A stretch of 64,000 nt of DNA from Caproicibacterium amylolyticum (GTDB lineage: Bacteria > Bacillota > Clostridia > Oscillospirales > Acutalibacteraceae): NCBI RefSeq assembly GCF_014467055.1, contig NZ_CP060696.1, forward strand, positions 1,426,001 to 1,490,000. Direction: 5' to 3'. Below the pieces are notes generated by a model that saw nothing but the letters and a program-made list of their open reading frames with translations, was not told where the DNA came from and ran no database searches. The translations under genes were made by a program, and so were the position numbers. Below, piece by piece: positions 1-64,000 of this stretch. How positions within the stretch are numbered: position 1 is the first letter of the stretch; each line of letters opens with the position of its first letter.

Positions 1-457
1 CTGTTTGTAGAGCAAGCGAAAGGCTGCAGAGTTCATAGACAGAGAGCAGACCAGCCAGAATTTTGTGCATGGTGTACCACGGAACCCAAACTGGTTTCCG
101 ATTTTCAACTCTGTCAAAAAACTCCTCTGGAAAAGCAGAGAGATATCCGTTTGGATATTGGCACTCAGCAAGTTCTTTCATTAAATACTGCAGGCGAGTG
201 AAGGCAGCAGAGTTTTCCGATGCAGCGTAAATTTGTGCAAGTGCTGTTAAGTAATGTCCCATGGTATGACCACGAATTTCAGTGTTTTCCCAGCCAGCAT
301 AATTTTCTGCTTTCGGCTCTAACCCACGGGTCTTTCTGAAAAAGCACAACAGTCTGTCACAGTCAACGGACAGCAGATAATCTGTTTCTTTTTGAAAAGC
401 GTTTGCTAGATAGGGACTTTGAAGCCGTACTTCAGACATTAAAAACGGTTGAAGCAT
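1..457 (-). CDS. GH127-family glycosidase (beta-L-arabinofuranosidase-like), N-terminal part only
   Basis: The gene starts at ATG 457 after a strong AGGGAGG site and runs off the left edge, so only about 152 residues are visible. The N-terminus matches my memory of the DUF1680/GH127 family: 'DRLLCFFRKTRGL' near residues 34-46, 'GWE' near 55, 'GHTMGHYLTALA' near 63-74, 'NGYLSAFPEEFFDR' near 103-116 and 'WVPWYTMHKILAGL' near 124-137. Family members are retaining exo-acting enzymes that remove beta-L-arabinofuranose from plant arabinan or hydroxyproline-linked arabinosides. No signal peptide is seen, which fits intracellular hydrolysis of imported oligosaccharides. It is divergent from an AraC regulator that may control it. 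The catalytic Cys/Glu region lies outside the window, so activity and exact substrate are inferred. Confidence 0.8.
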   Translation of the reverse strand, partial: MLQPFLMSEVRLQSPYLANAFQKETDYLLSVDCDRLLCFFRKTRGLEPKAENYAGWENTEIRGHTMGHYLTALAQIYAASENSAAFTRLQYLMKELAECQYPNGYLSAFPEEFFDRVENRKPVWVPWYTMHKILAGLLSVYELCSLSLALQT

Positions 458-498
458 TTATTGTTTACCTCCCTGAAAATCCTCATGTTCAGTACTTA

Positions 499-513
499 CA
501 GTTTAACAAACTG
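499..513. promoter_or_regulatory. Inverted repeat between divergent glycosidase and AraC genes
   Basis: CAGTTT and AAACTG are separated by three bases in the 105-bp divergent intergenic region. This is a plausible operator for the neighbouring AraC protein, but no family-specific motif supports it. Confidence 0.25.
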
Positions 514-562
514 GTTTCAAAAAGAAAATAGCAAAAGTTTTGAAAAGGTGTAAAAAAGTCAT

Positions 563-1414
563 ATGAAATATGTATTTTTTTCGTTGGAGAAGCCACTGAA
601 ATACCATCAAACCGGCAAATTCCAGGCTCCCTCACAGGAGTGGAAACATTTGCAGCGAATTCTAACAGACTATGAACTGATTGTGGTAACAGAGGGTACA
701 GCGTATATTCAGCTAGAGGGAACACAATATTCGATTTCGCCGGGGGAGTTCCTGTTGTGTGCTCCTGCATTAAGACAATTTGGCTTTCGTACCAGCTGTT
801 GTGTCTTTTACTGGCTGCATTTTAACAGTGAAAAGCCTACGATTTCTGGAGAGTCAAATTGTTTTCCGTCGGATGTACCAGAAAAGCAGCTGTGTATTCC
901 ATTGATTGGCAAGGTACCAAATTTAGAAAAGCTTATTGTTCTGTTAAAGCATTTGCAGGATGATGCACGCAGCTATGGAAATGAAATACAGGAAGACTAC
1001 CTTTGCACGAGTGTCCTTTGTGAGTTATACTGTCAGTTTCAGAGCAACAGAAACGGAGAGCTGGCACTTCGCCAAAAACAGATTTTTTATGACATCAAGG
1101 ACTATGTAAAGTGGAACAACAGTACAGATTTACGTGTAGCAGAGGTAGCAGTACACTTTGGTTACAACAAACGTTACCTTTCTTCCCTGTTTCGCACGGC
1201 TGCCGGAATTTCTTTAAAGGAATATATTACACAACAGAAGTTAGAAGAAGCGAAATACCTTTTATGTGATACAAACGATACGGTGACTTCTATTGCAGGC
1301 AAGCTGGGCTACAGTGACAGCCACCATTTTATGAAAGTATTTAAAGTCAATACGGGGCTGACACCTTCGCAGTATCGTAATGCATACGCGGGAAGACTGC
1401 TGTTTTATAAATAA
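563..1414 (+). CDS. AraC-family transcriptional regulator
   Basis: 283 residues. The N-terminal half has a cupin-like sensor segment around residues 40-75 ('LIVVTEGTAYIQLEG', 'ISPGEFLLCAP'). The C-terminal ~100 residues form the two helix-turn-helix units of AraC/XylS proteins, with 'VAEVAVHFGYNKRYLSSLF' and the family signature 'IAGKLGYSDSHHFMKVFK' followed by 'TGLTPSQYR'. Such proteins usually sense a sugar and activate a nearby catabolic gene. It is divergent from the GH127-like gene with only 105 bp between them, so control of that gene is the simplest inference. The start at 563 has only a weak upstream GAAAAGG site. Confidence 0.88.
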   Translation: MKYVFFSLEKPLKYHQTGKFQAPSQEWKHLQRILTDYELIVVTEGTAYIQLEGTQYSISPGEFLLCAPALRQFGFRTSCCVFYWLHFNSEKPTISGESNCFPSDVPEKQLCIPLIGKVPNLEKLIVLLKHLQDDARSYGNEIQEDYLCTSVLCELYCQFQSNRNGELALRQKQIFYDIKDYVKWNNSTDLRVAEVAVHFGYNKRYLSSLFRTAAGISLKEYITQQKLEEAKYLLCDTNDTVTSIAGKLGYSDSHHFMKVFKVNTGLTPSQYRNAYAGRLLFYK

Positions 1415-1423
1415 AGTGTTCGG

Positions 1424-2797
1424 CTATTTGCTGGTTACAACCAAACTGCGCTGCCCCATTTGCCGGTAACGCAGTTCTGCAGTAGCCTTGTCCCAATGGA
1501 CAGTTCCGTTTCCATTCCATGGGTCGTTGAACCAGTAACCCGTTTTATCGTACCCTGTCAGTACAAGGCAGTGCTCTTCAGCAGGCCAAGTGAATGTTTT
1601 GCCGGTAGAAGATACTGTCCAGCTGTATCCGCTATAAGGTGCCTGCATATTAATGGTTGCCCAAACCATCACTGGTTTTCCGGCGGGCAGCCATGCATGT
1701 GCAAGTGTATACAAAGATGTGCCGGTTACCACTTTTGCCTGCAGGCTGTTTGGCAGCAGTTTTTGAAATGCACAGCAAATTACAGGCGGAAAACAACCAA
1801 ATCCATCTGATGAATGCGGACTTCCGACGAACGCTTCATCAGGACTTGGCCCATAAGTGTTTCCAGAATTGGTTTCATGTAGCATCCCCTGTTTTGTGGC
1901 GTTTAAAAAGGTATTTACATCGACAGAAAGTCCCCAGTAACGGGTCAACATCATACCACTGATAATTTCGCATCCAGTGGGCAGCAGACCTTTTTGACTG
2001 ACGTAAGGGACTGAAAGACGAACAGACTCCGCGGAAGCAGCAGGCAGTGAAAATTTAGCAGTAATATGCATTGCTGCGCTGGCGGTACCTGCATGAACAA
2101 GAATGTCCGTTTCCCCGTTTTTTACTGCTGTTACAGTTATGAGATACTGGTCCGTCTTTTCTTTTCGTATGGAAGTCCATGTAATCGACGAATCAGCAAC
2201 GGTTGCTGAAACTGGTGCTTTCATATCACCGGTTATGCTGGCCAGAAGCGTGTATTTCTGACCAATGCGAGAAAAAGTGTAGTTTGTTGTGTCCAAATGA
2301 ACTTCAGTCGGCAGCAGAGGGGCGATACTGATTGCACAGTGCTTTACAGCTTGCTGCTCCGGCAGCGTGGTATAAATACCTGTGCTTTCTGTAGGATCAC
2401 CAGTTGCGCGTACCTGAAAGTAGTAAACATCATGATCGTTTTCGACTGCCTTATGGCAGTTCTCTGTACGCAGAACTGCGCCGTTTCCAACGGCAATATT
2501 GGGCTGCAGACCACGTGAACCAACAATTTCAAATCGAAATGCATATGTACACCCTTGCGCTACAGAAAAGTCAATGGTTGTGTCGCTTTTTACATATGGC
2601 TTTTTTGTGTCATTTTCATCATCATCTGCAAAAGAAAGATCGTGCAGACAAAGTTGCGCAGAGCCTGCTGGTTTTACTGCAGATACGGGAAATACAGATG
2701 CCGTAAGGACTACGATTGCAAGCAGGCACTGTAAAATCTTACCGAATGAAGCGGACAGAGTTTGGTATTTGTGGTTGTTTGTCCTGGTTTGTTTCAT
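1424..2797 (-). CDS. Secreted C39-like cysteine peptidase with beta-rich N-terminal domains
   Basis: 457 residues. Residues 20-41 form a signal peptide ending near 'VSAVKPA'. Residues 68-157 contain the domain shared with the proteins at 2995-5607 and 33893-35533 ('SDTT', then 'VGNGAVLRT', 'VYYFQVRATG', 'STGIY'). Residues 163-248 look like a bacterial Ig-like fold. The C-terminal ~200 residues are a papain-like C39_2 peptidase: Cys276 in 'LLPTGCEIISG', His409 in 'EEHCLVLTGYD' and Asp425 in 'FNDPW'. Members are exported peptidases or peptidase-like wall proteins; the substrate is unknown. It lies just downstream of the lysozyme gene on the same strand, but a terminator and 197 bp separate them, so it probably has its own promoter. 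Confidence 0.8.
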   Translation of the reverse strand: MKQTRTNNHKYQTLSASFGKILQCLLAIVVLTASVFPVSAVKPAGSAQLCLHDLSFADDDENDTKKPYVKSDTTIDFSVAQGCTYAFRFEIVGSRGLQPNIAVGNGAVLRTENCHKAVENDHDVYYFQVRATGDPTESTGIYTTLPEQQAVKHCAISIAPLLPTEVHLDTTNYTFSRIGQKYTLLASITGDMKAPVSATVADSSITWTSIRKEKTDQYLITVTAVKNGETDILVHAGTASAAMHITAKFSLPAASAESVRLSVPYVSQKGLLPTGCEIISGMMLTRYWGLSVDVNTFLNATKQGMLHETNSGNTYGPSPDEAFVGSPHSSDGFGCFPPVICCAFQKLLPNSLQAKVVTGTSLYTLAHAWLPAGKPVMVWATINMQAPYSGYSWTVSSTGKTFTWPAEEHCLVLTGYDKTGYWFNDPWNGNGTVHWDKATAELRYRQMGQRSLVVTSK

Positions 2798-2812
2798 GAA
2801 AGTTTCTCCGTT

Positions 2813-2829
2813 TGTAATTATATTGTAAC
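2813..2829 (+). promoter_or_regulatory. WalR-like box upstream of secreted peptidase gene
   Basis: TGTAAT-N5-TGTAAC matches the WalR (YycF) consensus TGTWAH-N5-TGTWAH exactly, where H is A, C or T. It lies 16 bp upstream of the start codon of the minus-strand peptidase gene, on the opposite strand and overlapping a TATAAT. WalKR controls wall hydrolases in Firmicutes, so the context fits, but the motif is short and AT-rich. Confidence 0.35.
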
Positions 2830-2937
2830 CATTTCTATGGTACTATTTTAGCGTAAAAAAAGCAAGTAATAGATGAAAATCTATTCATTTTAATGCAGCA
2901 GCTTTTTATTAGTAAAAAGCCTTAAGATTCCGGGCAA

Positions 2938-2983
2938 TAAAAAAGGACGGTAGGCCGTTTCGTACAGGCTGCCGTCCTTTTTA
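2938..2983 (-). terminator. Rho-independent terminator of the lysozyme gene
   Basis: AAAAAGGACGG-TAGGCC pairs with GGCTGCCGTCCTTTTT around a short loop, giving a GC-rich stem flanked by A and T runs. It begins 12 bp past the stop codon of the minus-strand lysozyme gene. Confidence 0.85.
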
Positions 2984-2994
2984 ATTATAAAGTT

Positions 2995-5607
2995 TTAGAT
3001 AGATGGAAGTGTATAACCATACGGATTCTTTTTGGCATAAGACAAATCCATATTATAGTCATTGTAGTTGTACATATTCGCTTCCTGAATGCGGCGATAC
3101 ATCAAACCGGCAATCGGGCTGCCACCTGCCATACACCAGCGGGTCATCTGTGAACCGAAAACATCTGCATTTGTATAATTTAAATCTCGCTTCAAATTAT
3201 AGCTGTCATCAATATGTACATAAGCTGAACTCATCCAGCCGGTTTTACCGTTTGCCTGCACCTGATACCAAACATTTTTGTGCTGCTGATTGTATTTGGA
3301 ACTGTCTGATACGCCGATTACTTGTACAACAGAGCCGTTGCTAACTGAGCCTAAGCTGGTACCGCCGCTGGCTGCAGAGTACAGTGTGGAATCGTTGATC
3401 AGTTTTGCTTTGTATGCTTTCGAAGCAGATGCATCTGTCGGCGGCACCACCGCATTAAGCAGTACATCGCGGAATGTGCAGGAGGTACTCATATTTGTAA
3501 AGTAGCTGCTGCCAACATTGTAGCCAAAGCTGATGAGTGCGTCTGCCTGACTCTGGGACATCCATAAATTATTTTTGCTTCTCAGTGAATTGATTGCTGA
3601 AGTATAGCTGGATTTATTGATGTCATTTACCATGCTGGCCCATGCTTCTGTTTCACTCATATCGTTGTAAAATACATCGCCGTTGTAAAGAACCATACCA
3701 TAACCGGTGGTTGGTATCTGCTCTGTGGTCAAGGTATCGCGATACGGAGAGGAATAATAACCTTCTTTTTCAGCTAAAAAATTCAACATGGCTTCACTTG
3801 CACGGCGTTCTTCCTGTGTGGTAGTCGCAAAATCCTTTGCCGTAGAAACAAAGATATCTGCCGCTGCACCGGAAGCAGAGTAACTGCCGGTTGTTTTGCT
3901 GCTGGCTGTGTAGTTATGTGTACCCTGTGTCAACCCGGATACGGTTGCTTTCCAGACCTTTGTGGAAATGCCATTGATGGAATCTGTGCGCACATAATCT
4001 GCAGTATAAATTTTAGAGTCCATTTGGAACTGCACACCGGTGCGGGCGGTATCCGTTGTTGCATACAAAGCGGTGGTTTGTCCTGCAGTAACAACATTCG
4101 GGGAAGCATATGTAAAGCGCACTGCAGCTGCAGCTGTAACGGTCACAGTACAGGATGCACTTACGCTGCCAGATGTTCCGGTAATTGTTGCAGTGCCAGG
4201 CGCTACACCAAAAATATAACAGTAGTTGCCGTCTGTTTTTACTTTTGCGACAGATTCATTATTGGAACTCCACAAAACATAGCTGCCTGCTGGCTGTACA
4301 TTTGCAGAAATAAACATTGACTTTCCGGCTGCAAATGTTCCGCTGGCTTTTGAAATGGAAATTTGTGAAGCGGCACTGCCGCCGCCCGGCGTAGAGGTAA
4401 ACTGCAGGAACTGTGTGGAAATGTAACCTGTCCGTCCGGTGCCGGTGGTTACTTTTGTCCACGCGCTATTGCTGTTGTCCAGCACCTGAAATACAGAACC
4501 CTTTGCCAGTGTGTCCAGCACACTGTAGGAAATGCCGGGACCGCTGCGCAGGTAAACGCCATCCCCTGTCAGTACAGCATATTTTTTGTCAGAAGCTTTT
4601 TCCTGCACCGTGACGTCAAAAACGTGAGAAGCTTTTCCGCCGTTTTCTGTGACATAAATACCGGTCTTACCCGCTTTCAGTGCGGTAACACGGAAAGTAT
4701 AAATTTTCTTTCCATTAGAAGTAGTGGGGCTGCCCGCAGAAGTTGCAAGAACACTGCCGTTGCCGACGTTAAAAGTTAGGCTGTCACTTGTGTTTCCGGC
4801 GGTTACCTGAAAGCTGTATGTATCCCCTACCGCCTTTGTAACATCTGTAGATGGAGAACAGGTAAAGGATGTTGAAGTGCTCTTTGCATTAACAATAATG
4901 TCAAAGGAATAATAAGAAACACCATTTACTGTAATATAAACGCCTGTGCGTCCTGCGGAGGCCGCGGTCAACTTGAAGTAGTAAGCACTTTTTCCGTTTT
5001 CTGTGCGAACCGGCTGTGCGGCGGTTGCGGCAACGGCGCCGTTGCCTACATGAAAGCTGATTTTGTCAGTTGTGTTTTCTGCGGTAACCTTAAAGGTGTA
5101 GCTTTGCCCTACTGTTTTGGTAACTGGCATGGTAGTGTCGCACACAAATGGCGTACGCCCAACTTTTATTGCAAAGATTTTTTGACCATCCAGAAACAAA
5201 CCGCTTGCGGTACCTAGCGCACCAACGGCTGTTACATTATATCTGGATTCACCGGTGGAAGAATTATAAGTGGAAAGTGTCCCAGTGTGGGCAACGGAGC
5301 CAGTACCGGCAGTGTAGCTTAATGCTTTACTGCTTTTGACAGTAAAAGTCAGAATACTCAGCCTTGGAATTTCCAGTACAGTACCTGGTGTATTGGTAAC
5401 GTCGATTTCCTTGGAATTGTATGTAACCTTTACACTGGTTATAGATGCGGCTGTGGCTTGTCTGAGGTCGGATGTTTCGCTTGCTGTGTAGGAAGAAGCA
5501 GTGTCTGCTCCATCTGCTGCAAAGGCAGGTGCAGATACTGAAAAGCAGATAGAAGCAGCCATGAGAACCGCAAGAATGCGGACTGTGGATTTGGAAAAGT
5601 GTTTCAT
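2995..5607 (-). CDS. Secreted modular GH24 (T4-type) lysozyme with SH3 and Ig-like domains
   Basis: 870 residues. The signal peptide is 1-31 (cut near 'APAFAADG'). Residues 55-150, 156-238 and 247-333 are three copies, the first degenerate, of a beta-rich unit with 'VGNG(A/S)V' and 'GxTGxY(I/V)T'. Residues 343-402 are a bacterial SH3 domain ('VYLRSGPG') and 416-490 a Big_2-like Ig domain. Residues ~605-720 are a GH24 lysozyme with Glu615 in 'EKEGYYSS', Asp624 in 'PYRD' and Thr633/634 in 'TTGYG'. A second SH3 lies near 745-800. GH24 enzymes cut the MurNAc-GlcNAc bond of peptidoglycan. A role as an exported wall hydrolase is inferred. Phage endolysins share the domain, but the signal peptide, size and lack of phage neighbours argue for a host protein. 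Confidence 0.85.
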   Translation of the reverse strand: MKHFSKSTVRILAVLMAASICFSVSAPAFAADGADTASSYTASETSDLRQATAASITSVKVTYNSKEIDVTNTPGTVLEIPRLSILTFTVKSSKALSYTAGTGSVAHTGTLSTYNSSTGESRYNVTAVGALGTASGLFLDGQKIFAIKVGRTPFVCDTTMPVTKTVGQSYTFKVTAENTTDKISFHVGNGAVAATAAQPVRTENGKSAYYFKLTAASAGRTGVYITVNGVSYYSFDIIVNAKSTSTSFTCSPSTDVTKAVGDTYSFQVTAGNTSDSLTFNVGNGSVLATSAGSPTTSNGKKIYTFRVTALKAGKTGIYVTENGGKASHVFDVTVQEKASDKKYAVLTGDGVYLRSGPGISYSVLDTLAKGSVFQVLDNSNSAWTKVTTGTGRTGYISTQFLQFTSTPGGGSAASQISISKASGTFAAGKSMFISANVQPAGSYVLWSSNNESVAKVKTDGNYCYIFGVAPGTATITGTSGSVSASCTVTVTAAAAVRFTYASPNVVTAGQTTALYATTDTARTGVQFQMDSKIYTADYVRTDSINGISTKVWKATVSGLTQGTHNYTASSKTTGSYSASGAAADIFVSTAKDFATTTQEERRASEAMLNFLAEKEGYYSSPYRDTLTTEQIPTTGYGMVLYNGDVFYNDMSETEAWASMVNDINKSSYTSAINSLRSKNNLWMSQSQADALISFGYNVGSSYFTNMSTSCTFRDVLLNAVVPPTDASASKAYKAKLINDSTLYSAASGGTSLGSVSNGSVVQVIGVSDSSKYNQQHKNVWYQVQANGKTGWMSSAYVHIDDSYNLKRDLNYTNADVFGSQMTRWCMAGGSPIAGLMYRRIQEANMYNYNDYNMDLSYAKKNPYGYTLPSI

Positions 5608-5767
5608 GAAACCCCTCCGAAGTAAAAACAGGCTGCAGACGAACGCAGCAGCGCTGTTTTGTTTTGTAAAAACGGACTTATTAAAATAATAACAGAAATG
5701 TAATCAGCTTGCAAGAAGAATAATCTGTAAAGTTTTGTTTCTTTTTTTCTGTACTTCCGCTCTCTGG

Positions 5768-5797
5768 TTGACAAAAGCGCACAAACAAGTGTAAAGT
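5768..5797 (+). promoter_or_regulatory. Promoter of the serine dehydratase operon
   Basis: A perfect -35 TTGACA (5768-5773) and a weaker -10 TAAAGT (5792-5797) are spaced 18 bp apart, about 55 bp before the first start codon. Confidence 0.5.
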
Positions 5798-5852
5798 GAA
5801 AAGAAAATTAAAATTATTTTTTGCAAATTCTTGGCTGCAGAAGGGACATTAA

Positions 5853-6515
5853 ATGAAGCTTTTTGATATATTGGGTCCAGTTATGATTGGCCCCTCCAGT
5901 TCTCATACGGCAGGCGCTGTAAAAATTGGTTTGGTGACACGGCGACTTTTGGGTGTACCACCCATAAAGGCGGAAATTAAACTGCACGGCTCCTTTGCCA
6001 GTACTGGCGCTGGGCATGGTACCGACCGGGCCATTATTGCTGGATTGTTGGGAATGCAGCCTGACGATGAACGGATTCCAAACAGCTTTGAGTTGGCTAA
6101 GAAAGAAAAACTTGATTTTTCATTTTCTACGATAAATATCAGAGGTGCGCATCCAAATACAGCCGTGCTTTCCGTTGCTGCCGCAGACGGCCGAACTTTG
6201 GAAATTGTGTCTGCTTCTCTTGGCGGTGGACGGATACAAGTGTGTCAAATAGATGGCATCGATACAAATTTTTCAGGTGACTGCAATACACTGGTTGTAC
6301 ACAATCTGGATCAGCCGGGGCATGTAGCGCAGGTCGCTACTGTTCTTGCGCAGCGAAACGTTAATATTGCAACTATGCAGCTGTACCGGAATGTGCAGGG
6401 CGGCTATGCGGTTATGGTTGTGGAGTGTGACCAGCCGATTCCAGCGGATTTGGTGGAATGGCTGATGACTTTGGACGGCATTATTAAAGTTTCTTATTTG
6501 AATCTGGAGAATTGA
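5853..6515 (+). CDS. sdaAB: L-serine dehydratase, beta subunit
   Basis: 220 residues, normal for the small subunit of the two-chain Fe-S L-serine deaminase of Firmicutes, which converts L-serine to pyruvate and ammonia. The N-terminal signature 'DILGPVMIGPSSSHTAGA' is at residues 5-22. Residues ~148-220 form an ACT domain ('LDQPGHVAQVATVLAQRNVNIATMQ'), as in the Bacillus-type beta chain, which usually binds the amino acid or helps the subunits associate. The alpha subunit starts 10 bp downstream, so the two are co-transcribed. A TTGACA promoter lies just upstream. Confidence 0.96.
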   Translation: MKLFDILGPVMIGPSSSHTAGAVKIGLVTRRLLGVPPIKAEIKLHGSFASTGAGHGTDRAIIAGLLGMQPDDERIPNSFELAKKEKLDFSFSTINIRGAHPNTAVLSVAAADGRTLEIVSASLGGGRIQVCQIDGIDTNFSGDCNTLVVHNLDQPGHVAQVATVLAQRNVNIATMQLYRNVQGGYAVMVVECDQPIPADLVEWLMTLDGIIKVSYLNLEN

Positions 6516-6525
6516 GGCGTACAAA

Positions 6526-7398
6526 ATGTCATATTACTCTGTAAAACAAATGCTGGAAGATGCAAAAGAAAATAAAATGCCGCTTTGGGAAACCATTATG
6601 ATGGATGATGTGCTGGCACAGCATAGCAGCCGGGAGGCTTCGCTGCATCAAATGCAGCATTTGTGGGAGGTTATGAAAACCACCAGTACAGAATACCGGG
6701 CTTCTGACCATTCCCATAGTGGGCTGGTTGGCGGCGACAGCGCCAAAGTGACAGAAGCGGCTAAGCAAGGCTGCCTGATTGGTGACAATTTTCTGAATGA
6801 AATCATCGCAGAAGCGCTGAAAATCGGCGAGTGCAACGCCTGCATGAAACGGATTGTCGCAACACCGACCGCCGGTTCCTGCGGCGTTCTGCCTGCGGTG
6901 CTGATTCCTCTGGCAAAAAAAGAGCAGCTGCCGGATGAAGCCATTGTTTACGCTTTGTACGTTGCCGCAGGTTTTGGACAGGTTGTTGCACAAAGAGCCT
7001 CTATTGCCGGGGCTTCGGGCGGTTGTCAGGCAGAGATTGGAACAGCTTCTGCAATGGCAGCGGCAGCACTGACTGCATTAAAGGGCGGCAGCAGTGAAAT
7101 GTGTGCGCACGCTTGTGCAATGGCGCTCAGCAACCTGCTAGGACTGGTCTGTGACCCGGTTGCCGGTTTGGTAGAAGTTCCATGCGTACAGCGAAACGTG
7201 GCAGGTGCCTTGAACGCAGTTGGCGCTGCAAATATGGCACTTTCCGGCGTAGTCTGCCGAATTCCAGCGGATGAAGTGATTGACGCAATGGGAGAAATCG
7301 GCGATCAAATGTCTGCTGATTTACGGGAAACCGGCCGCGGCGGTCTGGCAGCTACCCCTACCGGAAAGAAAATCGCTGCAGAATTATTAAGGCACTAA
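6526..7398 (+). CDS. sdaAA: L-serine dehydratase, alpha subunit (4Fe-4S)
   Basis: 290 residues, full length. It carries the Fe-S ligand and active-site segments of the family: 'CNACMKRIVATPTAGSCGVL' at about residues 103-122, 'GASGGCQAEIGTASAM' at about 161-176 and 'LVCDPVAGLVEVPC' at about 205-218. With the beta chain it deaminates L-serine to pyruvate by an oxygen-sensitive [4Fe-4S] mechanism, in line with an anaerobe. The stop codon ends two bases before the stop of the convergent uvrA, and no terminator is visible between them. Convergent transcription interference is therefore possible. Confidence 0.96.
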   Translation: MSYYSVKQMLEDAKENKMPLWETIMMDDVLAQHSSREASLHQMQHLWEVMKTTSTEYRASDHSHSGLVGGDSAKVTEAAKQGCLIGDNFLNEIIAEALKIGECNACMKRIVATPTAGSCGVLPAVLIPLAKKEQLPDEAIVYALYVAAGFGQVVAQRASIAGASGGCQAEIGTASAMAAAALTALKGGSSEMCAHACAMALSNLLGLVCDPVAGLVEVPCVQRNVAGALNAVGAANMALSGVVCRIPADEVIDAMGEIGDQMSADLRETGRGGLAATPTGKKIAAELLRH

Positions 7399-7400
7399 TT

Positions 7401-10235
7401 TTATTCTTGACAGGCAGGCAGCATGCGGCGCAGATACTGGCCAGTGTAGGATTCCTTTACGTTGGCAACTTGCTCCGGTGTTCCCTCGGCAATAATAGTA
7501 CCGCCGGCATCGCCGCCTTCTGGACCGATGTCAATAATCCAGTCGGCAGTCTTAATTAAGTCAAGGTTATGCTCGATGACTACCACGGTGTTTCCGTTGT
7601 CCACAAGCTTCTGCAGCACTTCAATCAACTTGTGTACATCCGCGATATGCAAGCCGGTAGTCGGTTCGTCTAAAATATAAATGGTTCGTCCAGTCGGGCG
7701 CTTGCTAAGTTCAGCGGCCAGTTTGACACGTTGTGCTTCACCACCGGAAAGTGTGGTTGCAGGCTGCCCGATTTTAACATATCCAAGGCCAACATCCTGC
7801 AGAGTTTGCAGGCGGCGGGCAATGCGCGGAATCGCGCCGAAAAATTCAACGCCCTCTTCTACGGTCATTTCCAGTACGTCATAGATTGACTTGCCTTTAT
7901 ATTTGATTTCCAGCGTTTCACGGTTGTAGCGTTTTCCGTGGCAGACGTCGCAGGGTACGTAAACGTCAGGCAGAAAATGCATTTCAATTTTGATAATACC
8001 ATCGCCTTCGCATGCTTCGCAGCGCCCGCCCTTTACGTTAAAAGAAAACCGGCTGGAAGTGTAGCCGCGCAATTTGGCGTCCTGCGTGCTGGCGAAAAGG
8101 TTGCGAATATCAGTAAAAACACCCGTGTAGGTCGCCGGGTTGGAGCGGGGTGTGCGGCCGATTGGACTTTGGTCAATTTGAATTACTTTGTCCAGAGCGG
8201 AAAGTCCGCGGATTTCTTTAAACTTACCGGGATGCTGTTTGGCACCGTTCAGCTTACAGGCAAGGTATTTGTACAGAATTTCATTTACCAGAGAGGACTT
8301 ACCAGAACCGGAAACACCGGTAACGCACACAAATTCGCCAAGTGGAATACTCACATTTACATTTTTTAGGTTGTTTTGTGCTGCACCGACAATTTTTAGA
8401 AATTTTCCGTTGCCTGTGCGGCGGCTTCCCGGCACCTCTACCCTGCATTTCCCGCTTAGGTACTGTCCGGTAATTGATTTTTCACAGTTTACGATTTCAG
8501 AAGGTGTACCATTAAAAACAACCTCACCGCCGTGCACACCTGCGCCTGGGCCAATATCTACAATATGGTCTGCTGCACGCATGGTGTCCTCGTCATGTTC
8601 CACAACGATTACGGTGTTTCCCTGGTCGCGCAAATGCTTCAGCGTTGCAAGCAACTTGTCATTGTCGCGTTGGTGCAGACCAATGCTGGGTTCGTCCAAA
8701 ATATAGACAACACCCATCAAGGAAGAACCAATTTGTGTTGCTAGGCGGATTCGCTGGCTCTCGCCGCCTGAAAGTGTGCCTGCTGCACGGGAAAGCGTCA
8801 AATAACCAAGACCAACGCTTTTTAGAAAGCCTAATCGGGAGCGGATTTCTTTTAAAATCGGCTTTGCAATCACAGCATTTCGACCGGTAAGCTCCAGCTT
8901 GTCCAGAAAGTCGAGCGCCTGTATTACCGATAAACCGCAGAAATCCGAAATATTCATATCCCCTACGGTAACCGCAAGGCTCATTGGATTCAAACGCCTG
9001 CCATGGCAGGCATCGCAGGGAATGGCACTCATATAAGATTCAATTTCTTCTTTAATCCAGCTGCTGGAGGTTCCATGGAATCGGCGCTCCAGATTATTGA
9101 TAACGCCCTCAAAAACTGTTTGATATTTGCTGGTGCCAAAACCGCTGTTGCGCTCTACTTCAATCTTTTCTCCTTTTGTACCGTAAAGGATGATGTCGAT
9201 TATTTCGGGCGGAAGATCTTCGATAGGCGTGTCCAATGAAAAATGATAATGGTTTGCAAGGCCAGTCATATACATGGCGGCAATCGTGCTGCCCTCCATG
9301 GCCCAGCCGCCACCTTTCACACCGCCTTTGCGAATGCTGAGGGATTTGTCCGGCAGAATCAAATCGGGGTCAATTTTCATGAACACACCCAGACCTGTAC
9401 ACTTGGGGCAGGCACCAGCAGGGTTATTAAAAGAAAACATTTGCGGTGCCAGTTCATCCACGCCAAGTCCGTGCTCAGGGCAGGCGTAATTCTGACTGAA
9501 CAAAATGTCATCCTGCCCAGTTGGACTGACAACAAGAATGCCGCCGGTCAGTGACGCTGCTGTTTCCACACTGTCCGCAAGTCGTGAGCGAATGTCTTCT
9601 TTGACAATCAGACGATCGACCACAATTTCAATGGTGTGCTTTTTGTTTTTTTCCAGTTCAATTTTTTCAGAGAGGTCGTACAAAATTCCATCCACGCGCG
9701 CGCGAACAAAGCCGCTTTTCCGCGCAGCCTCAAATTCTTTAACGTGAGTGCCTTTTCGTGCCCGTACGACCGGCGCCAAAATCTGTATTTTGGTTTTTTC
9801 GGGCAGTGCCATAACTTTGTCGACAATCTGATCTATCGTCTGCTGCTGAATTTCGCGGCCGCATACCGGGCAGTGCGGCACACCGACACGCGCATACAAA
9901 AGACGCAGGTAATCATAGATTTCGGTAACGGTACCAACGGTAGAACGCGGGTTTTTGGAGGTCGTTTTCTGGTCAATGGAAATTGCCGGGGAAAGTCCGT
10001 CAATATAATCCACATCAGGTTTCTCCATCTGCCCTAAAAACTGCCGTGCATAGGAGGAAAGGGATTCCATGTAACGGCGCTGTCCCTCTGCGTAAATAGT
10101 GTCAAATGCAAGGCTGCTTTTGCCGGAGCCGGAAAGTCCGGTAAAAACAATGAACTTGTCACGCGGGATTTCCAAATCAATATTTTTAAGATTATGTTCT
10201 CTGGCACCTTTGATGAAAATGTTTTTTGCCGGCAT
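7401..10235 (-). CDS. uvrA: Excinuclease ABC subunit A
   Basis: 944 residues, full length. Two ABC ATPase modules are present: Walker A '[14 protein letters not shown]' near residue 33 and '[13 protein letters not shown]' near 640. Each module has an 'LSGGE' signature and an 'ILDEP' Walker B. Zinc-binding cysteines are visible ('CPVCG', 'CPKCTGLG', 'CEACEGDG', '[10 protein letters not shown]'). UvrA dimers scan DNA for bulky lesions and load UvrB in nucleotide excision repair. The start is two bases past the uvrB stop, so it is the last gene of radC-uvrB-uvrA. Confidence 0.98.
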
Positions 10236-10237
10236 TG

Positions 10238-12202
10238 TTATTTTCCTTTCTTCAGGTCCGCAATGCGGTCGCGCAGAGACGCGGCACGCTCAAATTCCAG
10301 CTGTTTTGCAGCAGCTTTCATTTCTTTTGTCAAGCGCTCAATTTCCTGCTCCCGTTCAATCGGAGACAATCGCTTTTTCTGTCTGCGGCCCTTTTTCTCC
10401 TCTTTATTAGAAGAAATCTCAAGGACCTCTGCGACTTTTTTCGTAATTGTTTTCGGCGTAATTCCATGTTCAGTATTATAGGTTTCCTGCAAACTGCGGC
10501 GGCGGTTGGTTTCACGAATAGCGGCTTCCATACTGGGTGTTACCGTATCCGCATACATAATGACATGTCCTTCCGCGTTTCGCGCTGCGCGGCCGATGGT
10601 CTGAATCAAACTTCGTTCGCTGCGCAGAAAACCTTCTTTATCAGCGTCCAGAATTGCTACTAAGCTGACTTCCGGAATGTCCAGACCCTCACGCAGCAAA
10701 TTGATGCCGACCAGTACGTCAAATTCTCCAAGCCGCAGGTCGCGAATGATTTCCTGACGTTCCACTGTGTCAATGTCATGGTGCATATACCGCACACGAA
10801 TGCCCATATTTTCCAAATATGAAGTTAAGTCTTCTGCCATCTTTTTAGTCAGAGTCGTTACCAGTACACGCTGCTTTTTCTCAGTGCGAAGATTGATTTC
10901 CGAAATCAGGTCATCTATCTGTCCGTCTGTTGGCCGTACGTCAATTTCGGGATCAAGCAGACCGGTTGGACGAATCACTTGCTCAACGACCTGCGCCGCC
11001 TTTTCCAATTCCATGTTTCCGGGTGTTGCGCTGACAAAAATGGCTTGATTAATGTGACTGTAAAACTCATCAAAATTGAGCGGACGGTTGTCATAAGCAC
11101 TGGGCAGCCGGAAACCAAAGTCAATTAAATTTTTCTTGCGGGCGCGGTCACCGCCAAACATGCCGCCGACCTGTGGCAGAGTAACGTGAGATTCGTCCAC
11201 AAACATTAAAAAATCATCAGGGAAATAATCCAGCAGCGTAAACGGCGCACTGCCTGCCGGTCGGCCGGACATTACCCGTGAATAGTTTTCAATGCCTTTG
11301 CAGAAGCCAATTTCCTGCAGCATCTCCATATCATACGTTGTTCGTTCCCGAATTCGCTGGGCTTCTATCAGCTTTCCGTGTTCTTCAAAGAATTTCACGC
11401 GTTCATTCATTTCCGCTTCGATATCAGAAAGAGCATGCTCCATTTTTTCGCGCGGAACAATGTAGTGTGAAGCAGGATAAATGGCAACATGTTTTAACTC
11501 CGCCTTTAATTCTCCCGTAACAGAATTCAGCTCGCTGATGCGGTCTATCTCGTCGCCGAAAAACTCCACCCGAATTACGGTATCGTTGGAGTAGGAAGGA
11601 AAAATTTCTACGACATCCCCGCGCGCACGGAACTTGTTTCGAGAAAGTTCAATATCATTGCGTTCATACTGCAGTTCCACCAGCTTTTTCAGCAGTTCGT
11701 CACGGTCCTTTTCCATGCCTGGACGCAGGGAAACTACCATGCTGCGGTAATCGATTGGGTCACCCAATGAGTAAATGCAGCTGACACTTGCCACTATGAT
11801 AACATCTCGCCGTTCTGAGAGCGCAGAGGTTGCAGAGTGGCGCAGCTTATCAATTTCATCATTTACGGCGGAGTCTTTTTCAATGTAGGTATCTGTTTGT
11901 GCGATGTATGCTTCCGGCTGATAGTAATCATAGTAGCTTACAAAATATTCTACGGAATTATTCGGGAAGAATGCGCGGAATTCGGAGCACAGCTGTGCAG
12001 CCAGTGTTTTGTTGTGTGCCAGAACTAATGTAGGGCGGTTGACCTTTGCAATAACATTTGCCATAGTAAAAGTTTTGCCGGAACCGGTAACGCCCTTGAG
12101 CACTTGTTCTCTATCCCCAGCTTGTAAACCGTGAATCAGCTTGTCTATAGCCTGCGGCTGGTCACCCGTAGCAGTATAAGGGGAAACTAATTGGAAGTCC
12201 AT
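10238..12202 (-). CDS. uvrB: Excinuclease ABC subunit B
   Basis: 654 residues. The helicase-like core has Walker A 'GVTGSGKTF' near residue 39, the damage-sensing beta-hairpin region '[20 protein letters not shown]' near 92-111, Walker B 'DESH' and motif VI 'QTIGRAARN'. The C-terminal UVR motif ('[15 protein letters not shown]') that contacts UvrC is intact. UvrB verifies the lesion handed over by UvrA and recruits UvrC. It sits between radC and uvrA with spacings of 2-3 bp, so translation is probably coupled. uvrC is not in the window. Confidence 0.98.
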
Positions 12203-12205
12203 GCT

Positions 12206-12964
12206 TTACTCCTGTTCTGTGCTTGGGTCGGCAACATTTCGTTCCGTATCAGATGCTGTACCCAGCCCGATTGCATAATCAAAATATTCACTTTGACTGA
12301 GTGAAAGATAATCATTCTGCGAAACAATAATATGATCAACCAACTGCACTTCCACACTGGCCAATGCGTCATAAATCAATTTTGTTGCATGCAGATCCTG
12401 CACAGAGGGCAGCAACTCCCCACTGGGATGATTGTGTGCCACAAAGGCAAAAGTTGCTTCATACTGTACAGCAGTCTGCACAATTTTGCGGATGTAAATA
12501 TTAGCGGTGGTTGCTGTGCCTTCGTTTACGGTGTCGCAAAACAGAAGGCGGTGCCTTGCATCCAGAAGCATCAGCAGCACAAATTCATGTGTGCGTCCAA
12601 CAAACCAGTTTTGCAGGTAATCAGCAGCGTCAGTTTCGCCGGCAATATAGGTCACCTTTTTTTGCAGGCTGATTTGATACCTGCGGTAAACAGATGGCAG
12701 TATTTTTAACAGGAAGGCAGTATTTTCTCCTATTCCTTTAACTTTTTGCAGTTCTTCTTCTGGCGCATCCAGTACACCGGCCAGCGAACCGAATCGCTGC
12801 AGCAAACGATGCGCCAACAGATTGGTATCCTGATATGGAATAGCATAAAACAACAGAAGTTCTAAAACTTCATGTTCCTCAAAACTGTCCAGACCATCCT
12901 TGCGGCACCGCGCACGCAGCCGTTCACGGTGACCATTATGCAGATTATCCCCTTTCGCCGCCAT
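12206..12964 (-). CDS. radC: RadC-family JAB/MPN-domain protein
   Basis: 252 residues. The N-terminal half has a helix-hairpin-helix ('VKGIGENTAFLLK', residues 75-87). The C-terminal half is a JAMM-like metalloprotease fold with Glu149, 'HNHPSG' at 177-182 and Asp190, so all metal-binding positions are kept. The family is often linked to DNA repair by name, but its biochemical activity is not established. Its place at the head of a uvrB-uvrA operon with a possible damage-box upstream supports, without proving, a repair link. The start is ATG after AAGGAG. Confidence 0.9.
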   Translation of the reverse strand: MAAKGDNLHNGHRERLRARCRKDGLDSFEEHEVLELLLFYAIPYQDTNLLAHRLLQRFGSLAGVLDAPEEELQKVKGIGENTAFLLKILPSVYRRYQISLQKKVTYIAGETDAADYLQNWFVGRTHEFVLLMLLDARHRLLFCDTVNEGTATTANIYIRKIVQTAVQYEATFAFVAHNHPSGELLPSVQDLHATKLIYDALASVEVQLVDHIIVSQNDYLSLSQSEYFDYAIGLGTASDTERNVADPSTEQE

Positions 12965-13002
12965 AGCGAATCTCCTTTTTGTCTTGCCATATTATGCTTC
13001 CT

Positions 13003-13031
13003 ATTATACATGAAACGAAGTGCTTTGAAAA
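13003..13031 (-). promoter_or_regulatory. Promoter of the radC-uvrB-uvrA operon
   Basis: On the minus strand a TATAAT (13003-13008) lies 17 bp from a weak -35 TTTTCA (13026-13031), about 40 bp before the radC start. Confidence 0.45.
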
Positions 13032-13040
13032 GCTTTTTTC

Positions 13041-13052
13041 GAAAGGATGTTC
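13041..13052. promoter_or_regulatory. Imperfect LexA-like box upstream of radC-uvrBA
   Basis: GAAAGGATGTTC differs by one base from the Firmicute LexA core GAAC-N4-GTTC and sits 10 bp upstream of the putative -35. uvr genes are classic SOS targets, but a half-conserved 8-base core is weak support. Confidence 0.25.
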
Positions 13053-13132
13053 TTATATTGTGCACATTTTTTTCACAGAGCTGCTCTGAACTTCAATTTT
13101 TAGGCAAAATACTTTTTCTTTCTTATACTTTA

Positions 13133-13141
13133 TGCTATAAT
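13133..13141 (+). promoter_or_regulatory. Extended -10 promoter of the pseudouridine synthase gene
   Basis: TGCTATAAT is a perfect extended -10 element 31 bp before the start codon. No good -35 is seen at the normal spacing. Confidence 0.5.
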
Positions 13142-13172
13142 AATAAAGATAATATTTTGAAGAGGTTACTAC

Positions 13173-14132
13173 ATGAAGACAGTTACCATCGAAAAAAATG
13201 ACGCTGGTCAAAGGCTGGACAAATTTCTTACAAAGTCTTACCCTAATTTGCCGCAGTCAATGCTTTATAAAGCTATCCGAAAAAAAGACATTAAACTTGG
13301 CGGCAAGCGCTGTGAAATCAGCACCCGTCTGCAGGAAGGGGATGTCCTTTCCCTTTACCTGAAAGATGAGTTTCTGCAGCAGCAGCCTGAGCAGTTTGAC
13401 TTTTTAAAGGCACCGGAAAAATTGAACATTTTATACGAGGATGATAATATCCTGTTGCTTGACAAGAAGCCAGGACTGATTGTTCACCCAGATGAACACT
13501 ATCACTTCGATTCTCTGATTGCCCGCGTACAACATTACCTTTATACTAAAGGTGAGTACAGTCCACATGATGAGAACAGCTTTGCACCGGCTTTGGTCAA
13601 CCGAATTGATCGAAACACAGGCGGCATTGTTATGGCAGCTAAAAACGCAGAGGCACTGCGCATCTTGAACCAGAAAGTTAAGGATCGTGAGCTTTGCAAG
13701 CTGTATCTCTGCCTTGTCGATGGGCACTTGAAATCCAGTGAAGGGATTCTTGAAGGGTACCTTGAAAAGAACGAGAAACAAAACCGTGTCTATATTCATT
13801 CTCATCCTGCGCCGGGAGCGCGAACCATCCGTACGAAATACCGTGTTTTACAGGAAAAAAAGAATGCTTCATTGGTCGAAGTAGATCTTTTAACTGGACG
13901 TACGCATCAGATACGCGCACATATGGCGAGCATTGGTCATCCACTCTTGGGAGATGGAAAATATGGCACTAATGCAATTAACAAAGCTTGCGGGCTAAAA
14001 TATCAGGCACTGTATTCCTATAAACTGCGGTTTGATTTTACAACAGAATCCGGCATCCTTTCCTACTTGAATGGGAAAGAATTTGAAGCAAAGGAGATTT
14101 GGTTCCTGCCCATTTTTCAGCAGTGGCCCTAA
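13173..14132 (+). CDS. RluA-family 23S rRNA pseudouridine synthase (RluC/RluD-like)
   Basis: 319 residues. An S4 RNA-binding domain covers residues 12-70 ('GQRLDKFLTKSYP', 'IRKKDIKLGGKR'). The catalytic domain carries 'LVNRIDRNTGGIV' at 141-153, in which Asp146 is the nucleophile of the RluA family motif RLDxxTSG; here it is a slight variant. 'LLTGRTHQIRAHMASIGHPLLGD' follows near 260-282. The enzyme isomerises uridines in ribosomal RNA. The S4 plus catalytic layout fits RluC or RluD, but the target site cannot be assigned from sequence alone. It is followed 10 bp later by the J-like membrane protein gene. Confidence 0.9.
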   Translation: MKTVTIEKNDAGQRLDKFLTKSYPNLPQSMLYKAIRKKDIKLGGKRCEISTRLQEGDVLSLYLKDEFLQQQPEQFDFLKAPEKLNILYEDDNILLLDKKPGLIVHPDEHYHFDSLIARVQHYLYTKGEYSPHDENSFAPALVNRIDRNTGGIVMAAKNAEALRILNQKVKDRELCKLYLCLVDGHLKSSEGILEGYLEKNEKQNRVYIHSHPAPGARTIRTKYRVLQEKKNASLVEVDLLTGRTHQIRAHMASIGHPLLGDGKYGTNAINKACGLKYQALYSYKLRFDFTTESGILSYLNGKEFEAKEIWFLPIFQQWP

Positions 14133-14142
14133 ATAAAGGCTT

Positions 14143-15594
14143 ATGGAAAATTATTATGATTTGTTGGGTTTGCAGCCCGGATGCAGCAAAAGGCAGCTGA
14201 AAAAGGCATATCATGCGGCAATCCGGCGTTTGGAAACAGGCGACCTGATTGGTGAAGAACGTCTTGAGCAGGCCTACAGAAATATTAATGCTGACAGAAA
14301 ACATCAAAAACTCGAGAAAAAGAAACATGGTTTTTGGAAAACCTCAAAAGAATCCCGTGCGCGTTTTACAGGGCCGCGCGGCAGTGAAGCTGCTATAAAC
14401 GTTATTAAGCGGTTTGGATTTCGGGAATTGATATGTGCGCTAGGTGTAATTTTAATTTCTTGGGCATTTTATTTACTTTGTTCTTTCGTAACCCCGAATT
14501 TGTTCCCTGTCAGCCAATATCCGCTTCTTGCGAAAACTTTCAGCCAGCGACTAGTTGCTGCTGTTACACAGTTGACGCTATATGTAGTATTGGTTATTGC
14601 GTATATCTGTCATTCTCTGCGCCGGCGAACAAATGGACTGCGCAGGTTACGGCTTGGCTTCATTTTTGGCTGTGCCTTATTGATTGTAGCGTTTTTTGTT
14701 CCGCAAAACCAAATTGGAAACACAGTTTCTTTGCTAAGGGACATGAAGCCACTCAAGCAGAATACTTTTGCTGTTACAAATAATATCCTGCTTGAAGATG
14801 CTTTTTTACAGACTAAAAATTCATTTGGCAACCTGTATACTTATAAAGCTGGAAAATCTAATAAGGTATTCATCCCGGAAAGCCTTTTGGAAGATCCGGA
14901 GGGCACAGTCCATCAGGCTGTTGTAACATTTTTGCCGCATACACACGCTGCGGCAAAAGTGAATGTGCGTGCAATGGAAAATCATATGTTTGGCAGTATC
15001 GGTGACTGTTTCTTCTTGGATTTTCCTACAAATAAAAACATTAAAAGTATCTATTTGCGCCGCAGCGATGCTACTTTAGTTATAGAGCGTACGGACAGCA
15101 TTGGTGTGGTAAAGGCAAAACTGAGTGAACTTGATTTAAAGGATAAAAACGGGCAGCCGGTACCATTTACAATTACGGCAGATAAAATGGCAGCTGCGAT
15201 ACTTCCTGATGACCGTTTATTAGTGAGTTTTACAGTGGAAGATGATGATGGGCACAATACTTGTGTAGCGGCAGTAATTGACCAGATAACCGGGGCAATT
15301 ATGGGCCATTGGCGGTTAAAAGGTGAGTTTCCATTCAAACTGTTTTCCTGTGCGGACAAGTATTATTTATTCACGCAGTCGCTTGTGAAAACCTCGTTTG
15401 TTGATCGCGTGTACTATATGCAGATTTATGATCCTGCACAGAACAAGATTGTTCATACAGCTCCGGAAAGCTATTCCCTTGGTTCCGCGCCGCACATCGG
15501 TTCTTTTGACAGCAACTGCGTTTGGATTTCCAAGCATAGCAATGGTGAAGACCCAATCGGAAAGTTTACGGTGCCCAAAGATCTGATGAACTAA
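14143..15594 (+). CDS. Membrane protein with degenerate N-terminal J-domain
   Basis: 483 residues. Residues 4-50 read like the start of a DnaJ domain ('YYDLLGLQPGCSKRQLKKAYH', then a helix and 'LEQAYRNINAD'). The HPD tripeptide that stimulates DnaK ATPase is missing: the segment reads YHAAIRRLETGD. Three hydrophobic segments follow at about 90-115, 128-150 and 162-180, and the remaining ~300 residues form a soluble, probably extracytoplasmic beta-rich region I do not recognise. Without HPD it probably does not act as a normal Hsp40; the J-like part may only mediate binding. It is transcribed with the pseudouridine synthase and followed by a strong terminator. Confidence 0.65.
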   Translation: MENYYDLLGLQPGCSKRQLKKAYHAAIRRLETGDLIGEERLEQAYRNINADRKHQKLEKKKHGFWKTSKESRARFTGPRGSEAAINVIKRFGFRELICALGVILISWAFYLLCSFVTPNLFPVSQYPLLAKTFSQRLVAAVTQLTLYVVLVIAYICHSLRRRTNGLRRLRLGFIFGCALLIVAFFVPQNQIGNTVSLLRDMKPLKQNTFAVTNNILLEDAFLQTKNSFGNLYTYKAGKSNKVFIPESLLEDPEGTVHQAVVTFLPHTHAAAKVNVRAMENHMFGSIGDCFFLDFPTNKNIKSIYLRRSDATLVIERTDSIGVVKAKLSELDLKDKNGQPVPFTITADKMAAAILPDDRLLVSFTVEDDDGHNTCVAAVIDQITGAIMGHWRLKGEFPFKLFSCADKYYLFTQSLVKTSFVDRVYYMQIYDPAQNKIVHTAPESYSLGSAPHIGSFDSNCVWISKHSNGEDPIGKFTVPKDLMN

Positions 15595-15648
15595 AAAAGC
15601 AGTTCCTGACAATGCAAGATACACCGCATTGTCAGGAACTGCTTTTTA
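15593..15648. terminator. Bidirectional terminator between the J-like gene and the his operon
   Basis: AAAAAGCAGTTCCTGACAATGC pairs perfectly with its complement across a 12-base loop, with A and T runs on both sides. It sits between the convergent J-like gene and hisE and can serve both. Confidence 0.92.
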
Positions 15649-15652
15649 TAGT

Positions 15653-15979
15653 TCAACTGTTGTGGTTAACCTGATGGAACTGCTTTAGATTCCCGGTCTT
15701 TTCCGCGCGTTTGTCGAGTTCGGCTTTTACATCGTCTAAGGCGATATTTTCGTTTACCATCATGACCATCAGATGATAAAGTAAATCGGAGATTTCACCG
15801 ACGGTTTCTTCTTTAACACCGTTTTTGGCAGCAATGATGGTTTCGCTGCATTCCTCCCCGACTTTTTTCAAAATTTTATCGAGTCCTTTTTCAAAAAGGT
15901 AGCAGGTGTAGGACCCCTCCTCTTCTGCATCTTTTCGACTAATAACAGTGTCATATAATTCCTGAAATGTATCATGCAT
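15653..15979 (-). CDS. hisE: Phosphoribosyl-ATP pyrophosphatase
   Basis: 108 residues, normal for free-standing HisE. The MazG-like helical fold is evident with '[16 protein letters not shown]' (residues ~36-51) and '[13 protein letters not shown]' (~62-74), which supply the acidic metal ligands. It removes pyrophosphate from phosphoribosyl-ATP, the second step of histidine synthesis. Its start overlaps the hisI stop by 8 bp, and it is the last gene of the operon before the terminator. HisI and HisE are separate chains here rather than the fused HisIE of enterobacteria. Confidence 0.94.
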
Positions 15980-16325
15980 TGTCAGTAACCTCCATAATTT
16001 TGTGAAAAAAGCAGCTGTGATGTCCTGTGTGGCAGGCTGCGCCGGTTTGAATGACTTTTACCAGCAGCGTATCATCATCACAGTCGCTGGTAATGGAAAC
16101 GATTTTTTGCAAATGGCCGGAAGTAGCTCCTTTGTTCCACAGTTCCTGTCGGGAACGTGACCAGAACCAAGTATAACCTGTTTCCAGCGTTTTCTGCAGG
16201 GATTCCCGGTTCATATAAGCCAGCATTAAGACTTCATTGGTGCTGTATTCCTGTACAACTGCGGGAAGAAGTTCACTTTTCTGAAAATATGTGTTGTAAT
16301 CAAATGTCTGCAAATCAGGCTTCAT
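15972..16325 (-). CDS. hisI: Phosphoribosyl-AMP cyclohydrolase
   Basis: 117 residues from ATG 16325, chosen because GGAGG lies 6 bases upstream; a longer reading to 16358 lacks a comparable site. Family motifs are present: '[19 protein letters not shown]' (~29-47), '[16 protein letters not shown]' (~48-63), 'GHLQKI' and the metal site 'DCDDDTLL' followed by '[10 protein letters not shown]'. It opens the purine ring of phosphoribosyl-AMP in step three of histidine synthesis. It overlaps the end of hisA by 11 bp, so hisF, which usually sits at this junction, is absent here. Confidence 0.95.
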
Positions 16326-17043
16326 TTTGCCCTCCTGCGGCAGCAACCGCATCGGCAAGCTTTAGCGTACCGGAGTACAGGGATTTACCGCAGATAGCAC
16401 CGTATAGCCCCAGCTTCCGCAGTGCAGTAATATCCTTTGCGTTGCGGATACCGCCGCTGGCAACGATATTGCAGGAAACCGCTCGGTTTAACTTGTCCAG
16501 CATTTCAAGATTGGGGCCGGAAAGCATGCCGTCCCGTGAAATATCCGTAAAAATAATGGTTTGTGCGCCAAGCTGCTCCATCTGTTTTGCAAACGCAATA
16601 TAATCTACAGAAGACGTTTCCAACCAACCCTCTGCTGCCACAAATCCATCCCTTGCGTCAATTCCAATGACGATTTTATCTCCATAGGTGCGAATCGCTT
16701 CGGTTGTAAAATCGGGATTGTTCAGTGCGGCGGAACCAAGAATTACGCGGGCAATACCGCTGTTCAGGTAGTATTCAATTGTGTCCATGCGGCGGATGCC
16801 GCCGCCGATTTCCACTTTTAATCCGGTATTCTGCGCCACTTGAAATACCAAAGAAGCATTGACGGGATGAGCATCCTTTGCACCGTTCAAATCTACCATA
16901 TGCAGCCATTTTGCCCCATCGGCTTCAAAGGACTGCGCAGCTTGCAATGCGTTTTCAGCGACTTTCTGTGCAGTTGCATAGTCACCGCGGCGTAGCCGGA
17001 CGCATTCGCCGTCTTTCATATCAATAGCCGGAAAAATCAGCAT
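16315..17043 (-). CDS. hisA: ProFAR isomerase
   Basis: 242 residues, TIM barrel. '[15 protein letters not shown]' at residues 3-17 is the HisA rather than HisF N-terminus, with the catalytic Asp8 in 'AID'. '[14 protein letters not shown]' (~76-89), '[15 protein letters not shown]' (~126-140, second catalytic Asp) and '[12 protein letters not shown]' (~196-207) follow. It converts ProFAR to PRFAR. The next enzyme, HisHF, is not encoded in this operon: hisB ends 36 bp upstream and hisI begins inside the hisA end. Confidence 0.96.
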
Positions 17044-17079
17044 ATATTTTTCATCCTTTGCTGTGGTATGGAATCTGTT

Positions 17080-17652
17080 TTACAGAACACCTTTTGTAGA
17101 AAGGGTTCCATCACGCTTAGTAACGGCCTGCTGCAGAGCATGACCAAGGGATTTGAAAACAGCTTCAATTTCATGGTGTGCATTTGCCCCGTAAAGGACA
17201 CTGGTGTGCAGTGTGATGCCGGAGTTGACAGCAAACGCGCGCAGAAATTCTTCGGTCATGCAGCTATCAAAGTCCCCAACGCGTTCCTGTTCAAATTCGC
17301 CGTGAAACACCAGATACGGTCTGCCGCTGACATCCAGGCTGGTAAAGGCAAGCGCTTCATCCATCGGAATGTAAAAAGAACCATAGCGGGCAATGCCACT
17401 TTTATCCCCCAATGCCTCGGCAAAAGCTTTGCCAAGTACAATCCCGGTATCTTCAACAGTGTGATGGCAATCTACAAACAAATCTCCTTCTGCATGCAGT
17501 TTCAGGCCAAATCCGCCGTGTACTGCAAACGCGGTAAGCATATGGTCAAAAAAGCCGATGCCGGTGGATACTTCTACAGAACCGCCGTCCAGGCAGAGTT
17601 CAACTGTAATATTTGTTTCTTTGGTTTTGCGGGTTTGTTTTGCTGTACACAT
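17080..17652 (-). CDS. hisB: Imidazoleglycerol-phosphate dehydratase
   Basis: 190 residues, the monofunctional form without the histidinol-phosphatase domain of enterobacteria. The manganese-binding His-rich motifs are present: 'GFFDHMLTAFAVHGGF' (~34-49), 'DCHHTVEDTGI' (~60-70) and 'TSVLYGANAHHEIEA.FK' (~150-167). The ATG at 17652 overlaps the hisC stop codon. The histidinol-phosphate phosphatase needed later in the pathway is not in the window. Confidence 0.96.
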   Translation of the reverse strand: MCTAKQTRKTKETNITVELCLDGGSVEVSTGIGFFDHMLTAFAVHGGFGLKLHAEGDLFVDCHHTVEDTGIVLGKAFAEALGDKSGIARYGSFYIPMDEALAFTSLDVSGRPYLVFHGEFEQERVGDFDSCMTEEFLRAFAVNSGITLHTSVLYGANAHHEIEAVFKSLGHALQQAVTKRDGTLSTKGVL

Positions 17653-18719
17653 CAGGTTTCCTCCTGAAAGAAATTTTCCAGTGCAGTTAAGTACGCAGTG
17701 TTTTCTTCTTTGCTGCCCGCCGTTACGCGCAGGAAACCAGGAAACTTCCGCACGGAAATGTTGCGTTCCATAAGATAGGCATGCAGCTCGGCAGCAGGCG
17801 GCAGGCGCAGAGTAACAAAATTAGTGCAGCTTTTGTAAAGTTGAAACGCATTTGGGTGGTGTTCAAGTACAGCACTCATGCCAGCCTGCAGTTCATCCCG
17901 CGCACTTTTGATTGCTTCTGTGTTCGATTTTAAAGTGTCCTGTTCGCGCAAAGCCAACGCACCGATACGCTGAGTGAGTGTGTTGACATTGTAAGGCGAT
18001 TTGGCGGAGTGGAAAACGCCGGTCAGCTTTTCGTTTGCAACAGCAAAGCCAAGCCGGATTGCTGCCAAACCCATTTTAGAGCAGGTTTTTAAAATCATCA
18101 AATTGTCGTATTGCGATTCTTCACCCAATACAGACTGTGATGCATGCCAAAAGTCCATATAAGCTTCGTCAACTACAACCAATGCGTTCACATTTTGTAC
18201 TACCTGCAGTACTTGTTCTTTGGTAAGTCCAAGCGAAGTTGGATTGCAGGGGTTACTGAAAAGAAGCATTCGTGCATTGGTTTCTTTTACTTTTTGAATC
18301 AATTCTTCCGGTGTTACAGTGAAGCCGTCTCCCTTGCAAACCTCAACACAGTTGGTTTCAGCAAGCTTTGGGTAGAAAGTATACATGGAAAAGTCAGGCG
18401 CGGTTGTAACGACGGTTTCCCCTTTCATCAAAAAGTTGGAAACCAGAATGCTGATTAACTCATCAGACCCATTCCCCGCTGTAACATGTGCTGCATCCAC
18501 ATGATAATAATCCGCGAATGCCTCGCACAATTCACCGGCATATGGGTCAGGGTAACGGTTAAAAGAAGTTTGCAGCACAGATTCAGAAGCCTTTTGCAGC
18601 AATGCCTGCGGCAGATTCAAGAAAGATTCATTTGCATCCAGATGTATGATTCCGGCAGTTTCTTCTACCGGAATATATGGCTCCAGTCTGCTCAGTTTTT
18701 CATTCAGTTGATAGGCCAT
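17652..18719 (-). CDS. hisC: Histidinol-phosphate aminotransferase
   Basis: 355 residues, class I/II PLP aminotransferase. 'ITAGNGSDE'-type cofactor segment ('VTAGNGSDELI', ~79-89), 'FSNPCNPTS' (~157-165), the PLP-phosphate tyrosine region 'VVDEAYMDFW' (~186-195) and the Schiff-base lysine in 'TCSKMGLAAIRLG' (~219-231, Lys222) are visible. It transaminates imidazole-acetol phosphate with glutamate. It starts one base after the hisD stop, so translation is coupled along the operon. Confidence 0.96.
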   Translation of the reverse strand: MAYQLNEKLSRLEPYIPVEETAGIIHLDANESFLNLPQALLQKASESVLQTSFNRYPDPYAGELCEAFADYYHVDAAHVTAGNGSDELISILVSNFLMKGETVVTTAPDFSMYTFYPKLAETNCVEVCKGDGFTVTPEELIQKVKETNARMLLFSNPCNPTSLGLTKEQVLQVVQNVNALVVVDEAYMDFWHASQSVLGEESQYDNLMILKTCSKMGLAAIRLGFAVANEKLTGVFHSAKSPYNVNTLTQRIGALALREQDTLKSNTEAIKSARDELQAGMSAVLEHHPNAFQLYKSCTNFVTLRLPPAAELHAYLMERNISVRKFPGFLRVTAGSKEENTAYLTALENFFQEET

Positions 18720-18720
18720 A

Positions 18721-20004
18721 TTATTTCCTCACTTTAATGCTGTTGGCGTGTGCAGTCAGACCCTCTGTTTGAGCGAGTTTCATGATGTCATCGCTGACCG
18801 GTGCCAGTGCTTCTTTTGTGTAATAAATAAAGCTGGATTTTTTGACAAAGCTGTCAACGGAAAGCGGTGAGAAAAAGCGTGCAGTACCGCTGGTGGGAAG
18901 CACATGGTTCGGGCCGGCGAAGTAGTCACCCAGCGGTTCCGGCGAATAATTGCCGAGGAAAACACTGCCAGCATTGTCGATTTTGCCGATATACTCCATT
19001 GGATTCTTTGCGCACAGTTCCAAATGTTCCGGTGCAAGGTCGTTAGCAAATTCCACAGCTTCATCCATGCTGCTGCAGAGAATGACCGCGCCGAAATGAT
19101 CCAGCGAATCCTCAATTATGTCTTTGCGAGAAAGTGTTTCAATCTGCTGGTACAACTCTTTTACGGTTTCATCCGCAATCTTTTCACTGGTAGTCAGCAG
19201 CACTGCAGAGGCCATGCGGTCATGTTCTGCCTGACTCATCAGGTCAGCTGCAAGGTAAGCGGGCTTCGCAGTTTCATCAGCAACAATTAAAATTTCGCTG
19301 GGGCCTGCCACCATATCGATATCTACTGTGCCGTACAGCTGGCGCTTAGCGGTTGCCACATAAATATTGCCGGGGCCAACAATTTTGTCAACTTTTGGGA
19401 TGGCTTCAGTTCCATAAGCCAATGCAGCCACTGCCTGAGCGCCGCCAACCAGAAAAACACGGTCTACACCGGCGGTCAGTGCGGCGGCCATAATGTTGGG
19501 GTTCGGCTTGCCGCCTTTGCCGGGCGGCGTTACCATGATCAGTTCCTCTACGCCGGCAATTTTCGCAGGAATGGCATTCATCAGCACACTGCTGGGATAT
19601 GCCGCCGTGCCGCCGGGTACATAAAGGCCGACGCGGTGCAAACCACGAATGCGCTGCCCCATCATAACGCCGTCTGCACGCGGCTGAAGCCAGCTCTGCT
19701 GTTTTTGGCGGGCGTGAAAATCTTCGATGTTTTTCGCGGCTTTTTGCAGTGCGGAAAGAAATGCGGGGTCACATTCTTTTACCAGTTGTTCCATTTGAGC
19801 ATGGCTGACTTCTACAGTTTCTGGTATGGAGCCGTCAAATTTCAATGTATACTCACGAACTGCCGCATCACCATTTGCTTTGACATTTTCAAGGATCGCT
19901 GCAACAGTGGCGTCTACTTTTTTTCCGGCAGCTTCACTGCGAGAACGGAATTTTTGTACGAAATCGCGGGCAAAGTCACCGCCCTGCCTGACAACCTGAA
20001 TCAT
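18721..20004 (-). CDS. hisD: Histidinol dehydrogenase
   Basis: 427 residues, full length. Signature regions include 'LYVPGGTAAYPSSVLMNAIPAK' shortened here as LYVPGGTAAYPSSVLM (~129-144), 'VGPGNIYVATAKR' (~210-222), 'GPSEILIVAD' (~235-244) with zinc ligand 'SQAEHD' (~258-263), and 'FAGPNHVLPTSG' (~364-375). The zinc enzyme oxidises histidinol to histidine with two NAD. The ATG overlaps the hisG stop by four bases. Confidence 0.97.
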   Translation of the reverse strand: MIQVVRQGGDFARDFVQKFRSRSEAAGKKVDATVAAILENVKANGDAAVREYTLKFDGSIPETVEVSHAQMEQLVKECDPAFLSALQKAAKNIEDFHARQKQQSWLQPRADGVMMGQRIRGLHRVGLYVPGGTAAYPSSVLMNAIPAKIAGVEELIMVTPPGKGGKPNPNIMAAALTAGVDRVFLVGGAQAVAALAYGTEAIPKVDKIVGPGNIYVATAKRQLYGTVDIDMVAGPSEILIVADETAKPAYLAADLMSQAEHDRMASAVLLTTSEKIADETVKELYQQIETLSRKDIIEDSLDHFGAVILCSSMDEAVEFANDLAPEHLELCAKNPMEYIGKIDNAGSVFLGNYSPEPLGDYFAGPNHVLPTSGTARFFSPLSVDSFVKKSSFIYYTKEALAPVSDDIMKLAQTEGLTAHANSIKVRK

Positions 20005-20639
20005 TTCTGTTCCTCCTTTGCCTTTTCCATGCGGGACACCAAATCTTCAATTTCCGCTTTCCGAAGTTTTAGACTGGCAGAATTTGCAATAAGCCGCGCG
20101 GAAATGCGGCAAATTGTGTCAATAACCGCGAGTCCGTTTTCTTTCAGTGTTGTGCCTGTTTCCACAATATCAACGATTGCATCGGAAAGGCCCAGAAGCG
20201 GGGCAAGTTCCACACTTCCCTCTATCTTGATAATGCGGACATTCATTGCCTTCCCCTCAAAATAGCTGTGAGCTACATTGGGGTACTTGCTGGCAATGAT
20301 TTTTGTATGATAGCCTGCAAAAAAATCTCGGTCAACTGGACCTGCCAATGCAAACCGGCACTTGCCAAAACCCAAATCGAGCAGTTCATAAAAACTGCCG
20401 CCAGCTTCCAAAATTGTGTCTTTGCCAACTACACCAAGGTCACATACACCATGGTTCACATAGGTAATTACATCGGCAGCTTTTGCCAGCACAACTTCAA
20501 TGGAGCCGTCCCCCACCGGAAGAATCAGTTTGCGGCCTTTGTTGCGGACCGAGTCACAGTTAATTCCGATTTGATCAAGCAGTGCAACGGTATCCTGCTC
20601 CAGTCTGCCTTTTGTCAATGCAATGCGAAGCGGTTTCAT
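20001..20639 (-). CDS. hisG: ATP phosphoribosyltransferase, short catalytic form
   Basis: 212 residues, the short HisG form lacking the C-terminal regulatory domain; this form needs HisZ, encoded immediately upstream. 'MKPLRIALTKGRLEQDTV' opens the protein and 'DAIVDIVETGTTLKENGL' (~151-168) is the PRPP-binding loop region. It condenses ATP and PRPP in the committed step of histidine synthesis and is usually feedback-inhibited through HisZ. It overlaps hisZ by 4 bp. Confidence 0.97.
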   Translation of the reverse strand: MKPLRIALTKGRLEQDTVALLDQIGINCDSVRNKGRKLILPVGDGSIEVVLAKAADVITYVNHGVCDLGVVGKDTILEAGGSFYELLDLGFGKCRFALAGPVDRDFFAGYHTKIIASKYPNVAHSYFEGKAMNVRIIKIEGSVELAPLLGLSDAIVDIVETGTTLKENGLAVIDTICRISARLIANSASLKLRKAEIEDLVSRMEKAKEEQK

Positions 20640-21829
20640 AAAAGCACCTCCGTAATCTTTGCGCCGACAACGTCAAGTCTGCGTATGCCGATAGAGTGGG
20701 CATATGCTTCTGCTTCTGCCTGCGTTTCAGCAACACTGGTTTCGCAGCGCAGCCCCTGCTTCGTGAGCGCGCGTGCGTGGGAAAGTGCTTTAATAGAATA
20801 ACCATTTTCGCTGTAAACAAGTATCTGAGCGGCTGGCGGTGCACTGAAATGACCGTGTGCCAGTGCTATACGGGTCAGTGCATCTACATTGATGCCAAAG
20901 CCGATAGCCGGCATAGGGCAGTTAAAGTGTGCCAACAGATTGTCATATCTGCCACCCATCAGAATCGAGTCGCCATAACCTTCTGTGTAGGCGGTAAAAA
21001 TAATATCTGTATAGTAGTCGTTGCGCTGCACAAGTCCTAAGTCCACAATGACGCGATTACCTAATCCGAGGTCCTGAACAGCATGGTAAATTTTGTGTAA
21101 GTATGAGAGTGTCATTTTTGCTGTTTCGGTTGGGCAAACTTCCTGTGCCTGTTCAAACACTTCTTCCCCACCGAAAAGCCGCGGCAGGCGACGCATTCCG
21201 GCCACCGCGGCAGTCTGCGGAATGGCATCCAAAGTGGTATCCAGTGCGGCATAATTTTTCGTTTCGATTGCACTGCGGATGTCTTCCCTCTGTTCTTCTG
21301 TAATGGGAAGCTGACGTGCCAGTTCACGGAAGAAGCCCGCATGGCCAAGTTCCAGCCGGAAGTCCGGTGAGCAGGCAGAAAGTGCCTCAACTGCGGTTGT
21401 CAAAACCTCCAAGTCAGCACGAATGCCAGAGGCTCCCATCAGTTCGATGCCTGCCTGCGCGTTTTCATCCAGCCGACCGGCAAGGCCGGGATTGCTGCGG
21501 TAAACCGGCTGTGTATAAAACAACCGCAGCGGCAGCTGATGATTCTGCAGACGCGTGGCAACAAGGCGCGCAATCGGCATAGTGGAATCAGGCCGCATTA
21601 CAAGTAAACGACCGCGGCGGTCTGACATCTTATACATTTCTTCCGGACTGATACCGGAGGATTCCGGGTCAAAAACATCATAAAACTCCAAACCGGAGGT
21701 CATGACTTCATTGTATCCGCGTGTACGAAATGCGGCAGTCAGTTTGTTTTCCACTGCGCGGCGGGCAAGACATTCCTCAAAGAGAAGGTCACGCGTACCC
21801 TCTGGCGTAATCATGTTGTTCTTTTTCAT
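20636..21829 (-). CDS. hisZ: ATP phosphoribosyltransferase regulatory subunit
   Basis: 397 residues, paralogous to histidyl-tRNA synthetase but shortened at the C-terminus. Class II synthetase-like motifs are present ('PEGTRDLLFEECLARR', 'RPDSTMPIARLVATRL', 'YTQPVYRS'). The tRNA-charging motif 'RYD' region is modified, as expected of HisZ, and the location next to short HisG settles the assignment over hisS. It is the first gene of the his operon, beginning about 35 bp after a strong promoter and its palindrome. Confidence 0.95.
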   Translation of the reverse strand: MKKNNMITPEGTRDLLFEECLARRAVENKLTAAFRTRGYNEVMTSGLEFYDVFDPESSGISPEEMYKMSDRRGRLLVMRPDSTMPIARLVATRLQNHQLPLRLFYTQPVYRSNPGLAGRLDENAQAGIELMGASGIRADLEVLTTAVEALSACSPDFRLELGHAGFFRELARQLPITEEQREDIRSAIETKNYAALDTTLDAIPQTAAVAGMRRLPRLFGGEEVFEQAQEVCPTETAKMTLSYLHKIYHAVQDLGLGNRVIVDLGLVQRNDYYTDIIFTAYTEGYGDSILMGGRYDNLLAHFNCPMPAIGFGINVDALTRIALAHGHFSAPPAAQILVYSENGYSIKALSHARALTKQGLRCETSVAETQAEAEAYAHSIGIRRLDVVGAKITEVLL

Positions 21830-21857
21830 TCAGCCCTCAATCCTTACTTTACTTGCT

Positions 21858-21869
21858 TTAGCATGCTAA
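21858..21869. promoter_or_regulatory. Palindromic operator candidate of the his operon
   Basis: TTAGCATGCTAA is a perfect 12-bp palindrome directly after the his -10, centred on the expected transcription start. A repressor bound here would block initiation. A HisR/YerC (TrpR-family) repressor would suit the function, but I cannot confirm its motif. Confidence 0.5.
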
Positions 21870-21870
21870 T

Positions 21871-21899
21871 ATAATACCATGTTAAATCTTTGCTGTCAA
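21871..21899 (-). promoter_or_regulatory. Sigma-A promoter of the his operon
   Basis: TTGACA (21894-21899), 17-bp spacer, TATTAT (21871-21876) on the minus strand. It lies 24 bp after the polC stop codon, with no terminator between, so polC transcripts may also enter the operon. Confidence 0.8.
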
Positions 21900-21922
21900 C
21901 AAGAATTTCATTGTGATGATAC

Positions 21923-24900
21923 TCAGCCGAAAAGGGTCATTTGGCTGCTTTGCGGCAGGCCGTTCAAAGCGCCGGCTTCCTGCAGATTTTCAATCACAGA
22001 TTTGCTTACTTTACTGCGTGCCTGCAGGTCATCAATCGAAATATACGCGCCGCCGTCTTTTGCTGCTGCCAGCGCGTTTGCCGCCGATTCCCCAACGCCG
22101 CTGATAGAAGCGAACGGTAGGCGGATCTGACCGTCTTCCACCAGATACTTTCGCGCGTCGGATTTGTACAAATCAATGGGCAGAACACCTATGCCGCGTG
22201 CCAGCATTTCATTGACAATTTGAAGTGTGCCAAATGCGGCTTCTTCCTTGGCACTCGCCTCCTTGCCTTTCTGCTGAATTTCATGCATACGCTGGCGCAC
22301 CGCGGAGCGCCCCTTTACAACGGTTGCACCGTCAAAATCTTCGCCGCGAACCGTAAAGTAAGCAGCGTAATACTCTACGGGTTTGTGTACTTTGTACCAG
22401 CCCAGCCGCAGGGCGGCAATCATGTAAGCCGCCGCATGTGCTTTCGGGAACATATATTTAATTTTGAAGCAGGAATTAATGTACCACTGCGGCACATTAT
22501 GTTCTTTCATAGCATTGATATGGTCATCTGTCAGCAATTTTGTTGCTTTGCCTTTTCGGGTAATCTCCATGATTTTAAATGCCATCTTCGGTTCCAAACC
22601 TTTTTGCAGCAGATAAGTCATAATGGAATCTCGTGTTCCGATTACTTCAGAAATGGTGCAGGTACCGTCCTTAATCAAATCCTGCGCATTGCCCAGCCAC
22701 ACATCTGTACCATGAGACAAGCCGGAAACCTGTAAAAGGTCGGTAAACGTTTTTGGCTGTGAATCCATCAGCATCTGGCGCACAAACGGTGTGCCAAGCT
22801 CCGGCATGGAAAAAGTGCCGGTCTGGCAGTCGATATCTTCTTCAGCGATACCGAGTGCGGCAGGAGAATGGAACAGGCTCATTACTTTCGGGTCACTCAT
22901 GGAAACGGACATTACCGGAATGCCGGTGTATTCTTCCAGATAGCGGTAAATGGTCGGCACATCATGTCCTAGTTCGTCCAATTTACAGATCGTATCATGG
23001 ATAGAATGGAAATCAAAATGTGTGGTAACATTGTCGTTTTTCTGGTCATTTGCCGGATGCTGCACTGGACAGAAATCATAGATTTCAAAGCCGCGCGGTA
23101 CAACAACCATGCCGCCTGGGTGCTGGCCGGTAGTACGCTTAATGCCGGTGCAGCCCTGTGCTAAACGCAGTTCTTCGGCATTGTTCAGCGTAACAGAATT
23201 AAGTTCCTGATATTTTTTTACATAGCCGTAAGCGGTTTTGTCCGCCACTGTTGCAATGGTGCCTGCCTTGAACACGTGGTCTTTACCAAACAGGGTTTCT
23301 GTGTAGCGGTGCGCTCCGGACTGATATTCGCCGGAGAAGTTCAGGTCGATATCCGGCGTTTTATCGCCATCAAAGCCGAGAAAAGTTTCAAACGGAATAT
23401 TGTGGCCGTCCTGCCGCAGAGGCGAACCACATACCGGGCAGGTTTTTGGCGGCAGGTCAAAGCCGGAACCATAGCTGCCGTCTGTAATGAATTCGCTGTA
23501 CTTACAGTAAGGGCAGATATAGTGCGGCGCCAGCGGGTTTACTTCAGAAATACCGGACATACTGGCAACAAAGGAGGAGCCGACGGAACCACGCGAGCCA
23601 ACCAGATAGCCATGGGCTTCGCTGTCGGCAACTAGCTTCTGTGCGGTCATATACAGCACAGAGAAACCGTGCTTGTTAATGGAACCCAGCTCACGGTCGA
23701 GACGCGCTTTCACAATTTCAGGCAGCGGTTCACCGTAAATCTGCTTTGCACGCTTCCAGCAAATGTCATTCAGTTGCTGCTCCGCACCATCAATGAACGG
23801 CGGAAAAACACCGCTCGGAATCGGCTGAATTTCTTCACACATATCGGCAATCAGATTCGTGTTCTTAACAACCACTTCATAAGCAAGTTCTTTGCCAAGA
23901 TAAGCGAATTCTTTCAGCATTTCCGCGGTGGTGCGCAGGTAAAGCGGCGCCTGCTCCTCACTGGAATCAAAACCCTGCGCTGTCTGCAGGATTTTTCGGT
24001 AATCCGCATCCTTCGGGTCAAGAAAATGCACGTCACAGGTGGCAACTACCGGTTTGTGCAGTGCCTTTGCCAACTTAATAATGGTTTTATTGAACTCTTG
24101 CAGTTTTTCTACATTTGGCACGGAGCCGTTTCGAACCATGAACATATTGTTGCCGTTCGGCTGTATTTCAAGATAATCGTAAAAATCTGCAATTTCCAGA
24201 AGCTGATTCCAAGGTTTTCCGGCGAAAATAGCACGGTACAGTTCGCCCGCTTCGCAGGCGCTGCCAATCAGCAGTCCCTCTCGGTATTTTACCAGCTCGC
24301 TTTTGGGTATACGCGGGTTGCGGTAGTAATACTGCAGATGCGCCATGGAAATCAGCTTGTACAGATTTTTCAGGCCAGTCTGATTCTTTACCAGAATAAT
24401 CTGATGGTATGAGCGAATCTTTTTCGCACTGCCCTTATTGTGGTAGGCTGCTAAACTGGTGTTAATTTCTTTAACCGTTTTTGCTTTGGTATCTTCTTTC
24501 AAGCGCTGCAGCAGCGTAATAAAAATCTGCCCCAGCATTGCCGCATCGTCGCAGGCACGGTGGTGGTTAAAGTTACCAAGATTCAGATACTTTGCGACGG
24601 TGTCTAGTTTATAGTTTTTAATGTCCACCAGCATAGCACGGCACATGGGAATCGAATCAATATAAACATATGGGAAATCCATATTATGACGTTCCGCTGA
24701 AACTCGAAGAAAGGAAGTATCAAAATCCGCGTTGTGTGCGACCAGCACCGCGTCTTTACCACAAAAATCATAGAACTGCTGGATGGCTGCGTCTTCGCTG
24801 GGTGCACCGGAAACCATTTCATCTGTAATTCCGGTCAGCTGTGTGATCTTTGGTGGAATCGGCCGCTCCGGATCAACAAATGTGTCGAAGCTTTCCACAA

Positions 24901-26278
24901 TTTCGCCGTTGCGGATGCGCACAGCACCAATTTCCGTAATACGCTCTTGGTTGGGAGAAAGTCCGGTTGTTTCAAGGTCAAATGAAATAAATTCGCCGTC
25001 AAGTTCCCGCTCACTCTCCCCTGTTACTGCGGGAACAAGGTCATTTACAAAGTAGGCTTCTGTACCGTAAATTACTTTGATGTGTTTACCAGCTTTTTTC
25101 AAAGCAGCAGCGGTATTCATCGCTTCCGGGAAAGCCTGTGCAACACCGTGGTCAGTAATCGCAACGGCGGGATGCCCCCACTCTGCTGCACGGGTGATTA
25201 AGTCGGAAGCGGAATTGACAGCATCCATCTGTGACATATTGGTATGCAGATGCAGCTCTACTCGTTTTGCAGGTGCTTTGTCCTCCACCTGCACCTGTTT
25301 GACGGTACCAATTCCGCGCGGCCGCATAACAATTTCATGGTCATATTTATCATACTCAACGTCTCCGCGCACAATCACTGACATTCCGTTGTGCAGCGTA
25401 TCCAGAGTTTTGCAGTCCTGGACGCTTTCAAATACTTTCAGCGTAATAGAACTGGTGTAGTCCGTAATAGCAATAGAAAAGATTTTATGCTGTTTGTCCC
25501 GGGTAAGGCGGGATTCAATAGAAAAAATTTCGCCCCAGACAGTTAAAGAACCAATATCCGGTGTAATGGTGCTGATAGGTGCAGGCTTCGCTTTCGGCAG
25601 CGTTTTATAAAGCGCACGGGCTGTGTCTGGCAGAATTGTTGGACGCAGGGTTTCTCCCTCACGTACTTCAATTACGCGTGGTTCAGTAGTGTGCGCCAAA
25701 GAATTTTCGTAATCTTCCTGCTGCGCAACAATTTCCTGCCGATATACTTTTTCTGTCTGGTGTGCCTGCATTTCTTTATAATGTTCGCCTTCGCCATCGA
25801 CTTCCAGCCGCCCAGTAAATGTGACACGAATATTCATGCCGAATTCTTCACGAATCAACTGTGAAAGGATACGGTCAGCGTGGCGGGAATTCAGCAAATT
25901 TGCACCACCATGTTTCAGCTCGATTGTCAACGTATCATTTTCCAGAGCTGCGGTAGAACCAAGCAGGGTTCCATTAATTGTCGCCTCCCTGCGCTTTAAT
26001 TCAACAACCAGTTCTGGATAATAGTCAATGCTGAAAAGATTGGAATCGTATTTCGGCAGAATCTGTGCACGTGAAAGATTCAGCTGCTTACAGGCGGAAA
26101 TTCGTTTTTCTGCGTCATACAGTACTTTACGCATGACAATGCCGTCCAGTGCTACTTCCGCAGTAATTCCCCGTTCTTTTGCGTTGATATGCAGCTGCTT
26201 CAGTTCACCGGAAAGCAAGTGTTCCGGCAAATTGGAACAGTCAATGTATGTACCAAAGAAATTGCCAAAGGTGTTCAT
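21923..26278 (-). CDS. polC: DNA polymerase III alpha subunit, Gram-positive type
   Basis: 1451 residues, typical of PolC. In order: N-terminal domain, an OB fold ('WGEIFSIESRLTRDKQ', ~248-263), a split PHP domain ('VELHLHTNMSQMDA', ~341-354), an inserted DnaQ-type 3'-5' exonuclease ('FISFDLETTGLSPNQERITEI', cited here as DLETTGLSPNQERITEIGA, ~427-445), and the C-family polymerase with a zinc-binding 'CPYCKYSEF...CPVCGSPL' and 'TPDIDLNFSG'. It is the main replicative polymerase of Firmicutes. Found downstream of ispG, the usual end of this operon, but separated by a hairpin and 82 bp. Confidence 0.98.
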   Translation of the reverse strand: MNTFGNFFGTYIDCSNLPEHLLSGELKQLHINAKERGITAEVALDGIVMRKVLYDAEKRISACKQLNLSRAQILPKYDSNLFSIDYYPELVVELKRREATINGTLLGSTAALENDTLTIELKHGGANLLNSRHADRILSQLIREEFGMNIRVTFTGRLEVDGEGEHYKEMQAHQTEKVYRQEIVAQQEDYENSLAHTTEPRVIEVREGETLRPTILPDTARALYKTLPKAKPAPISTITPDIGSLTVWGEIFSIESRLTRDKQHKIFSIAITDYTSSITLKVFESVQDCKTLDTLHNGMSVIVRGDVEYDKYDHEIVMRPRGIGTVKQVQVEDKAPAKRVELHLHTNMSQMDAVNSASDLITRAAEWGHPAVAITDHGVAQAFPEAMNTAAALKKAGKHIKVIYGTEAYFVNDLVPAVTGESERELDGEFISFDLETTGLSPNQERITEIGAVRIRNGEIVESFDTFVDPERPIPPKITQLTGITDEMVSGAPSEDAAIQQFYDFCGKDAVLVAHNADFDTSFLRVSAERHNMDFPYVYIDSIPMCRAMLVDIKNYKLDTVAKYLNLGNFNHHRACDDAAMLGQIFITLLQRLKEDTKAKTVKEINTSLAAYHNKGSAKKIRSYHQIILVKNQTGLKNLYKLISMAHLQYYYRNPRIPKSELVKYREGLLIGSACEAGELYRAIFAGKPWNQLLEIADFYDYLEIQPNGNNMFMVRNGSVPNVEKLQEFNKTIIKLAKALHKPVVATCDVHFLDPKDADYRKILQTAQGFDSSEEQAPLYLRTTAEMLKEFAYLGKELAYEVVVKNTNLIADMCEEIQPIPSGVFPPFIDGAEQQLNDICWKRAKQIYGEPLPEIVKARLDRELGSINKHGFSVLYMTAQKLVADSEAHGYLVGSRGSVGSSFVASMSGISEVNPLAPHYICPYCKYSEFITDGSYGSGFDLPPKTCPVCGSPLRQDGHNIPFETFLGFDGDKTPDIDLNFSGEYQSGAHRYTETLFGKDHVFKAGTIATVADKTAYGYVKKYQELNSVTLNNAEELRLAQGCTGIKRTTGQHPGGMVVVPRGFEIYDFCPVQHPANDQKNDNVTTHFDFHSIHDTICKLDELGHDVPTIYRYLEEYTGIPVMSVSMSDPKVMSLFHSPAALGIAEEDIDCQTGTFSMPELGTPFVRQMLMDSQPKTFTDLLQVSGLSHGTDVWLGNAQDLIKDGTCTISEVIGTRDSIMTYLLQKGLEPKMAFKIMEITRKGKATKLLTDDHINAMKEHNVPQWYINSCFKIKYMFPKAHAAAYMIAALRLGWYKVHKPVEYYAAYFTVRGEDFDGATVVKGRSAVRQRMHEIQQKGKEASAKEEAAFGTLQIVNEMLARGIGVLPIDLYKSDARKYLVEDGQIRLPFASISGVGESAANALAAAKDGGAYISIDDLQARSKVSKSVIENLQEAGALNGLPQSSQMTLFG

Positions 26279-26321
26279 GAATGCCTCAGTTCTTTTTCGC
26301 TAGTTTTAATGTGCGGACAAC

Positions 26322-26354
26322 GATACCCCGCCTGAAAATTTCCGGCAGGGTATC
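26322..26354 (-). terminator. Hairpin between ispG and polC
   Basis: GATACCCCGCC pairs with GGCAGGGTATC (one mismatch) around an 11-base loop. On the minus strand no U-run follows, so it may be a weak terminator, an attenuator or an RNA processing site. Confidence 0.4.
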
Positions 26355-26360
26355 CTGTAA

Positions 26361-27404
26361 TTACAATTTTTCGATTTCTTCCATCAAAGCAGCTACCAGC
26401 TGATTTTCGGGAACTTTGCGGATGATTTCTCCTTTTTTAAACAAAAGGCCGACTCTATCCCCTCCGGCTATACCGATATCCGCTTCCCGCGCTTCTCCGG
26501 GGCCGTTGACTGCACAGCCCATAACGGCAACCGTAATTTCTTTTGTACAGCCACGCAGCTTTTCTTCCACTTCTTGTGCAATCGAAATCAGGTCAATGCG
26601 TGTACGTCCGCAGGTTGGGCAGGAAACCAGCTTTGGGCCGGGCTTGCCCATATCCAATGCGTGCAGAATATCATAACCTGCATACACTTCCCGAACAGGG
26701 TCCGCAGTTAAAGACACACGAATCGTATCACCAATGCCTCGCTGCAGCAACGAACCGATTCCGACTGCAGACTTTATCAGTCCCATGCGCTCTGTTCCGG
26801 CTTCTGTAACACCCAGATGCAGTGGGTAAGAACATTTTTGCGCACAGAGTTCATAAGCTTTGATAGTTGTATCCACGCTGGAAGATTTGATGGAAATGAC
26901 GATGTCAGTAAAGTCGTACTTTTCCAGCAGTGCAGCATGGCCAAGTGCACTTTCCACCAGTGCTTCTGGGGTGGGGCCGCCGCATTTTTGCAGCAGGTCT
27001 TTTTCCAGCGAACCGGAATTCACACCAATTCGGATTGGAATGTGTTTTTCTGTACATTTCTTAACCACCGCTTGAACACGGTCTTCCCCGCCAATATTGC
27101 CGGGGTTAATGCGGATTGCATCAATTCCGGCATCTGCCGCCGCAAGTGCTAAACGATAGTCAAAGTGAATGTCCGCCACAAGCGGAATGTTTACAGCGGA
27201 ACGAATTGCAGGAATGAGTGCAACAGCATCCATATCCGGTATGGCAGCGCGGAGAATCTGGCAGCCAGCCTTTTCCAACTCGACTGCCTGCTCAACACTG
27301 CCGTTTATATCAGTTGAAGGCACGTTCAGCATAGACTGAACAGTGACAGGAGCGCCGCCTCCAACTGCTGTGCTGCCGACCATTACTTGCTTGCTGTTTC
27401 TCAT
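26361..27404 (-). CDS. ispG: 4-hydroxy-3-methylbut-2-en-1-yl diphosphate synthase
   Basis: 347 residues (GcpE). TIM-barrel start with 'VGSTAVGGGAPVTVQSML' (~9-26), 'LVADIHFDYRLAL' (~95-107) and 'IRINPGNIGG' (~116-125). The three [4Fe-4S] cysteines are visible in 'SCPTCGRTRIDL' (~260-271) and 'MGCAVNGPGEAREAD' (~294-308). It makes HMBPP in the MEP isoprenoid pathway. It follows rseP by 3 bp and shares the operon with dxr, so two MEP steps are co-expressed with undecaprenyl synthesis. Confidence 0.97.
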   Translation of the reverse strand: MRNSKQVMVGSTAVGGGAPVTVQSMLNVPSTDINGSVEQAVELEKAGCQILRAAIPDMDAVALIPAIRSAVNIPLVADIHFDYRLALAAADAGIDAIRINPGNIGGEDRVQAVVKKCTEKHIPIRIGVNSGSLEKDLLQKCGGPTPEALVESALGHAALLEKYDFTDIVISIKSSSVDTTIKAYELCAQKCSYPLHLGVTEAGTERMGLIKSAVGIGSLLQRGIGDTIRVSLTADPVREVYAGYDILHALDMGKPGPKLVSCPTCGRTRIDLISIAQEVEEKLRGCTKEITVAVMGCAVNGPGEAREADIGIAGGDRVGLLFKKGEIIRKVPENQLVAALMEEIEKL

Positions 27405-27407
27405 TTT

Positions 27408-28508
27408 TTACCCTCCAATGCCGTGACCCGTGGTAATACGCATTACGTCGCTGACTGCTACAATCGCCATAAAAGCCAGCAGCAACGCAAAAAACGCTGA
27501 TTCCACGATTGCCGCATACTTAGGATTCAGCGGTTTGCGGCGGATTGCTTCAATTAACAGAAACAGAATTTTTCCGCCGTCCAAAGCCGGAATCGGCAAC
27601 AGATTTACAATACCGAGGTTTACTGTGATAATCATAATTACGTAAACAATATTATTGACCGCAGCCAAAAAGCTCTGCTGCAAGCCGGCGCTTGCAGACT
27701 GACTAATGACCTGCACCAGACCGACCGGCCCGGTCATATCGTTTAAGCCAAATCTGCCGGTTACCAGTCCTGCAAGGCTGGCCCAAACCTGCCGCACAAC
27801 AGAAACAGTATCTGAAAAAGTTTTTTGCACCAGTGTTAATGGATTCTTTTGAATCGGCTGAACATAAAAGTCAAGCTGTGTGAGCTTTTTACCATTGGTA
27901 CCAGTAACTGTTTTCAACTTTACATTATTGAATTCAACTGTTTTGCCATTCCGATTCACCTGAAAATTCACAGAATCCGGATTAGCCAGCGCCAACGCAA
28001 ACGTAAGGTCTTTGTCTGTGTGAATTTTATAGCCGTTAATGTTTGTAAAACGGTCGCCGGCCTGTATGCCTGCACTCTGCAGCGCAGAATTGCTGCTGAA
28101 TTTGCTGATTGTAGTAGAAGTAAAAGCAGTTTCCTGCCCCAGCAAAATTGCCATTAAAACCAGCCCAAGCACAATATTCATGGTGGCACCCATCACTAAC
28201 ACCAAAAAACGCTGCCATTTTGGTTTGTTGCAAAAAGCGCGCGGGTCAGTACAAGGCTTTCCATCTTCATCTTGTCCATCTTCGCCTGGCATGGAGCAAA
28301 ATCCACCAATCGGCAACAGGCGGATAGAATAATCCGTTTCCCCCTTATGAAAGTGGGCAAGCCTTGGCCCCATGCCGATGGAAAACTCATCTACACGGAT
28401 GCCGCAGGCTTTCGCAGTAAAAAAGTGCCCGGCTTCATGGATAATGATGCTCAGGCAGAATAAAAGGACCCCGATGATGATCAGAAAAATAATTTCGACT
28501 GCTCTGAT
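27408..28508 (-). CDS. rseP: RseP/RasP site-2 zinc metalloprotease (M50B), apparent ATC start
   Basis: 366 residues if read from ATC 28508, which lies 9 bases after AAGGAG; an in-frame TGA precedes it and there is no ATG, GTG or TTG before residue 46. The internal ATG at 28373 cannot be the start because it would remove the zinc site 'HEAGH' (~25-29) and the first membrane helix. A PDZ domain spans ~125-205 and 'NLLPIPALDGGKILF' (~298-312) supplies the third zinc ligand Asp. Intramembrane proteases of this family cut anti-sigma factors and signal-peptide remnants. It starts 13 bp past dxr. The start codon is inferred. Confidence 0.88.
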   Translation of the reverse strand: MRAVEIIFLIIIGVLLFCLSIIIHEAGHFFTAKACGIRVDEFSIGMGPRLAHFHKGETDYSIRLLPIGGFCSMPGEDGQDEDGKPCTDPRAFCNKPKWQRFLVLVMGATMNIVLGLVLMAILLGQETAFTSTTISKFSSNSALQSAGIQAGDRFTNINGYKIHTDKDLTFALALANPDSVNFQVNRNGKTVEFNNVKLKTVTGTNGKKLTQLDFYVQPIQKNPLTLVQKTFSDTVSVVRQVWASLAGLVTGRFGLNDMTGPVGLVQVISQSASAGLQQSFLAAVNNIVYVIMIITVNLGIVNLLPIPALDGGKILFLLIEAIRRKPLNPKYAAIVESAFFALLLAFMAIVAVSDVMRITTGHGIGG

Positions 28509-28521
28509 GGTAAATCACTCC

Positions 28522-29664
28522 TTACACATGGGTCAGTACATAGTTGCGTGCAGCAGCATCTGCGTGCAGCACAGCGTCCAATGTCAGTAGTGGAACATCA
28601 GGCTGCGCGTCCATTGCCGCACATACCAAATCTCCAATTTGCAGGAAAGAAATCTTTTTTTGTAAAAAGAGCTGAACGGCCGCTTCATTTGCACCATTTA
28701 CAGCAGCAGGAGCAACGCCGCCCCGCTCCATCGCTTTCAGGCAGGCTGCAAAGCAGGTAAATGTCTGTTTGTCCAGTTCATAAAACGTAAGATGTGCTGT
28801 TTTCAGCAGGTCGAGTTCCTGAACAGGGCCTTTTACACGTTCCGGATAAGTCAGCGCATACTGAATTGGGAGCCGCATATCTGCAGTGCCAAGCTGAGCC
28901 AAGATAGCATTATCTGCAAACTCCACCATAGAATGAATAAGGCTTTCCCGATGTACTACAACTTGAATCTGCGAAAGCGGTACATGAAACAACCAGCCGG
29001 CTTCCATAACTTCCAGTCCTTTGTTCATCAAAGTAGCAGAGTCGATGGTGACTTTAGCACCCATGTTCCAGTTAGGATGCTTCAGCGCCTGCTCCGGTTC
29101 AATATCCGCAAGCTCTGCCCTGCTTTTCCTAAAAAATGGGCCGCCGGAAGCGGTCAGAATAATTTTTTTCAATGACTTGCTAGGTGTGCCCTGCAAGCAC
29201 TGAAAAATGGCGCTGTGTTCACTGTCAACTGGTACCAGATGTCCTTTATGATTTTGCAGCGCGTCCATAACCAGTGCACCGCCTGCAACAAGTGTTTCTT
29301 TATTTGCAAGCGCAATGTCTTTATTTGCTTCAATGGCAGCGAGAGTTGGCCGAAGTCCGACCATGCCGACTACCGCGTTTAAAATAACATCTGCATCGGG
29401 AATGCAGGCCGCCGTGCATAAACCGTCCATCCCGCAAAGCACTTTCGTATCGGTATCCGCAACTCGTTTTTTCAGTTCTACGGCAGCGGCTTCTTTGTAC
29501 GCAACTGCAATTTGCGGATGAAATTCACGAATTTGCTTTTCAAGCAGTTCAATATTACTATGTGCGGCCAATGCACAAACATGCAGACCTAAACTGCGGA
29601 CAACTTCAAGCGTCTGCGTTCCTATCGAACCGGTGGAACCTAAAAGAGAAATGCATTTTTTCAT
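28522..29664 (-). CDS. dxr: 1-deoxy-D-xylulose 5-phosphate reductoisomerase
   Basis: 380 residues, full length. NADPH-binding 'LLGSTGSIGTQTLEVVR' at 8-24, substrate/metal segment 'VPVDSEHSAIFQCL' (~143-156; Asp and Glu metal ligands), 'LTASGGPF' (~170-177) and 'HPNWNMGAKVTIDSATLMNKG' (quoted as HPNWNMGAKVTIDSATL, ~198-214). It converts DXP to MEP, the committed MEP-pathway step. Upstream is cdsA (41-bp gap) and downstream rseP, the standard Firmicute order. Confidence 0.97.
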   Translation of the reverse strand: MKKCISLLGSTGSIGTQTLEVVRSLGLHVCALAAHSNIELLEKQIREFHPQIAVAYKEAAAVELKKRVADTDTKVLCGMDGLCTAACIPDADVILNAVVGMVGLRPTLAAIEANKDIALANKETLVAGGALVMDALQNHKGHLVPVDSEHSAIFQCLQGTPSKSLKKIILTASGGPFFRKSRAELADIEPEQALKHPNWNMGAKVTIDSATLMNKGLEVMEAGWLFHVPLSQIQVVVHRESLIHSMVEFADNAILAQLGTADMRLPIQYALTYPERVKGPVQELDLLKTAHLTFYELDKQTFTCFAACLKAMERGGVAPAAVNGANEAAVQLFLQKKISFLQIGDLVCAAMDAQPDVPLLTLDAVLHADAAARNYVLTHV

Positions 29665-29705
29665 TATTAGCCTTCTAACAACCTGATAAAGTGGAATTTT
29701 TCCGG

Positions 29706-30548
29706 TTAAGCATATACCATTGGAAAAATTCTAACGAAAAGGCACACAAACGGTGCAACAAAAATCACACTGTCGAAACGGTCCAGTATACCGCCATGCC
29801 CCGGAATCAATTCACTGAAATCTTTGATGTGGCAGCTCCGCTTGATAATGGAGAAACTGAGATCACCCAACATAGACAGCAACGCGCCGAACAGGCCGAT
29901 TGCTGCCAGCACAAAGAAGTTGACATGAACTGTTTTATTCCAGTAAAAGTCCTGAAAAATCAGGCCGAAAAGCAGCATAATCAGAATATCTGCCACAATG
30001 CCACCGATGGCCCCCTCTACAGTCTTTTTCGGGCTGATGTTTGGGCACAGTTTATGTTTGCCAAATAAACTGCCAAAAATATACGCACCTGCATCCGCAA
30101 CCCATGCAGAGAAAATGGCAACAATGACATGAAACATGCCATGGCTGCTGCCAAAGTCGCGCAGCAATACAAGCGCCTGCAGCGCAGTGGGAATCAGCAG
30201 CGACATGCTGTAAATAATTGCTACTTCCCGGAACGTAATGACCGAATGATACAAAATCATTGCACTGAACAGGACAACAGTATAAATGAACAAGCCCATC
30301 CCTTGTGCAAATAGACCAGTTAAAAACGGCAGAACAGCAGCTAAAATCATGCTTGGTACCATCAGCGCTATTTGCCGGGTCATTTGCAGTGCAGCGGTAA
30401 TTTCCCACACAGCCATCACGCTGATCATAGCGATTACAATATTCAGTGCAGCCGGAAATCTGGCATTGCACAATACAACCGCAGCCATTAGGATCAGAAT
30501 TGCAAGTGCTGAAGTCAGCCGTTCTTTAATTGAATTCAGTACCTTCAT
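29706..30548 (-). CDS. cdsA: Phosphatidate cytidylyltransferase
   Basis: 280 residues, mostly hydrophobic with about eight predicted membrane segments. The C-terminal family signature 'SIIKRSCHIKDFSELIPGHG' followed by 'GILDRFDS' (~235-262) and 'SPKKTVEGAIGG' (~178-189) hold the catalytic acidic and basic residues. It makes CDP-diacylglycerol from phosphatidate and CTP, the branch point for phospholipids. The gene begins 2 bp after uppS. Confidence 0.95.
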   Translation of the reverse strand: MKVLNSIKERLTSALAILILMAAVVLCNARFPAALNIVIAMISVMAVWEITAALQMTRQIALMVPSMILAAVLPFLTGLFAQGMGLFIYTVVLFSAMILYHSVITFREVAIIYSMSLLIPTALQALVLLRDFGSSHGMFHVIVAIFSAWVADAGAYIFGSLFGKHKLCPNISPKKTVEGAIGGIVADILIMLLFGLIFQDFYWNKTVHVNFFVLAAIGLFGALLSMLGDLSFSIIKRSCHIKDFSELIPGHGGILDRFDSVIFVAPFVCLFVRIFPMVYA

Positions 30549-30550
30549 GA

Positions 30551-31285
30551 TTAAATACCTCCAAATCTGCGGCTCCGATGCGCGAATTCCTTTAAAGCGC
30601 GATTCAAGTCGTTCGGTGTAAAATCAGGCCATAAAACATCCATGGGAAGAAACTCCGCATAAGCAGACTGCCACAGCAAAAAATTAGAGAGCCGTTCTTC
30701 CCCGCTAGGCCGTATAATCAAATCAACATCCGGCTGACCTGCAGTGTATAATTCATCTGCAATGGTTTGCTCTGAAATTTCCTCTGGCCGCAGTTTACCG
30801 GCTGCCACTTTTTCAGCAATTTGGCTGACAGCCCTAACCAGTTCCGCTCTGCCGCCGTAATTCATGGCAATATTCAGCACCATACCCTGCCTGTCTCTGC
30901 AAACTTCCTTTGTTTCTGCAATCAAACTCTGCAAAGTTGCCGGAAATCTTGAAGTATCACCGATAAAGTTCACTTTGATATCATCATTGCGGAAATCACG
31001 CAGGGAATCCTGAAGATACTGCTTGAACAGCACCATCAGGGCACCGACCTCCTCCGGGGGACGTGTCCAGTTTTCAGTAGAAAAAGCATAGACCGTCAGG
31101 TATCGAATACCAATCGTGCTGCAGTATCGGGCAATCTTTTTAAATACAGCGGCACCGGCGGTGTGACCGGCTGAACGCGGCATGCCGTGCTGCTTTGCCC
31201 AACGGCCGTTCCCATCCATAATAATGCCCAGATGTTTGGGCAGAAATTCCGGAGATAAGGCAATTCTCTGCGTAGCTTCTTTCAT
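30551..31285 (-). CDS. uppS: Undecaprenyl diphosphate synthase (cis-prenyltransferase)
   Basis: 244 residues. 'LGIIMDGNGRWAKQ' (~19-32) holds the catalytic Asp, 'TVYAFSTENWTRP' (~63-75) the allylic-substrate loop, 'AMNYGGRAELVRA' (~139-151) and 'DLIIRPSGEERLSNFLLWQ' (~192-210) the C-terminal signature. It builds the C55 lipid carrier for wall synthesis. It is separated from frr by 87 bp containing a perfect hairpin. Confidence 0.96.
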   Translation of the reverse strand: MKEATQRIALSPEFLPKHLGIIMDGNGRWAKQHGMPRSAGHTAGAAVFKKIARYCSTIGIRYLTVYAFSTENWTRPPEEVGALMVLFKQYLQDSLRDFRNDDIKVNFIGDTSRFPATLQSLIAETKEVCRDRQGMVLNIAMNYGGRAELVRAVSQIAEKVAAGKLRPEEISEQTIADELYTAGQPDVDLIIRPSGEERLSNFLLWQSAYAEFLPMDVLWPDFTPNDLNRALKEFAHRSRRFGGI

Positions 31286-31303
31286 ACAAACCCTCTATAT
31301 GGT

Positions 31304-31339
31304 ATTTGCTCCCTTGCCGGTACTGGAAAGGGAGCAAAT
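31304..31339 (-). other. Perfect intercistronic hairpin between frr and uppS
   Basis: ATTTGCTCCCTT pairs with AAGGGAGCAAAT over a 12-base loop. No T run follows on either strand, so it is more likely an RNA processing or stabilising element than a full terminator. Confidence 0.5.
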
Positions 31340-31372
31340 AGTATTTCAATTTGAGCATGGGACTGCTGAATT

Positions 31373-31927
31373 TTACAGTTCCATAATTTCTTTTTTCTTT
31401 GTAGAGCAAAGCTCATCTGCTTCTTTGCAGTACTTATCTGTCAAATCCTGTGTTTTCTTTTCAGCCGTCTTCAGGTCATCTTCCGTAATATCACCGTCTT
31501 TTTTCATGACTTTCAGCTTATCCATGGCATCGCGGCGAATCGAGCGAACTGCCACCTTGCCTTCTTCTGCCATTTTGCTGATATCCTTTGCGATATCTTT
31601 ACGGCGATCCTCTGTCAAAGCTGGGAATACCATGCGGATGATTTTTCCGTCAGACTGCGGATTAATACCAATATCTGAAGTCTGGATTGCCTTTTCAATC
31701 AGGCGGCAGACAGACGGATCCCACGGCTGAACAGTCAGTACGCGTGCTTCAGAAACAGCAACGGCAGCTAGCTGATTAATAGGTGTCGGAGCACCGTAGT
31801 AATCCACCATTACCTTATTCAAAACATTGGGATTTGCACGTCCAGCACGGATTTCAATATATTCTTCCTTTAAAACGCTGATAGTTTTCTGCATTTTGGA
31901 CTCAGCAGTTTTCAAAACTTCTTTCAT
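31373..31927 (-). CDS. frr: Ribosome recycling factor
   Basis: 184 residues, normal length. The three-helix bundle plus small domain is evident: '[18 protein letters not shown]' (~20-37), '[14 protein letters not shown]' (~40-53) and '[19 protein letters not shown]' (~117-135) are strongly conserved. It splits post-termination ribosomes with EF-G. The start codon overlaps the pyrH stop by four bases, the typical pyrH-frr pair. Confidence 0.97.
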
Positions 31928-32643
31928 ACAGTTGTATCCTCCTTAACGATTGTGCCAATGGACTGGCCGCAAATTACTCTTTCAATATTTTCGGGGTCAT
32001 CCAGACTGAAAACGCAAATTGGAATGTGATTGTCACGGCACATGGAAGCAGCGGTGCTGTCCATAACCTTTAAATCTTTGTTTAGAACATCCATAAAAGA
32101 AAGTGTATCAAATTTCTTGGCATTCGGATTTACTTTCGGATCGGAATCGTAAACGCCATCTACCATAGTCGCCTTCAGAATAATATCGGCCTCAATTTCA
32201 GCAGCACGCAAAGAAGCGGCTGTGTCAGTTGAGAAAAACGGGTTGCCGGTTCCACAGGCAAAAACAACAACGCGCCCTTTTTCCAAATGACGCACAGCGC
32301 GGTTGCGAATATAAGGTTCTGCAACCTCCTGCATGCTGATGGCTGTTTGGACGCGAACCTGTACACCCAGCTGTTCCAGTGCATCTGCAACGCCGAGGGC
32401 ATTAATGGCAGTAGCGAGCATACCCATGTGGTCAGCACGAGTACGATCCATTTGGCCGCTAGAACGGCCACGCCAGAAATTGCCGCCTCCAACAACGATG
32501 GCAATCTGCACACCCATCAAAGAGCAGGTCTTAATGGGACGGCAGATCCTCAGGACGGTATCAAAATCAATTCCATGGCCTTCATTTCCTGCCAGAGATT
32601 CTCCACTTAACTTCAGAAGAACGCGTTTATACTTTGGCTGCAT
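31924..32643 (-). CDS. pyrH: Uridylate kinase
   Basis: 239 residues from ATG 32643 ('[19 protein letters not shown]'), preferred over an upstream TTG whose codons would include the ribosome-binding site. Amino-acid kinase fold: 'LLKLSGESL', '[12 protein letters not shown]' (~47-58) and '[19 protein letters not shown]' (~66-84) are hallmarks of bacterial UMP kinase. It makes UDP from UMP. First gene of the long operon that ends with polC. Confidence 0.97.
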
Positions 32644-32700
32644 TTGAAATACACTCCTAAAATCCAATTCAGTTTTTGCCGCAAATTAATTATCAGGTCT

Positions 32701-32729
32701 ATTTTACAATATTTCTGTGAAATTTACAA
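32701..32729 (-). promoter_or_regulatory. Promoter of the pyrH-frr-uppS operon
   Basis: On the minus strand TTGTAA (32724-32729), 17-bp spacer, TAAAAT (32701-32706), about 58 bp upstream of the pyrH start. Confidence 0.55.
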
Positions 32730-32802
32730 CCCCTGAAAGGTAAACTGCACAGCAGCTATACAAAATTCACATATGAAATCAGGCGAAAATTATACTTCCT
32801 GA

Positions 32803-33786
32803 TCAAGCAGAAGCCTGACGGTTTTTGTCAGCGTCTTCCACCGCTTCACCAAACTTTTTCTTAATCAACAGACCATAAAGCGAAGCGAGTACCTGCTGAA
32901 ACAGGGTCCCAATCATGACTGGAAACATTACTTCTGCAGGGAAATACGCACCGGCAAGCACTGCTCCGGCGCTGATGTTGCGCATACCGCTGTTGTAAGT
33001 CATGGAAATTAGCGTTTCGCGAGGTTGATGAAGCAGCTTTGCCGCAAGCCAGCCCCACAAATAGCCTGATGCAGCAATGCATAAAATGAGCAGCGCAACG
33101 CCGACCAATGTTGGTGTCAGATGCCTGATAAATGGCGCTACACGGCTGGAATTTCCGGAAACAACAAGGATTAAGGCTAACTTGCTGAATGGTGCCAAGG
33201 CAGGTTTTACAGTGGTGTTTGCTCTCCCGTGACTCAAATGATTGACTGCCATGCCGAGCACTGCAGGCACTGCAACCATAAAAGCCATATCTTTCATCAT
33301 ATCGACTGCATTGATTTGTACAGAAGTGCCGAGAAGAATCTGCAGACTGACCGGAACAAATATCGGGGCCAGCACAGTATCAATTAAGATGGTGGACAAA
33401 GTAAGGGCACCATTACCACGGTAAATAGATACCCACATAAAACTGACAATACCAGTTGGAACTACATACTCAAGTACAATTCCGGCAACCAGACTTTTGT
33501 CAAAGCCAAATGCAACACCGCCGATAAAACGCGCGAGGCACGGAATCCAAACATGCAGCAAAAGGAGTATCACAATCATTGGCAGCGGATGACGAAACAC
33601 GCGTGCAACCTGCCGAAAATCCGAGCCAAGGCTGCCCTGAAAGGTCATAAAGGCAAACAGAATTGTAACAAATGGCAGGAAGTGGCCGGTTATCTGTGGA
33701 AAAAGTACGCCGAGTGCTAAACAGGATGGCGTAATAATGGGCATGAATCTTTCAATCGTTTTATTTGTTCTGTTAAGGAATTCCAA
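32803..33786 (-). CDS. Bile acid:sodium symporter (BASS/SBF) family transporter
   Basis: 327 residues, start TTG 33786 behind AGGTGA. Nine to ten hydrophobic helices cover most of the protein. Typical BASS segments are 'FMTFQGSLGSDFR' (~46-58), 'VVPTGIVSFMWVSIYRGNGALTLS' (quoted as VVPTGIVSFMWVSIYRGN, ~107-124) and 'MTYNSGMRNISAGAVLA' (~262-278), the unwound-helix regions that bind sodium in this fold. Bacterial members carry organic anions such as pantoate, pyruvate or other small acids; the substrate here is unknown. It stands alone between the pyrH promoter and the terminator of the next gene. Confidence 0.82.
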   Translation of the reverse strand: MEFLNRTNKTIERFMPIITPSCLALGVLFPQITGHFLPFVTILFAFMTFQGSLGSDFRQVARVFRHPLPMIVILLLLHVWIPCLARFIGGVAFGFDKSLVAGIVLEYVVPTGIVSFMWVSIYRGNGALTLSTILIDTVLAPIFVPVSLQILLGTSVQINAVDMMKDMAFMVAVPAVLGMAVNHLSHGRANTTVKPALAPFSKLALILVVSGNSSRVAPFIRHLTPTLVGVALLILCIAASGYLWGWLAAKLLHQPRETLISMTYNSGMRNISAGAVLAGAYFPAEVMFPVMIGTLFQQVLASLYGLLIKKKFGEAVEDADKNRQASA

Positions 33787-33833
33787 ATTGTGTCACCTAA
33801 ATCATTGTGGTTTTTATCATATTTTATGCATGA

Positions 33834-33870
33834 AAAGAGGGCTGCTGCAAAATATGCAGCAGCCCTCTTT
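33834..33870 (-). terminator. Terminator of the secreted SH3/C39-like gene
   Basis: AAAGAGGGCTGCTGCA pairs perfectly with its complement across a 5-base loop and ends in a T run on the minus strand, 22 bp past the stop codon at 33893. Confidence 0.9.
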
Positions 33871-33892
33871 GGCATTTCACACATGACTGCGA

Positions 33893-35533
33893 TTAATATG
33901 TACGGAAAACACGGCCAGACGGAAATTGGCTAATATAATCTGCCAAAGTGTAGTTGTCGTATCCCGGATCATTGACCAAGAACATCGATGCGTCTAAAGA
34001 GGTCGGATTTCCTGAGGAATCCAGCGGAACATTTTTATAGCCCTTAATTACAACCCAATGCGGTGACTGTGAATTCGCGCCACCCACAATGACCGGCTTG
34101 TCCGCTTTTAACTGCTGAAACACCTTTGCAAGATTTGAATCGCTTACACCGGACATTTCAGTGTAATTTTCCGGCCAATAAAGGCCGCCCCCATCGGTAA
34201 ACTGGCACTGCGTTTTAATATCATTTGGAGTTACGGTACTGCTGGTACGGTAACTTTCTGTCATTGCTACACAAGTAACCAGACAGCCAATTGTGCCAAT
34301 CGTACCACCGTTGCTCCCACCAATATAAGTATTTGCCCATAAAGAATCCTTTTGTTTAAAGGAGGGCAAACCACTTAGCGTTTTGCTGGCACCAATGGTT
34401 TCTTCAGAATTTCCACTATTGCCGGCAACCAAATAATCGGAACTGCAATAACCCTTTACACCGTCAGTAGTCTGGATATGAGACCAACCGTTTGCGGCAT
34501 CCAATACGGTCACAGACTGCCCATTTGAAAGTTGCCCGATTACTGTACTGCTTGTACTTGGTGCAGAGCGAAAATTCAATGTACCGCTGCTGACCTTCAC
34601 AACGGCTGCTTGTGGTGTATCTGTTTTTGAATTGTTGTTTGCGGGTTTGGAACTATCGAGTTGGACGTAATCGCTGCAACAGTAGCCGGTCAGTCCTGCA
34701 GCAGTTTTAATTTTAACCCAGCCGCTGGCTACGTCCTCAAGGACAGTAACTTTTTCGCCATTTGAAAGCTGACCAATAATATTGCCGTTTGAATTAGGCT
34801 GGGCACGCAAATTTAATGAATCGCTGACCTTGATCGTTGCATTTCCTCCAACAGTTGTACCATTGGAATTATTTCCCTGCCCTGCAGAAGTTGCTGTAAA
34901 AACGCGATAGTTTTTCTTTCCTACCGTAACGTATACACCGGCTGAACCATTTTTCTTCCCTGTGAATTTAAAATAATAATTCGTTTTGCCATTTACAGTT
35001 TGCTTGCCGGCAGTCTGGGTAGAAAACACGGAACCGTCAGTGGTATAAAATGTGACATAATCATTCGTATTCTGCGGCGTTATCCGAAAAGTGTAAGAAT
35101 TGCCGGAAGGAATGTTGACTGCCATTGTGGTGTCAGAGTCAAATGGCCGAGCTGTAATGTTCACAATGAACAGCTTACTGCTGGAATCATTGTTTGCATA
35201 AACCCCTACAGAGGAGTTCACACTGCCGAGTGCATAAATCGAATATGTAGAAGATCCGCTGTTAAAGGGCTTTTTCACGGATATTTCAAGTTTCTTGCTG
35301 TCGGCGGTATGAAAAGGCAGCGCGCTGCTGGACTGCAGGTTTACATCCAAAACAGTGGACTGTTCCATATTGATAGTTTGAATTGCTGCAGCGGGCAGTG
35401 TAATGGTTTTGCCATTCACTGTGCATGATACCCCACTGGCAGCCGCAACCGGAACAGCAGCAGAACCGATGATGAATGCCGCTGTAACCGCGGCTGCTGC
35501 AATTCGGCTGACTGGATAGTGCTTTTCTTTCAT
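33893..35533 (-). CDS. Secreted protein with two SH3 domains and C39-like peptidase domain
   Basis: 546 residues. Signal peptide 1-31 (cut near 'PVAAAS'). Residues 36-127 and 133-213 are two beta-rich units of the type also found in the proteins at 1424-2797 and 2995-5607. Bacterial SH3 domains lie at 232-293 ('LNLRAQPNSNGNIIGQL') and 310-370 ('LNFRSAPSTSSTVIGQL'). The C-terminal papain-like part has Cys417 ('IGTIGCLVTC'), His492 ('SPHWVVIKGY') and Asp522 ('VNDPG'), so the triad is intact. A wall-associated peptidase acting on peptide cross-links or proteins is inferred; the substrate is unknown. Confidence 0.82.
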   Translation of the reverse strand: MKEKHYPVSRIAAAAVTAAFIIGSAAVPVAAASGVSCTVNGKTITLPAAAIQTINMEQSTVLDVNLQSSSALPFHTADSKKLEISVKKPFNSGSSTYSIYALGSVNSSVGVYANNDSSSKLFIVNITARPFDSDTTMAVNIPSGNSYTFRITPQNTNDYVTFYTTDGSVFSTQTAGKQTVNGKTNYYFKFTGKKNGSAGVYVTVGKKNYRVFTATSAGQGNNSNGTTVGGNATIKVSDSLNLRAQPNSNGNIIGQLSNGEKVTVLEDVASGWVKIKTAAGLTGYCCSDYVQLDSSKPANNNSKTDTPQAAVVKVSSGTLNFRSAPSTSSTVIGQLSNGQSVTVLDAANGWSHIQTTDGVKGYCSSDYLVAGNSGNSEETIGASKTLSGLPSFKQKDSLWANTYIGGSNGGTIGTIGCLVTCVAMTESYRTSSTVTPNDIKTQCQFTDGGGLYWPENYTEMSGVSDSNLAKVFQQLKADKPVIVGGANSQSPHWVVIKGYKNVPLDSSGNPTSLDASMFLVNDPGYDNYTLADYISQFPSGRVFRTY

Positions 35534-35597
35534 CAGCTGTACTCCTTTTCATTTTGAGAGTGCTTTGATAGAATTTGCAATATTCCGTTTACAATCA

Positions 35598-35611
35598 TTA
35601 CAAAATTGTAA
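35598..35611. promoter_or_regulatory. Palindrome at the start site of the SH3/C39-like gene
   Basis: TTACAAAATTGTAA is a perfect 14-bp palindrome about 9 bp downstream of the putative -10. The position would suit a repressor; the cognate protein is unknown. Confidence 0.35.
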
Positions 35612-35619
35612 GCATTGTT

Positions 35620-35628
35620 ATTATAGCA
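35620..35628 (-). promoter_or_regulatory. Extended -10 promoter of the SH3/C39-like gene
   Basis: TGCTATAAT on the minus strand is a perfect extended -10, about 87 bp before the start codon. Confidence 0.5.
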
Positions 35629-35745
35629 CACTCTTTTTGAAAATGCGACCCCATTTTATAAAAAATGTTGAAGTGCGGAAAGTTCATCTCAAATATGTTT
35701 AAGAAGGCGAAAGAAAAACCACCGTCACACACCCGTGGACTTGCA

Positions 35746-35773
35746 ACAAAACTCCCTGTGTCAGCATAAAATA
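35746..35773 (+). promoter_or_regulatory. Sporulation (sigma-K/sigma-E type) promoter candidate of sigK
   Basis: AC (35746-35747), 17-bp gap, then CATAAAATA (35765-35773), which fits the sigma-K -10 CATANNNTA and resembles the sigma-E -10 CATACAAT. It is 34 bp before the sigK start. sigK is known to be read by sigma-E and then by sigma-K itself, so the location fits. Confidence 0.4.
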
Positions 35774-35807
35774 TAAAATATTGTACTCTGAAAAAAGGAG
35801 AATGTAT

Positions 35808-36224
35808 ATGCTGGAATCACTTTTGTCCGGGCTGTTTTCTGGTTTGCTGTTTTTTATCCTGCATGTAACTGGCTCAGGATCTTTTCCACGTGCACTGACT
35901 GCAGCGCAGGAAAAGGACTGTCTGGAACGCCTTGCTAAGGGAGATGAAGATGCGCGGGATACGCTGATTGCACACAATCTAAGGCTGGTTGCACACATCA
36001 TTAAAAAATACAGTTCTGGAAATACAGATCAGGAAGATTTAATCTCGATTGGCACAATCGGGCTGATTAAGGCAGTAAACACCTTTGATCAGAGCAAAGG
36101 CATCCGTCTTTCCAGCTACGCTGCCAGATGTATTGAAAATGCAATCCTCACTCGACGGCAGAAACAGGCTTCTCCCCTGCCCTTATTGCAAGTTCTGCTG
36201 CTTTTTCCTCAGCAGCATGGATAG
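35808..36224 (+). CDS. sigK: Pro-sigma-K, 5' half of split sigK (spoIVCB part)
   Basis: Starts at ATG 35808, seven bases after GGAG. The first ~20 residues ('MLESLLSGLFSGLLFFILHV') are hydrophobic and match the pro-sequence of Bacillus-type pro-sigma-K that SpoIVFB removes. Sigma region 2 follows: 'AHNLRLVAHIIKKYS' and 'EDLISIGTIGLIKAVNTFD', then 'SSYAARCIEN'. True sigK sequence stops at codon 111 (Asn, 36138-36140), where the skin-like element begins; the next 27 codons to 36224 belong to the element and are not sigma sequence. Joined to 46166-46516 the gene encodes 227 residues. Sigma-K drives late mother-cell gene expression, so the half gene should be inactive until excision. Confidence 0.93.
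   Translation: MLESLLSGLFSGLLFFILHVTGSGSFPRALTAAQEKDCLERLAKGDEDARDTLIAHNLRLVAHIIKKYSSGNTDQEDLISIGTIGLIKAVNTFDQSKGIRLSSYAARCIENAILTRRQKQASPLPLLQVLLLFPQQHG
36137..36160. other. Left attachment site (attL) of the skin-like element
   Basis: Core AAATG (36137-36141), then two bases, then the arm ATCCTCAC (36144-36151), four bases and CGGCA (36156-36160). The arm repeats in inverted orientation at the right end. sigK codons for Glu-Asn overlap the core. Confidence 0.82.
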
Positions 36225-36552
36225 CTTCCACACCGGCTTTGCACAAGACATTGATGCCCTTTACAATCGTTACAATTACAAATGCTTCGGTCAGTTCCTG
36301 TACAGTCATGCCTGCTTCCACCGCCGCGGTAGCATGCGACCTGGCACCGCTGACCTCATTGTCCAAGCTGTCCAGAATCATAAAAATCAGTTCGCGTGTT
36401 TTAGCGGGAAGATGCCCCTGCTGTACGGACTCTCGCATGGTTAAGTAACCTTTTAATCCATCCGGAGCATATTTTGACAGTGCTTGTGCAAATGGCGGAT
36501 CCCATTTTAAAACATTTTTATAGTAGTCTAACATTTTTTCGCAGTCATCCAT
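36148..36552 (-). CDS. Carboxymuconolactone decarboxylase (CMD) family protein
   Basis: 134 residues, start ATG 36552 after GGAGG. The all-helical CMD/AhpD-like fold is suggested by 'LPAKTRELIFMILDSLDNE' (~49-67) and 'ARSHATAAVEAGMTVQELTEAFVIV' (quoted as ARSHATAAVEAGMTVQEL, ~70-87). The redox CxxC of AhpD-type members is missing, so it is more like the non-redox branch, and its reaction is unknown. The 3' end lies 7 bp inside the left end of the element and overlaps the left recombinase arm and the non-sigma tail of the sigK half on the other strand. Being first cargo gene at the boundary, its last codons are part of the attachment site. Confidence 0.75.
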   Translation of the reverse strand: MDDCEKMLDYYKNVLKWDPPFAQALSKYAPDGLKGYLTMRESVQQGHLPAKTRELIFMILDSLDNEVSGARSHATAAVEAGMTVQELTEAFVIVTIVKGINVLCKAGVEAIHAAEEKAAELAIRAGEKPVSAVE

Positions 36553-36654
36553 ATTTTGTTTGCCTCCAAGTTATAAAAATATCGTCATTTCAGAATGAAC
36601 AACCGCAATTATAGGCTCATGTTTTCACCAAGTCAAGGCTCGTATAAGTGCACT

Positions 36655-37554
36655 TCACCGTTTTGCAAACTGCCGCGGTGTCATACCTGTTTTTTTATGA
36701 AATACCCGGCTAAAGTAATACTCATCCCGAAAACCAGTCTGTACAGCGATTTCAAACAGCTTTTTGTTGCCTGCCATCAGCATGTCCTTTGCATGGTTCA
36801 GCCGGATGGAACATAGGTAATCAAAGATTGTAATACCGGTGTTCGCTTTAAAAATGCGGTTGAGATAGTCGAAATTCATGCCAAACTGTTCGCTGATACT
36901 TTCGCTGGTCAGGTGATTCGCATATTCATGATGGATAAAGTCAAGAATTTCCTGTACTTTTTGTGCTGTCATGTTCTTGTGGGTGGGAATGACCGTTTCA
37001 GAAATATCAGTCGAGATGGCAGATAAAATTTCCAGCAGCCTGCAGGAACATAGAATTTTATACTGCTCCAGATGCATATTGGAAGCCTGAACGGCTTCTG
37101 TAAGCAAATTTGTCACTTTTAAATAAGTTGCTTTGCTCATATGAAAATCCTGACACAAAATAAATTTAGCTCGGTTATATAAGTCTTTTAAAAATGGGTC
37201 ACAGCTATAAAAAAGATTGCGGTTTTGCTGAATAATAGCTTCTATCTCCAATTTGTTGCTACAGTCAAATTCTGTAATGGGAATATCAGTAAAATGAATG
37301 CAGCAGTACTCACATCCTTTTTCCAGTGTTGCTGAGTAAGATATATCTGGTTTTAAAAAGAAACCACTTTCTGCAGCAATCGTACAAGATCCCGCACTTG
37401 CTGCATGTAACTGCAGGTTTAAACTTCCGGAATCTACAAATACCAAAATACATTCGCTGCTGATTCTTTCAAATTCTACTGTTTTATCGAAAATTTTCAC
37501 ACGGTTCATGTAACTGACTTTTGGCAGACAATTTGTGTTCACAGCATAATACAA
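36655..37554 (-). CDS. AraC-family transcriptional regulator (skin cargo)
   Basis: 299 residues. The N-terminal ~190 residues are a divergent ligand-sensing part rich in cysteine. The C-terminal ~100 residues hold both AraC helix-turn-helix units ('ISEQFGMNFDYLNRIFKANTG' given as ISEQFGMNFDYLNRIFKA, ~218-235; 'IAVQTGFRDEYYFSRVFHK', ~268-286; then 'TGMTPRQFAK'). It is divergent from the aldo/keto reductase gene across 174 bp, so it likely controls that gene and perhaps the CMD gene downstream on its own strand. The inducer is not known. Confidence 0.88.
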   Translation of the reverse strand: MYYAVNTNCLPKVSYMNRVKIFDKTVEFERISSECILVFVDSGSLNLQLHAASAGSCTIAAESGFFLKPDISYSATLEKGCEYCCIHFTDIPITEFDCSNKLEIEAIIQQNRNLFYSCDPFLKDLYNRAKFILCQDFHMSKATYLKVTNLLTEAVQASNMHLEQYKILCSCRLLEILSAISTDISETVIPTHKNMTAQKVQEILDFIHHEYANHLTSESISEQFGMNFDYLNRIFKANTGITIFDYLCSIRLNHAKDMLMAGNKKLFEIAVQTGFRDEYYFSRVFHKKTGMTPRQFAKR

Positions 37555-37728
37555 AACCTTATCCTCTTTCTGGTTTCATTCATCAATTTTCTGTAATTAT
37601 AATTTAGTTATTGAAAAAAATCAAATTGGTCGCTAAAGTACAAATACTAAAAAGTTTATTGCATTTACACAAGTTCAGATTACATGTATACTCACAACAG
37701 AAAAACAAATAGAAAGGAAGTCAAGAAC

Positions 37729-38736
37729 ATGGAACTAAAAACACGATATATGGCAAAAGATACACGTTATGATGAAATGGCCTACTTCCGATGTGGAAAC
37801 AGCGGACTGAAGCTGCCTGCGGTTTCTCTTGGTCTATGGCACAATTTCGGCAGCAAAGATAATTTTGACAATATGCGGGAAATGTGCTTTACTGCATTTG
37901 ACAACGGCATTACGCATTTTGACCTTGCGAACAATTACGGCCCGGTGTATGGCAGTGCAGAGGAAAACTTCGGCAGGATCCTGAATCAGGATTTAAAAGC
38001 TTACCGCGATGAAATAATTGTCAGCACAAAAGCTGGATTTGATATGTGGAAAGGTCCTTACGGAGACGGCGGCAGCCGAAAATATTTGTTGGCAAGCCTT
38101 GACCAGAGTCTCAAACGATTGGGGCTTGACTATGTGGATATTTTTTATCACCACCGTATGGATCCGGAAACGCCACTGGAAGAAAGCATGATGGCACTGA
38201 ACACTGCTGTAAAAAGCGGCAAGGCGCTGTATGCCGGTATTTCCAACTATGATGCGGAAACAACAAAAAAGGCTATGGATATTTTGACTGACTTAAAATG
38301 CCCGTTTATTATTAACCAGAGTCGATACAACATTTTTGACCGTACAATCGAGAAAAACGGTTTGAAACATTTCGCGGCACAGAACGGCTGTGGAATCATC
38401 GTTTTCAGTCCACTGGCCCAGGGTATGCTGACGAACAAATATCTGCATGGTATTCCGGCTGACAGCCGTATTGCCAGAGACGGCAGATTCTTGAAAGCAT
38501 CTGATTTAACAGAAGAACGCTTGAAACAAATTCGCGAACTGAATGAGATTGCTCAAAATCGTGGACAAACACTTGCGCAGATGGCACTTTCATGGATCCT
38601 GCGCGACGGTGAAGTGACCAGTGTGCTGATTGGTGCTTCAAAGCCGCAGCAGATTGTGGAAAATCTCGGTATCATTCATAAAACACACTTTACAAAAGAA
38701 GAATTGGCAGATATTGAATGCGTTTCCGGCAAATAA
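37729..38736 (+). CDS. Aldo/keto reductase (YghZ/voltage-channel beta-subunit-like)
   Basis: 335 residues from ATG 37729 after GAAAGGAAG; an earlier in-frame start at 37684 lacks a ribosome site. Catalytic tetrad of the AKR fold: Asp and Tyr in 'HFDLANNYGP' (~62-71), Lys in 'IVSTKAGFDMW' (~99-109) and His in 'VDIFYHHRMDPETPLEE' (~139-155). 'QSRYNIFDR' and 'FSPLAQGMLTNKYL' match the family that includes L-glyceraldehyde-3-phosphate reductase YghZ. It reduces aldehydes with NADPH; the natural substrate is unknown. Divergent AraC regulator upstream, so it is probably inducible. Confidence 0.9.
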   Translation: MELKTRYMAKDTRYDEMAYFRCGNSGLKLPAVSLGLWHNFGSKDNFDNMREMCFTAFDNGITHFDLANNYGPVYGSAEENFGRILNQDLKAYRDEIIVSTKAGFDMWKGPYGDGGSRKYLLASLDQSLKRLGLDYVDIFYHHRMDPETPLEESMMALNTAVKSGKALYAGISNYDAETTKKAMDILTDLKCPFIINQSRYNIFDRTIEKNGLKHFAAQNGCGIIVFSPLAQGMLTNKYLHGIPADSRIARDGRFLKASDLTEERLKQIRELNEIAQNRGQTLAQMALSWILRDGEVTSVLIGASKPQQIVENLGIIHKTHFTKEELADIECVSGK

Positions 38737-38767
38737 TAAACACAAAAGAAAAAAGGTGGTTCGGTAA

Positions 38768-38911
38768 CCGCAAAATAGATAAAATCTGTCTGCTATCGAT
38801 GCCATAGAAAATTTTGGGAGCAAAAATATCAGGCATTAGTGAGGCCATGAAAACTTCCAACAGCATCATGCAGGGAGCCAGCAGTGCACCAACCAGTGCT
38901 GTGCCGTGTAA
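38768..38911 (-). pseudogene. Remnant of an ABC exporter N-terminus
   Basis: Read on the minus strand, this stretch gives 'LVGALLAPCMMLLEVFMASL' then 'MPDIFAPKIFYGIDSRQIL', which resembles the first membrane helix and following loop of multidrug-type ABC exporters (usual pattern LLAPLxMLLEVxxDLxxPxLMADI). It has no proper start, is about 48 codons long and ends before any other exporter domain. It is most likely debris from a deletion in the cargo. The call rests on memory of the family and is tentative. Confidence 0.35.
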
Positions 38912-38977
38912 AATGTTTCGTATTAAGCAAACGTTTGTCCTGCTTCTTCGCCTCGGAAAATCCTCCTAATGTAAGTA

Positions 38978-39024
38978 TAAAAGAAAAGCCGATGCATTTT
39001 TTGAATGCATTGGCTTTTCTTTTA
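38978..39024. terminator. Bidirectional terminator between aldo/keto reductase region and ABC permease
   Basis: AAAAGAAAAGCC-ATGCAT pairs with ATGCAT-GGCTTTTCTTTT, with A and T runs on either side. It overlaps the stop codon of the minus-strand permease. Confidence 0.85.
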
Positions 39025-40593
39025 TGGTCTTAGTTTAAAGGTTTTCGGTGCCAGCCGATAAGCCAGAATCAGCGCAATCATTACATAAAGTATGCTGAAT
39101 ATCGTTATTACCGTACCAAAAATCAAAGTTGGTATTTGCTTTCCAATCGCAATATAGCAGACCAAATAAGTTAAGCCGCTGATAACGGCATAGGTACTGT
39201 TTTTCATTTCAATATTTACATTGTAAGGCTGGAGCAGATAATACAAAACCATATAATGAACTGAAAAAAATATAGACATGGCAATAATAGAGATGAATAG
39301 CAGAAAATAGTTTAGCGGTGTGTCTGTTCCGCCTGAGCAGAATAAAATCAGTGGCAGCCCTGCTGCAATCACCACCGCAGGCAGTAAATTGATTTTAATA
39401 ACCGATTTCAGGCGTTCTGTAAACAATCCCAAGATCACTTTTGGCTGCCGATAAAACCGATATGCCAGCATACTGTGGTCACAGTTCATAAACATTGCTT
39501 TTGTAACGACCTGTCCGCGATTAATTAAGTACATAACAAAAAGAAAATATGGCAAGAATGTCAGTGTCAATTCATTTAAACTCGTTTTCGCATCTTTGTT
39601 CACAGCACATAAGACCAACAAAAGAACAACCACACAGGCACTGATAAGCGTGATACGCTTTGCAGATTTCATTAAAATCCTGCGGTGACGCTTCATAAAC
39701 AGCTCATTGAAGTACTGATATCCTTCCCCTCTGCTGGTTACACCGTCGGTCAAATCAATTTTCTTCTGCATAGCAGTTTGCTGTAAATTTCCCGTATTTG
39801 CAACTGCCATAACCGTATTTTCTGTCAGCAAATCTTTGTAAACACCACGGTAGTTTTCAAAAATGACGATGTACCGGCCGGCAAAAACAGCAGCAATTGT
39901 GGCTGCTGCTGTGAAAAGGGCAAACACAATACCGTTCAATGCAATGCCGAAAATTGGCGGCAGGTAGGCGGCAGCAAGCAGTCCGCCTACTATTGCCCAA
40001 ATAACCGGATCCGGCAGATTTTCGTTGGCAGCTTTACCCTTGTGCGCGTAATTTTTCAGGAGCAGTGCACCACAAATCAACTTGACAGCAATTACATAGA
40101 CGGGCGTCAGAAGGCACAATCCAAGCGGAACGCCGGCTGCTAGGCCAAAGAGAATAGTGAACGGCAGAAAGCCGACCAGCATTTTCAACAGAAAATAACA
40201 GTAGTTAGAAAGTGTGTAAGCCTTAGCGTCCATGCGCATTAAAACCAACGCATAATATTTGTCTTTTGTAGGTTCAAACATATGCGTATTCAGCACACCG
40301 CCCACAAGTGTCAGAAACAAAAACAGGTGCAGCATGGTGTCAGGCTTTGGCGACTTCATAAAAGAAAGTACCGAAAAAATCATAGCGGCAAGGTAAATGA
40401 GTTTTCCTAAAAATACAGAAACAAACTCCACAATGCCGCTGATAACGCCTGCAAAAATTTTTAGCCCATAGCAGGAATAAAGCGAATCCGGCAGCAGTTT
40501 CTTTAATATGGGAAATTGCTTGAGAGAATATAGGATACTGTTCGTACGGTATGTGTTTTTTAGACGAAAAGAGATTTTAAATGCTTCAAACAT
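39022..40593 (-). CDS. ABC transporter permease (multi-helix membrane subunit)
   Basis: 523 residues with about ten hydrophobic helices in two groups, split by a cytoplasmic stretch around residues 240-300 ('NYRGVYKDLLTENTVMAVAN', 'RGEGYQYFNELFMKRHRR'). No solute-binding or ATPase motif is seen. The ATP-binding gene immediately upstream overlaps it by 8 bp, so the two form a complete exporter-type system. The layout recalls large ABC-2-like permeases of Firmicutes, often linked to antimicrobial or peptide export, but I cannot name the substrate. Confidence 0.75.
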   Translation of the reverse strand: MFEAFKISFRLKNTYRTNSILYSLKQFPILKKLLPDSLYSCYGLKIFAGVISGIVEFVSVFLGKLIYLAAMIFSVLSFMKSPKPDTMLHLFLFLTLVGGVLNTHMFEPTKDKYYALVLMRMDAKAYTLSNYCYFLLKMLVGFLPFTILFGLAAGVPLGLCLLTPVYVIAVKLICGALLLKNYAHKGKAANENLPDPVIWAIVGGLLAAAYLPPIFGIALNGIVFALFTAAATIAAVFAGRYIVIFENYRGVYKDLLTENTVMAVANTGNLQQTAMQKKIDLTDGVTSRGEGYQYFNELFMKRHRRILMKSAKRITLISACVVVLLLVLCAVNKDAKTSLNELTLTFLPYFLFVMYLINRGQVVTKAMFMNCDHSMLAYRFYRQPKVILGLFTERLKSVIKINLLPAVVIAAGLPLILFCSGGTDTPLNYFLLFISIIAMSIFFSVHYMVLYYLLQPYNVNIEMKNSTYAVISGLTYLVCYIAIGKQIPTLIFGTVITIFSILYVMIALILAYRLAPKTFKLRP

Positions 40594-41293
40594 CTTCTTC
40601 TCCTTTCAGTGCAGCGATGATTTTATCTTTAAACTCTGTATTATCCAGATTTTCTTTCTGAATTTCCTCCAAAACGCCTTGATTCAGAATTACAATTTCA
40701 TCGCATAGATCCAAAGCCAGTTCCATAATGTGCGTGGAAAAAATAATAATGTGGTCTTTTTTAATTTGCCGCAGCAGCAGCTTCATTTCGTCTGCAACCA
40801 CCACATCAAATGAAGTGAGCGGTTCATCCAGAAGCAGGATAGCAGGATTGGCAATGAAATTCACCAGCATCTGCATTTTATTTTTCATGCCATGCGAATA
40901 GTCTTTCAACAGTTTGTCACGGTCATCTTTCGCAATCTTCATCAGGTCGAAGTAGTCATCCAGTGATTTTTTGTTTGGAATTCTTTTGGAGTTAATGTCC
41001 GTAAAGAATTTTAAGAATTCTCTGCCCGTTAAAAACTCTGGAACAACGGGTGTGGAAAGTACATAACCGATATCTTCAGCCTGTACAGTACGTTCATTAC
41101 CGTTTTCCTCAATGAAAAAAGAACCGCCGTCCGGCTTTAAATCTTCATTTATACAATTAAAAAAAGTTGTTTTGCCTGCGCCATTTCGCCCCAGCAGACC
41201 ATAGATCTTTCCTCTTTCAAAGGTAAAACTAACCCTTTTCAAAACTTCTTTATTGTCAAAATTCTTTTTTAAATCCCGAATAATTAGTTGCAT
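40586..41293 (-). CDS. ABC transporter ATP-binding protein
   Basis: 235 residues, one nucleotide-binding domain. Walker A 'GLLGRNGAGKTTFFNC' (~33-48), signature region 'DYSHGMKNKMQMLVNFI' (~130-146; 'SHGM' in place of LSGGQ, as in ABC-2 exporters), Walker B 'ILLLDEPLTSFD' (~152-163) and the switch His in 'FSTHIMELALDL' (~184-195). It powers the permease encoded downstream. There is a 216-bp gap upstream holding the terminator of the glucosidase gene, so it probably has its own promoter. Confidence 0.92.
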   Translation of the reverse strand: MQLIIRDLKKNFDNKEVLKRVSFTFERGKIYGLLGRNGAGKTTFFNCINEDLKPDGGSFFIEENGNERTVQAEDIGYVLSTPVVPEFLTGREFLKFFTDINSKRIPNKKSLDDYFDLMKIAKDDRDKLLKDYSHGMKNKMQMLVNFIANPAILLLDEPLTSFDVVVADEMKLLLRQIKKDHIIIFSTHIMELALDLCDEIVILNQGVLEEIQKENLDNTEFKDKIIAALKGEEDV

Positions 41294-41453
41294 TTTATAA
41301 ATCCTTCCACATTCTTCCCGGCTTTCCGGTGCCTCTCTTTTTGCTGTTTCCTCTGCTAAATCGCAATTACAGTATGGAATTTAACAAGTAAAATTCACAT
41401 AACTTTACTATGATAACAAAATAACCGGTGATTATCAAGAACCAAAAAGGCAA

Positions 41454-41496
41454 AAAATTCCCGGCCGACTAGTAAAAATCGTCAGCCAGGAATTTT
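41454..41496 (-). terminator. Terminator of the GH13 glucosidase gene
   Basis: AAAATTCCCGGCCGAC pairs, with three G-T or mismatched positions, with GTCAGCCAGGAATTTT around an 11-base loop, 14 bp past the stop codon. Confidence 0.7.
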
Positions 41497-41509
41497 AGAT
41501 TTGCAAAGA

Positions 41510-43174
41510 TTAAAAAGCGATAACGGCACTGCTGCAGGACGGCAGAAGCAGATTTGTACCGATGGATTTAACTGCTTCCATATTTTTCAGCAAAAGTTCT
41601 TCTGCCGGTGCAATCAAAGGAAGTGTTACAGAATCCACCCCAAAGTTTGCGGCTACCAGAACACAGGTGTCCCCCACTTTGCGGTAGTACGCAAATACAG
41701 ATGGCTGGTCCTGATAAGCTGGTGCAAAGCGTCCTTCTGTAAAGACCTCTTTCCAGCGGTCAGATTTGTGCAGGGCAATCAGCCGACGGTAATAATTCAG
41801 TACAGAGTCCGCTCTGCCAGTCTGCTCTGCCACATTGATTTCTGTATAGTTTGGATTCACTTTCAGCCACGGTTTGCCGGAAGTAAAACCGGAATTTACG
41901 CTGCTGCACCACTGCATAGGGGTACGTGCATTGTCACGGCTCTTGTGGAAGCAGGCGTTTAAAGCATCTTCAGCAGATACGCCGTCTGCCAATGCTGCAG
42001 TATATTGATTTTTTGTACCAATGTCATCGTAGTCCTCGATGGAACCCATTGGACAGTTTCGCATGCCGATTTCCTGACCCTGATACAGGAACGGGATACC
42101 CCGCAGCAGCAGGTTTACCGTTGCCAGCATTTTTACGCCCGCTTCATTTTGTGCGTAATCCGGGAGGAAGCGGCTGGCGCCTCGCGGTTCGTCGTGATTT
42201 TCAATGATATTGGCAAGGAAGCAGATGTCCTGACACTTCAGTTGTGAAGCAAAGACTGCGTTCCGCAGAGCATGAAAATCGACCGGACTGGTGTCCAGCC
42301 ATGTACGATTTCCGGCTACACACTCTGCAGAAAAGTCGAACATCGTGGAGAAATGGCCGCTTTCACCGACAAATTCCCGCAGCTCATCTTCTTTCATATT
42401 AAATACTTCTGCAACTGTGAAAGCATCCTGCTTCGCAAAAGTATGTTCTTTAAGTTCTTCCAGCAGTTCCCCTACTCCGCTGACTTCGTCAATCATTTTG
42501 GATACGGCAGCAAGTCCATCATTGCCGTCCGGCGGAAAACTAGGAAAAGCCGTGTCTTTTTTTATATTGATAATTGCATCTATACGGAACCCGGCAACGC
42601 CTTTATTAAGCCACCAATTTACCATATCATAAATTTTTTGCTTAACAGTTGGATTTTCCCAATTTAGATCTGGTTGTTCTTTTGCGAACATATGCAGATA
42701 ATACTTATCCGTACCGGGAATCGGCTCCCATGCACTGCCGCCAAAGTAAGAGCGGTAGTTGCTTGGCGGATTTCCGTTTTTGCCTTTTACAAAGTAAAAG
42801 TAATCCGCATATTTCCCGTCTGGTTCGGCCAGTGCTTTCTGAAACCACTCATGCTTATCAGAGCAGTGGTTGACAACCAGATCCATAATTAGGTACATTC
42901 CGCGCTTTTTGGTTTCTTCCAGCAGTTCGTCAAAGTCTTCCATTGTGCCAAACTCCGGCGCAATCTTGTAGTAATCGGAAATATCATAGCCCTCGTCAAC
43001 AAACGGCGAAGCGTAAATTGGGGAAAGCCAGAGGATATCAATGCCAAGTTCCTTTAAATAGTCCAGCTTATTGATAATGCCACGCAAATCGCCAATGCCG
43101 TCTCCGTTTGTGTCGCAAAAGCTTTTCGGATAAATCTGATATGCTACTTTATCATGCCACCACTTTTTTTCCAT
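41510..43174 (-). CDS. GH13 alpha-glucosidase (oligo-1,6-glucosidase-like)
   Basis: 554 residues, normal for subfamily GH13_31. 'WWHDKVAYQIYPKSFCDTNGDGIGDLRG' is represented by 'VAYQIYPKSFCDTNGDGIGD' at 9-28. 'DLVVNHCSDKHEWF' (~98-111), 'GFRIDAIINI' with nucleophile Asp (~196-205), acid Glu in 'FTVAEVFNM' (~253-261) and 'IIENHDEPR' (~325-333) form the active site. The residue after the nucleophile Asp is Ala, where isomaltases usually have Val, so alpha-1,4 or mixed specificity is possible. No signal peptide, so it acts on imported sugars. It is 82 bp behind a same-strand AraC gene, the likely regulator. Confidence 0.92.
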   Translation of the reverse strand: MEKKWWHDKVAYQIYPKSFCDTNGDGIGDLRGIINKLDYLKELGIDILWLSPIYASPFVDEGYDISDYYKIAPEFGTMEDFDELLEETKKRGMYLIMDLVVNHCSDKHEWFQKALAEPDGKYADYFYFVKGKNGNPPSNYRSYFGGSAWEPIPGTDKYYLHMFAKEQPDLNWENPTVKQKIYDMVNWWLNKGVAGFRIDAIINIKKDTAFPSFPPDGNDGLAAVSKMIDEVSGVGELLEELKEHTFAKQDAFTVAEVFNMKEDELREFVGESGHFSTMFDFSAECVAGNRTWLDTSPVDFHALRNAVFASQLKCQDICFLANIIENHDEPRGASRFLPDYAQNEAGVKMLATVNLLLRGIPFLYQGQEIGMRNCPMGSIEDYDDIGTKNQYTAALADGVSAEDALNACFHKSRDNARTPMQWCSSVNSGFTSGKPWLKVNPNYTEINVAEQTGRADSVLNYYRRLIALHKSDRWKEVFTEGRFAPAYQDQPSVFAYYRKVGDTCVLVAANFGVDSVTLPLIAPAEELLLKNMEAVKSIGTNLLLPSCSSAVIAF

Positions 43175-43256
43175 GTGTTACAACCCCTTTCTGTGATAAT
43201 TACAGTATACCCGTACAGAAAGCGACTTTCTTCCGCAATCTTGAGAAAAAGTTACG

Positions 43257-44138
43257 CTATTTTGACCTCTTTGCCTGCTTGCGAAAAGCGGAGGGCGGCA
43301 TTCCCGCCATATCTTGAAAGCGCTTAATGAAGTAACCAATGTTTTCATATCCGCAGCAGGCAGCGATATCAATGACTTTGCTGTCCGTTTCCAGTAGAAG
43401 CTGTTTAGCATGCTCAACGCGTATTGTGTTGAGATAGGCAGTCAGTGTGCAGCCGGTCATTTTGCGAAAATAGCGGCAGAAATACTGCGGATTCATTCCG
43501 GCGATTTTTGCGGCATCCTCTACGGTGATTTTTTGTGAATAGGAACCACGCAAAAAGGTCAAAACCTTTTTAATTGTTTCAATCTGATACGTGTCGTTTT
43601 TCTTTGGCCGTGATTCCTGCTGAAAGCAGTTCTGTTCGTAAAGGCAGGCGATCATTTGATAAAGTCCGGCCTTTACCTGTAAACATGCGCCAATGCCCTC
43701 TTTTTCTGATGCGTACAGTGCATGGAGATATGCGGCAGCCAGCTGATTCCACACAGGGCTGTTTGCCTGAACCAAGCGCGGGAACTGAATTTGATTTTCA
43801 ATCAGCGGATGAATAATTTTATACTGGACTGCATCAAAATTTTCAAAGCTCAGCATTTTCAGATCAAAAACGAAAGCACTTTCGCGCAGTCCCCGTACCA
43901 GCCGGAGAGAATGAATTTCTTCCGGCATGAGAAACAGCATCGCCGGTGCTTCCACTCTGTATGTCTGCATATTTACGTTCATCTCAAAAGCGCCTTCATG
44001 CAAAAAAATAATTTCTGCTTCATTGTGCCAGTGCAGCGTTACATCCAGTCGGTTTTCTCCATTCCACCGGTAGCTGGCAAACGGAAAGCTGACAGTTCCG
44101 TGCGGTGTCTGCTCTTTTAGAGACTGTTTGTTTTCCAT
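43257..44138 (-). CDS. AraC-family transcriptional regulator (second, skin cargo)
   Basis: 293 residues. N-terminal cupin typical of sugar-responsive members: 'LHWHNEAEIIFLHEG' (~35-49) and 'LFLMPEEIHSLRL' (~68-80). The C-terminal DNA-binding half has 'AAKIAGMNPQYFCRYFRKMTG' (quoted AAKIAGMNPQYFCRYFRK, ~203-220) and 'AACCGYENIGYFIKRFQDMAG' (quoted AACCGYENIGYFIKRFQ, ~251-267). It precedes the GH13 glucosidase gene on the same strand by 82 bp. It probably activates that gene in response to an alpha-glucoside. Confidence 0.9.
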   Translation of the reverse strand: MENKQSLKEQTPHGTVSFPFASYRWNGENRLDVTLHWHNEAEIIFLHEGAFEMNVNMQTYRVEAPAMLFLMPEEIHSLRLVRGLRESAFVFDLKMLSFENFDAVQYKIIHPLIENQIQFPRLVQANSPVWNQLAAAYLHALYASEKEGIGACLQVKAGLYQMIACLYEQNCFQQESRPKKNDTYQIETIKKVLTFLRGSYSQKITVEDAAKIAGMNPQYFCRYFRKMTGCTLTAYLNTIRVEHAKQLLLETDSKVIDIAACCGYENIGYFIKRFQDMAGMPPSAFRKQAKRSK

Positions 44139-44270
44139 TATGGCTCTTTCTGCCGCAAAGGCGGCAATATCTTTTTTTATATTCTAATAAAAGAAAAGTG
44201 TCAAGTCAAGAATGCATAACGGACAATCCGGTATACATAAAACTTTTATGAAGGAAAGGAGGAAACAGCG

Positions 44271-44444
44271 CTGGTACATATCCATATACACAAACCGGTA
44301 GATTTAAAAGCTGCACAGGAACTGCAAAAGAAAGCCGCGATGTTGCATGCACACGCGGCGGCAGCATATCTGCAAAGGCAAAAGTGGACGGACACGCAAA
44401 AAGAACAGATATGGAATGCTCTTGCTGAAAAAGCAAAACAGTAA
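44271..44444 (+). CDS. Small basic helical protein upstream of the skin recombinase (possible directionality factor)
   Basis: 57 residues if read from CTG 44271, which follows AAAGGAGG by 8 bases; an in-frame TAA lies upstream and no ATG, GTG or TTG exists before residue 24. The protein is rich in Ala, Gln, Lys and His ('KAAQELQKKAAMLHAHAAAA', 'DTQKEQIWNALAEKAKQ') and should be mostly alpha-helical. I recognise no family. It is co-oriented with the recombinase gene, from which a terminator-like hairpin separates it. In other serine-recombinase elements a small protein controls excision direction, so that role is a guess from position. The codon phase and ribosome site support a real gene moderately. 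Confidence 0.5.
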   Translation: MVHIHIHKPVDLKAAQELQKKAAMLHAHAAAAYLQRQKWTDTQKEQIWNALAEKAKQ

Positions 44445-44483
44445 AAGAAAAACCGGCGCCCTTTTGCTGCCGGCTTTTCTTTT
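44444..44483 (+). terminator. Terminator-like hairpin between the small gene and the recombinase
   Basis: AAAAGAAAAACCGGC pairs with GCCGGCTTTTCTTTT (one mismatch) over a 10-base loop and ends in a T-rich run 13 bp before the recombinase start. It should limit read-through into the recombinase gene. Confidence 0.65.
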
Positions 44484-44496
44484 ACGGAAAGGTGGA

Positions 44497-46167
44497 TTGG
44501 CAAAGGTGCCTGTGGAAATTGCGGTTTATTCGCGAAAATCCCGTTTTACCGGAAAAGGCGAAAGTATCGAAAACCAAATAGGGCTTTGCCGCCAATATAT
44601 CCAACTGCATTTCGGTGATAACGTGCGTCTGCACATTTACGAAGACGAAGGATATTCTGGTGGAAATACTGACCGCCCGATGTTTAAGCAAATGATCAGG
44701 GATGCCAAAAATAAAGTCTTTGCGATTTTGGTTTGTTATCGCCTGGATCGTATCAGCCGCAGCGTAGGAGATTTTGCAGAATTAATAAAAGAGTTGGAAC
44801 AACTGCAGATTCAATTTGTATCTATCAGGGAGCAGTTCGACACCTCTTCCCCTATGGGCCGAGCCATGATGTATATTTCATCTGTGTTCTCACAGCTGGA
44901 GCGCGAAACCACTGCGGAGCGGATTCGTGACAATATGCATGAACTAGCAAAAACCGGCCGCTGGCTTGGCGGCACAACCCCCACCGGATACTGTTCCAAA
45001 GCTGTTGCAAAAGTAACGGTTGATGGAAAGACCCGGCAGGCATATAAACTGGAAATTGTGCCAGCAGAAGCTGAAATCGTGTGCAGTATTTTTCGGGACT
45101 TTTTGCAAACCGGCTCTCTTGTTCAGGTAACGGAAAATTTAAAACAATACGGCGCAGTAACTAAAAATCAAAAGGAATTTACGCGTTTTGCCGTGCGAAA
45201 CATTTTGCAAAATCCAGTATATATGACAGCGGACCAAGATGCTTATTCCTATTTCAGAGAAAACGCTGTGGAAATCTACGCCGAAAAAGAAGACTTTAAC
45301 GGAAAATTCGCAATTATGGCCTACAATAAAACACTCCAAAAACACGGCCGGCACCCCATGCTGCGGAATATGCAGGAATGGATTGTTGCACTCGGCAAAC
45401 ACCAGGGATTAATTTCCGGCACAGACTGGGTGCGTGTACAAAACATTTTAAAAAGTAATTGTTCTAAAACTTATCGAAAGCCAAAGAGCAATATTGCTCT
45501 TTTGAGCAGTCTGCTGCATTGTGCCGTCTGCAAAAGCTATATGCGGCCAAAATCGGCAGGCGTTCGCACAAAAGATGGTCTCATTCATTTCTATTATGTT
45601 TGCCGTGAAAAAGAAAAAAGCAAACGGCAGAGCTGCAGCTGTGCAAATGCAGACGGCAGTCAGTTAGACGCGTCTGTATGCGAAGCAGTCCTGAATATTA
45701 CAGAAGACTACGAAATCTTTCTCAGCACGTTGAAAAGCTGCTGTAGCCTCTGGAAAAGCGGTGGTAACAATCCGCACAAGACACTGCAAAGTACAGAAAA
45801 GGCAATTCAGACGCTGATTTGTTCTTTGCAGGCTACTAATGGGTCCGCTGCAGAACCGCATATTTTAGAGCAGATTGTAAAGCTGGACAGTCAGGTAAAA
45901 AAACTGCGCAGCCAAATATTGCAAGAGGAGCAGAACAAAACAACAGTAAAGTTTTCAAATTCTGAGCTGCAGACTATATGTGATAAACTTTACAGTTTCC
46001 CTGCTTTATTTGAAGAAATGAATGTGGCAGAAAAAAGAGAAATTTTGCGTTCACTTATAAATTATATTGATTGGGACGGAAAAACAGCCAATGTGTGGAT
46101 GCACGGAGTTTTTCCTGTACAGGTGACCACTGCGGCTTCATTGCCGCTGCGTGAGGATAGTAAATGA
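44497..46167 (+). CDS. spoIVCA: Large serine recombinase of the skin-like element (SpoIVCA-type)
   Basis: 556 residues from TTG 44497; GTG 44506 or 44512 are alternatives. The N-terminal resolvase domain has the nucleophile Ser15 in 'IAVYSRKSRF', 'DEGYSGGNTDRPMF' and 'CYRLDRISRSVGDF' (~77-90), then 'SQLERETTAERIRDNM'. A Recombinase domain follows ('FRDFLQTGSLVQVTENLKQYG', quoted FRDFLQTGSLVQVTENL, ~197-213; 'AVRNILQNPVYMT'). A zinc ribbon ('LHCAVCKSYMR...YYVCREK...SCSC', ~339-380) and a C-terminal coiled coil (~420-480) complete it. It should excise the element to rebuild sigK. The stop TGA (46165-46167) overlaps the right AAATG core, so its last codons are part of the attachment site. Confidence 0.92.
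   Translation: MAKVPVEIAVYSRKSRFTGKGESIENQIGLCRQYIQLHFGDNVRLHIYEDEGYSGGNTDRPMFKQMIRDAKNKVFAILVCYRLDRISRSVGDFAELIKELEQLQIQFVSIREQFDTSSPMGRAMMYISSVFSQLERETTAERIRDNMHELAKTGRWLGGTTPTGYCSKAVAKVTVDGKTRQAYKLEIVPAEAEIVCSIFRDFLQTGSLVQVTENLKQYGAVTKNQKEFTRFAVRNILQNPVYMTADQDAYSYFRENAVEIYAEKEDFNGKFAIMAYNKTLQKHGRHPMLRNMQEWIVALGKHQGLISGTDWVRVQNILKSNCSKTYRKPKSNIALLSSLLHCAVCKSYMRPKSAGVRTKDGLIHFYYVCREKEKSKRQSCSCANADGSQLDASVCEAVLNITEDYEIFLSTLKSCCSLWKSGGNNPHKTLQSTEKAIQTLICSLQATNGSAAEPHILEQIVKLDSQVKKLRSQILQEEQNKTTVKFSNSELQTICDKLYSFPALFEEMNVAEKREILRSLINYIDWDGKTANVWMHGVFPVQVTTAASLPLREDSK
46142..46166. other. Right attachment site (attR) of the skin-like element
   Basis: TGCCG (46142-46146), four bases, GTGAGGAT (46151-46158), three bases, then core AAATG (46162-46166). 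The arm is the inverted copy of the left-end arm. Confidence 0.82.
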
Positions 46168-46516
46168 AATACTCATGTACTTCCGCAGTACCAAAAAATC
46201 GGCGCAGGATGTCTCTATGAATGAGCCAATTGACAGCGACAAGGACGGCAGTGCCTTAACTTTAATGGATGTTCTGGCTACAGAGGATAATATTTTTGAC
46301 AATCTTGACCGAAAGATCAAGTGTGAGCAGCTCTATACATATTTAAGGAAGCTCTCCCCCCGCGAACAGACAATTTTAGTGCTTCGATATGGGCTGAGCG
46401 GAGGTGAACCTCAAACCCAGCGGGAAGTTGCCCAGTCACTTGGCATTTCACGCAGCTATGTTTCCCGCATTGAAAAAAAAGCACTGGAAACGCTGCACAA
46501 GCATTTTGAGCAATGA
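46151..46516 (+). CDS. sigK: Sigma-K, 3' half of split sigK (spoIIIC part)
   Basis: Open from a GTG at 46151, but the first four or five codons belong to the element. True sigK sequence begins in the AAATG core at 46162-46166 and reads 'EILMYFRSTKKSAQDVSMNE', the end of sigma region 2.4 and region 3, then region 4 with 'LSPREQTILVLRYGLSGGE' and the helix-turn-helix 'TQREVAQSLGISRSYVSRIEK'. Alone it lacks the core-binding part and cannot act as a sigma factor. It has no convincing ribosome site, supporting expression only after excision. Fusion to 35808-36140 gives 227 residues. Confidence 0.93.
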   Translation: MRIVNEILMYFRSTKKSAQDVSMNEPIDSDKDGSALTLMDVLATEDNIFDNLDRKIKCEQLYTYLRKLSPREQTILVLRYGLSGGEPQTQREVAQSLGISRSYVSRIEKKALETLHKHFEQ

Positions 46517-46552
46517 CGATATTCTACTGTAAAACCGCACAGACGTTAAAAG

Positions 46553-46598
46553 CCAGCAGGCAGCTCTCACACCAATACTGGCGAGAGCTGCCTGCTGG
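46553..46598 (+). terminator. Terminator-like hairpin after sigK
   Basis: CCAGCAGGCAGCTCTC pairs perfectly with GAGAGCTGCCTGCTGG over a 14-base loop, 36 bp past the sigK stop. The T tract after it is short (TTTGCAACAATTTT), so strength is uncertain. Confidence 0.6.
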
Positions 46599-46627
46599 TT
46601 TGCAACAATTTTGAAAAGCTCTGTTGC

Positions 46628-46656
46628 TTGCGTCCACGGACGAAACAGCGTATACT
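46628..46656 (+). promoter_or_regulatory. Promoter of pepT
   Basis: TTGCGT (46628-46633), 17-bp spacer, TATACT (46651-46656), about 40 bp before the start codon. Confidence 0.5.
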
Positions 46657-46697
46657 AAAAAGCAGTTGTAAAATCTGACTGAAAGAAGGAGAATTAA

Positions 46698-47915
46698 ATG
46701 AAAGCAGCACATCGACTTTTAAAGTATATAAAGGTGTGTACAACGTCGGATGAAAATTCCACTTCTGTACCATCCGCACAGCGTGAATTTGACCTTGCCA
46801 ATCAGCTGGCAGAGGAAATGCGTAATATTGGGATAACGGACGTGCGTGTGACAGATACCTGCTACGTTTACGGTGAGATTCCGGCTACAGCGGGTAAAGA
46901 GCAGATACCGGCATTAGGATTTATTTCTCACATGGACACCGCTCCGGATTTTAACGGTGAGGCCGTCAATCCACAGATTATCGAAAATTATGACGGTGAA
47001 AATGTGGAACTTGGTACGAGTGGCCGGGTACTTTCTCCCAGAGAATTCCCGCATCTTGCGCAGTTACGAGGAAAGACGCTAATTACAACAGACGGCACTA
47101 CTTTGCTGGGTGCTGACGACAAGGCCGGTATTGCAGAAATCCTGACTGCATGTGAAACCATTCTGCAAAAAAATATGCCACATGGCCGTATTCGCATTGG
47201 TTTTACACCGGACGAAGAAGTTGGCAGCGGTGCCGATCATTTTGATGTTCCCGGCTTTGGCGCCGACTTTGCCTACACGGTTGACGGTGGGGATTCCAGC
47301 GAAATCAGTTATGAGAATTTCAACGCTGCCGGTGCTAAACTCACTTTTTCAGGGTTTAATGTGCATCCCGGTGACGCAAAGGATACTATGAAAAATGCTT
47401 CCCTGATTGCTATGGAAGCCAACGCCATGCTTCCGGCTGCGGAAACACCTGCACACACACAGGGGCGAGAGGGGTTTTTCCATTTGTGTAATATGAGCGG
47501 AAATATTGAAGAAGCAAAACTGGAATATATTATCCGCGACCATTCCAAGGAGCATTTTGAAATTCGAAAGGACATGCTGCACAAAATTGCAGATATCCTG
47601 AATGAGAAGTACGGAAAAGATACTGTTCAGTTAGAAATCAAAGACCAGTATGAAAATATGCTGCAATATATTAAACCTTATCCGCAGCTTATTGAAAATG
47701 CGCGCAAGGCCATGACTGCTTTGGGTGTTGCACCCTGTGAACTGCCGATTCGCGGCGGTACAGACGGTGCGAAACTAAGCGTCAGCGGACTTCCCTGCCC
47801 TAACCTTGGTACCGGCGGCCATGCTTTTCACGGTCCTTATGAGCATATTGCCGCAGAAGATATGGATTTAAGCACCGAAATTATTGTTGGAATTATTGAA
47901 CAGTTTGCAAAATAA
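46698..47915 (+). CDS. pepT: Peptidase T (tripeptide aminopeptidase)
   Basis: 405 residues, M20B family. Zinc ligands and catalytic residues are visible in 'LGFISHMDTAPDFNG' (~73-87), 'LLGADDKAGIAEI' (~135-147), 'GFTPDEEVGSGADHFD' (~171-186) and 'GTGGHAFHGPYEH' (~374-386). It removes the N-terminal residue from tripeptides in the cytoplasm and so feeds amino-acid pools. ATG follows GGAG by 6 bases. It stands alone, with its own promoter and a bidirectional terminator shared with the convergent gatD. Confidence 0.96.
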   Translation: MKAAHRLLKYIKVCTTSDENSTSVPSAQREFDLANQLAEEMRNIGITDVRVTDTCYVYGEIPATAGKEQIPALGFISHMDTAPDFNGEAVNPQIIENYDGENVELGTSGRVLSPREFPHLAQLRGKTLITTDGTTLLGADDKAGIAEILTACETILQKNMPHGRIRIGFTPDEEVGSGADHFDVPGFGADFAYTVDGGDSSEISYENFNAAGAKLTFSGFNVHPGDAKDTMKNASLIAMEANAMLPAAETPAHTQGREGFFHLCNMSGNIEEAKLEYIIRDHSKEHFEIRKDMLHKIADILNEKYGKDTVQLEIKDQYENMLQYIKPYPQLIENARKAMTALGVAPCELPIRGGTDGAKLSVSGLPCPNLGTGGHAFHGPYEHIAAEDMDLSTEIIVGIIEQFAK

Positions 47916-47925
47916 TAAGAAACAT

Positions 47926-47965
47926 AAAAACAGCCTGCCTATAAAAACATAGGCAGGCCGTTTTT
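47926..47965. terminator. Bidirectional terminator between pepT and gatD
   Basis: AAAAACAGCCTGCCTAT pairs with ATAGGCAGGCCGTTTTT (one mismatch) around a 6-base loop, between two convergent genes. Confidence 0.9.
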
Positions 47966-47971
47966 ATTCAA

Positions 47972-48739
47972 TCAGCTTCTTCCGCGTGCGCTGACCTGTA
48001 CTTTGTTAACAACATTCGCTTTCAGCCGTTCCTGCATTACAAGATTGGCATTATTTTCAATGGTATCATCCAAATCCGGGAAATCAAATTCACTGCCGTA
48101 ACGGCGGGCAAGTGCGGTTTTTAAAAGGTAATCACACACCTGCGGATTTTTGGGCAGTAATGGGCCGTGCAGATAAGTACCGATTACGTTTTTATAGTGA
48201 ACACCTTCGTATCCATCTGTTCCATTATTGCCGTATCCACCAGCGGAAGTAACTTTCCCAAGTGGCTCGCAATCGCCGAGGTAAGTTCGGCCGCCATGAT
48301 TTTCATAGCCGACAATCGGCATTTTGCAAATATCACTTTCAATCATGACGTTGCCAATTAGTCGACCCTCCCCACGCTCTGTTTTCAGGTCAATAACGCC
48401 AACGCCTTCAACCAGTTCATCGCCCAGCAGATAATTGTGTCCTAACAGTTGGTAACCGCCGCAGACCGCCAGCAGTACACCTCCGGCTTCCACATAATCG
48501 TGAAGCTGCTGTTTCACCGCCAAAAGTTCACTGCATACGATTTTTTGTTCACGGTCGGTTCCCCCGCCCACAAAAATAATATCCGTGTTTCCAAAGTCAA
48601 CGGAATCACCGGCATGGATTTGGTCAACCTTTACGAAAATACCGCGCCAATCACAGCGTTTCTGTATGCAGATAATGTTCCCGCCATCTCCATACAGATT
48701 CAGCAGTTCGGGGAAAAGGTGTGCAATACGAATTTCCAT
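47972..48739 (-). CDS. gatD: Lipid II isoglutaminyl synthase, glutaminase subunit
   Basis: 255 residues, CobQ/CobB-like class I glutamine amidotransferase. The catalytic Cys93 lies in 'AVCGGYQLLG' and the catalytic His191 in 'GTYLHGPLL'. It frees ammonia from glutamine for MurT, and together they amidate the D-glutamate of lipid II to D-isoglutamine. The gene begins 10 bp after murT, as in staphylococci and streptococci. The two are not cobalamin genes: no cob neighbours and the MurT partner settle this. Confidence 0.93.
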   Translation of the reverse strand: MEIRIAHLFPELLNLYGDGGNIICIQKRCDWRGIFVKVDQIHAGDSVDFGNTDIIFVGGGTDREQKIVCSELLAVKQQLHDYVEAGGVLLAVCGGYQLLGHNYLLGDELVEGVGVIDLKTERGEGRLIGNVMIESDICKMPIVGYENHGGRTYLGDCEPLGKVTSAGGYGNNGTDGYEGVHYKNVIGTYLHGPLLPKNPQVCDYLLKTALARRYGSEFDFPDLDDTIENNANLVMQERLKANVVNKVQVSARGRS

Positions 48740-48749
48740 TGTGATTTTA

Positions 48750-50066
48750 TCACTCCTGCCTGCTTAGCGTGCGCAATTCCCGCTGAGCAGGAACAAGCGC
48801 CGAATAATTTGTCAGTACATATAATTTGTGCTCTGTCGGCAGTTCGCGAGTCCTTTTTGCCGCATCTGCAACGCTTTCTACCAACTGTGCATCAATGCCT
48901 GCATACTTCAGCCTAACCTGCAGGTCATTCATACGCCGCCCCCCTGCATAGACAACCATATTTTGTTCTTCGGACAGACGCTCAAAGTCAACATCCCACA
49001 ACCACGAAATATCATTGCCGTCATTGTCATTGTCATTGATAATAAAGTAAACCGCTTTTGCACCTTTATCTTGCAGCAGTAATGCCATATTTTGATTAAA
49101 TCCAGTCGGATTCTTTGCAAGATTGAGAACAATCGGGTGGCCCTGTACATCAAATTCCTGCAGGCGCCCATTCTTTGGCTGATACTGGTCAATCGTTTTT
49201 TGAAAAACATCTGTACTGCAGCCAAGTGACCATGCCGCAGAAAATGCTGCAAGAAGGTTGTACACCATATAAACGCCGTTGTAGCATGTGTGAATCCGTG
49301 TTTCACCTACTGAAAATGAAATGCCATCTGTAAATGTAATGTGCATTGCTGCAAAGTCAAGCGGTGCCCGCCCAAAATCACACTTCGGACAATGAAAAGC
49401 ACCAAGCTGACCATACTGATGATAATCATATTCCATAAGTGTGCCGCATTTCAGGCAGAAACGGCCGCCCGTTACACGATCCTGCGGAAGATGTAAATCT
49501 TCTCCGATGCCAAATGTTATTGTGCGTTTGACGTGAGAAGCGATGAATGAACAAAACGGGTCATCTGCATTATAAATCAACGTGGTTTCAGGTGATTGTT
49601 CAAGCGCAGAAATAATAGCCTGCATAACAGTATCAATTTCACCGCAGCGGTCAAGCTGATCTCGAAAAATATTCAGCAACACCATATATTTAGGTTTTAA
49701 AAACGGTACAATCTTTGGTGTGGAAAGCTCATCTACCTCCAGCACACCCCAGTCAGCTTTTTTTCCGGGCAGTAAAGCAGTAACAACGCCAGAATCCATG
49801 TTTGCTCCGGCGTAATTGCACAGAACTGTGTTTCCACTATCCTCTACAATCTGACAAATTACATTATTGGTCGTAGTTTTACCGTTTGTTCCGCAAACAA
49901 CGATAGAACCTTTTTTTAGCTTTGCAGACAGCGCGCTGATAAGATGCGGATCAAGGCGCAGTGCAATTCGGCCGGGCATTGCGCTGGCACCCACATGCAG
50001 GATACGCCTTTCCACCCAACTGACTGCACGGGCAACCAATATAGCAAATGAACTTCTTAACCGCAT
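48750..50066 (-). CDS. murT: Lipid II isoglutaminyl synthase, Mur-ligase-like subunit
   Basis: 438 residues from ATG 50066 with GGAGG 9 bases upstream; the reading frame stays open further upstream into the sortase gene, but that extra part is not MurT-like. Mur-ligase fold with P-loop 'CGTNGKTTTNN' (~58-68), a zinc ribbon typical of MurT ('LKCGTLMEYDYHQ...FHCPKCDFG', ~205-235) and a C-terminal DUF1727 domain. It uses ATP and the ammonia from GatD to amidate lipid II. Amidation is needed for efficient cross-linking in many Gram-positive bacteria. Confidence 0.93.
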   Translation of the reverse strand: MRLRSSFAILVARAVSWVERRILHVGASAMPGRIALRLDPHLISALSAKLKKGSIVVCGTNGKTTTNNVICQIVEDSGNTVLCNYAGANMDSGVVTALLPGKKADWGVLEVDELSTPKIVPFLKPKYMVLLNIFRDQLDRCGEIDTVMQAIISALEQSPETTLIYNADDPFCSFIASHVKRTITFGIGEDLHLPQDRVTGGRFCLKCGTLMEYDYHQYGQLGAFHCPKCDFGRAPLDFAAMHITFTDGISFSVGETRIHTCYNGVYMVYNLLAAFSAAWSLGCSTDVFQKTIDQYQPKNGRLQEFDVQGHPIVLNLAKNPTGFNQNMALLLQDKGAKAVYFIINDNDNDGNDISWLWDVDFERLSEEQNMVVYAGGRRMNDLQVRLKYAGIDAQLVESVADAAKRTRELPTEHKLYVLTNYSALVPAQRELRTLSRQE

Positions 50067-50124
50067 TCTTTGATTCCTCCAACCGCTCAAGCGGTAATCT
50101 AAATTTGCAGTGCCGTAAATACCT

Positions 50125-51093
50125 TTAAGCCGCAGGCCATGGCAATTCCTTCTTCTTTGCAGCTTCCGTATAAGTCGCAGGCCAGTTTGGTTTTGTTTCC
50201 CCATGGGAAACATACCAGCAGTCCGGGTATAGCGGTTTTGTTGATTGAGTGATTGCAGAGGAATCCACTGTATTGGATTCCTCTGTACGCACCCGCCTGG
50301 CTGCCAATACCGAACGAAAGTCACTAAATTCGTAGGAACAGGTAGAAAACAACAGCAATTGATCCCCTGCCCGCACATCAACTGGAAAGCGGTAAATTGA
50401 ACGAATGGCCAGATCATAGCCAAACTGCAGAAAATCACTGTTGGTTTGCAGCTTTGGTGCAGTGTAGTTAAAAGGCTTCCCCTGTGATGATTGGGTGTTT
50501 GTTTTTAAGTATGCAAATATTTTATATGCCTGCGCCCCACTGCCTGTGTCAAAATATACGAGAGGCTGTTGTTTAAGCTGGTCAAGTGTTAATTCCGCAA
50601 TACAGTGAAACATCTGGCCGTCTTTCATGTTGTGACCATAGAGCAAAAGACTTTTTGCAGTTACAGGGCTGGTACCTTTTGGAAGAAAAATACTGCCATG
50701 ATTGGAGTCTTCTTTTAAATAATTGTGATGCAGATAAAAATCAGGCGATTCCGTAGGCTCAGTTACAACTGGATAGTCAATTACAGTTTCTGGATACTGC
50801 ACCCAGCCGACAATGTCAGAATTAAGTTTTTTTAGATTAGACAGTGTGTTTTTCACTGTAGTCGGGGAAACTGAGGATACCGGACCTGTGGCAGATGCAC
50901 TTTCCGATAAATAGGAAGCAGTTAGCTGTTGGTGATAAATTTTCTGCACATTCTGCATAGCAGAAGTATTCTGATTCGGGTAAATGACCATTTGTTGAAT
51001 CAAGTATACCGCAGAAATGGCCGCGACTGCTGCGAAAATTAAAATCAGAATATCCAGCAAAATGTGTTTCTTTTTCATCCGCTGGTGCGGCAC
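50125..51093 (-). CDS. Class B-type sortase
   Basis: 322 residues from GTG 51093 (GGAGG 8 bases upstream); TTG 51096 or ATG 51078 are alternatives. An N-terminal membrane anchor spans ~8-33 and the sortase barrel ~90-275. Catalytic His lies in 'LLYGHNMKDGQMF' (~154), Cys in 'LLLFSTCSYEF' (~252) and Arg in 'VLAARRVR' (~267). 'GWVQYPETVIDYPVV' is characteristic of class B enzymes. Sortases link surface proteins to lipid II or pili by transpeptidation. It is 58 bp upstream of murT on the same strand; no LPxTG-like substrate gene is found in the window. Confidence 0.9.
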   Translation of the reverse strand: MPHQRMKKKHILLDILILIFAAVAAISAVYLIQQMVIYPNQNTSAMQNVQKIYHQQLTASYLSESASATGPVSSVSPTTVKNTLSNLKKLNSDIVGWVQYPETVIDYPVVTEPTESPDFYLHHNYLKEDSNHGSIFLPKGTSPVTAKSLLLYGHNMKDGQMFHCIAELTLDQLKQQPLVYFDTGSGAQAYKIFAYLKTNTQSSQGKPFNYTAPKLQTNSDFLQFGYDLAIRSIYRFPVDVRAGDQLLLFSTCSYEFSDFRSVLAARRVRTEESNTVDSSAITQSTKPLYPDCWYVSHGETKPNWPATYTEAAKKKELPWPAA

Positions 51094-51110
51094 CAAACAT
51101 TCCTCCAATC

Positions 51111-51147
51111 AAAAACAGCAGGAGATGCCTTAGCATCTGCTGCTGTT
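51111..51147 (-). terminator. Terminator of the fatty-acid synthesis operon
   Basis: AACAGCAGGAGATGC pairs with GCATCTGCTGCTGTT (one mismatch) around a short loop and is followed by TTTTT on the minus strand, 43 bp past the degV stop. Confidence 0.85.
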
Positions 51148-51190
51148 CGCATTAGTAGAATTATAACAGTTTTTTGCGCATTTGTAAACC

Positions 51191-52015
51191 TTAATCTAAA
51201 CACCAAGATACCGCAAGGGCCTGCGCGCCAATGTGAATACTGAGCACTGGACCAAGCTCACGATGCAGAATTTCTATCTGTGGAAATTGCCGCTGAAGCA
51301 TTCTTGACAAACTTCCTTCTATCGGAGCATTGCCAAACCCCTGCACCATGATTCTTTTTGCATCTTTTGGCACAAGAGCCGCCAGCATTCGAACCCGTTC
51401 CCCACGTCCGTGTGCAAGATTTTTGCAAACAATGCCGCCGTCCTCCAGCAAAAAAACTGGGCGGCGATTCAAAATCGTATTCACTGATTGATTCATCAGG
51501 CCCAACCGACGACTGCGGCGCAAAGCCCCCATTTCTTCTACAGAAAATGCAACGTTTGTAACTTTGTCAAGCTGTTTGCACTGATCTGTCAGTTCATTTA
51601 AGGACAATCCGGAATCTGCAAGTTCTCTTGCTCGTATGATTTGATAGTACAAAGCCCCCGCAGTTGCATGAGAATCTACCACTGCAATTTTTGAACTGCC
51701 AATTTCCCTAGCTGCTGTGACCGCACTAGTCCACGCACCGCTCAGTCTGGACGAAATCACCAAGCAGAGAACATCATAGCCCTGCGCCAGCAGCTGCCGA
51801 AAAGCAGTTGCAAAAGCTGCTGCGGTACTTTGTCCGGTTGCTGCATTTGTTCCGGCAGCCAAAAGCCGCTTTGTATAACTTTCATTCTTATCTGTGTAAT
51901 TTTCAAGGTAAGCGATTCCATTTGTCATATAGCTGTGCGGCACTACACAAATGCCATACAGTTTCGCCTCTTTTTGCGTAATGGGCGCTGTACTGTCTGT
52001 TACAATTGCAATCAT
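51191..52015 (-). CDS. DegV/FakB-family fatty-acid-binding protein
   Basis: 274 residues. 'IVTDSTAPITQKEAKLY' opens the protein and 'LVISSRLSGAWTSAVTAA' (~86-103) matches the DegV fatty-acid-binding pocket; 'VDSHATAGALYYQIIRA' follows. DegV proteins hand bound fatty acid to the FakA kinase for acyl-phosphate formation in Firmicutes. It overlaps accA by 4 bp as the last gene of the FAS operon. That location suggests a FakB role in salvage of exogenous acids, but fakA is not in the window. Confidence 0.85.
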   Translation of the reverse strand: MIAIVTDSTAPITQKEAKLYGICVVPHSYMTNGIAYLENYTDKNESYTKRLLAAGTNAATGQSTAAAFATAFRQLLAQGYDVLCLVISSRLSGAWTSAVTAAREIGSSKIAVVDSHATAGALYYQIIRARELADSGLSLNELTDQCKQLDKVTNVAFSVEEMGALRRSRRLGLMNQSVNTILNRRPVFLLEDGGIVCKNLAHGRGERVRMLAALVPKDAKRIMVQGFGNAPIEGSLSRMLQRQFPQIEILHRELGPVLSIHIGAQALAVSWCLD

Positions 52016-52788
52016 TCGCCGTACACCCCCATCTTGCGAAAACGCTGGTAACGTGCTTCACACAGTTCAGTACAAGGCAACTCCTTTAACTGTGTGAATT
52101 TTTTATCCAATTCCATAGGTAAAGTATGCCACAGTGCTTCCAAATCACCTTCTGGCAAAATACGCTCAATAATACCCAGCTGCAGCAAATCTTCCGGCCG
52201 CATGTGCAGGCTGTCGCTGGCTTCACGTACTTTACTGGAATCCTTCCAGAGAATACTGGCGCACCCTTCAGGACTGATTACAGAATACACTGCATTTTCC
52301 AGCATCCACACTTCATTTGCAACAGCAAGCGCAAGTGCACCGCCACTGCCGCCTTCACCGATAAAAACGGAGAGAATTGGCGTTTTCAATGTCATCATTT
52401 CTGAAAGATTTTCTGCAATAGCCTCACCCTGCCCACGCTCCTCGGCACCTGTGCCGCAGAAAGCACCGGAAGTATCTACAAAACACAGTACAGGGCGGCC
52501 AAATTTTTCTGCCAGTTCCATCTGCCGAAGCGCTTTTCGATAGCCTTCCGGGTGTGCACTGCCAAAATTGCGGGTGGTACGTTCTTTCATGGTGTGCCCT
52601 TTTTCCTGAGCAATCACTGTAACCGGCTTACCACACAATCGGCCGACTCCAGCAACAATGGCCGGATCATCCGCAAAGCGGCGGTCGCCATGCATTTCAA
52701 AGAAATCAGTAACAACATGTTCAATAAAATCCAAGCCGGTCGGCCTGCCTGATTTGCGGGCAAGCTGAAGTTTTTTATATGCTTCCAT
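52012..52788 (-). CDS. accA: Acetyl-CoA carboxylase carboxyltransferase, alpha subunit
   Basis: 258 residues, the short Gram-positive form. Crotonase-like fold: 'GDRRFADDPAIVAGVG' (~33-48), 'GSAHPEGYRKALRQMELAEKF' (quoted GSAHPEGYRKALRQMEL, ~77-93) and 'VFIGEGGSGGALALA' (~139-153). With AccD it moves the carboxyl group from carboxybiotin to acetyl-CoA, giving malonyl-CoA. It starts 3 bp after accD and overlaps degV downstream. Confidence 0.96.
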   Translation of the reverse strand: MEAYKKLQLARKSGRPTGLDFIEHVVTDFFEMHGDRRFADDPAIVAGVGRLCGKPVTVIAQEKGHTMKERTTRNFGSAHPEGYRKALRQMELAEKFGRPVLCFVDTSGAFCGTGAEERGQGEAIAENLSEMMTLKTPILSVFIGEGGSGGALALAVANEVWMLENAVYSVISPEGCASILWKDSSKVREASDSLHMRPEDLLQLGIIERILPEGDLEALWHTLPMELDKKFTQLKELPCTELCEARYQRFRKMGVYGE

Positions 52789-52791
52789 CAG

Positions 52792-53667
52792 TCAGCCCTC
52801 CTGTTCATGCAGTTTCAGCAGCTGCGACAAAACTACCCGCATATCCGTGCGGGGAATGACGGCGTCCAAAAAGCCTTTTTCCAAAAGAAATTCAGCACTC
52901 TGAAAACCTTTCGGCAGTTTCTGTCGCATTGTCTGTTCAATTACACGCGGCCCGGCAAAAGCAATCAGCGCAGCCGGTTCGGAAAGCAAAATATCACCTT
53001 CCATTGCAAAGCTGGCAGTTACCCCGCCGGTCGTCGGATTTGTCAACACGGTAATGTACAGCAGTCCCGCATCGCTGTGACGCTTGACGGCACCGCTGGT
53101 TTTAGCCATTTGCATGAGGGAAATAGTACCTTCCTGCATCCGTGCTCCTCCGGAAAGGGTAAAACCGATTACGGGAAGATGCTGCTCAGTTGCCCGCTCG
53201 AAAACGCGAGTAATCTTTTCACCAACCACACTGCCCATGCTGCCCATCATGAAACGACTATCCATGGCAAATAATGCGCATGGAGAATTTTCAATTTTCC
53301 CACAGCCGGAAACGACCGCTTCATTTTCGCGGCTGTTCAAACGACTGCTTTTCAGTTTTACGGCATAACCGGGAAAATTCAAAAAGTCTTTGCTGAAAAG
53401 CGAAGCATCCCATTCAGTAAAGGAATCGTCGTCACAAAGAGTAAACAGGCGGCGCCGGGCCGGTATTTTGAAATGGTAGCCACAGTCCGGGCAAACGCTG
53501 GAATTTTTCTTCACATCATCTGTAAAAATCATTTTGCCGCAGCCGGGGCATTTTACGCAAAGCTGATCCGGTATCTGCGGCTGCTCAGAAACGCCGCTGC
53601 CTGCAGTGGCAACGTCGATATTTTCCAACTGGTTGCGGCTTGGCTTAAAGTTTGCCCTTTTCAGCAC
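52792..53667 (-). CDS. accD: Acetyl-CoA carboxylase carboxyltransferase, beta subunit
   Basis: 291 residues. N-terminal four-Cys zinc ribbon 'CVKCPGCGKMIFTDD' with 'SVCPDCGYHFKI' (~37-67), then the crotonase-like core with 'GFTLSGGARMQEGTISLMQMA' (quoted GFTLSGGARMQEGTISL, ~167-183) and 'TNPTTGGVTASFAMEGDI' (~206-223). Partner of AccA. Its start overlaps the accC stop by 7 bp. Confidence 0.96.
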   Translation of the reverse strand: MLKRANFKPSRNQLENIDVATAGSGVSEQPQIPDQLCVKCPGCGKMIFTDDVKKNSSVCPDCGYHFKIPARRRLFTLCDDDSFTEWDASLFSKDFLNFPGYAVKLKSSRLNSRENEAVVSGCGKIENSPCALFAMDSRFMMGSMGSVVGEKITRVFERATEQHLPVIGFTLSGGARMQEGTISLMQMAKTSGAVKRHSDAGLLYITVLTNPTTGGVTASFAMEGDILLSEPAALIAFAGPRVIEQTMRQKLPKGFQSAEFLLEKGFLDAVIPRTDMRVVLSQLLKLHEQEG

Positions 53668-55004
53668 AGCTTTTCCCTCTTTTCCATAAAGTCCGTGTGG
53701 TAGCTTCCGTCAAGGAAACTAGGGTCAGACAAAATATCCATTTGGAGTTCTGCTGTATGGTTAACTCCATCAATCACCAGCTCCGCAAGGGCAGCCTGCA
53801 TTTTTCGCACAGCCTCCTCACGTGTTGGTGCATGTACAATCAGTTTGCCAAGCAGGGAATCATAAAATGGCGGAACAGAATATTCCTGATAGAGTGCAGT
53901 GTCAAAGCGAACCCACGGGCCGCCAGGAATGTGCAGCAAGCTGATTTTTCCGCAACTGGGTGCAAAACCATTGTCAGGGTCCTCAGCATTAATGCGGCAT
54001 TCAATTGCGTGGCCGGAAAGTGAAATATCTTTTTGTTCAAATGGTAGTTTTGTTCCGGCAGCAGCACGAATTTGCCATTTTACCAGATCCAAACCTGTAA
54101 CCATTTCCGTTACTGGATGTTCCACCTGCAAGCGGGTGTTCATTTCCATAAAATAGAAATTGTGATGATTGTCCATCAGGAATTCAATGGTTCCAAGGCT
54201 GCGGTAATGCACTGCATTTGCAGCACGCTGCGCGGCCTCTATCATTTTTGTACGAAGTTCCTGCGTTACACACACTGCTGGACTTTCCTCCAACAGCTTT
54301 TGATGTTTGCGTTGAACAGAACATTCCCGCTCACCTAGGCAAAGAACATTATCGTAATTGTCGCACAGAATCTGCATTTCAATGTGTTTTACTGGGTCAA
54401 GATATTTTTCAAGATAACAGGCACCATCCCCGAAAGCACTTGCAGCCTCTTGAGAAGATGCTTGGAACGCAGGAATTAATTCTTCTTCACTGCTAACAAG
54501 GCGGATGCCGCGCCCGCCGCCGCCAGCACGCGCTTTTACTAAAAGTGGAAAACCAATTTCTTTGGCGGCAGTTAAAGCCGCTTTTTCATCCGGAATCAAG
54601 TCGCTGCCGGGGACCACTGGCACACCTGCTGCACGCATGGTGCGCTTTGCTTCGTCTTTGTCGCCAAGCTTGGAAATCAATTCTGCATTTGGCCCAATGA
54701 AATGTATGTGGCATTCCTCACACAGATGTGCAAATCGTGCATTTTCGCTTAGCAGACCGTAACCGGGGTGAATTGCCTGCGCTCCAGTTTTTACAGCTGC
54801 GGACAAAATTGCCGGCATATTCAGGTAGCTGTCCTGTACCCGCGCAGGCCCAATGCAGACACTTTCATCCGCTAAACTCACATGCAGGGCTTCCCGGTCA
54901 GCTTCACTGAAAACAGCCACGGTTGCAATGCCCATTTCCTTGCACGCACGAATAATCCGCACTGCAATTTCGCCGCGGTTTGCAATCAGGATTTTTGAAA
55001 ACAA
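53661..55004 (-). CDS. accC: Biotin carboxylase
   Basis: 447 residues from TTG 55004 ('MFSKILIANRGEIAVR'), five bases after GGTGGAG; the frame stays open to 55037 but that start would overlap fabZ. ATP-grasp core: 'KARAGGGGRGIRLV' (~157-170), 'EMNTRLQVEHPVTEMVTG' (~288-305) and 'GHAIECRINAEDP' (~334-346). It carboxylates biotin on AccB using ATP and bicarbonate. Located between fabZ and accD. Confidence 0.97.
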   Translation of the reverse strand: MFSKILIANRGEIAVRIIRACKEMGIATVAVFSEADREALHVSLADESVCIGPARVQDSYLNMPAILSAAVKTGAQAIHPGYGLLSENARFAHLCEECHIHFIGPNAELISKLGDKDEAKRTMRAAGVPVVPGSDLIPDEKAALTAAKEIGFPLLVKARAGGGGRGIRLVSSEEELIPAFQASSQEAASAFGDGACYLEKYLDPVKHIEMQILCDNYDNVLCLGERECSVQRKHQKLLEESPAVCVTQELRTKMIEAAQRAANAVHYRSLGTIEFLMDNHHNFYFMEMNTRLQVEHPVTEMVTGLDLVKWQIRAAAGTKLPFEQKDISLSGHAIECRINAEDPDNGFAPSCGKISLLHIPGGPWVRFDTALYQEYSVPPFYDSLLGKLIVHAPTREEAVRKMQAALAELVIDGVNHTAELQMDILSDPSFLDGSYHTDFMEKREKLC

Positions 55005-55029
55005 AATTGCTCCACCTCTTTTTTGGATT

Positions 55030-55452
55030 TCAGCCAACTACCGCGAAGCTGAGGTCGCCCACAACTGCTGTTTTTCCGTTTACCGCACCTTTACACTTTG
55101 TAAAGTAAAAATCTTTAAAGACGCGAGAAATCTGGCAGGTGATATTTAGAATATCACCCGGCTTAACAGTGTGATGAAATTTCACCTTATCAATACCGGT
55201 GAAATATGGCGTTTTACCTTTTAACTGTTCAGCTATCATCACACAGCAGGCCTGCCCCATCATTTCGCAGAGAATAACGCCTGGAACCGTTGGATTTCCG
55301 GGGAAATGCCCTTTGAGGAACCACTCATCACCCCGCACAGTATAACTGCCCTGCGCAGAACCGTCTGGCAGTAGGCTGGCTTCATCAATCAGCAACATGG
55401 GTTCTCTGTGCGGAAGAATTTTCTTCAATTCTTCTTTATTCAAATTAATCAT
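55030..55452 (-). CDS. fabZ: 3-hydroxyacyl-ACP dehydratase
   Basis: 140 residues from ATG 55452; TTG 55443 and ATG 55500 are possible, and the ribosome site AAAAGGGG fits the former two. Hot-dog fold: 'ILPHREPMLLIDEA' (~12-25), catalytic His in 'KGHFPGNPTVPGVILCE' (~52-68; His and Glu of the FabZ pair). It removes water from 3-hydroxyacyl-ACP. In this cluster no fabA or fabM is found, so unsaturation must come from elsewhere or not at all. Confidence 0.94.
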   Translation of the reverse strand: MINLNKEELKKILPHREPMLLIDEASLLPDGSAQGSYTVRGDEWFLKGHFPGNPTVPGVILCEMMGQACCVMIAEQLKGKTPYFTGIDKVKFHHTVKPGDILNITCQISRVFKDFYFTKCKGAVNGKTAVVGDLSFAVVG

Positions 55453-55535
55453 TCCCCTTTTCGCATTTTCATCGAAGCAAGTCACTTGCTTTACATGCAT
55501 TTAGACATATAAAAAATTGTAAAGCAAAATACTTG

Positions 55536-55985
55536 TCAAAATATTTTAAACAGGCATTGACCATATTCGACTAGCTGACCATCTTCTACGCAAATGTCAA
55601 CAATCTCCCCGGACTGCGGAGCTGTGAATTCATTCATCAGTTTCATTGCTTCAATGACGCAGAGGACCTGCCCTTTTTTGACCTTATCCCCTACCTGTAC
55701 AAATGGGTCTGCCCCGGGAGAAGGAGCAACGTAAACAGTGCCAACCATTGGGGATTTTACTTCTGTTACGTCATTAAAATTTACCACACCACTGCTTTCC
55801 GGAGCAGCTGATACCGCTGAAACCGGTGCTGCCGCTGGAATGGATGCAGCAACAGATGCAATGGGCGCCGGAGCCACAGCTTCTTTTTTTAGGCAGATTC
55901 GCTGCCCATCCTGCTCAACCTCTATCGAGGTTAGGCCCTTTTCTTCTAGAAGCTGTGCCAGCTCTTTTACAGCCTGCAAATCCAT
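55536..55985 (-). CDS. accB: Biotin carboxyl carrier protein
   Basis: 149 residues. N-terminal helix ('AVKELAQLLEEKG'), Ala/Pro-rich linker (~38-70), then the biotinyl domain with the biotin-accepting lysine in 'CVIEAMKLMNEF' (Lys near 114). It carries the carboxyl group between AccC and AccAD. Start is 3 bp after fabF, so the operon order is fabF-accB-fabZ-accC. Confidence 0.96.
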   Translation of the reverse strand: MDLQAVKELAQLLEEKGLTSIEVEQDGQRICLKKEAVAPAPIASVAASIPAAAPVSAVSAAPESSGVVNFNDVTEVKSPMVGTVYVAPSPGADPFVQVGDKVKKGQVLCVIEAMKLMNEFTAPQSGEIVDICVEDGQLVEYGQCLFKIF

Positions 55986-55988
55986 GCT

Positions 55989-57221
55989 TTATGCCTCCTC
56001 TGCTTTTCCAAAAACAATGCAGCCGTTGTGGCCGCCAAAGCCCATATTGGTGGAGACAGCAGTCTGGATTTCTATGTGTGCAGCCTTATCAGGTGTATAG
56101 TCAAGGTCACACTCCGGGTCTGCTTTTGTCAGCCCGATTGTAGGCGGGACAATGCCGGTATTCAATGCTTTCAGACAGATGATTGCTTCTACAGCACCGG
56201 TGGCTCCCAGCAAGTGGCCCATCATACTTTTCGTACTGCTGATTTTAATCTGATGTGCTGTTTCCTCGCCAAACGCCTGCTTAAAAGCCAACGTTTCGAT
56301 TTTGTCATTGAGCAGCGTGCTGGTTCCGTGTGCATTGATATAAGTGTTTTTGCCGATTTGAACGTCCGCTTCCTGCACAGCCAGACGAATGCAACGGGTA
56401 ATTCCCTCTGCATCGGGTGAAGGCGCAGTAATATGGTAAGCGTCACTGGTGTTCGCATATCCAAGCACTTCACCGTAAATTTTTGCGCCGCGTGCCTTTG
56501 CGTGCTCGTATTCTTCCAGAATCACAACACCGGCACCCTCGCCCAAAACAAAGCCGTCACGGTTTTTATCAAATGGGCGGCAAGCCGTCTGCGGGTCTGG
56601 ATTTGTGCTGAGTGCTTTAATGCTGGAAAAGCCAGAAACTGTCAAAGTATTAACAGCTGCCTCACTGCCGCCAGCGATAATCGCATCTGCATAACCACCG
56701 CGAATGCAATGAAACGCTTCGCCAATGGTGTGCGTACTGGTAGTGCATGCTGTTACAATCGGCACACAGGGGCCTTTTGCATTAAATCGAATGGAGATCA
56801 CACCTGCTGCCATATTGACGATCATGCTTGGAATCATGTAAGGCGATACGTGTTTATCCTGCAAAAGTTTTTCGTAGTTATCAAGTGTTGTGGAAATACC
56901 GCCGATACCACTACCCATATAGATGCCAAAACGCTCCGGCTCAATTTTCTCCTGAATTCCGCTGTCACGGACTGCCTGCTCAGATGCGGCAACCGCATAC
57001 AGGGTGAACAGGTCATTTTTACGAAGGTCACTTTTTTCAAAATACTGCAGCGGGTCAAAGTCCTTTACCTCTCCTGCAATATGAACTCTCATTTTAGAGG
57101 AATCGAACCGAGTGATTTCGCCGATTCCGTTTTTGCCGTGAATCAGGCTTTCCCACATTTCTTCAACGTGGTTGCCTACAGGGGTCACAGCACCCATGCC
57201 TGTAACAACTACTCTGCGCAT
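55989..57221 (-). CDS. fabF: 3-oxoacyl-ACP synthase II
   Basis: 410 residues. Thiolase fold with Cys-His-His triad: Cys in 'IVTACTTSTHTIGEA' (~161), His in 'INAHGTSTLLND' (~300) and His in 'STKSMMGHLLGATGA' (~337). 'VVVTGMGAVTPVG' opens the protein. It elongates acyl-ACP with malonyl-ACP. The Cys context reads ACTTST rather than the usual ACAS/T-GT, a mild variation. Follows fabG by 18 bp. Confidence 0.96.
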   Translation of the reverse strand: MRRVVVTGMGAVTPVGNHVEEMWESLIHGKNGIGEITRFDSSKMRVHIAGEVKDFDPLQYFEKSDLRKNDLFTLYAVAASEQAVRDSGIQEKIEPERFGIYMGSGIGGISTTLDNYEKLLQDKHVSPYMIPSMIVNMAAGVISIRFNAKGPCVPIVTACTTSTHTIGEAFHCIRGGYADAIIAGGSEAAVNTLTVSGFSSIKALSTNPDPQTACRPFDKNRDGFVLGEGAGVVILEEYEHAKARGAKIYGEVLGYANTSDAYHITAPSPDAEGITRCIRLAVQEADVQIGKNTYINAHGTSTLLNDKIETLAFKQAFGEETAHQIKISSTKSMMGHLLGATGAVEAIICLKALNTGIVPPTIGLTKADPECDLDYTPDKAAHIEIQTAVSTNMGFGGHNGCIVFGKAEEA

Positions 57222-57239
57222 AAAAATTTCCTTCCTTCC

Positions 57240-57983
57240 TTACATACCCAGTCCGCCGTCTACACGAAGCACTTCACCAGTAATGTACGCTGCACTGTCG
57301 CTGGCCAGAAAAGCAATCGCCTGCGCCACATCCTCAGGCAGACCGGGTCTGCCTAGCGGAATAGTAGCGATAGCTACGTCACGCGCTTTTTCCGGCATCG
57401 CATTGGTCATATCGGATTGGATAAAGCCTGGAGCTACTGCGTTGCAGGTCACATTGCGACCGGCAAGTTCTTTTGCTATACTTTTTGTTAAACCGATAAC
57501 ACCTGCTTTGGCAGCAGCGTAGCTGGTCTGACCGGCGTTTCCATGCAGCCCGACAACCGAAGAAACATTAATGATGCGGCCTGCACGTTTTTTCATAAAA
57601 TTCCGGTACAAAGCCTGAATCATATGAAAAGCGCCTTTCAGACTGACACTAAGCACACGCTCCAGATCCTCCTCTTTTGCAGACAACAGCAAACCATCAT
57701 GTGTGACCCCAGCGTTATTTACCAGAACGTCGACACCGCCAAAGTCATTCAGCACCTGCTGCACAGTTGTTTTGACTGCTTCCGAGTCTGCCACGTTGCA
57801 TTGATAGGCTTTCGCTTCAGCACCCAATGCTTGTAGCTGTTGAAGTGTTTCCTCGGCGGCCTGTGTATTCCCTGCAAAAACAATGGCAACGTTCATTCCG
57901 CCTTTTGCAAGTGCCAGCGCTGCAGCCCGTCCGATGCCGCGGCTGCCGCCGGTGACCAGTGCAGTTTTCTTTTCAATACTCAT
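57240..57983 (-). CDS. fabG: 3-oxoacyl-ACP reductase
   Basis: 247 residues, short-chain dehydrogenase. NADPH site 'ALVTGGSRGIGRAAAL' (~8-23), 'VLVNNAGVTHDGLL' (~86-99) and the catalytic triad in 'NVSSVVGLHGNAGQTSYAAAK' (quoted NVSSVVGLHGNAGQTSYAA, ~139-157; Ser141, Tyr155, Lys159). It reduces 3-oxoacyl-ACP. Lies 86 bp downstream of fabD. Confidence 0.96.
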   Translation of the reverse strand: MSIEKKTALVTGGSRGIGRAAALALAKGGMNVAIVFAGNTQAAEETLQQLQALGAEAKAYQCNVADSEAVKTTVQQVLNDFGGVDVLVNNAGVTHDGLLLSAKEEDLERVLSVSLKGAFHMIQALYRNFMKKRAGRIINVSSVVGLHGNAGQTSYAAAKAGVIGLTKSIAKELAGRNVTCNAVAPGFIQSDMTNAMPEKARDVAIATIPLGRPGLPEDVAQAIAFLASDSAAYITGEVLRVDGGLGM

Positions 57984-58069
57984 TTTTTTGTTTCCTTTCT
58001 GTAGTACGCGGTCCGCATGTATAAGAGACCATTAGGCAAATCAGGCAAATTTTGCAATAACTAATTGTA

Positions 58070-58987
58070 TCAGCCTTTTAAAGAATCTGCAACTGTTTTT
58101 ACATCTTCGAAGGTATCTGCACGTAGAATTACTGCCTGCGGTACAATGCGTTTAACAAGGCCGGAAAGGGTTTTGCCGGGACCTACTTCGACAAATGTAT
58201 CAAACCCGTCAGCCGTCATTTGCTCAATGGTTTGCTGCCAGCGAACAGGATTTTCAATCTGCCGCGCAAGCAGAACCGTAAAGGAACTTTCATAAGGCTT
58301 TGCCGAATAATTTGCATATACCGGGAATGCCGGCAGTTTCATTCCGAATTGTTCCAGCAGGATTTCAAAAGCAGCAGAGGCTTTTCTCATCAATGGTGAG
58401 TGGAATCCGCCGCCGACAGCCAGCATTTTAGCACGTCCGCCCGCTTCTGCAACAGCAGTACAGAAAGGCTCCATTTCTGACCGCACACCTGCTGCTACCA
58501 GCTGACCTGGGCAGTTGTAATTCACCGCATATACCTGAGGAAATTCCGAACAGATTTTTTCGACCTGTTCATTGGAAAGTTTCAAAACCGCAGCCATCGC
58601 CCCGGGATTTTCTTCATTTGCCTTCTGCATCAGGTTTCCACGCTCTGTTACCAATGAGAAACCTGCCGCATCATCGGCAAATGCTTCTGCAAAAGTCAGC
58701 GCAGCCACTTCACCTAAAGAGAATCCTGCTGCACCCTTTGCGTGAACACCTGCTTCTTCCAGTGCACGTGCGGCAGCAAGATCAACACAGAACACGCATG
58801 GCTGCGTGTTGGAAGTTTTCGTTAGTTCTTCTTTTGTACCCGCAAAGCATTGCTGCAAAGTACCAGGACGTTCTGCTTCAGCTGTGTCAAAGACAGCTTT
58901 GGCGGCTGGACTGTTTTCATATAGGGATTTTCCCATGCCGGGATACTGTGCTCCTTGCCCTGCAAATAAAAAAGCTATCTTGCCCAT
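58070..58987 (-). CDS. fabD: Malonyl-CoA:ACP transacylase
   Basis: 305 residues. Opens with 'IAFLFAGQGAQYPGMGK'. The nucleophile Ser lies in 'AAGFSLGEVAALTFA' (~93-107; usual GHSLGE has Gly-Phe-Ser here), and the catalytic His in 'VGGGFHSPLMRKA' (~196). It loads malonate on ACP. The Phe before Ser in place of the usual His is an odd but tolerated change. It overlaps fabK by 13 bp. Confidence 0.94.
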   Translation of the reverse strand: MGKIAFLFAGQGAQYPGMGKSLYENSPAAKAVFDTAEAERPGTLQQCFAGTKEELTKTSNTQPCVFCVDLAAARALEEAGVHAKGAAGFSLGEVAALTFAEAFADDAAGFSLVTERGNLMQKANEENPGAMAAVLKLSNEQVEKICSEFPQVYAVNYNCPGQLVAAGVRSEMEPFCTAVAEAGGRAKMLAVGGGFHSPLMRKASAAFEILLEQFGMKLPAFPVYANYSAKPYESSFTVLLARQIENPVRWQQTIEQMTADGFDTFVEVGPGKTLSGLVKRIVPQAVILRADTFEDVKTVADSLKG

Positions 58988-59922
58988 TTGGCTGCTCCTT
59001 TCAGCAGTTCTTCCGCCTGCATGCAGACCTCACTGATGATTTCTGCAGCTGGCTGCTCTTTTTTGACCAAACCGGCAATCTGCCCTGCTAAGAAACATCC
59101 ATTGATTTCGTCGCCTTCAACTGCGGCACGACGCAAAGCACCGACACCACGCTTTTCCAGCTCTTCAACGGTGCTTTCCGGGTTCATTTCTTCTTTTGCA
59201 AAGTCACGGCTGAAACGGTTTTTCAGGCTGCGAGTTGCATCTCCCTGCCGGCGGCCTGTAACAATCGTATCGATGTCTTTTGCTTTCAGCACACGTTTTT
59301 TATAATTTTCGTGTACGTTGCATTCACTTGCAACCAGAAAGCGAGTACCCATTTGCACGCCGCAGGCTCCTAGCATCAGCGCAGCCGCCATACCGCGGCC
59401 ATCCGCAATGCCGCCAGCGGCAATGACCGGAATAGAAACCGCGTCACAGACCTGCGGTACCAAAGTCATTGTGGTGGACTCACCAATGTGGCCGCCACTT
59501 TCACTGCCTTCCGCAACAACAGCTGCAGCACCACTGCGCTCCATCATGCGGGCAAGGCCAACACTTGCAACGACCGGAATTACCTGAATTCCGACTGCTT
59601 TCCATGCTGCTATGAATTTTCCCGGATTGCCGGCACCGGTTGTCAGGATCTTCACGCCTTCTTCAACAACAACCTTAGCGACTTCTTCTGCAAAAGGACT
59701 CATCAGCATGATATTGACACCAAACGGTTTGTCCGTCAGCTCTTTTGCTTTGCGAATCTGACCGCGAAGCCACTCGCCGTTTGCATTCATGGCAGAAATA
59801 ATGCCTAGGCCGCCGCCATTACTGACCGCTGCGGCCAATTCTGCATCTGCTATCCATGCCATTCCGCCCTGAAATACAGGGTACTGAATTCCCAACACAT
59901 CACAAATTTGTGACTGAAGCAT
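58975..59922 (-). CDS. fabK: Enoyl-ACP reductase II (FMN)
   Basis: 315 residues, TIM-barrel flavoprotein. 'LGIQYPVFQGGMAWIADAEL' (quoted GIQYPVFQGGMAWIA, ~11-25), 'GGLGIISAMN' (~37-46), 'VVAEGSESGGHIG' (~134-146) and 'AAGGIADGRGMAAALMLGA' (~171-189) match FabK. It does the final reduction of each elongation cycle and is unrelated to FabI. As in streptococci and clostridia it follows acpP. No fabI is seen, so FabK is probably the sole enoyl reductase here. Confidence 0.96.
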   Translation of the reverse strand: MLQSQICDVLGIQYPVFQGGMAWIADAELAAAVSNGGGLGIISAMNANGEWLRGQIRKAKELTDKPFGVNIMLMSPFAEEVAKVVVEEGVKILTTGAGNPGKFIAAWKAVGIQVIPVVASVGLARMMERSGAAAVVAEGSESGGHIGESTTMTLVPQVCDAVSIPVIAAGGIADGRGMAAALMLGACGVQMGTRFLVASECNVHENYKKRVLKAKDIDTIVTGRRQGDATRSLKNRFSRDFAKEEMNPESTVEELEKRGVGALRRAAVEGDEINGCFLAGQIAGLVKKEQPAAEIISEVCMQAEELLKGAAKWAR

Positions 59923-59924
59923 TT

Positions 59925-60161
59925 TTACGCCTCCGTTTTCTCAATCAGGTTCAGCAGATCCTGAACAGTTTTCAGTTCAGCATCCTCTGGAATCTGCACA
60001 CCAAACTCATCTTCACACGCCATCATCAAATCGACAACGTCCAGAGAATCGAAATCCAGTTCTTCAAAAGTCGTTTCTGGTTTCAGTTCGCCCGGCTTCA
60101 GGTCATCTTTGTAGTCATGAAAAATTTTCTCGAGTTTTTCCAGTGTTTCTGTATGATTCAT
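59925..60161 (-). CDS. acpP: Acyl carrier protein
   Basis: 78 residues, acidic four-helix protein. The phosphopantetheine Ser lies in 'LDFDSLDVVDLMMACEDEFG' (DSLD, Ser39). It carries growing acyl chains for the enzymes encoded on both sides. Start ATG, 38 bp after fabH and 2 bp before fabK. Confidence 0.96.
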   Translation of the reverse strand: MNHTETLEKLEKIFHDYKDDLKPGELKPETTFEELDFDSLDVVDLMMACEDEFGVQIPEDAELKTVQDLLNLIEKTEA

Positions 60162-60199
60162 TGTTGTAATCCCCTTAAATTCTTGTTGATTAAAAATTT

Positions 60200-61159
60200 T
60201 CAGTCAAGTTCCCATTGAAGGACGGCTGTACCGCTGGTCAGTCCCGCACCAAATGCACACAGCATCAATGTTTCGCCGCGGTGTAAATGTCCTTTGCTTA
60301 CTTCTGAATCCAGCAGAATCGGCACGCTGGCAGCCGACGTATTAGCTGTCTGTGCAATGGTTGTCGGTATTTTTTCTGGCGGCAAATTCAGCTTTTTCGC
60401 TGCAGCATCCAGAATTCGCTGATTTGCTTGATGCAGTATGAAGTGGTCCACTTTTTCCAGCGGAATTCCGGTTGCTTCACTTGCCTTTTGCAGTTCTTCA
60501 CAAATCGTGTGAACCGCAAAGCGATACACTTCCTTGCCGTCCATCCGCAGTCCCGGTGTCAGAGATTCAAGCTGACAGTACGGAGATTCTCCTGCAGGAC
60601 CAGGTACATGAATTGCCAAGGAACCCTCTGCAGTCAGATGAATATACTGCAAAGCATTCCCCTCACCCAGAACAGCGGCCCCGGCCCCGTCACCAAACAG
60701 CACACAAGTGGAACGGTCATGCCAATTGAGTAAACGGCTGATGCCTTCAACTGCCGCTACAAGGATTTTTTTTGCTTTCTTTCTGACAAACCAGCCGTCG
60801 GCAGCATCCAGGCCATACATGAAACCGCTGCAAGCTGCATTAATGTCAAAAGCAGGGCAGGAAGCCCCTAACTCTTTCTGTACCATACAGGCCGTGCTTG
60901 GAGAAATCCAGTCGCCAACAGCCGTTGGGCAAATGATACAGTCCAGCTCTTCCGGACGTGTGCCAGACATCTCCAGTGCTTTTCGAGCAGCATGCACAGT
61001 CAGTTCTGTTACCGTTTCAGTTGTGAGAACATGACGTTTGCGTATGCCTGTGCGGGAACTGATCCATTCATCACTCGTATCCAGAAATTCGGTTAAATCA
61101 TCATTGGTCACAGTACGCGCCGGCAGAGCACTGCCTGTACCCAGTATTGTAAAACTCAA
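60200..61159 (-). CDS. fabH: 3-oxoacyl-ACP synthase III
   Basis: 319 residues. 'ILGTGSALPARTVTNDDL' opens the protein. Catalytic Cys in 'DINAACSGFMYGL' (~110), His in 'HFILHQANQRIL' (~236) and Asn in 'TAQTANTSAASVPIL' (~266) form the Cys-His-Asn triad. It starts fatty-acid synthesis by condensing acetyl-CoA (or branched acyl-CoA) with malonyl-ACP. The start overlaps the fabT stop codon. Confidence 0.96.
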   Translation of the reverse strand: MSFTILGTGSALPARTVTNDDLTEFLDTSDEWISSRTGIRKRHVLTTETVTELTVHAARKALEMSGTRPEELDCIICPTAVGDWISPSTACMVQKELGASCPAFDINAACSGFMYGLDAADGWFVRKKAKKILVAAVEGISRLLNWHDRSTCVLFGDGAGAAVLGEGNALQYIHLTAEGSLAIHVPGPAGESPYCQLESLTPGLRMDGKEVYRFAVHTICEELQKASEATGIPLEKVDHFILHQANQRILDAAAKKLNLPPEKIPTTIAQTANTSAASVPILLDSEVSKGHLHRGETLMLCAFGAGLTSGTAVLQWELD

Positions 61160-61620
61160 GGCTTTCCCTCTTCCCGATGCAGTTTATCTGCAAAAAATTG
61201 ATTCAGTTTGCGAACACCTTTCAACATTGCTTCCTGTTCTTCCGCATTCAGCGCGCGGCTGACTGAACGAACCATTCGCGTGTGAAAGTAGCGGTGCGCA
61301 GTCGTAGCTTTCTTCCCAAGCCGGGTCAGGGTAACATGCACCACCCTGCCGTCTTGTGGAGATTTTTGCTTTTCCACGTATCCTTTGTGCGCCAGTTTGT
61401 TAACGGCAGCTGTCACACTGGGAAGGCTGACACGCTGATTTGCTGACAGCGTGCTGATGGTACATGCCAAACCAATTTCTTCAACTGCCTGCAACAGATG
61501 CATTTCCGAAATGGAAAGGTTTAGGCCCTGGCTGCTTTTCAACATATCTTCTTCAATTTCTTCCACTGAACGGTAGGCCAGCGTTAACAAATCATTCAGT
61601 TCTGTTTCCAGCGGTGTAAT
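61156..61620 (-). CDS. fabT: MarR-family repressor of fatty-acid synthesis, apparent ATT start
   Basis: 154 residues if read from ATT 61620, which lies 8 bases after AAGGAGG. The first conventional start is TTG 61590, 10 codons later and without a good ribosome site. Winged-helix MarR fold: 'LHLLQAVEEIG'-type recognition region ('SEMHLLQAVEEIG'), 'VSLPSVTAAVNKLAHKGYVEK' (quoted VSLPSVTAAVNKLAHKGY) and wing 'DGRVVHVTLTRLGKKA'. First gene of the fab/acc operon, as FabT in streptococci, where it represses with acyl-ACP as co-repressor. An adjacent palindrome over the promoter suggests autorepression. The start codon is inferred. Confidence 0.85.
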   Translation of the reverse strand: MTPLETELNDLLTLAYRSVEEIEEDMLKSSQGLNLSISEMHLLQAVEEIGLACTISTLSANQRVSLPSVTAAVNKLAHKGYVEKQKSPQDGRVVHVTLTRLGKKATTAHRYFHTRMVRSVSRALNAEEQEAMLKGVRKLNQFFADKLHREEGKP

Positions 61621-61654
61621 ATGGGTTCCCTCCTTCCGGAAAACAACAAAATTA

Positions 61655-61679
61655 AATTAATTAGTTTACCTAATTAATT
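61655..61679. promoter_or_regulatory. Operator of the fab operon (FabT-type)
   Basis: AATTAATTAG and CTAATTAATT are perfect inverted arms around five bases, directly after the -10 and covering the expected start of transcription. A MarR dimer bound here would block the promoter. Confidence 0.7.
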
Positions 61680-61708
61680 ATTATACAGAAAAAGTGCCAC
61701 CCTGTCAA
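61680..61708 (-). promoter_or_regulatory. Consensus sigma-A promoter of the fab operon
   Basis: TTGACA (61703-61708), 17-bp spacer, TATAAT (61680-61685) on the minus strand: a perfect consensus match. Confidence 0.9.
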
Positions 61709-61745
61709 GTTGCGCAGGGCAGCAGATAATGATCAATCATTTATG

Positions 61746-63287
61746 TCACGGCACCACAGATACTGCTTGAGAAGGAACAGCACTCTGCTGAGATGCAACT
61801 GAAGAAACTGAAGTTTGCGCAGAAACAGCCGAAGATGAAACAGCTGAAGAAACGGGCGGCAATGATGGCGTAGCAGAAGGAGCACTCGGAATACTTGCCA
61901 TTGCTGTGGACAGCATTACAAACTGCTGTGTCTGTGCTTTACTGCCATCCAGTGTAACAGAAAGCAACCCCGTACCGTTCGGTGAAAACTGCCCGCTTAT
62001 TTGCGTTTTACTGCTCAGAAGTGAAATTTCGCCTGTTTCTGAAATAGAACCGGAAATCTGCCTGCTGTCTGTACTCCCCGCAGGGATGTAATAGGCTGTC
62101 ATGTTTCCGGCACTGCAGGTCTCAATAATTAATGCATTACCGCCTGCATCATTCCATGTGCCAGTCAGTTTCCAAGTATCAACTCCCCAAGAAGTAACAA
62201 CAGGATTCTCTTCTTTTACAGCGGAGGAAGCAACAGCATCTCCAGACACAGCCGAAGATGCTGGATTGGCCATCGGAAAACGAATCTGCATATGCAGAAT
62301 TGCCATCGCTTTCGTTACCGTGAACTGTACAATCGCAGAATCTTCCAGTGTCTGCGTGTCCACTTTGATGCCGCTGATCTCCGACTCAGCCACAGCGAAT
62401 GCTTGAAATCCGCTTTTCTGCACAGCCGCAGCTAAATCTGCGGCTGTATAGGTCTGCACAGTTTTCTGTGGAAGTATTGGTGTGTGTGAGGAGCTTTCTC
62501 CTTCCTGCGAAGAAGCTGTATTGGAAAAGAGCTGCTGCCATGGCCAAACACCCCGTTCCTGATGCCACGCAATTGAAAGTCCAGCGGCAACAGCAACCAA
62601 ACACAGAAAAATAATGAGTATTACAAGAGGTGCCTTGGATTTCTGCTCCGGCACTTCTTCCTCCTCATATGGTTCGTACACATCCGGCTCGCTCAAATCG
62701 ACTTTTTCGTCGTCCTCCGGCGGAAAAAGGGCTTTGTTATCCACTAGCGGTTCGCCGCATTTGATGCAGCAAATCACATCATCGGCATTATCATACCCAC
62801 AGTTTGGGCATATCATAGATGCACCTCCCCTTCTGTTATGAAAATGATGAAAAATATGTAGCAGCAACAGCACAAGCAAGGCACCAGTCAACGCTCCAAA
62901 CGTATCCAGCAAAACATCCTGCAGGGCCGGAGAACGCTGGGCGGTAAATGACTGGTGAAATTCGTCACTGGCGGCATACAGTGCACAAAAAGCGACCGTT
63001 ACCGGAAGCCATGCAGCAGCAGACCAGTGAAAGCCGGAAGTCCATCCGGAAGCAAAGACTGCCAGCAGCAGATAAATCAAAAAATGAGCTGCTTTGCGCA
63101 CAAAATGATTTGCCTGCACGTCTGTCAGTGGTAAATGCAGATTTTGCCGCAGCCAATCCGCAATCGGCATACTCATACCATCGCTGGAAGTGCCGTTTTG
63201 TGCAGAAAAGAAAAATATAGTAAGCATGCAACACACAGCCAGTAAAAAGCAAATCCACTGGCGAACGCGAAGTCCCGTATTTTTCAT
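61746..63287 (-). CDS. VanZ-like membrane domain fused to zinc-ribbon lipoprotein-like domain
   Basis: 513 residues. Residues 1-150 are a VanZ-family domain: four to five helices with 'FFFSAQNG' (~25-32), 'RKAAHFLIYLLLA' (~64-76) and 'ASDEFHQSFTAQRSP' (~106-120). From Met158 a double-CxxC zinc ribbon follows ('MICPNCGYDN', 'ICCIKCGEPL'), an acidic stretch, one membrane helix (~222-243) and a Ser/Ala-rich extracytoplasmic part of ~270 residues with a Ser/Val tail. ATG 62816, coding Met158, has its own GGGGAGGTG ribosome site, so a shorter protein starting at the ribbon may also be made. VanZ proteins are linked to glycopeptide tolerance in some species; function here is unknown. Confidence 0.75.
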   Translation of the reverse strand: MKNTGLRVRQWICFLLAVCCMLTIFFFSAQNGTSSDGMSMPIADWLRQNLHLPLTDVQANHFVRKAAHFLIYLLLAVFASGWTSGFHWSAAAWLPVTVAFCALYAASDEFHQSFTAQRSPALQDVLLDTFGALTGALLVLLLLHIFHHFHNRRGGASMICPNCGYDNADDVICCIKCGEPLVDNKALFPPEDDEKVDLSEPDVYEPYEEEEVPEQKSKAPLVILIIFLCLVAVAAGLSIAWHQERGVWPWQQLFSNTASSQEGESSSHTPILPQKTVQTYTAADLAAAVQKSGFQAFAVAESEISGIKVDTQTLEDSAIVQFTVTKAMAILHMQIRFPMANPASSAVSGDAVASSAVKEENPVVTSWGVDTWKLTGTWNDAGGNALIIETCSAGNMTAYYIPAGSTDSRQISGSISETGEISLLSSKTQISGQFSPNGTGLLSVTLDGSKAQTQQFVMLSTAMASIPSAPSATPSLPPVSSAVSSSAVSAQTSVSSVASQQSAVPSQAVSVVP

Positions 63288-63443
63288 CTGCAGCCACCGC
63301 CTTTTGTGCAGTCAGCAGTACAGAAGTTTGGATGGAAAAACATCCAGTACACCTACCCCATTTTAAAATCGACAGGAATGGTCATAGTATACCACATTTT
63401 TCCCACACTGCAAAGCTTTGTTCACCGTAGCCTTACCAACAGC

Positions 63444-63472
63444 TTGTCAATACAGGCACTAAGGTTTATAAT
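63444..63472 (+). promoter_or_regulatory. Promoter of the patatin-like gene
   Basis: TTGTCA (63444-63449), 17-bp spacer, TATAAT (63467-63472), about 57 bp upstream of the start codon. Confidence 0.6.
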
Positions 63473-63528
63473 AGCATATAGATTATGGATTATTTTGTAA
63501 TATTTTGGGTGATTCGAGGCGATAATTC

Positions 63529-64000
63529 TTGAAAATTGGAATTGTGCTGGAAGGCGGCGGAATGCGCGGTATTTTCTCTGCAGGGGTTTTACAGGCGTTC
63601 CTGCAAGAACATTTTATGGCAGACGAAGTTGTGGGTGTTTCGGCTGGTGCTTCTATTGGCATTTCTTATGTTTCCAGACAAAGTGACCGTGGCTTACGAA
63701 CTACAATTAATTATGCTTCAGATAAAAAATATTTGAGTTTAGAAAACTACATAAAAACAGGTTCTCTGTTCGGCATGGACTTTATTTTCAGTGATATTCC
63801 AGAAAAGCTGGATCCATTTGATTATGATGCTTTTCAAAAAAACCCATGCGAATATTATGCAGGTGTAACTGACGTTCACACTGGTGAAACTATATATTTT
63901 GGCAAGAAAGACATTGCTCCTCCCTATACCGTCCTGCGGGCTTCCTGCTCTATGCCTGTTTGTGCTCCGATCGTCCACTTTCAGGGGGGCGATTACCTTG
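63529..64000 (+). CDS. Patatin-like phospholipase, N-terminal part only
   Basis: Start TTG 63529 after GAGGCG; the frame is open to the right edge (about 157 residues). The oxyanion-hole motif 'LEGGGMRGIFSAGVL' (~7-21) and the nucleophile 'GVSAGASIG' (~39-47; Ser41) are both present, which fits bacterial patatins (RssA/YjjU-like). They hydrolyse acyl chains from lipids with a Ser-Asp dyad; the Asp part lies beyond the window. No signal peptide, so it is cytoplasmic or membrane-associated. Physiological substrate unknown. Confidence 0.88.
   Translation, partial: MKIGIVLEGGGMRGIFSAGVLQAFLQEHFMADEVVGVSAGASIGISYVSRQSDRGLRTTINYASDKKYLSLENYIKTGSLFGMDFIFSDIPEKLDPFDYDAFQKNPCEYYAGVTDVHTGETIYFGKKDIAPPYTVLRASCSMPVCAPIVHFQGGDYL

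Follow-up and report, generated by a model that had tools for sequence, protein, structure and literature searches.

The closest described systems are the skin elements which interrupt sigK in Bacillus subtilis and Clostridioides difficile. The B. subtilis element is 48 kb long and prophage-like with a reported 5-nt core (PMC13141910), and spoIVCA adjoins the 5' half of sigK (PMC10747680). The C. difficile skin has the recombinase CD1231 and the directionality factor CD1234; its sigK is without a pro-sequence and the element is called an exception in clostridia (PMC5025042). Archaeal suicidal integrases, as in SSV1 and pTN3, are tyrosine recombinases that are split into inactive parts and are described as exclusively archaeal (PMC8371274).

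In the window, the whole stretch of 64,000 nucleotides analysed here, a pro-sigma-K gene is interrupted at codon 110 by an element of 10,025 bp. We consider it highly probable that this is a sigK-intervening, skin-like element which would be excised in the mother cell by its own recombinase, with a likely crossover at an AA dinucleotide and with the likely aid of a 57-residue factor. The split gene and its attachment sites are arranged as follows.

35808–36139, + strand: 5' half of sigK, codons 1–110, with a pro-sequence-like N-terminus and regions 1–2 (TIGR02846, 1.6e-43)
36138–36139, + strand: probable attL crossover dinucleotide AA, at the centre of the attP dyad
36140–36162, + strand: left-end att arm on the element side (TGCAATCCTCACTCGACGGCAGA), the inverted complement of the right arm
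46140–46162, + strand: right-end att arm on the element side (ATTGCCGCTGCGTGAGGATAGTA), within the recombinase coding sequence
46163–46164, + strand: probable attR crossover dinucleotide AA, at the attP dyad centre
46165–46516, + strand: 3' half of sigK, regions 3–4 (NF004471, 2.4e-43)

The sequence-only reading had described two sigK halves as open frames on one strand and in one phase, 10,025 bp apart, with a large serine recombinase between them, and all of this is borne out. The joined frame has the 227 residues announced there and is open at every join within the 14-bp stretch AAATG(C/A)AAT(C/A)CTCA. The AAATG repeats proposed as the join thus give the right protein, while the exact crossover is better set at AA inside AAATG. 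Beyond this dinucleotide the frame of the 5' half stays open in the element until a stop codon at 36224. Against the NCBIfam SigK model NF004471 (cut-off 252) the joined protein reaches 298 bits and against TIGR02846 296 bits, 2.6 below its cut-off of 298.65, and a SigK model is the top match of each half on its own. An intact sigK elsewhere had been named as evidence against the interpretation; a search of the one-contig 3.0-Mb genome (99.99% complete) found no second sigK, the next match being 42% identical across residues 17–226 and taken to be SigE. SpoIVA and SpoIIID are encoded in the same genome.

Within the genus sigK is intact in 8 of 11 genomes, which represent empty sites, and the closest congener (G001) reads ATTGAAAATGAAATCCTCATGTACTTC across the junction. 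Another congener (G010) has an element of its own, 6.1 kb long, at the same sigK codon, with other cargo and a recombinase that is ~45–47% identical. The att sites regenerate an intact sigK in sequence, in keeping with the empty sites of relatives, and their arms are symmetrical. A single split sigK with no second copy, precise empty sites, intact recombinase residues, symmetrical att arms and the presence of SpoIVA and SpoIIID support, as far as sequence can tell, the split-sigK and skin-like interpretation of the earlier reading. A dead insertion, in which sigK is broken for good and the strain no longer finishes sporulation, would agree with the expectation that a needed sigK leaves one intact copy, of which this genome has none. 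However, it is exceedingly improbable given that both halves are open, that the joined protein shares 92% identity with SigK of G001, that the recombinase retains 98 of 101 columns invariant among 14 homologs, and that the att arms are symmetrical.

Related elements occupy the same position in sigK in dozens of further bacterial genomes; a contig scan with a single recombinase as query gave no matches, whereas a scan with a 15-sequence alignment did. The sequence-only reading had proposed a new example in this lineage. The example holds, but its scope was too modest, since the module recurs in all these genomes and the recombinase gene itself is cut. Among the 28 complete elements, window's included, which are defined by a sigK 5' half and a recombinase in one locus and which are not independent (several are closely related), each pairs this type of large serine recombinase with a ~55-aa protein encoded between the sigK halves. 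The 3' half was scored by script in 26 of them; G010 has its 3' half and the contig of L211 ends at the core. The smallest element measures 2,654 bp. There are recombinases of 94–99% identity in hosts that differ far more in sigK, their 3' halves being only about 40–60% identical (79 elements, G010 omitted), and across 78 elements the two identities are correlated (Mantel r 0.355). These contrasts reject vertical inheritance as the sole source of the spread, and the near-identical recombinases in distant hosts imply that the elements likely moved horizontally. On three IMG/VR contigs the recombinase is joined to a sigK 3' half.

Crossover is likely to occur at AA 36138–36139 and 46163–46164. 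The constancy of AA is built in, as the patterns used for finding cores demanded it, and the centre of the attP dyad serves as an independent test. AA was this centre in 20 of 22 elements, with 294 summed matches against 185 at the next best centre; the 22 cores were set by typed patterns, including the left cores of G199 and L229, and the other six complete elements were omitted as their core was not matched by pattern.

The recombinase occupies the right end of the element.

44506–46167, + strand: large serine recombinase of 553 aa (PF00239, PF07508, PF13408)

Its start had been placed at ATG 44347, which we replace by the likely GTG at 44506 with the ribosome-binding site AAAGGTGG. The stop, TGA at 46165–46167, is made of sigK bases at attR, and the attP core is situated inside the reading frame, one trait of a recombinase of the suicidal type. 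That attP resides inside the recombinase gene, which integration would cut, is a new point. The integrated recombinase keeps all three Pfam domains and so inactivation by integration is not expected. In integrated relatives the stop is usually the TGA of sigK. In 78 of 83 elements no stop interrupts the frame before the core, compared with 22.1 expected from composition, and since the remaining 5 of 83 recombinases stop ahead of the core, the borrowed stop is common and not obligatory. One relative (L218) was scored by script as having TGA at the core; its spacing puts the stop inside sigK.

In 11 of the 28 complete elements the recombinase frame would extend, on the predicted excised circle, towards a conserved tail of tandem helix-turn-helix type. 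The tail is absent from 17, including that of the window, where the added stretch would be of some 100 residues only, read antisense to one of the cargo genes. A long-form junction between GEDSE and CYTIAAEQSAIEV was predicted from the split G231 element and then found in the natural protein P0001; the search returned natural fused proteins of ~775 aa, one of them with exactly the predicted junction. The tail-fused G041 form had no natural protein at E 1e-5, making one success in two tries, and none of the natural long forms is near the window's own recombinase. Near-identical tails are borne by recombinase bodies just 50–64% identical, and bodies and tails are shuffled at the junction residue. 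When the model of the tail (mean pLDDT 83) was used in a fold search, no match reached E 0.001, and most of those obtained were to generic helix-turn-helix folds of the SinR/Cro type. No free viral form with the tail was found in IMG/VR (one degenerate pattern) or in phage records; for plasmids only the recombinase served as query.

The open frame over the junction could be functionless, the stop being the first available and the tails being separate repressor genes. The lack of the tail in 17 of 28 elements and its presence on the unrelated bodies P0004, P0016 and P0023 would fit such an explanation, which nevertheless seems rather unlikely to us as frames are open far beyond the expectation from composition, no ATG, GTG or TTG precedes the conserved tail start in 4 of the 11 tails read, and fused proteins occur naturally. 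As for the function of the open frame, we give even odds to the proposal that a single crossover acts on two genes in opposite senses. When integrated, the element would break sigK and leave a short, excision-ready recombinase that ends at a stop codon of sigK; its excision would rebuild sigK together with a long form, with a C-terminal DNA-binding tail, for integration or repression. Bodies and tails swapped at the exact att core would then be a direction switch carried in the attachment site, Clostridia would have co-opted the elements as removable late-sporulation locks, and the window would hold a domesticated version that has metabolic cargo but no tail. The absence of the tail from the window's element suggests its domestication for one-way excision.

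Two further features precede the recombinase.

44214–44239, + strand: candidate sigma-E-like promoter GCATAAC-N11-TATACATA, before the small ORF
44271–44444, + strand: 57-residue protein, a directionality-factor candidate, with a likely CTG start after GGAAAGGAGG

The small protein has no significant Pfam or PHROGs match, and it is its constancy and size that make it a candidate directionality factor. Its ORF lies on the recombinase strand in 2 of the 28 complete elements (window's included, where a CTG start would be needed) and on the opposite strand in 26. In a search of 250 genomes at E 1e-5, the small protein had no match in 5 of the 17 genomes with a split sigK, and of the 19 genomes where it did have one, 5 showed neither a split sigK nor an attL-type tail. 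One of the 45 small-protein matches (L212, not a complete element) is placed beyond the recombinase. The sigma-E-like site was scored with a weight matrix that we take to describe sigma-E promoters. It is the only site of at least 16 bits in the window, both strands scanned, and of 1000 shuffled versions of the 330-bp upstream region 6 scored as high. In 77 relatives upstream of the recombinase, and in 45 elements upstream of the small protein, such sites did not exceed those of the reverse strand; sigma-E promoters as a family-wide trait are rejected, the reverse strand scoring as well. In two of the scans of relatives, one of them the scan upstream of the small protein, both strands scored above Markov-shuffled sequence.

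Seven ORFs make up the cargo; six fall into Pfam families with metabolic, transport or regulatory roles and one is unmatched.

36148–36552, − strand: carboxymuconolactone decarboxylase family protein (Pfam PF02627, 8.5e-8)
36655–37554, − strand: AraC-type regulator (PF12833)
37684–38736, + strand: aldo/keto reductase (PF00248, 1.4e-72; NF007388 over cut-off)
39022–40593, − strand: hydrophobic protein with no Pfam or NCBIfam match, overlapping the ABC ATPase gene
40586–41293, − strand: ABC transporter ATPase (PF00005, 6.5e-22)
41510–43174, − strand: alpha-amylase family glucosidase (PF00128, 1e-134)
43257–44138, − strand: AraC-type regulator (PF12833, 2e-23)

By its position and appearance the hydrophobic protein is likely the permease of the ABC ATPase. 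Pfam and NCBIfam revealed no phage structural or replication genes and no conjugation families among the cargo ORFs, and the element does not class as a prophage. This cargo weighs against a mobile insertion excised randomly or by general induction, in the manner of an integrative element or prophage, with incidental and not developmental repair of sigK. So do the absence of the tail of the widely spread G231 group, the location, before the excision module, of the sigma-E-like site that scores highest in the 64 kb, and the expectation that late sporulation requires sigK. Although the contrast between recombinase and sigK identities, the three IMG/VR contigs and the lack of a sigma-E excess in relatives speak for an incidental mobile insertion, we regard it as improbable.

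For developmental excision the following course can be envisaged. The integrated form, as seen in the sequence, has a split sigK and a recombinase ended by the TGA of sigK. During sporulation, expression of the small protein and the recombinase in the mother cell would be started from a sigma-E-type promoter, a strong site for which is present in the window only. Pairing attL with attR in a synapse, the recombinase would then exchange strands at AA, so that sigK is restored to ..CIENEILM.. and the circle is set free. On the circle its frame would lose the borrowed stop and acquire a tail, which in relatives is the conserved tandem helix-turn-helix. As the mother cell dies the circle would disappear with it, but the forespore would retain the element together with its metabolic cargo.

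If true, a compact mobile module of recombinase, ~55-aa protein and attP, down to 2.65 kb and present at one sigK codon in many genera, would be a common sporulation lock, concerning gut and environmental Bacillota and not a clostridial exception. Through these elements an integrase gene cut by the very attachment site that it contains could also be studied experimentally in a bacterium, and the family supplies many short matched sets of recombinase, att sites and factor candidate.

The C. difficile skin has in common with this element the split sigK, a large serine recombinase and a small protein, which is an excision factor there and a candidate for one here (PMC5025042). In contrast to that element, there is here a pro-sequence-like N-terminus, a widespread family, a recombinase stop from sigK, and an excision-factor candidate without a Pfam or PHROGs match. 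In the B. subtilis skin, too, a pro-sigma-K gene is interrupted and its repair is mediated by a recombinase, SpoIVCA, whose gene adjoins the 5' half (PMC10747680); in the present element the recombinase gene lies directly against the 3' half and reads into att. The gin element in gerE of Bacillus cereus resembles the present one as a non-prophage in a late sporulation gene that is excised in sporulation, but it is 28.6 kb long with three serine recombinases and another target gene (PMC5595907). Integration-dependent immunity of mycobacteriophage BPs likewise has attP in a coding gene and gives a shorter active protein on integration; the BPs gene, however, is a repressor and not a recombinase, and BPs rebuilds no sporulation gene (PMC4557955). 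The archaeal suicidal integrases of SSV1 and pTN3 share attP within the integrase gene, which integration cuts, whereas the bacterial serine recombinase described here keeps its catalytic and DNA-binding parts and would swap its C-terminus only (PMC8371274).

The sequence-only reading had proposed that sigK is split in the window, and our analysis agrees. Its 5' half (from 35808) and its 3' half (to 46516) lie on one strand and in phase, the spacing of 10,025 bp is as proposed, and a joined SigK of 227 residues is an open frame whichever join is taken inside a 14-bp alignable stretch. A search for an intact sigK elsewhere in the genome (one contig of 2,996,201 bp), made with the joined SigK, returned the two halves and, beyond them, nothing but more distant sigma factors, the nearest being 42% identical. 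SpoIVA (730 bits, cut-off 459.9) and SpoIIID (112.3 bits, cut-off 111.5) are present in the same genome. The element has a G+C content of 42.6%, lower than the 46.6% and 47.3% of its flanks. The features discussed below are as follows.

36138-36139: AA core beside the sigK 5' half
44214-44239: sigma-E-like site
CTG 44271-44273: likely start of a small ORF between the sigma-E-like site and the recombinase
44506-46167, + strand: large serine recombinase
46163-46164: AA core beside the sigK 3' half

Junctions were aligned by their sigK codons, which gives the element-side arms as GAGCCG..GTGAGGATAGCA and TGCAATCCTCAC..CGGCTC. Dyad symmetry was scored at 36 centres over the circle junctions of 22 of the 28 elements that count as complete because their sigK 5' half and recombinase share one locus. 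The dyad centred on AA scores 294 summed matches and the runner-up centre 185; in 20 of the 22 elements the element's own best centre falls on AA. In the window this putative crossover core makes up positions 1 and 2 of codon 110, and the gene joined across it reads CIENEILMYF.

The recombinase gene is cut by the same core. In the window it ends in ..REDSK followed by a TGA composed of sigK bases, and on the excised circle this stop is predicted from the sequence to be lost. Of 90 elements, 83 allowed the core to be located, and 78 of these 83 show an unbroken frame between the last conserved DG and the core; base composition predicts 22.1. At attL, the element end beside the sigK 5' half, 11 of the 28 complete elements carry a conserved tail of about 200 residues with two helix-turn-helix domains (mean pLDDT of the structure model, 83). 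The tail is in frame from the core, as read for 9 of the 11; in the elements L245 and L248 no stop interrupts the first 69 residues, the domain match of L248 being partial. In the integrated form the tail adjoins the sigK 5' half in a different frame, and four of 11 tails read (G041, G040, G055 and L246) have no ATG, GTG or TTG before a conserved tryptophan near residue 24. Fifteen tails with E below 1e-50 are found in 250 genomes of the family.

Natural proteins of the predicted long form exist. The two ends of the element in genome G231 were joined by script, and a protein search using words from the tail only returned 26 proteins, 18 of which, by script, have a recombinase body of more than 400 residues, the core motif and the tail, partial in some. 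The protein P0001 (777 aa) reads MYPLGEDSE followed immediately by CYTIAAEQSAIEV, which is the junction predicted from G231. An earlier attempt with the G041 fusion found no natural protein at E 1e-5. Bodies at least 95% identical carry tails less than 85% identical in 25 of 153 pairs (body and tail 100% and 82% in P0002/P0003, 97.7% and 53.8% in P0015/P0025), and tails at least 90% identical sit on bodies less than 75% identical in 24 of the 153 (55.7% and 98.7% in P0007/P0009, 52.1% and 99.3% in P0012/P0015). Judged by these sequences, bodies and tails have been exchanged at the junction residue, as recombination at the core would leave them. Since one long form comes, by its record, from a contig of 402 kb, tandem elements on the chromosome may, besides free circles, be a source of long forms.

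The same helix-turn-helix tail is also seen on three unrelated bodies (P0004, P0016 and P0023), which are tyrosine-recombinase-like by our reading and, by Pfam accession, an FtsX-like permease and a tRNA nucleotidyltransferase. It looks as though elements of this kind have their tail ends at att sites in other genes. On four phage-like contigs (L126, L144, L146 and L166) a related recombinase is followed, as a separate frame, by a helix-turn-helix ORF resembling the tail, and the fused tail may have come from such contigs.

No tail is present in the window's element, whose recombinase would be extended on the circle by about 103 residues antisense to a decarboxylase gene. The element's cargo is metabolic, with no phage gene recognised by Pfam or NCBIfam. 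On account of these features it looks like a domesticated, one-way version.

A small protein, a candidate directionality factor, lies between the sigK halves in all 28 complete elements. It is mostly 49-66 residues long with the consensus MxIIVHxP....EL.K..A..HA.A...Y..KL.CP.EQK, and has no significant match in Pfam or PHROGs. Its gene is on the strand opposite the recombinase in 26 of the 28 and on the same strand in two, the window's among them. Over all 90 loci, many of them incomplete, it was found in 45. At E 1e-5 it occurs in 19 of the 250 family genomes: 12 with a split sigK; G103 and G234, in which an attL-type tail is about 0.1 kb away; and G053, G181, G188, G195 and G213. Five of the 17 split genomes described below gave no match at this threshold (G031, G048, G101, G135 and G194). 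The smallest element (L198, 8999-11653; 2,654 bp) holds little else than the small ORF, the recombinase and one further ORF, which we take to be cytochrome-b5-like. In the window no ATG, GTG or TTG precedes the conserved part of the small ORF, and its likely CTG start has a strong ribosome-binding site. The sigma-E-like site is the only one of at least 16 bits in the 64 kb. Because relatives show no excess of such sites over the reverse strand, we go no further than to infer that sigma-E might control the excision module.

Among 11 genomes of the genus, sigK is intact in eight, including the closest congener (G001), which supplies the empty site. It is split in two, the window's and G010, and was not seen in G007, which is 74% complete. 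In G010 a different element of about 6.1 kb occupies the same sigK codon, with a recombinase 47% identical to the window's and, by our reading of the ORFs, unrelated cargo (presumably a MEMO/AMMECR1-like and radical-SAM-like pair, small helix-turn-helix proteins and an SGNH-like hydrolase). The codon is therefore a repeated target rather than the scene of a single inherited accident.

The census covered 250 genomes of the family, evenly drawn from a larger group and searched with the recombinase and then with sigK. Thirteen genomes other than the window's match the recombinase with E values no higher than 4.1e-141, at 44-52% identity, and in every one the match sits immediately upstream of a lone sigK 3' half that shares its strand. 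Some sigK match is present in 229 of the 250, mostly one or two; 17 genomes, including the window's, have three, which we read as the two sigK halves plus SigE. This number is a lower bound, as the end of a contig may cut off one of the halves; split positions were viewed for the window and 14 others and the left junction for G048, and G194 is counted by its three matches. In G135 sigK is split by an alternative architecture of about 7 kb (locus L073, G135:C14:36300-45500): its recombinase is distant (33% identical) and points the other way, and a fragment resembling the tail lies close to the 3' half. The third sigK-like match of G194 suggests a split, possibly by another element type, the nearest recombinase match being only 31% identical. 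G233 also has three sigK matches, but two are full-length copies (C8:18183-18857 and 27810-28484); these have the same match score and face opposite ways at a distance of about 9 kb.

A search of the genome collection with a 15-sequence alignment gave at least 589 candidate stretches, of which 570 were confirmed and the best 80 used. By script, the recombinase ends in a TGA in the att core beside sigK in 54 of these 80 (L218, counted here, we judge misfiled), passes the core and stops inside sigK in another frame in 11, and stops before the core in five; six were unresolved by the script, three had no sigK 3' half downstream and one ended at a contig end. Genera represented in this search include Flavonifractor, Oscillibacter, Intestinimonas, Lacrimispora, Sporomusa, Anaeromassilibacillus, Massilioclostridium and Holdemania. 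In a set of 79, recombinases 94-99% identical occur in hosts that share only about 40-60% identity in the sigK 3' half (for example L187/L186, L206/L194, G041/L215 and L255/L257), which is evidence, drawn from sequence comparison, that sigK elements have moved horizontally. No relative in this set is more than 52% identical to the window's recombinase. On the Ruminococcus albus plasmid pRUMAL01 (L087, 5980-7850) a related recombinase gene shares 22 bp with a short ORF downstream of it, which recalls the overlap at the att core.

Within the open-licence literature searched, we found no description of this family of sigK elements, nor of any serine recombinase whose gene its own attP cuts. An attP within a phage repressor gene has been described (PMC4557955).
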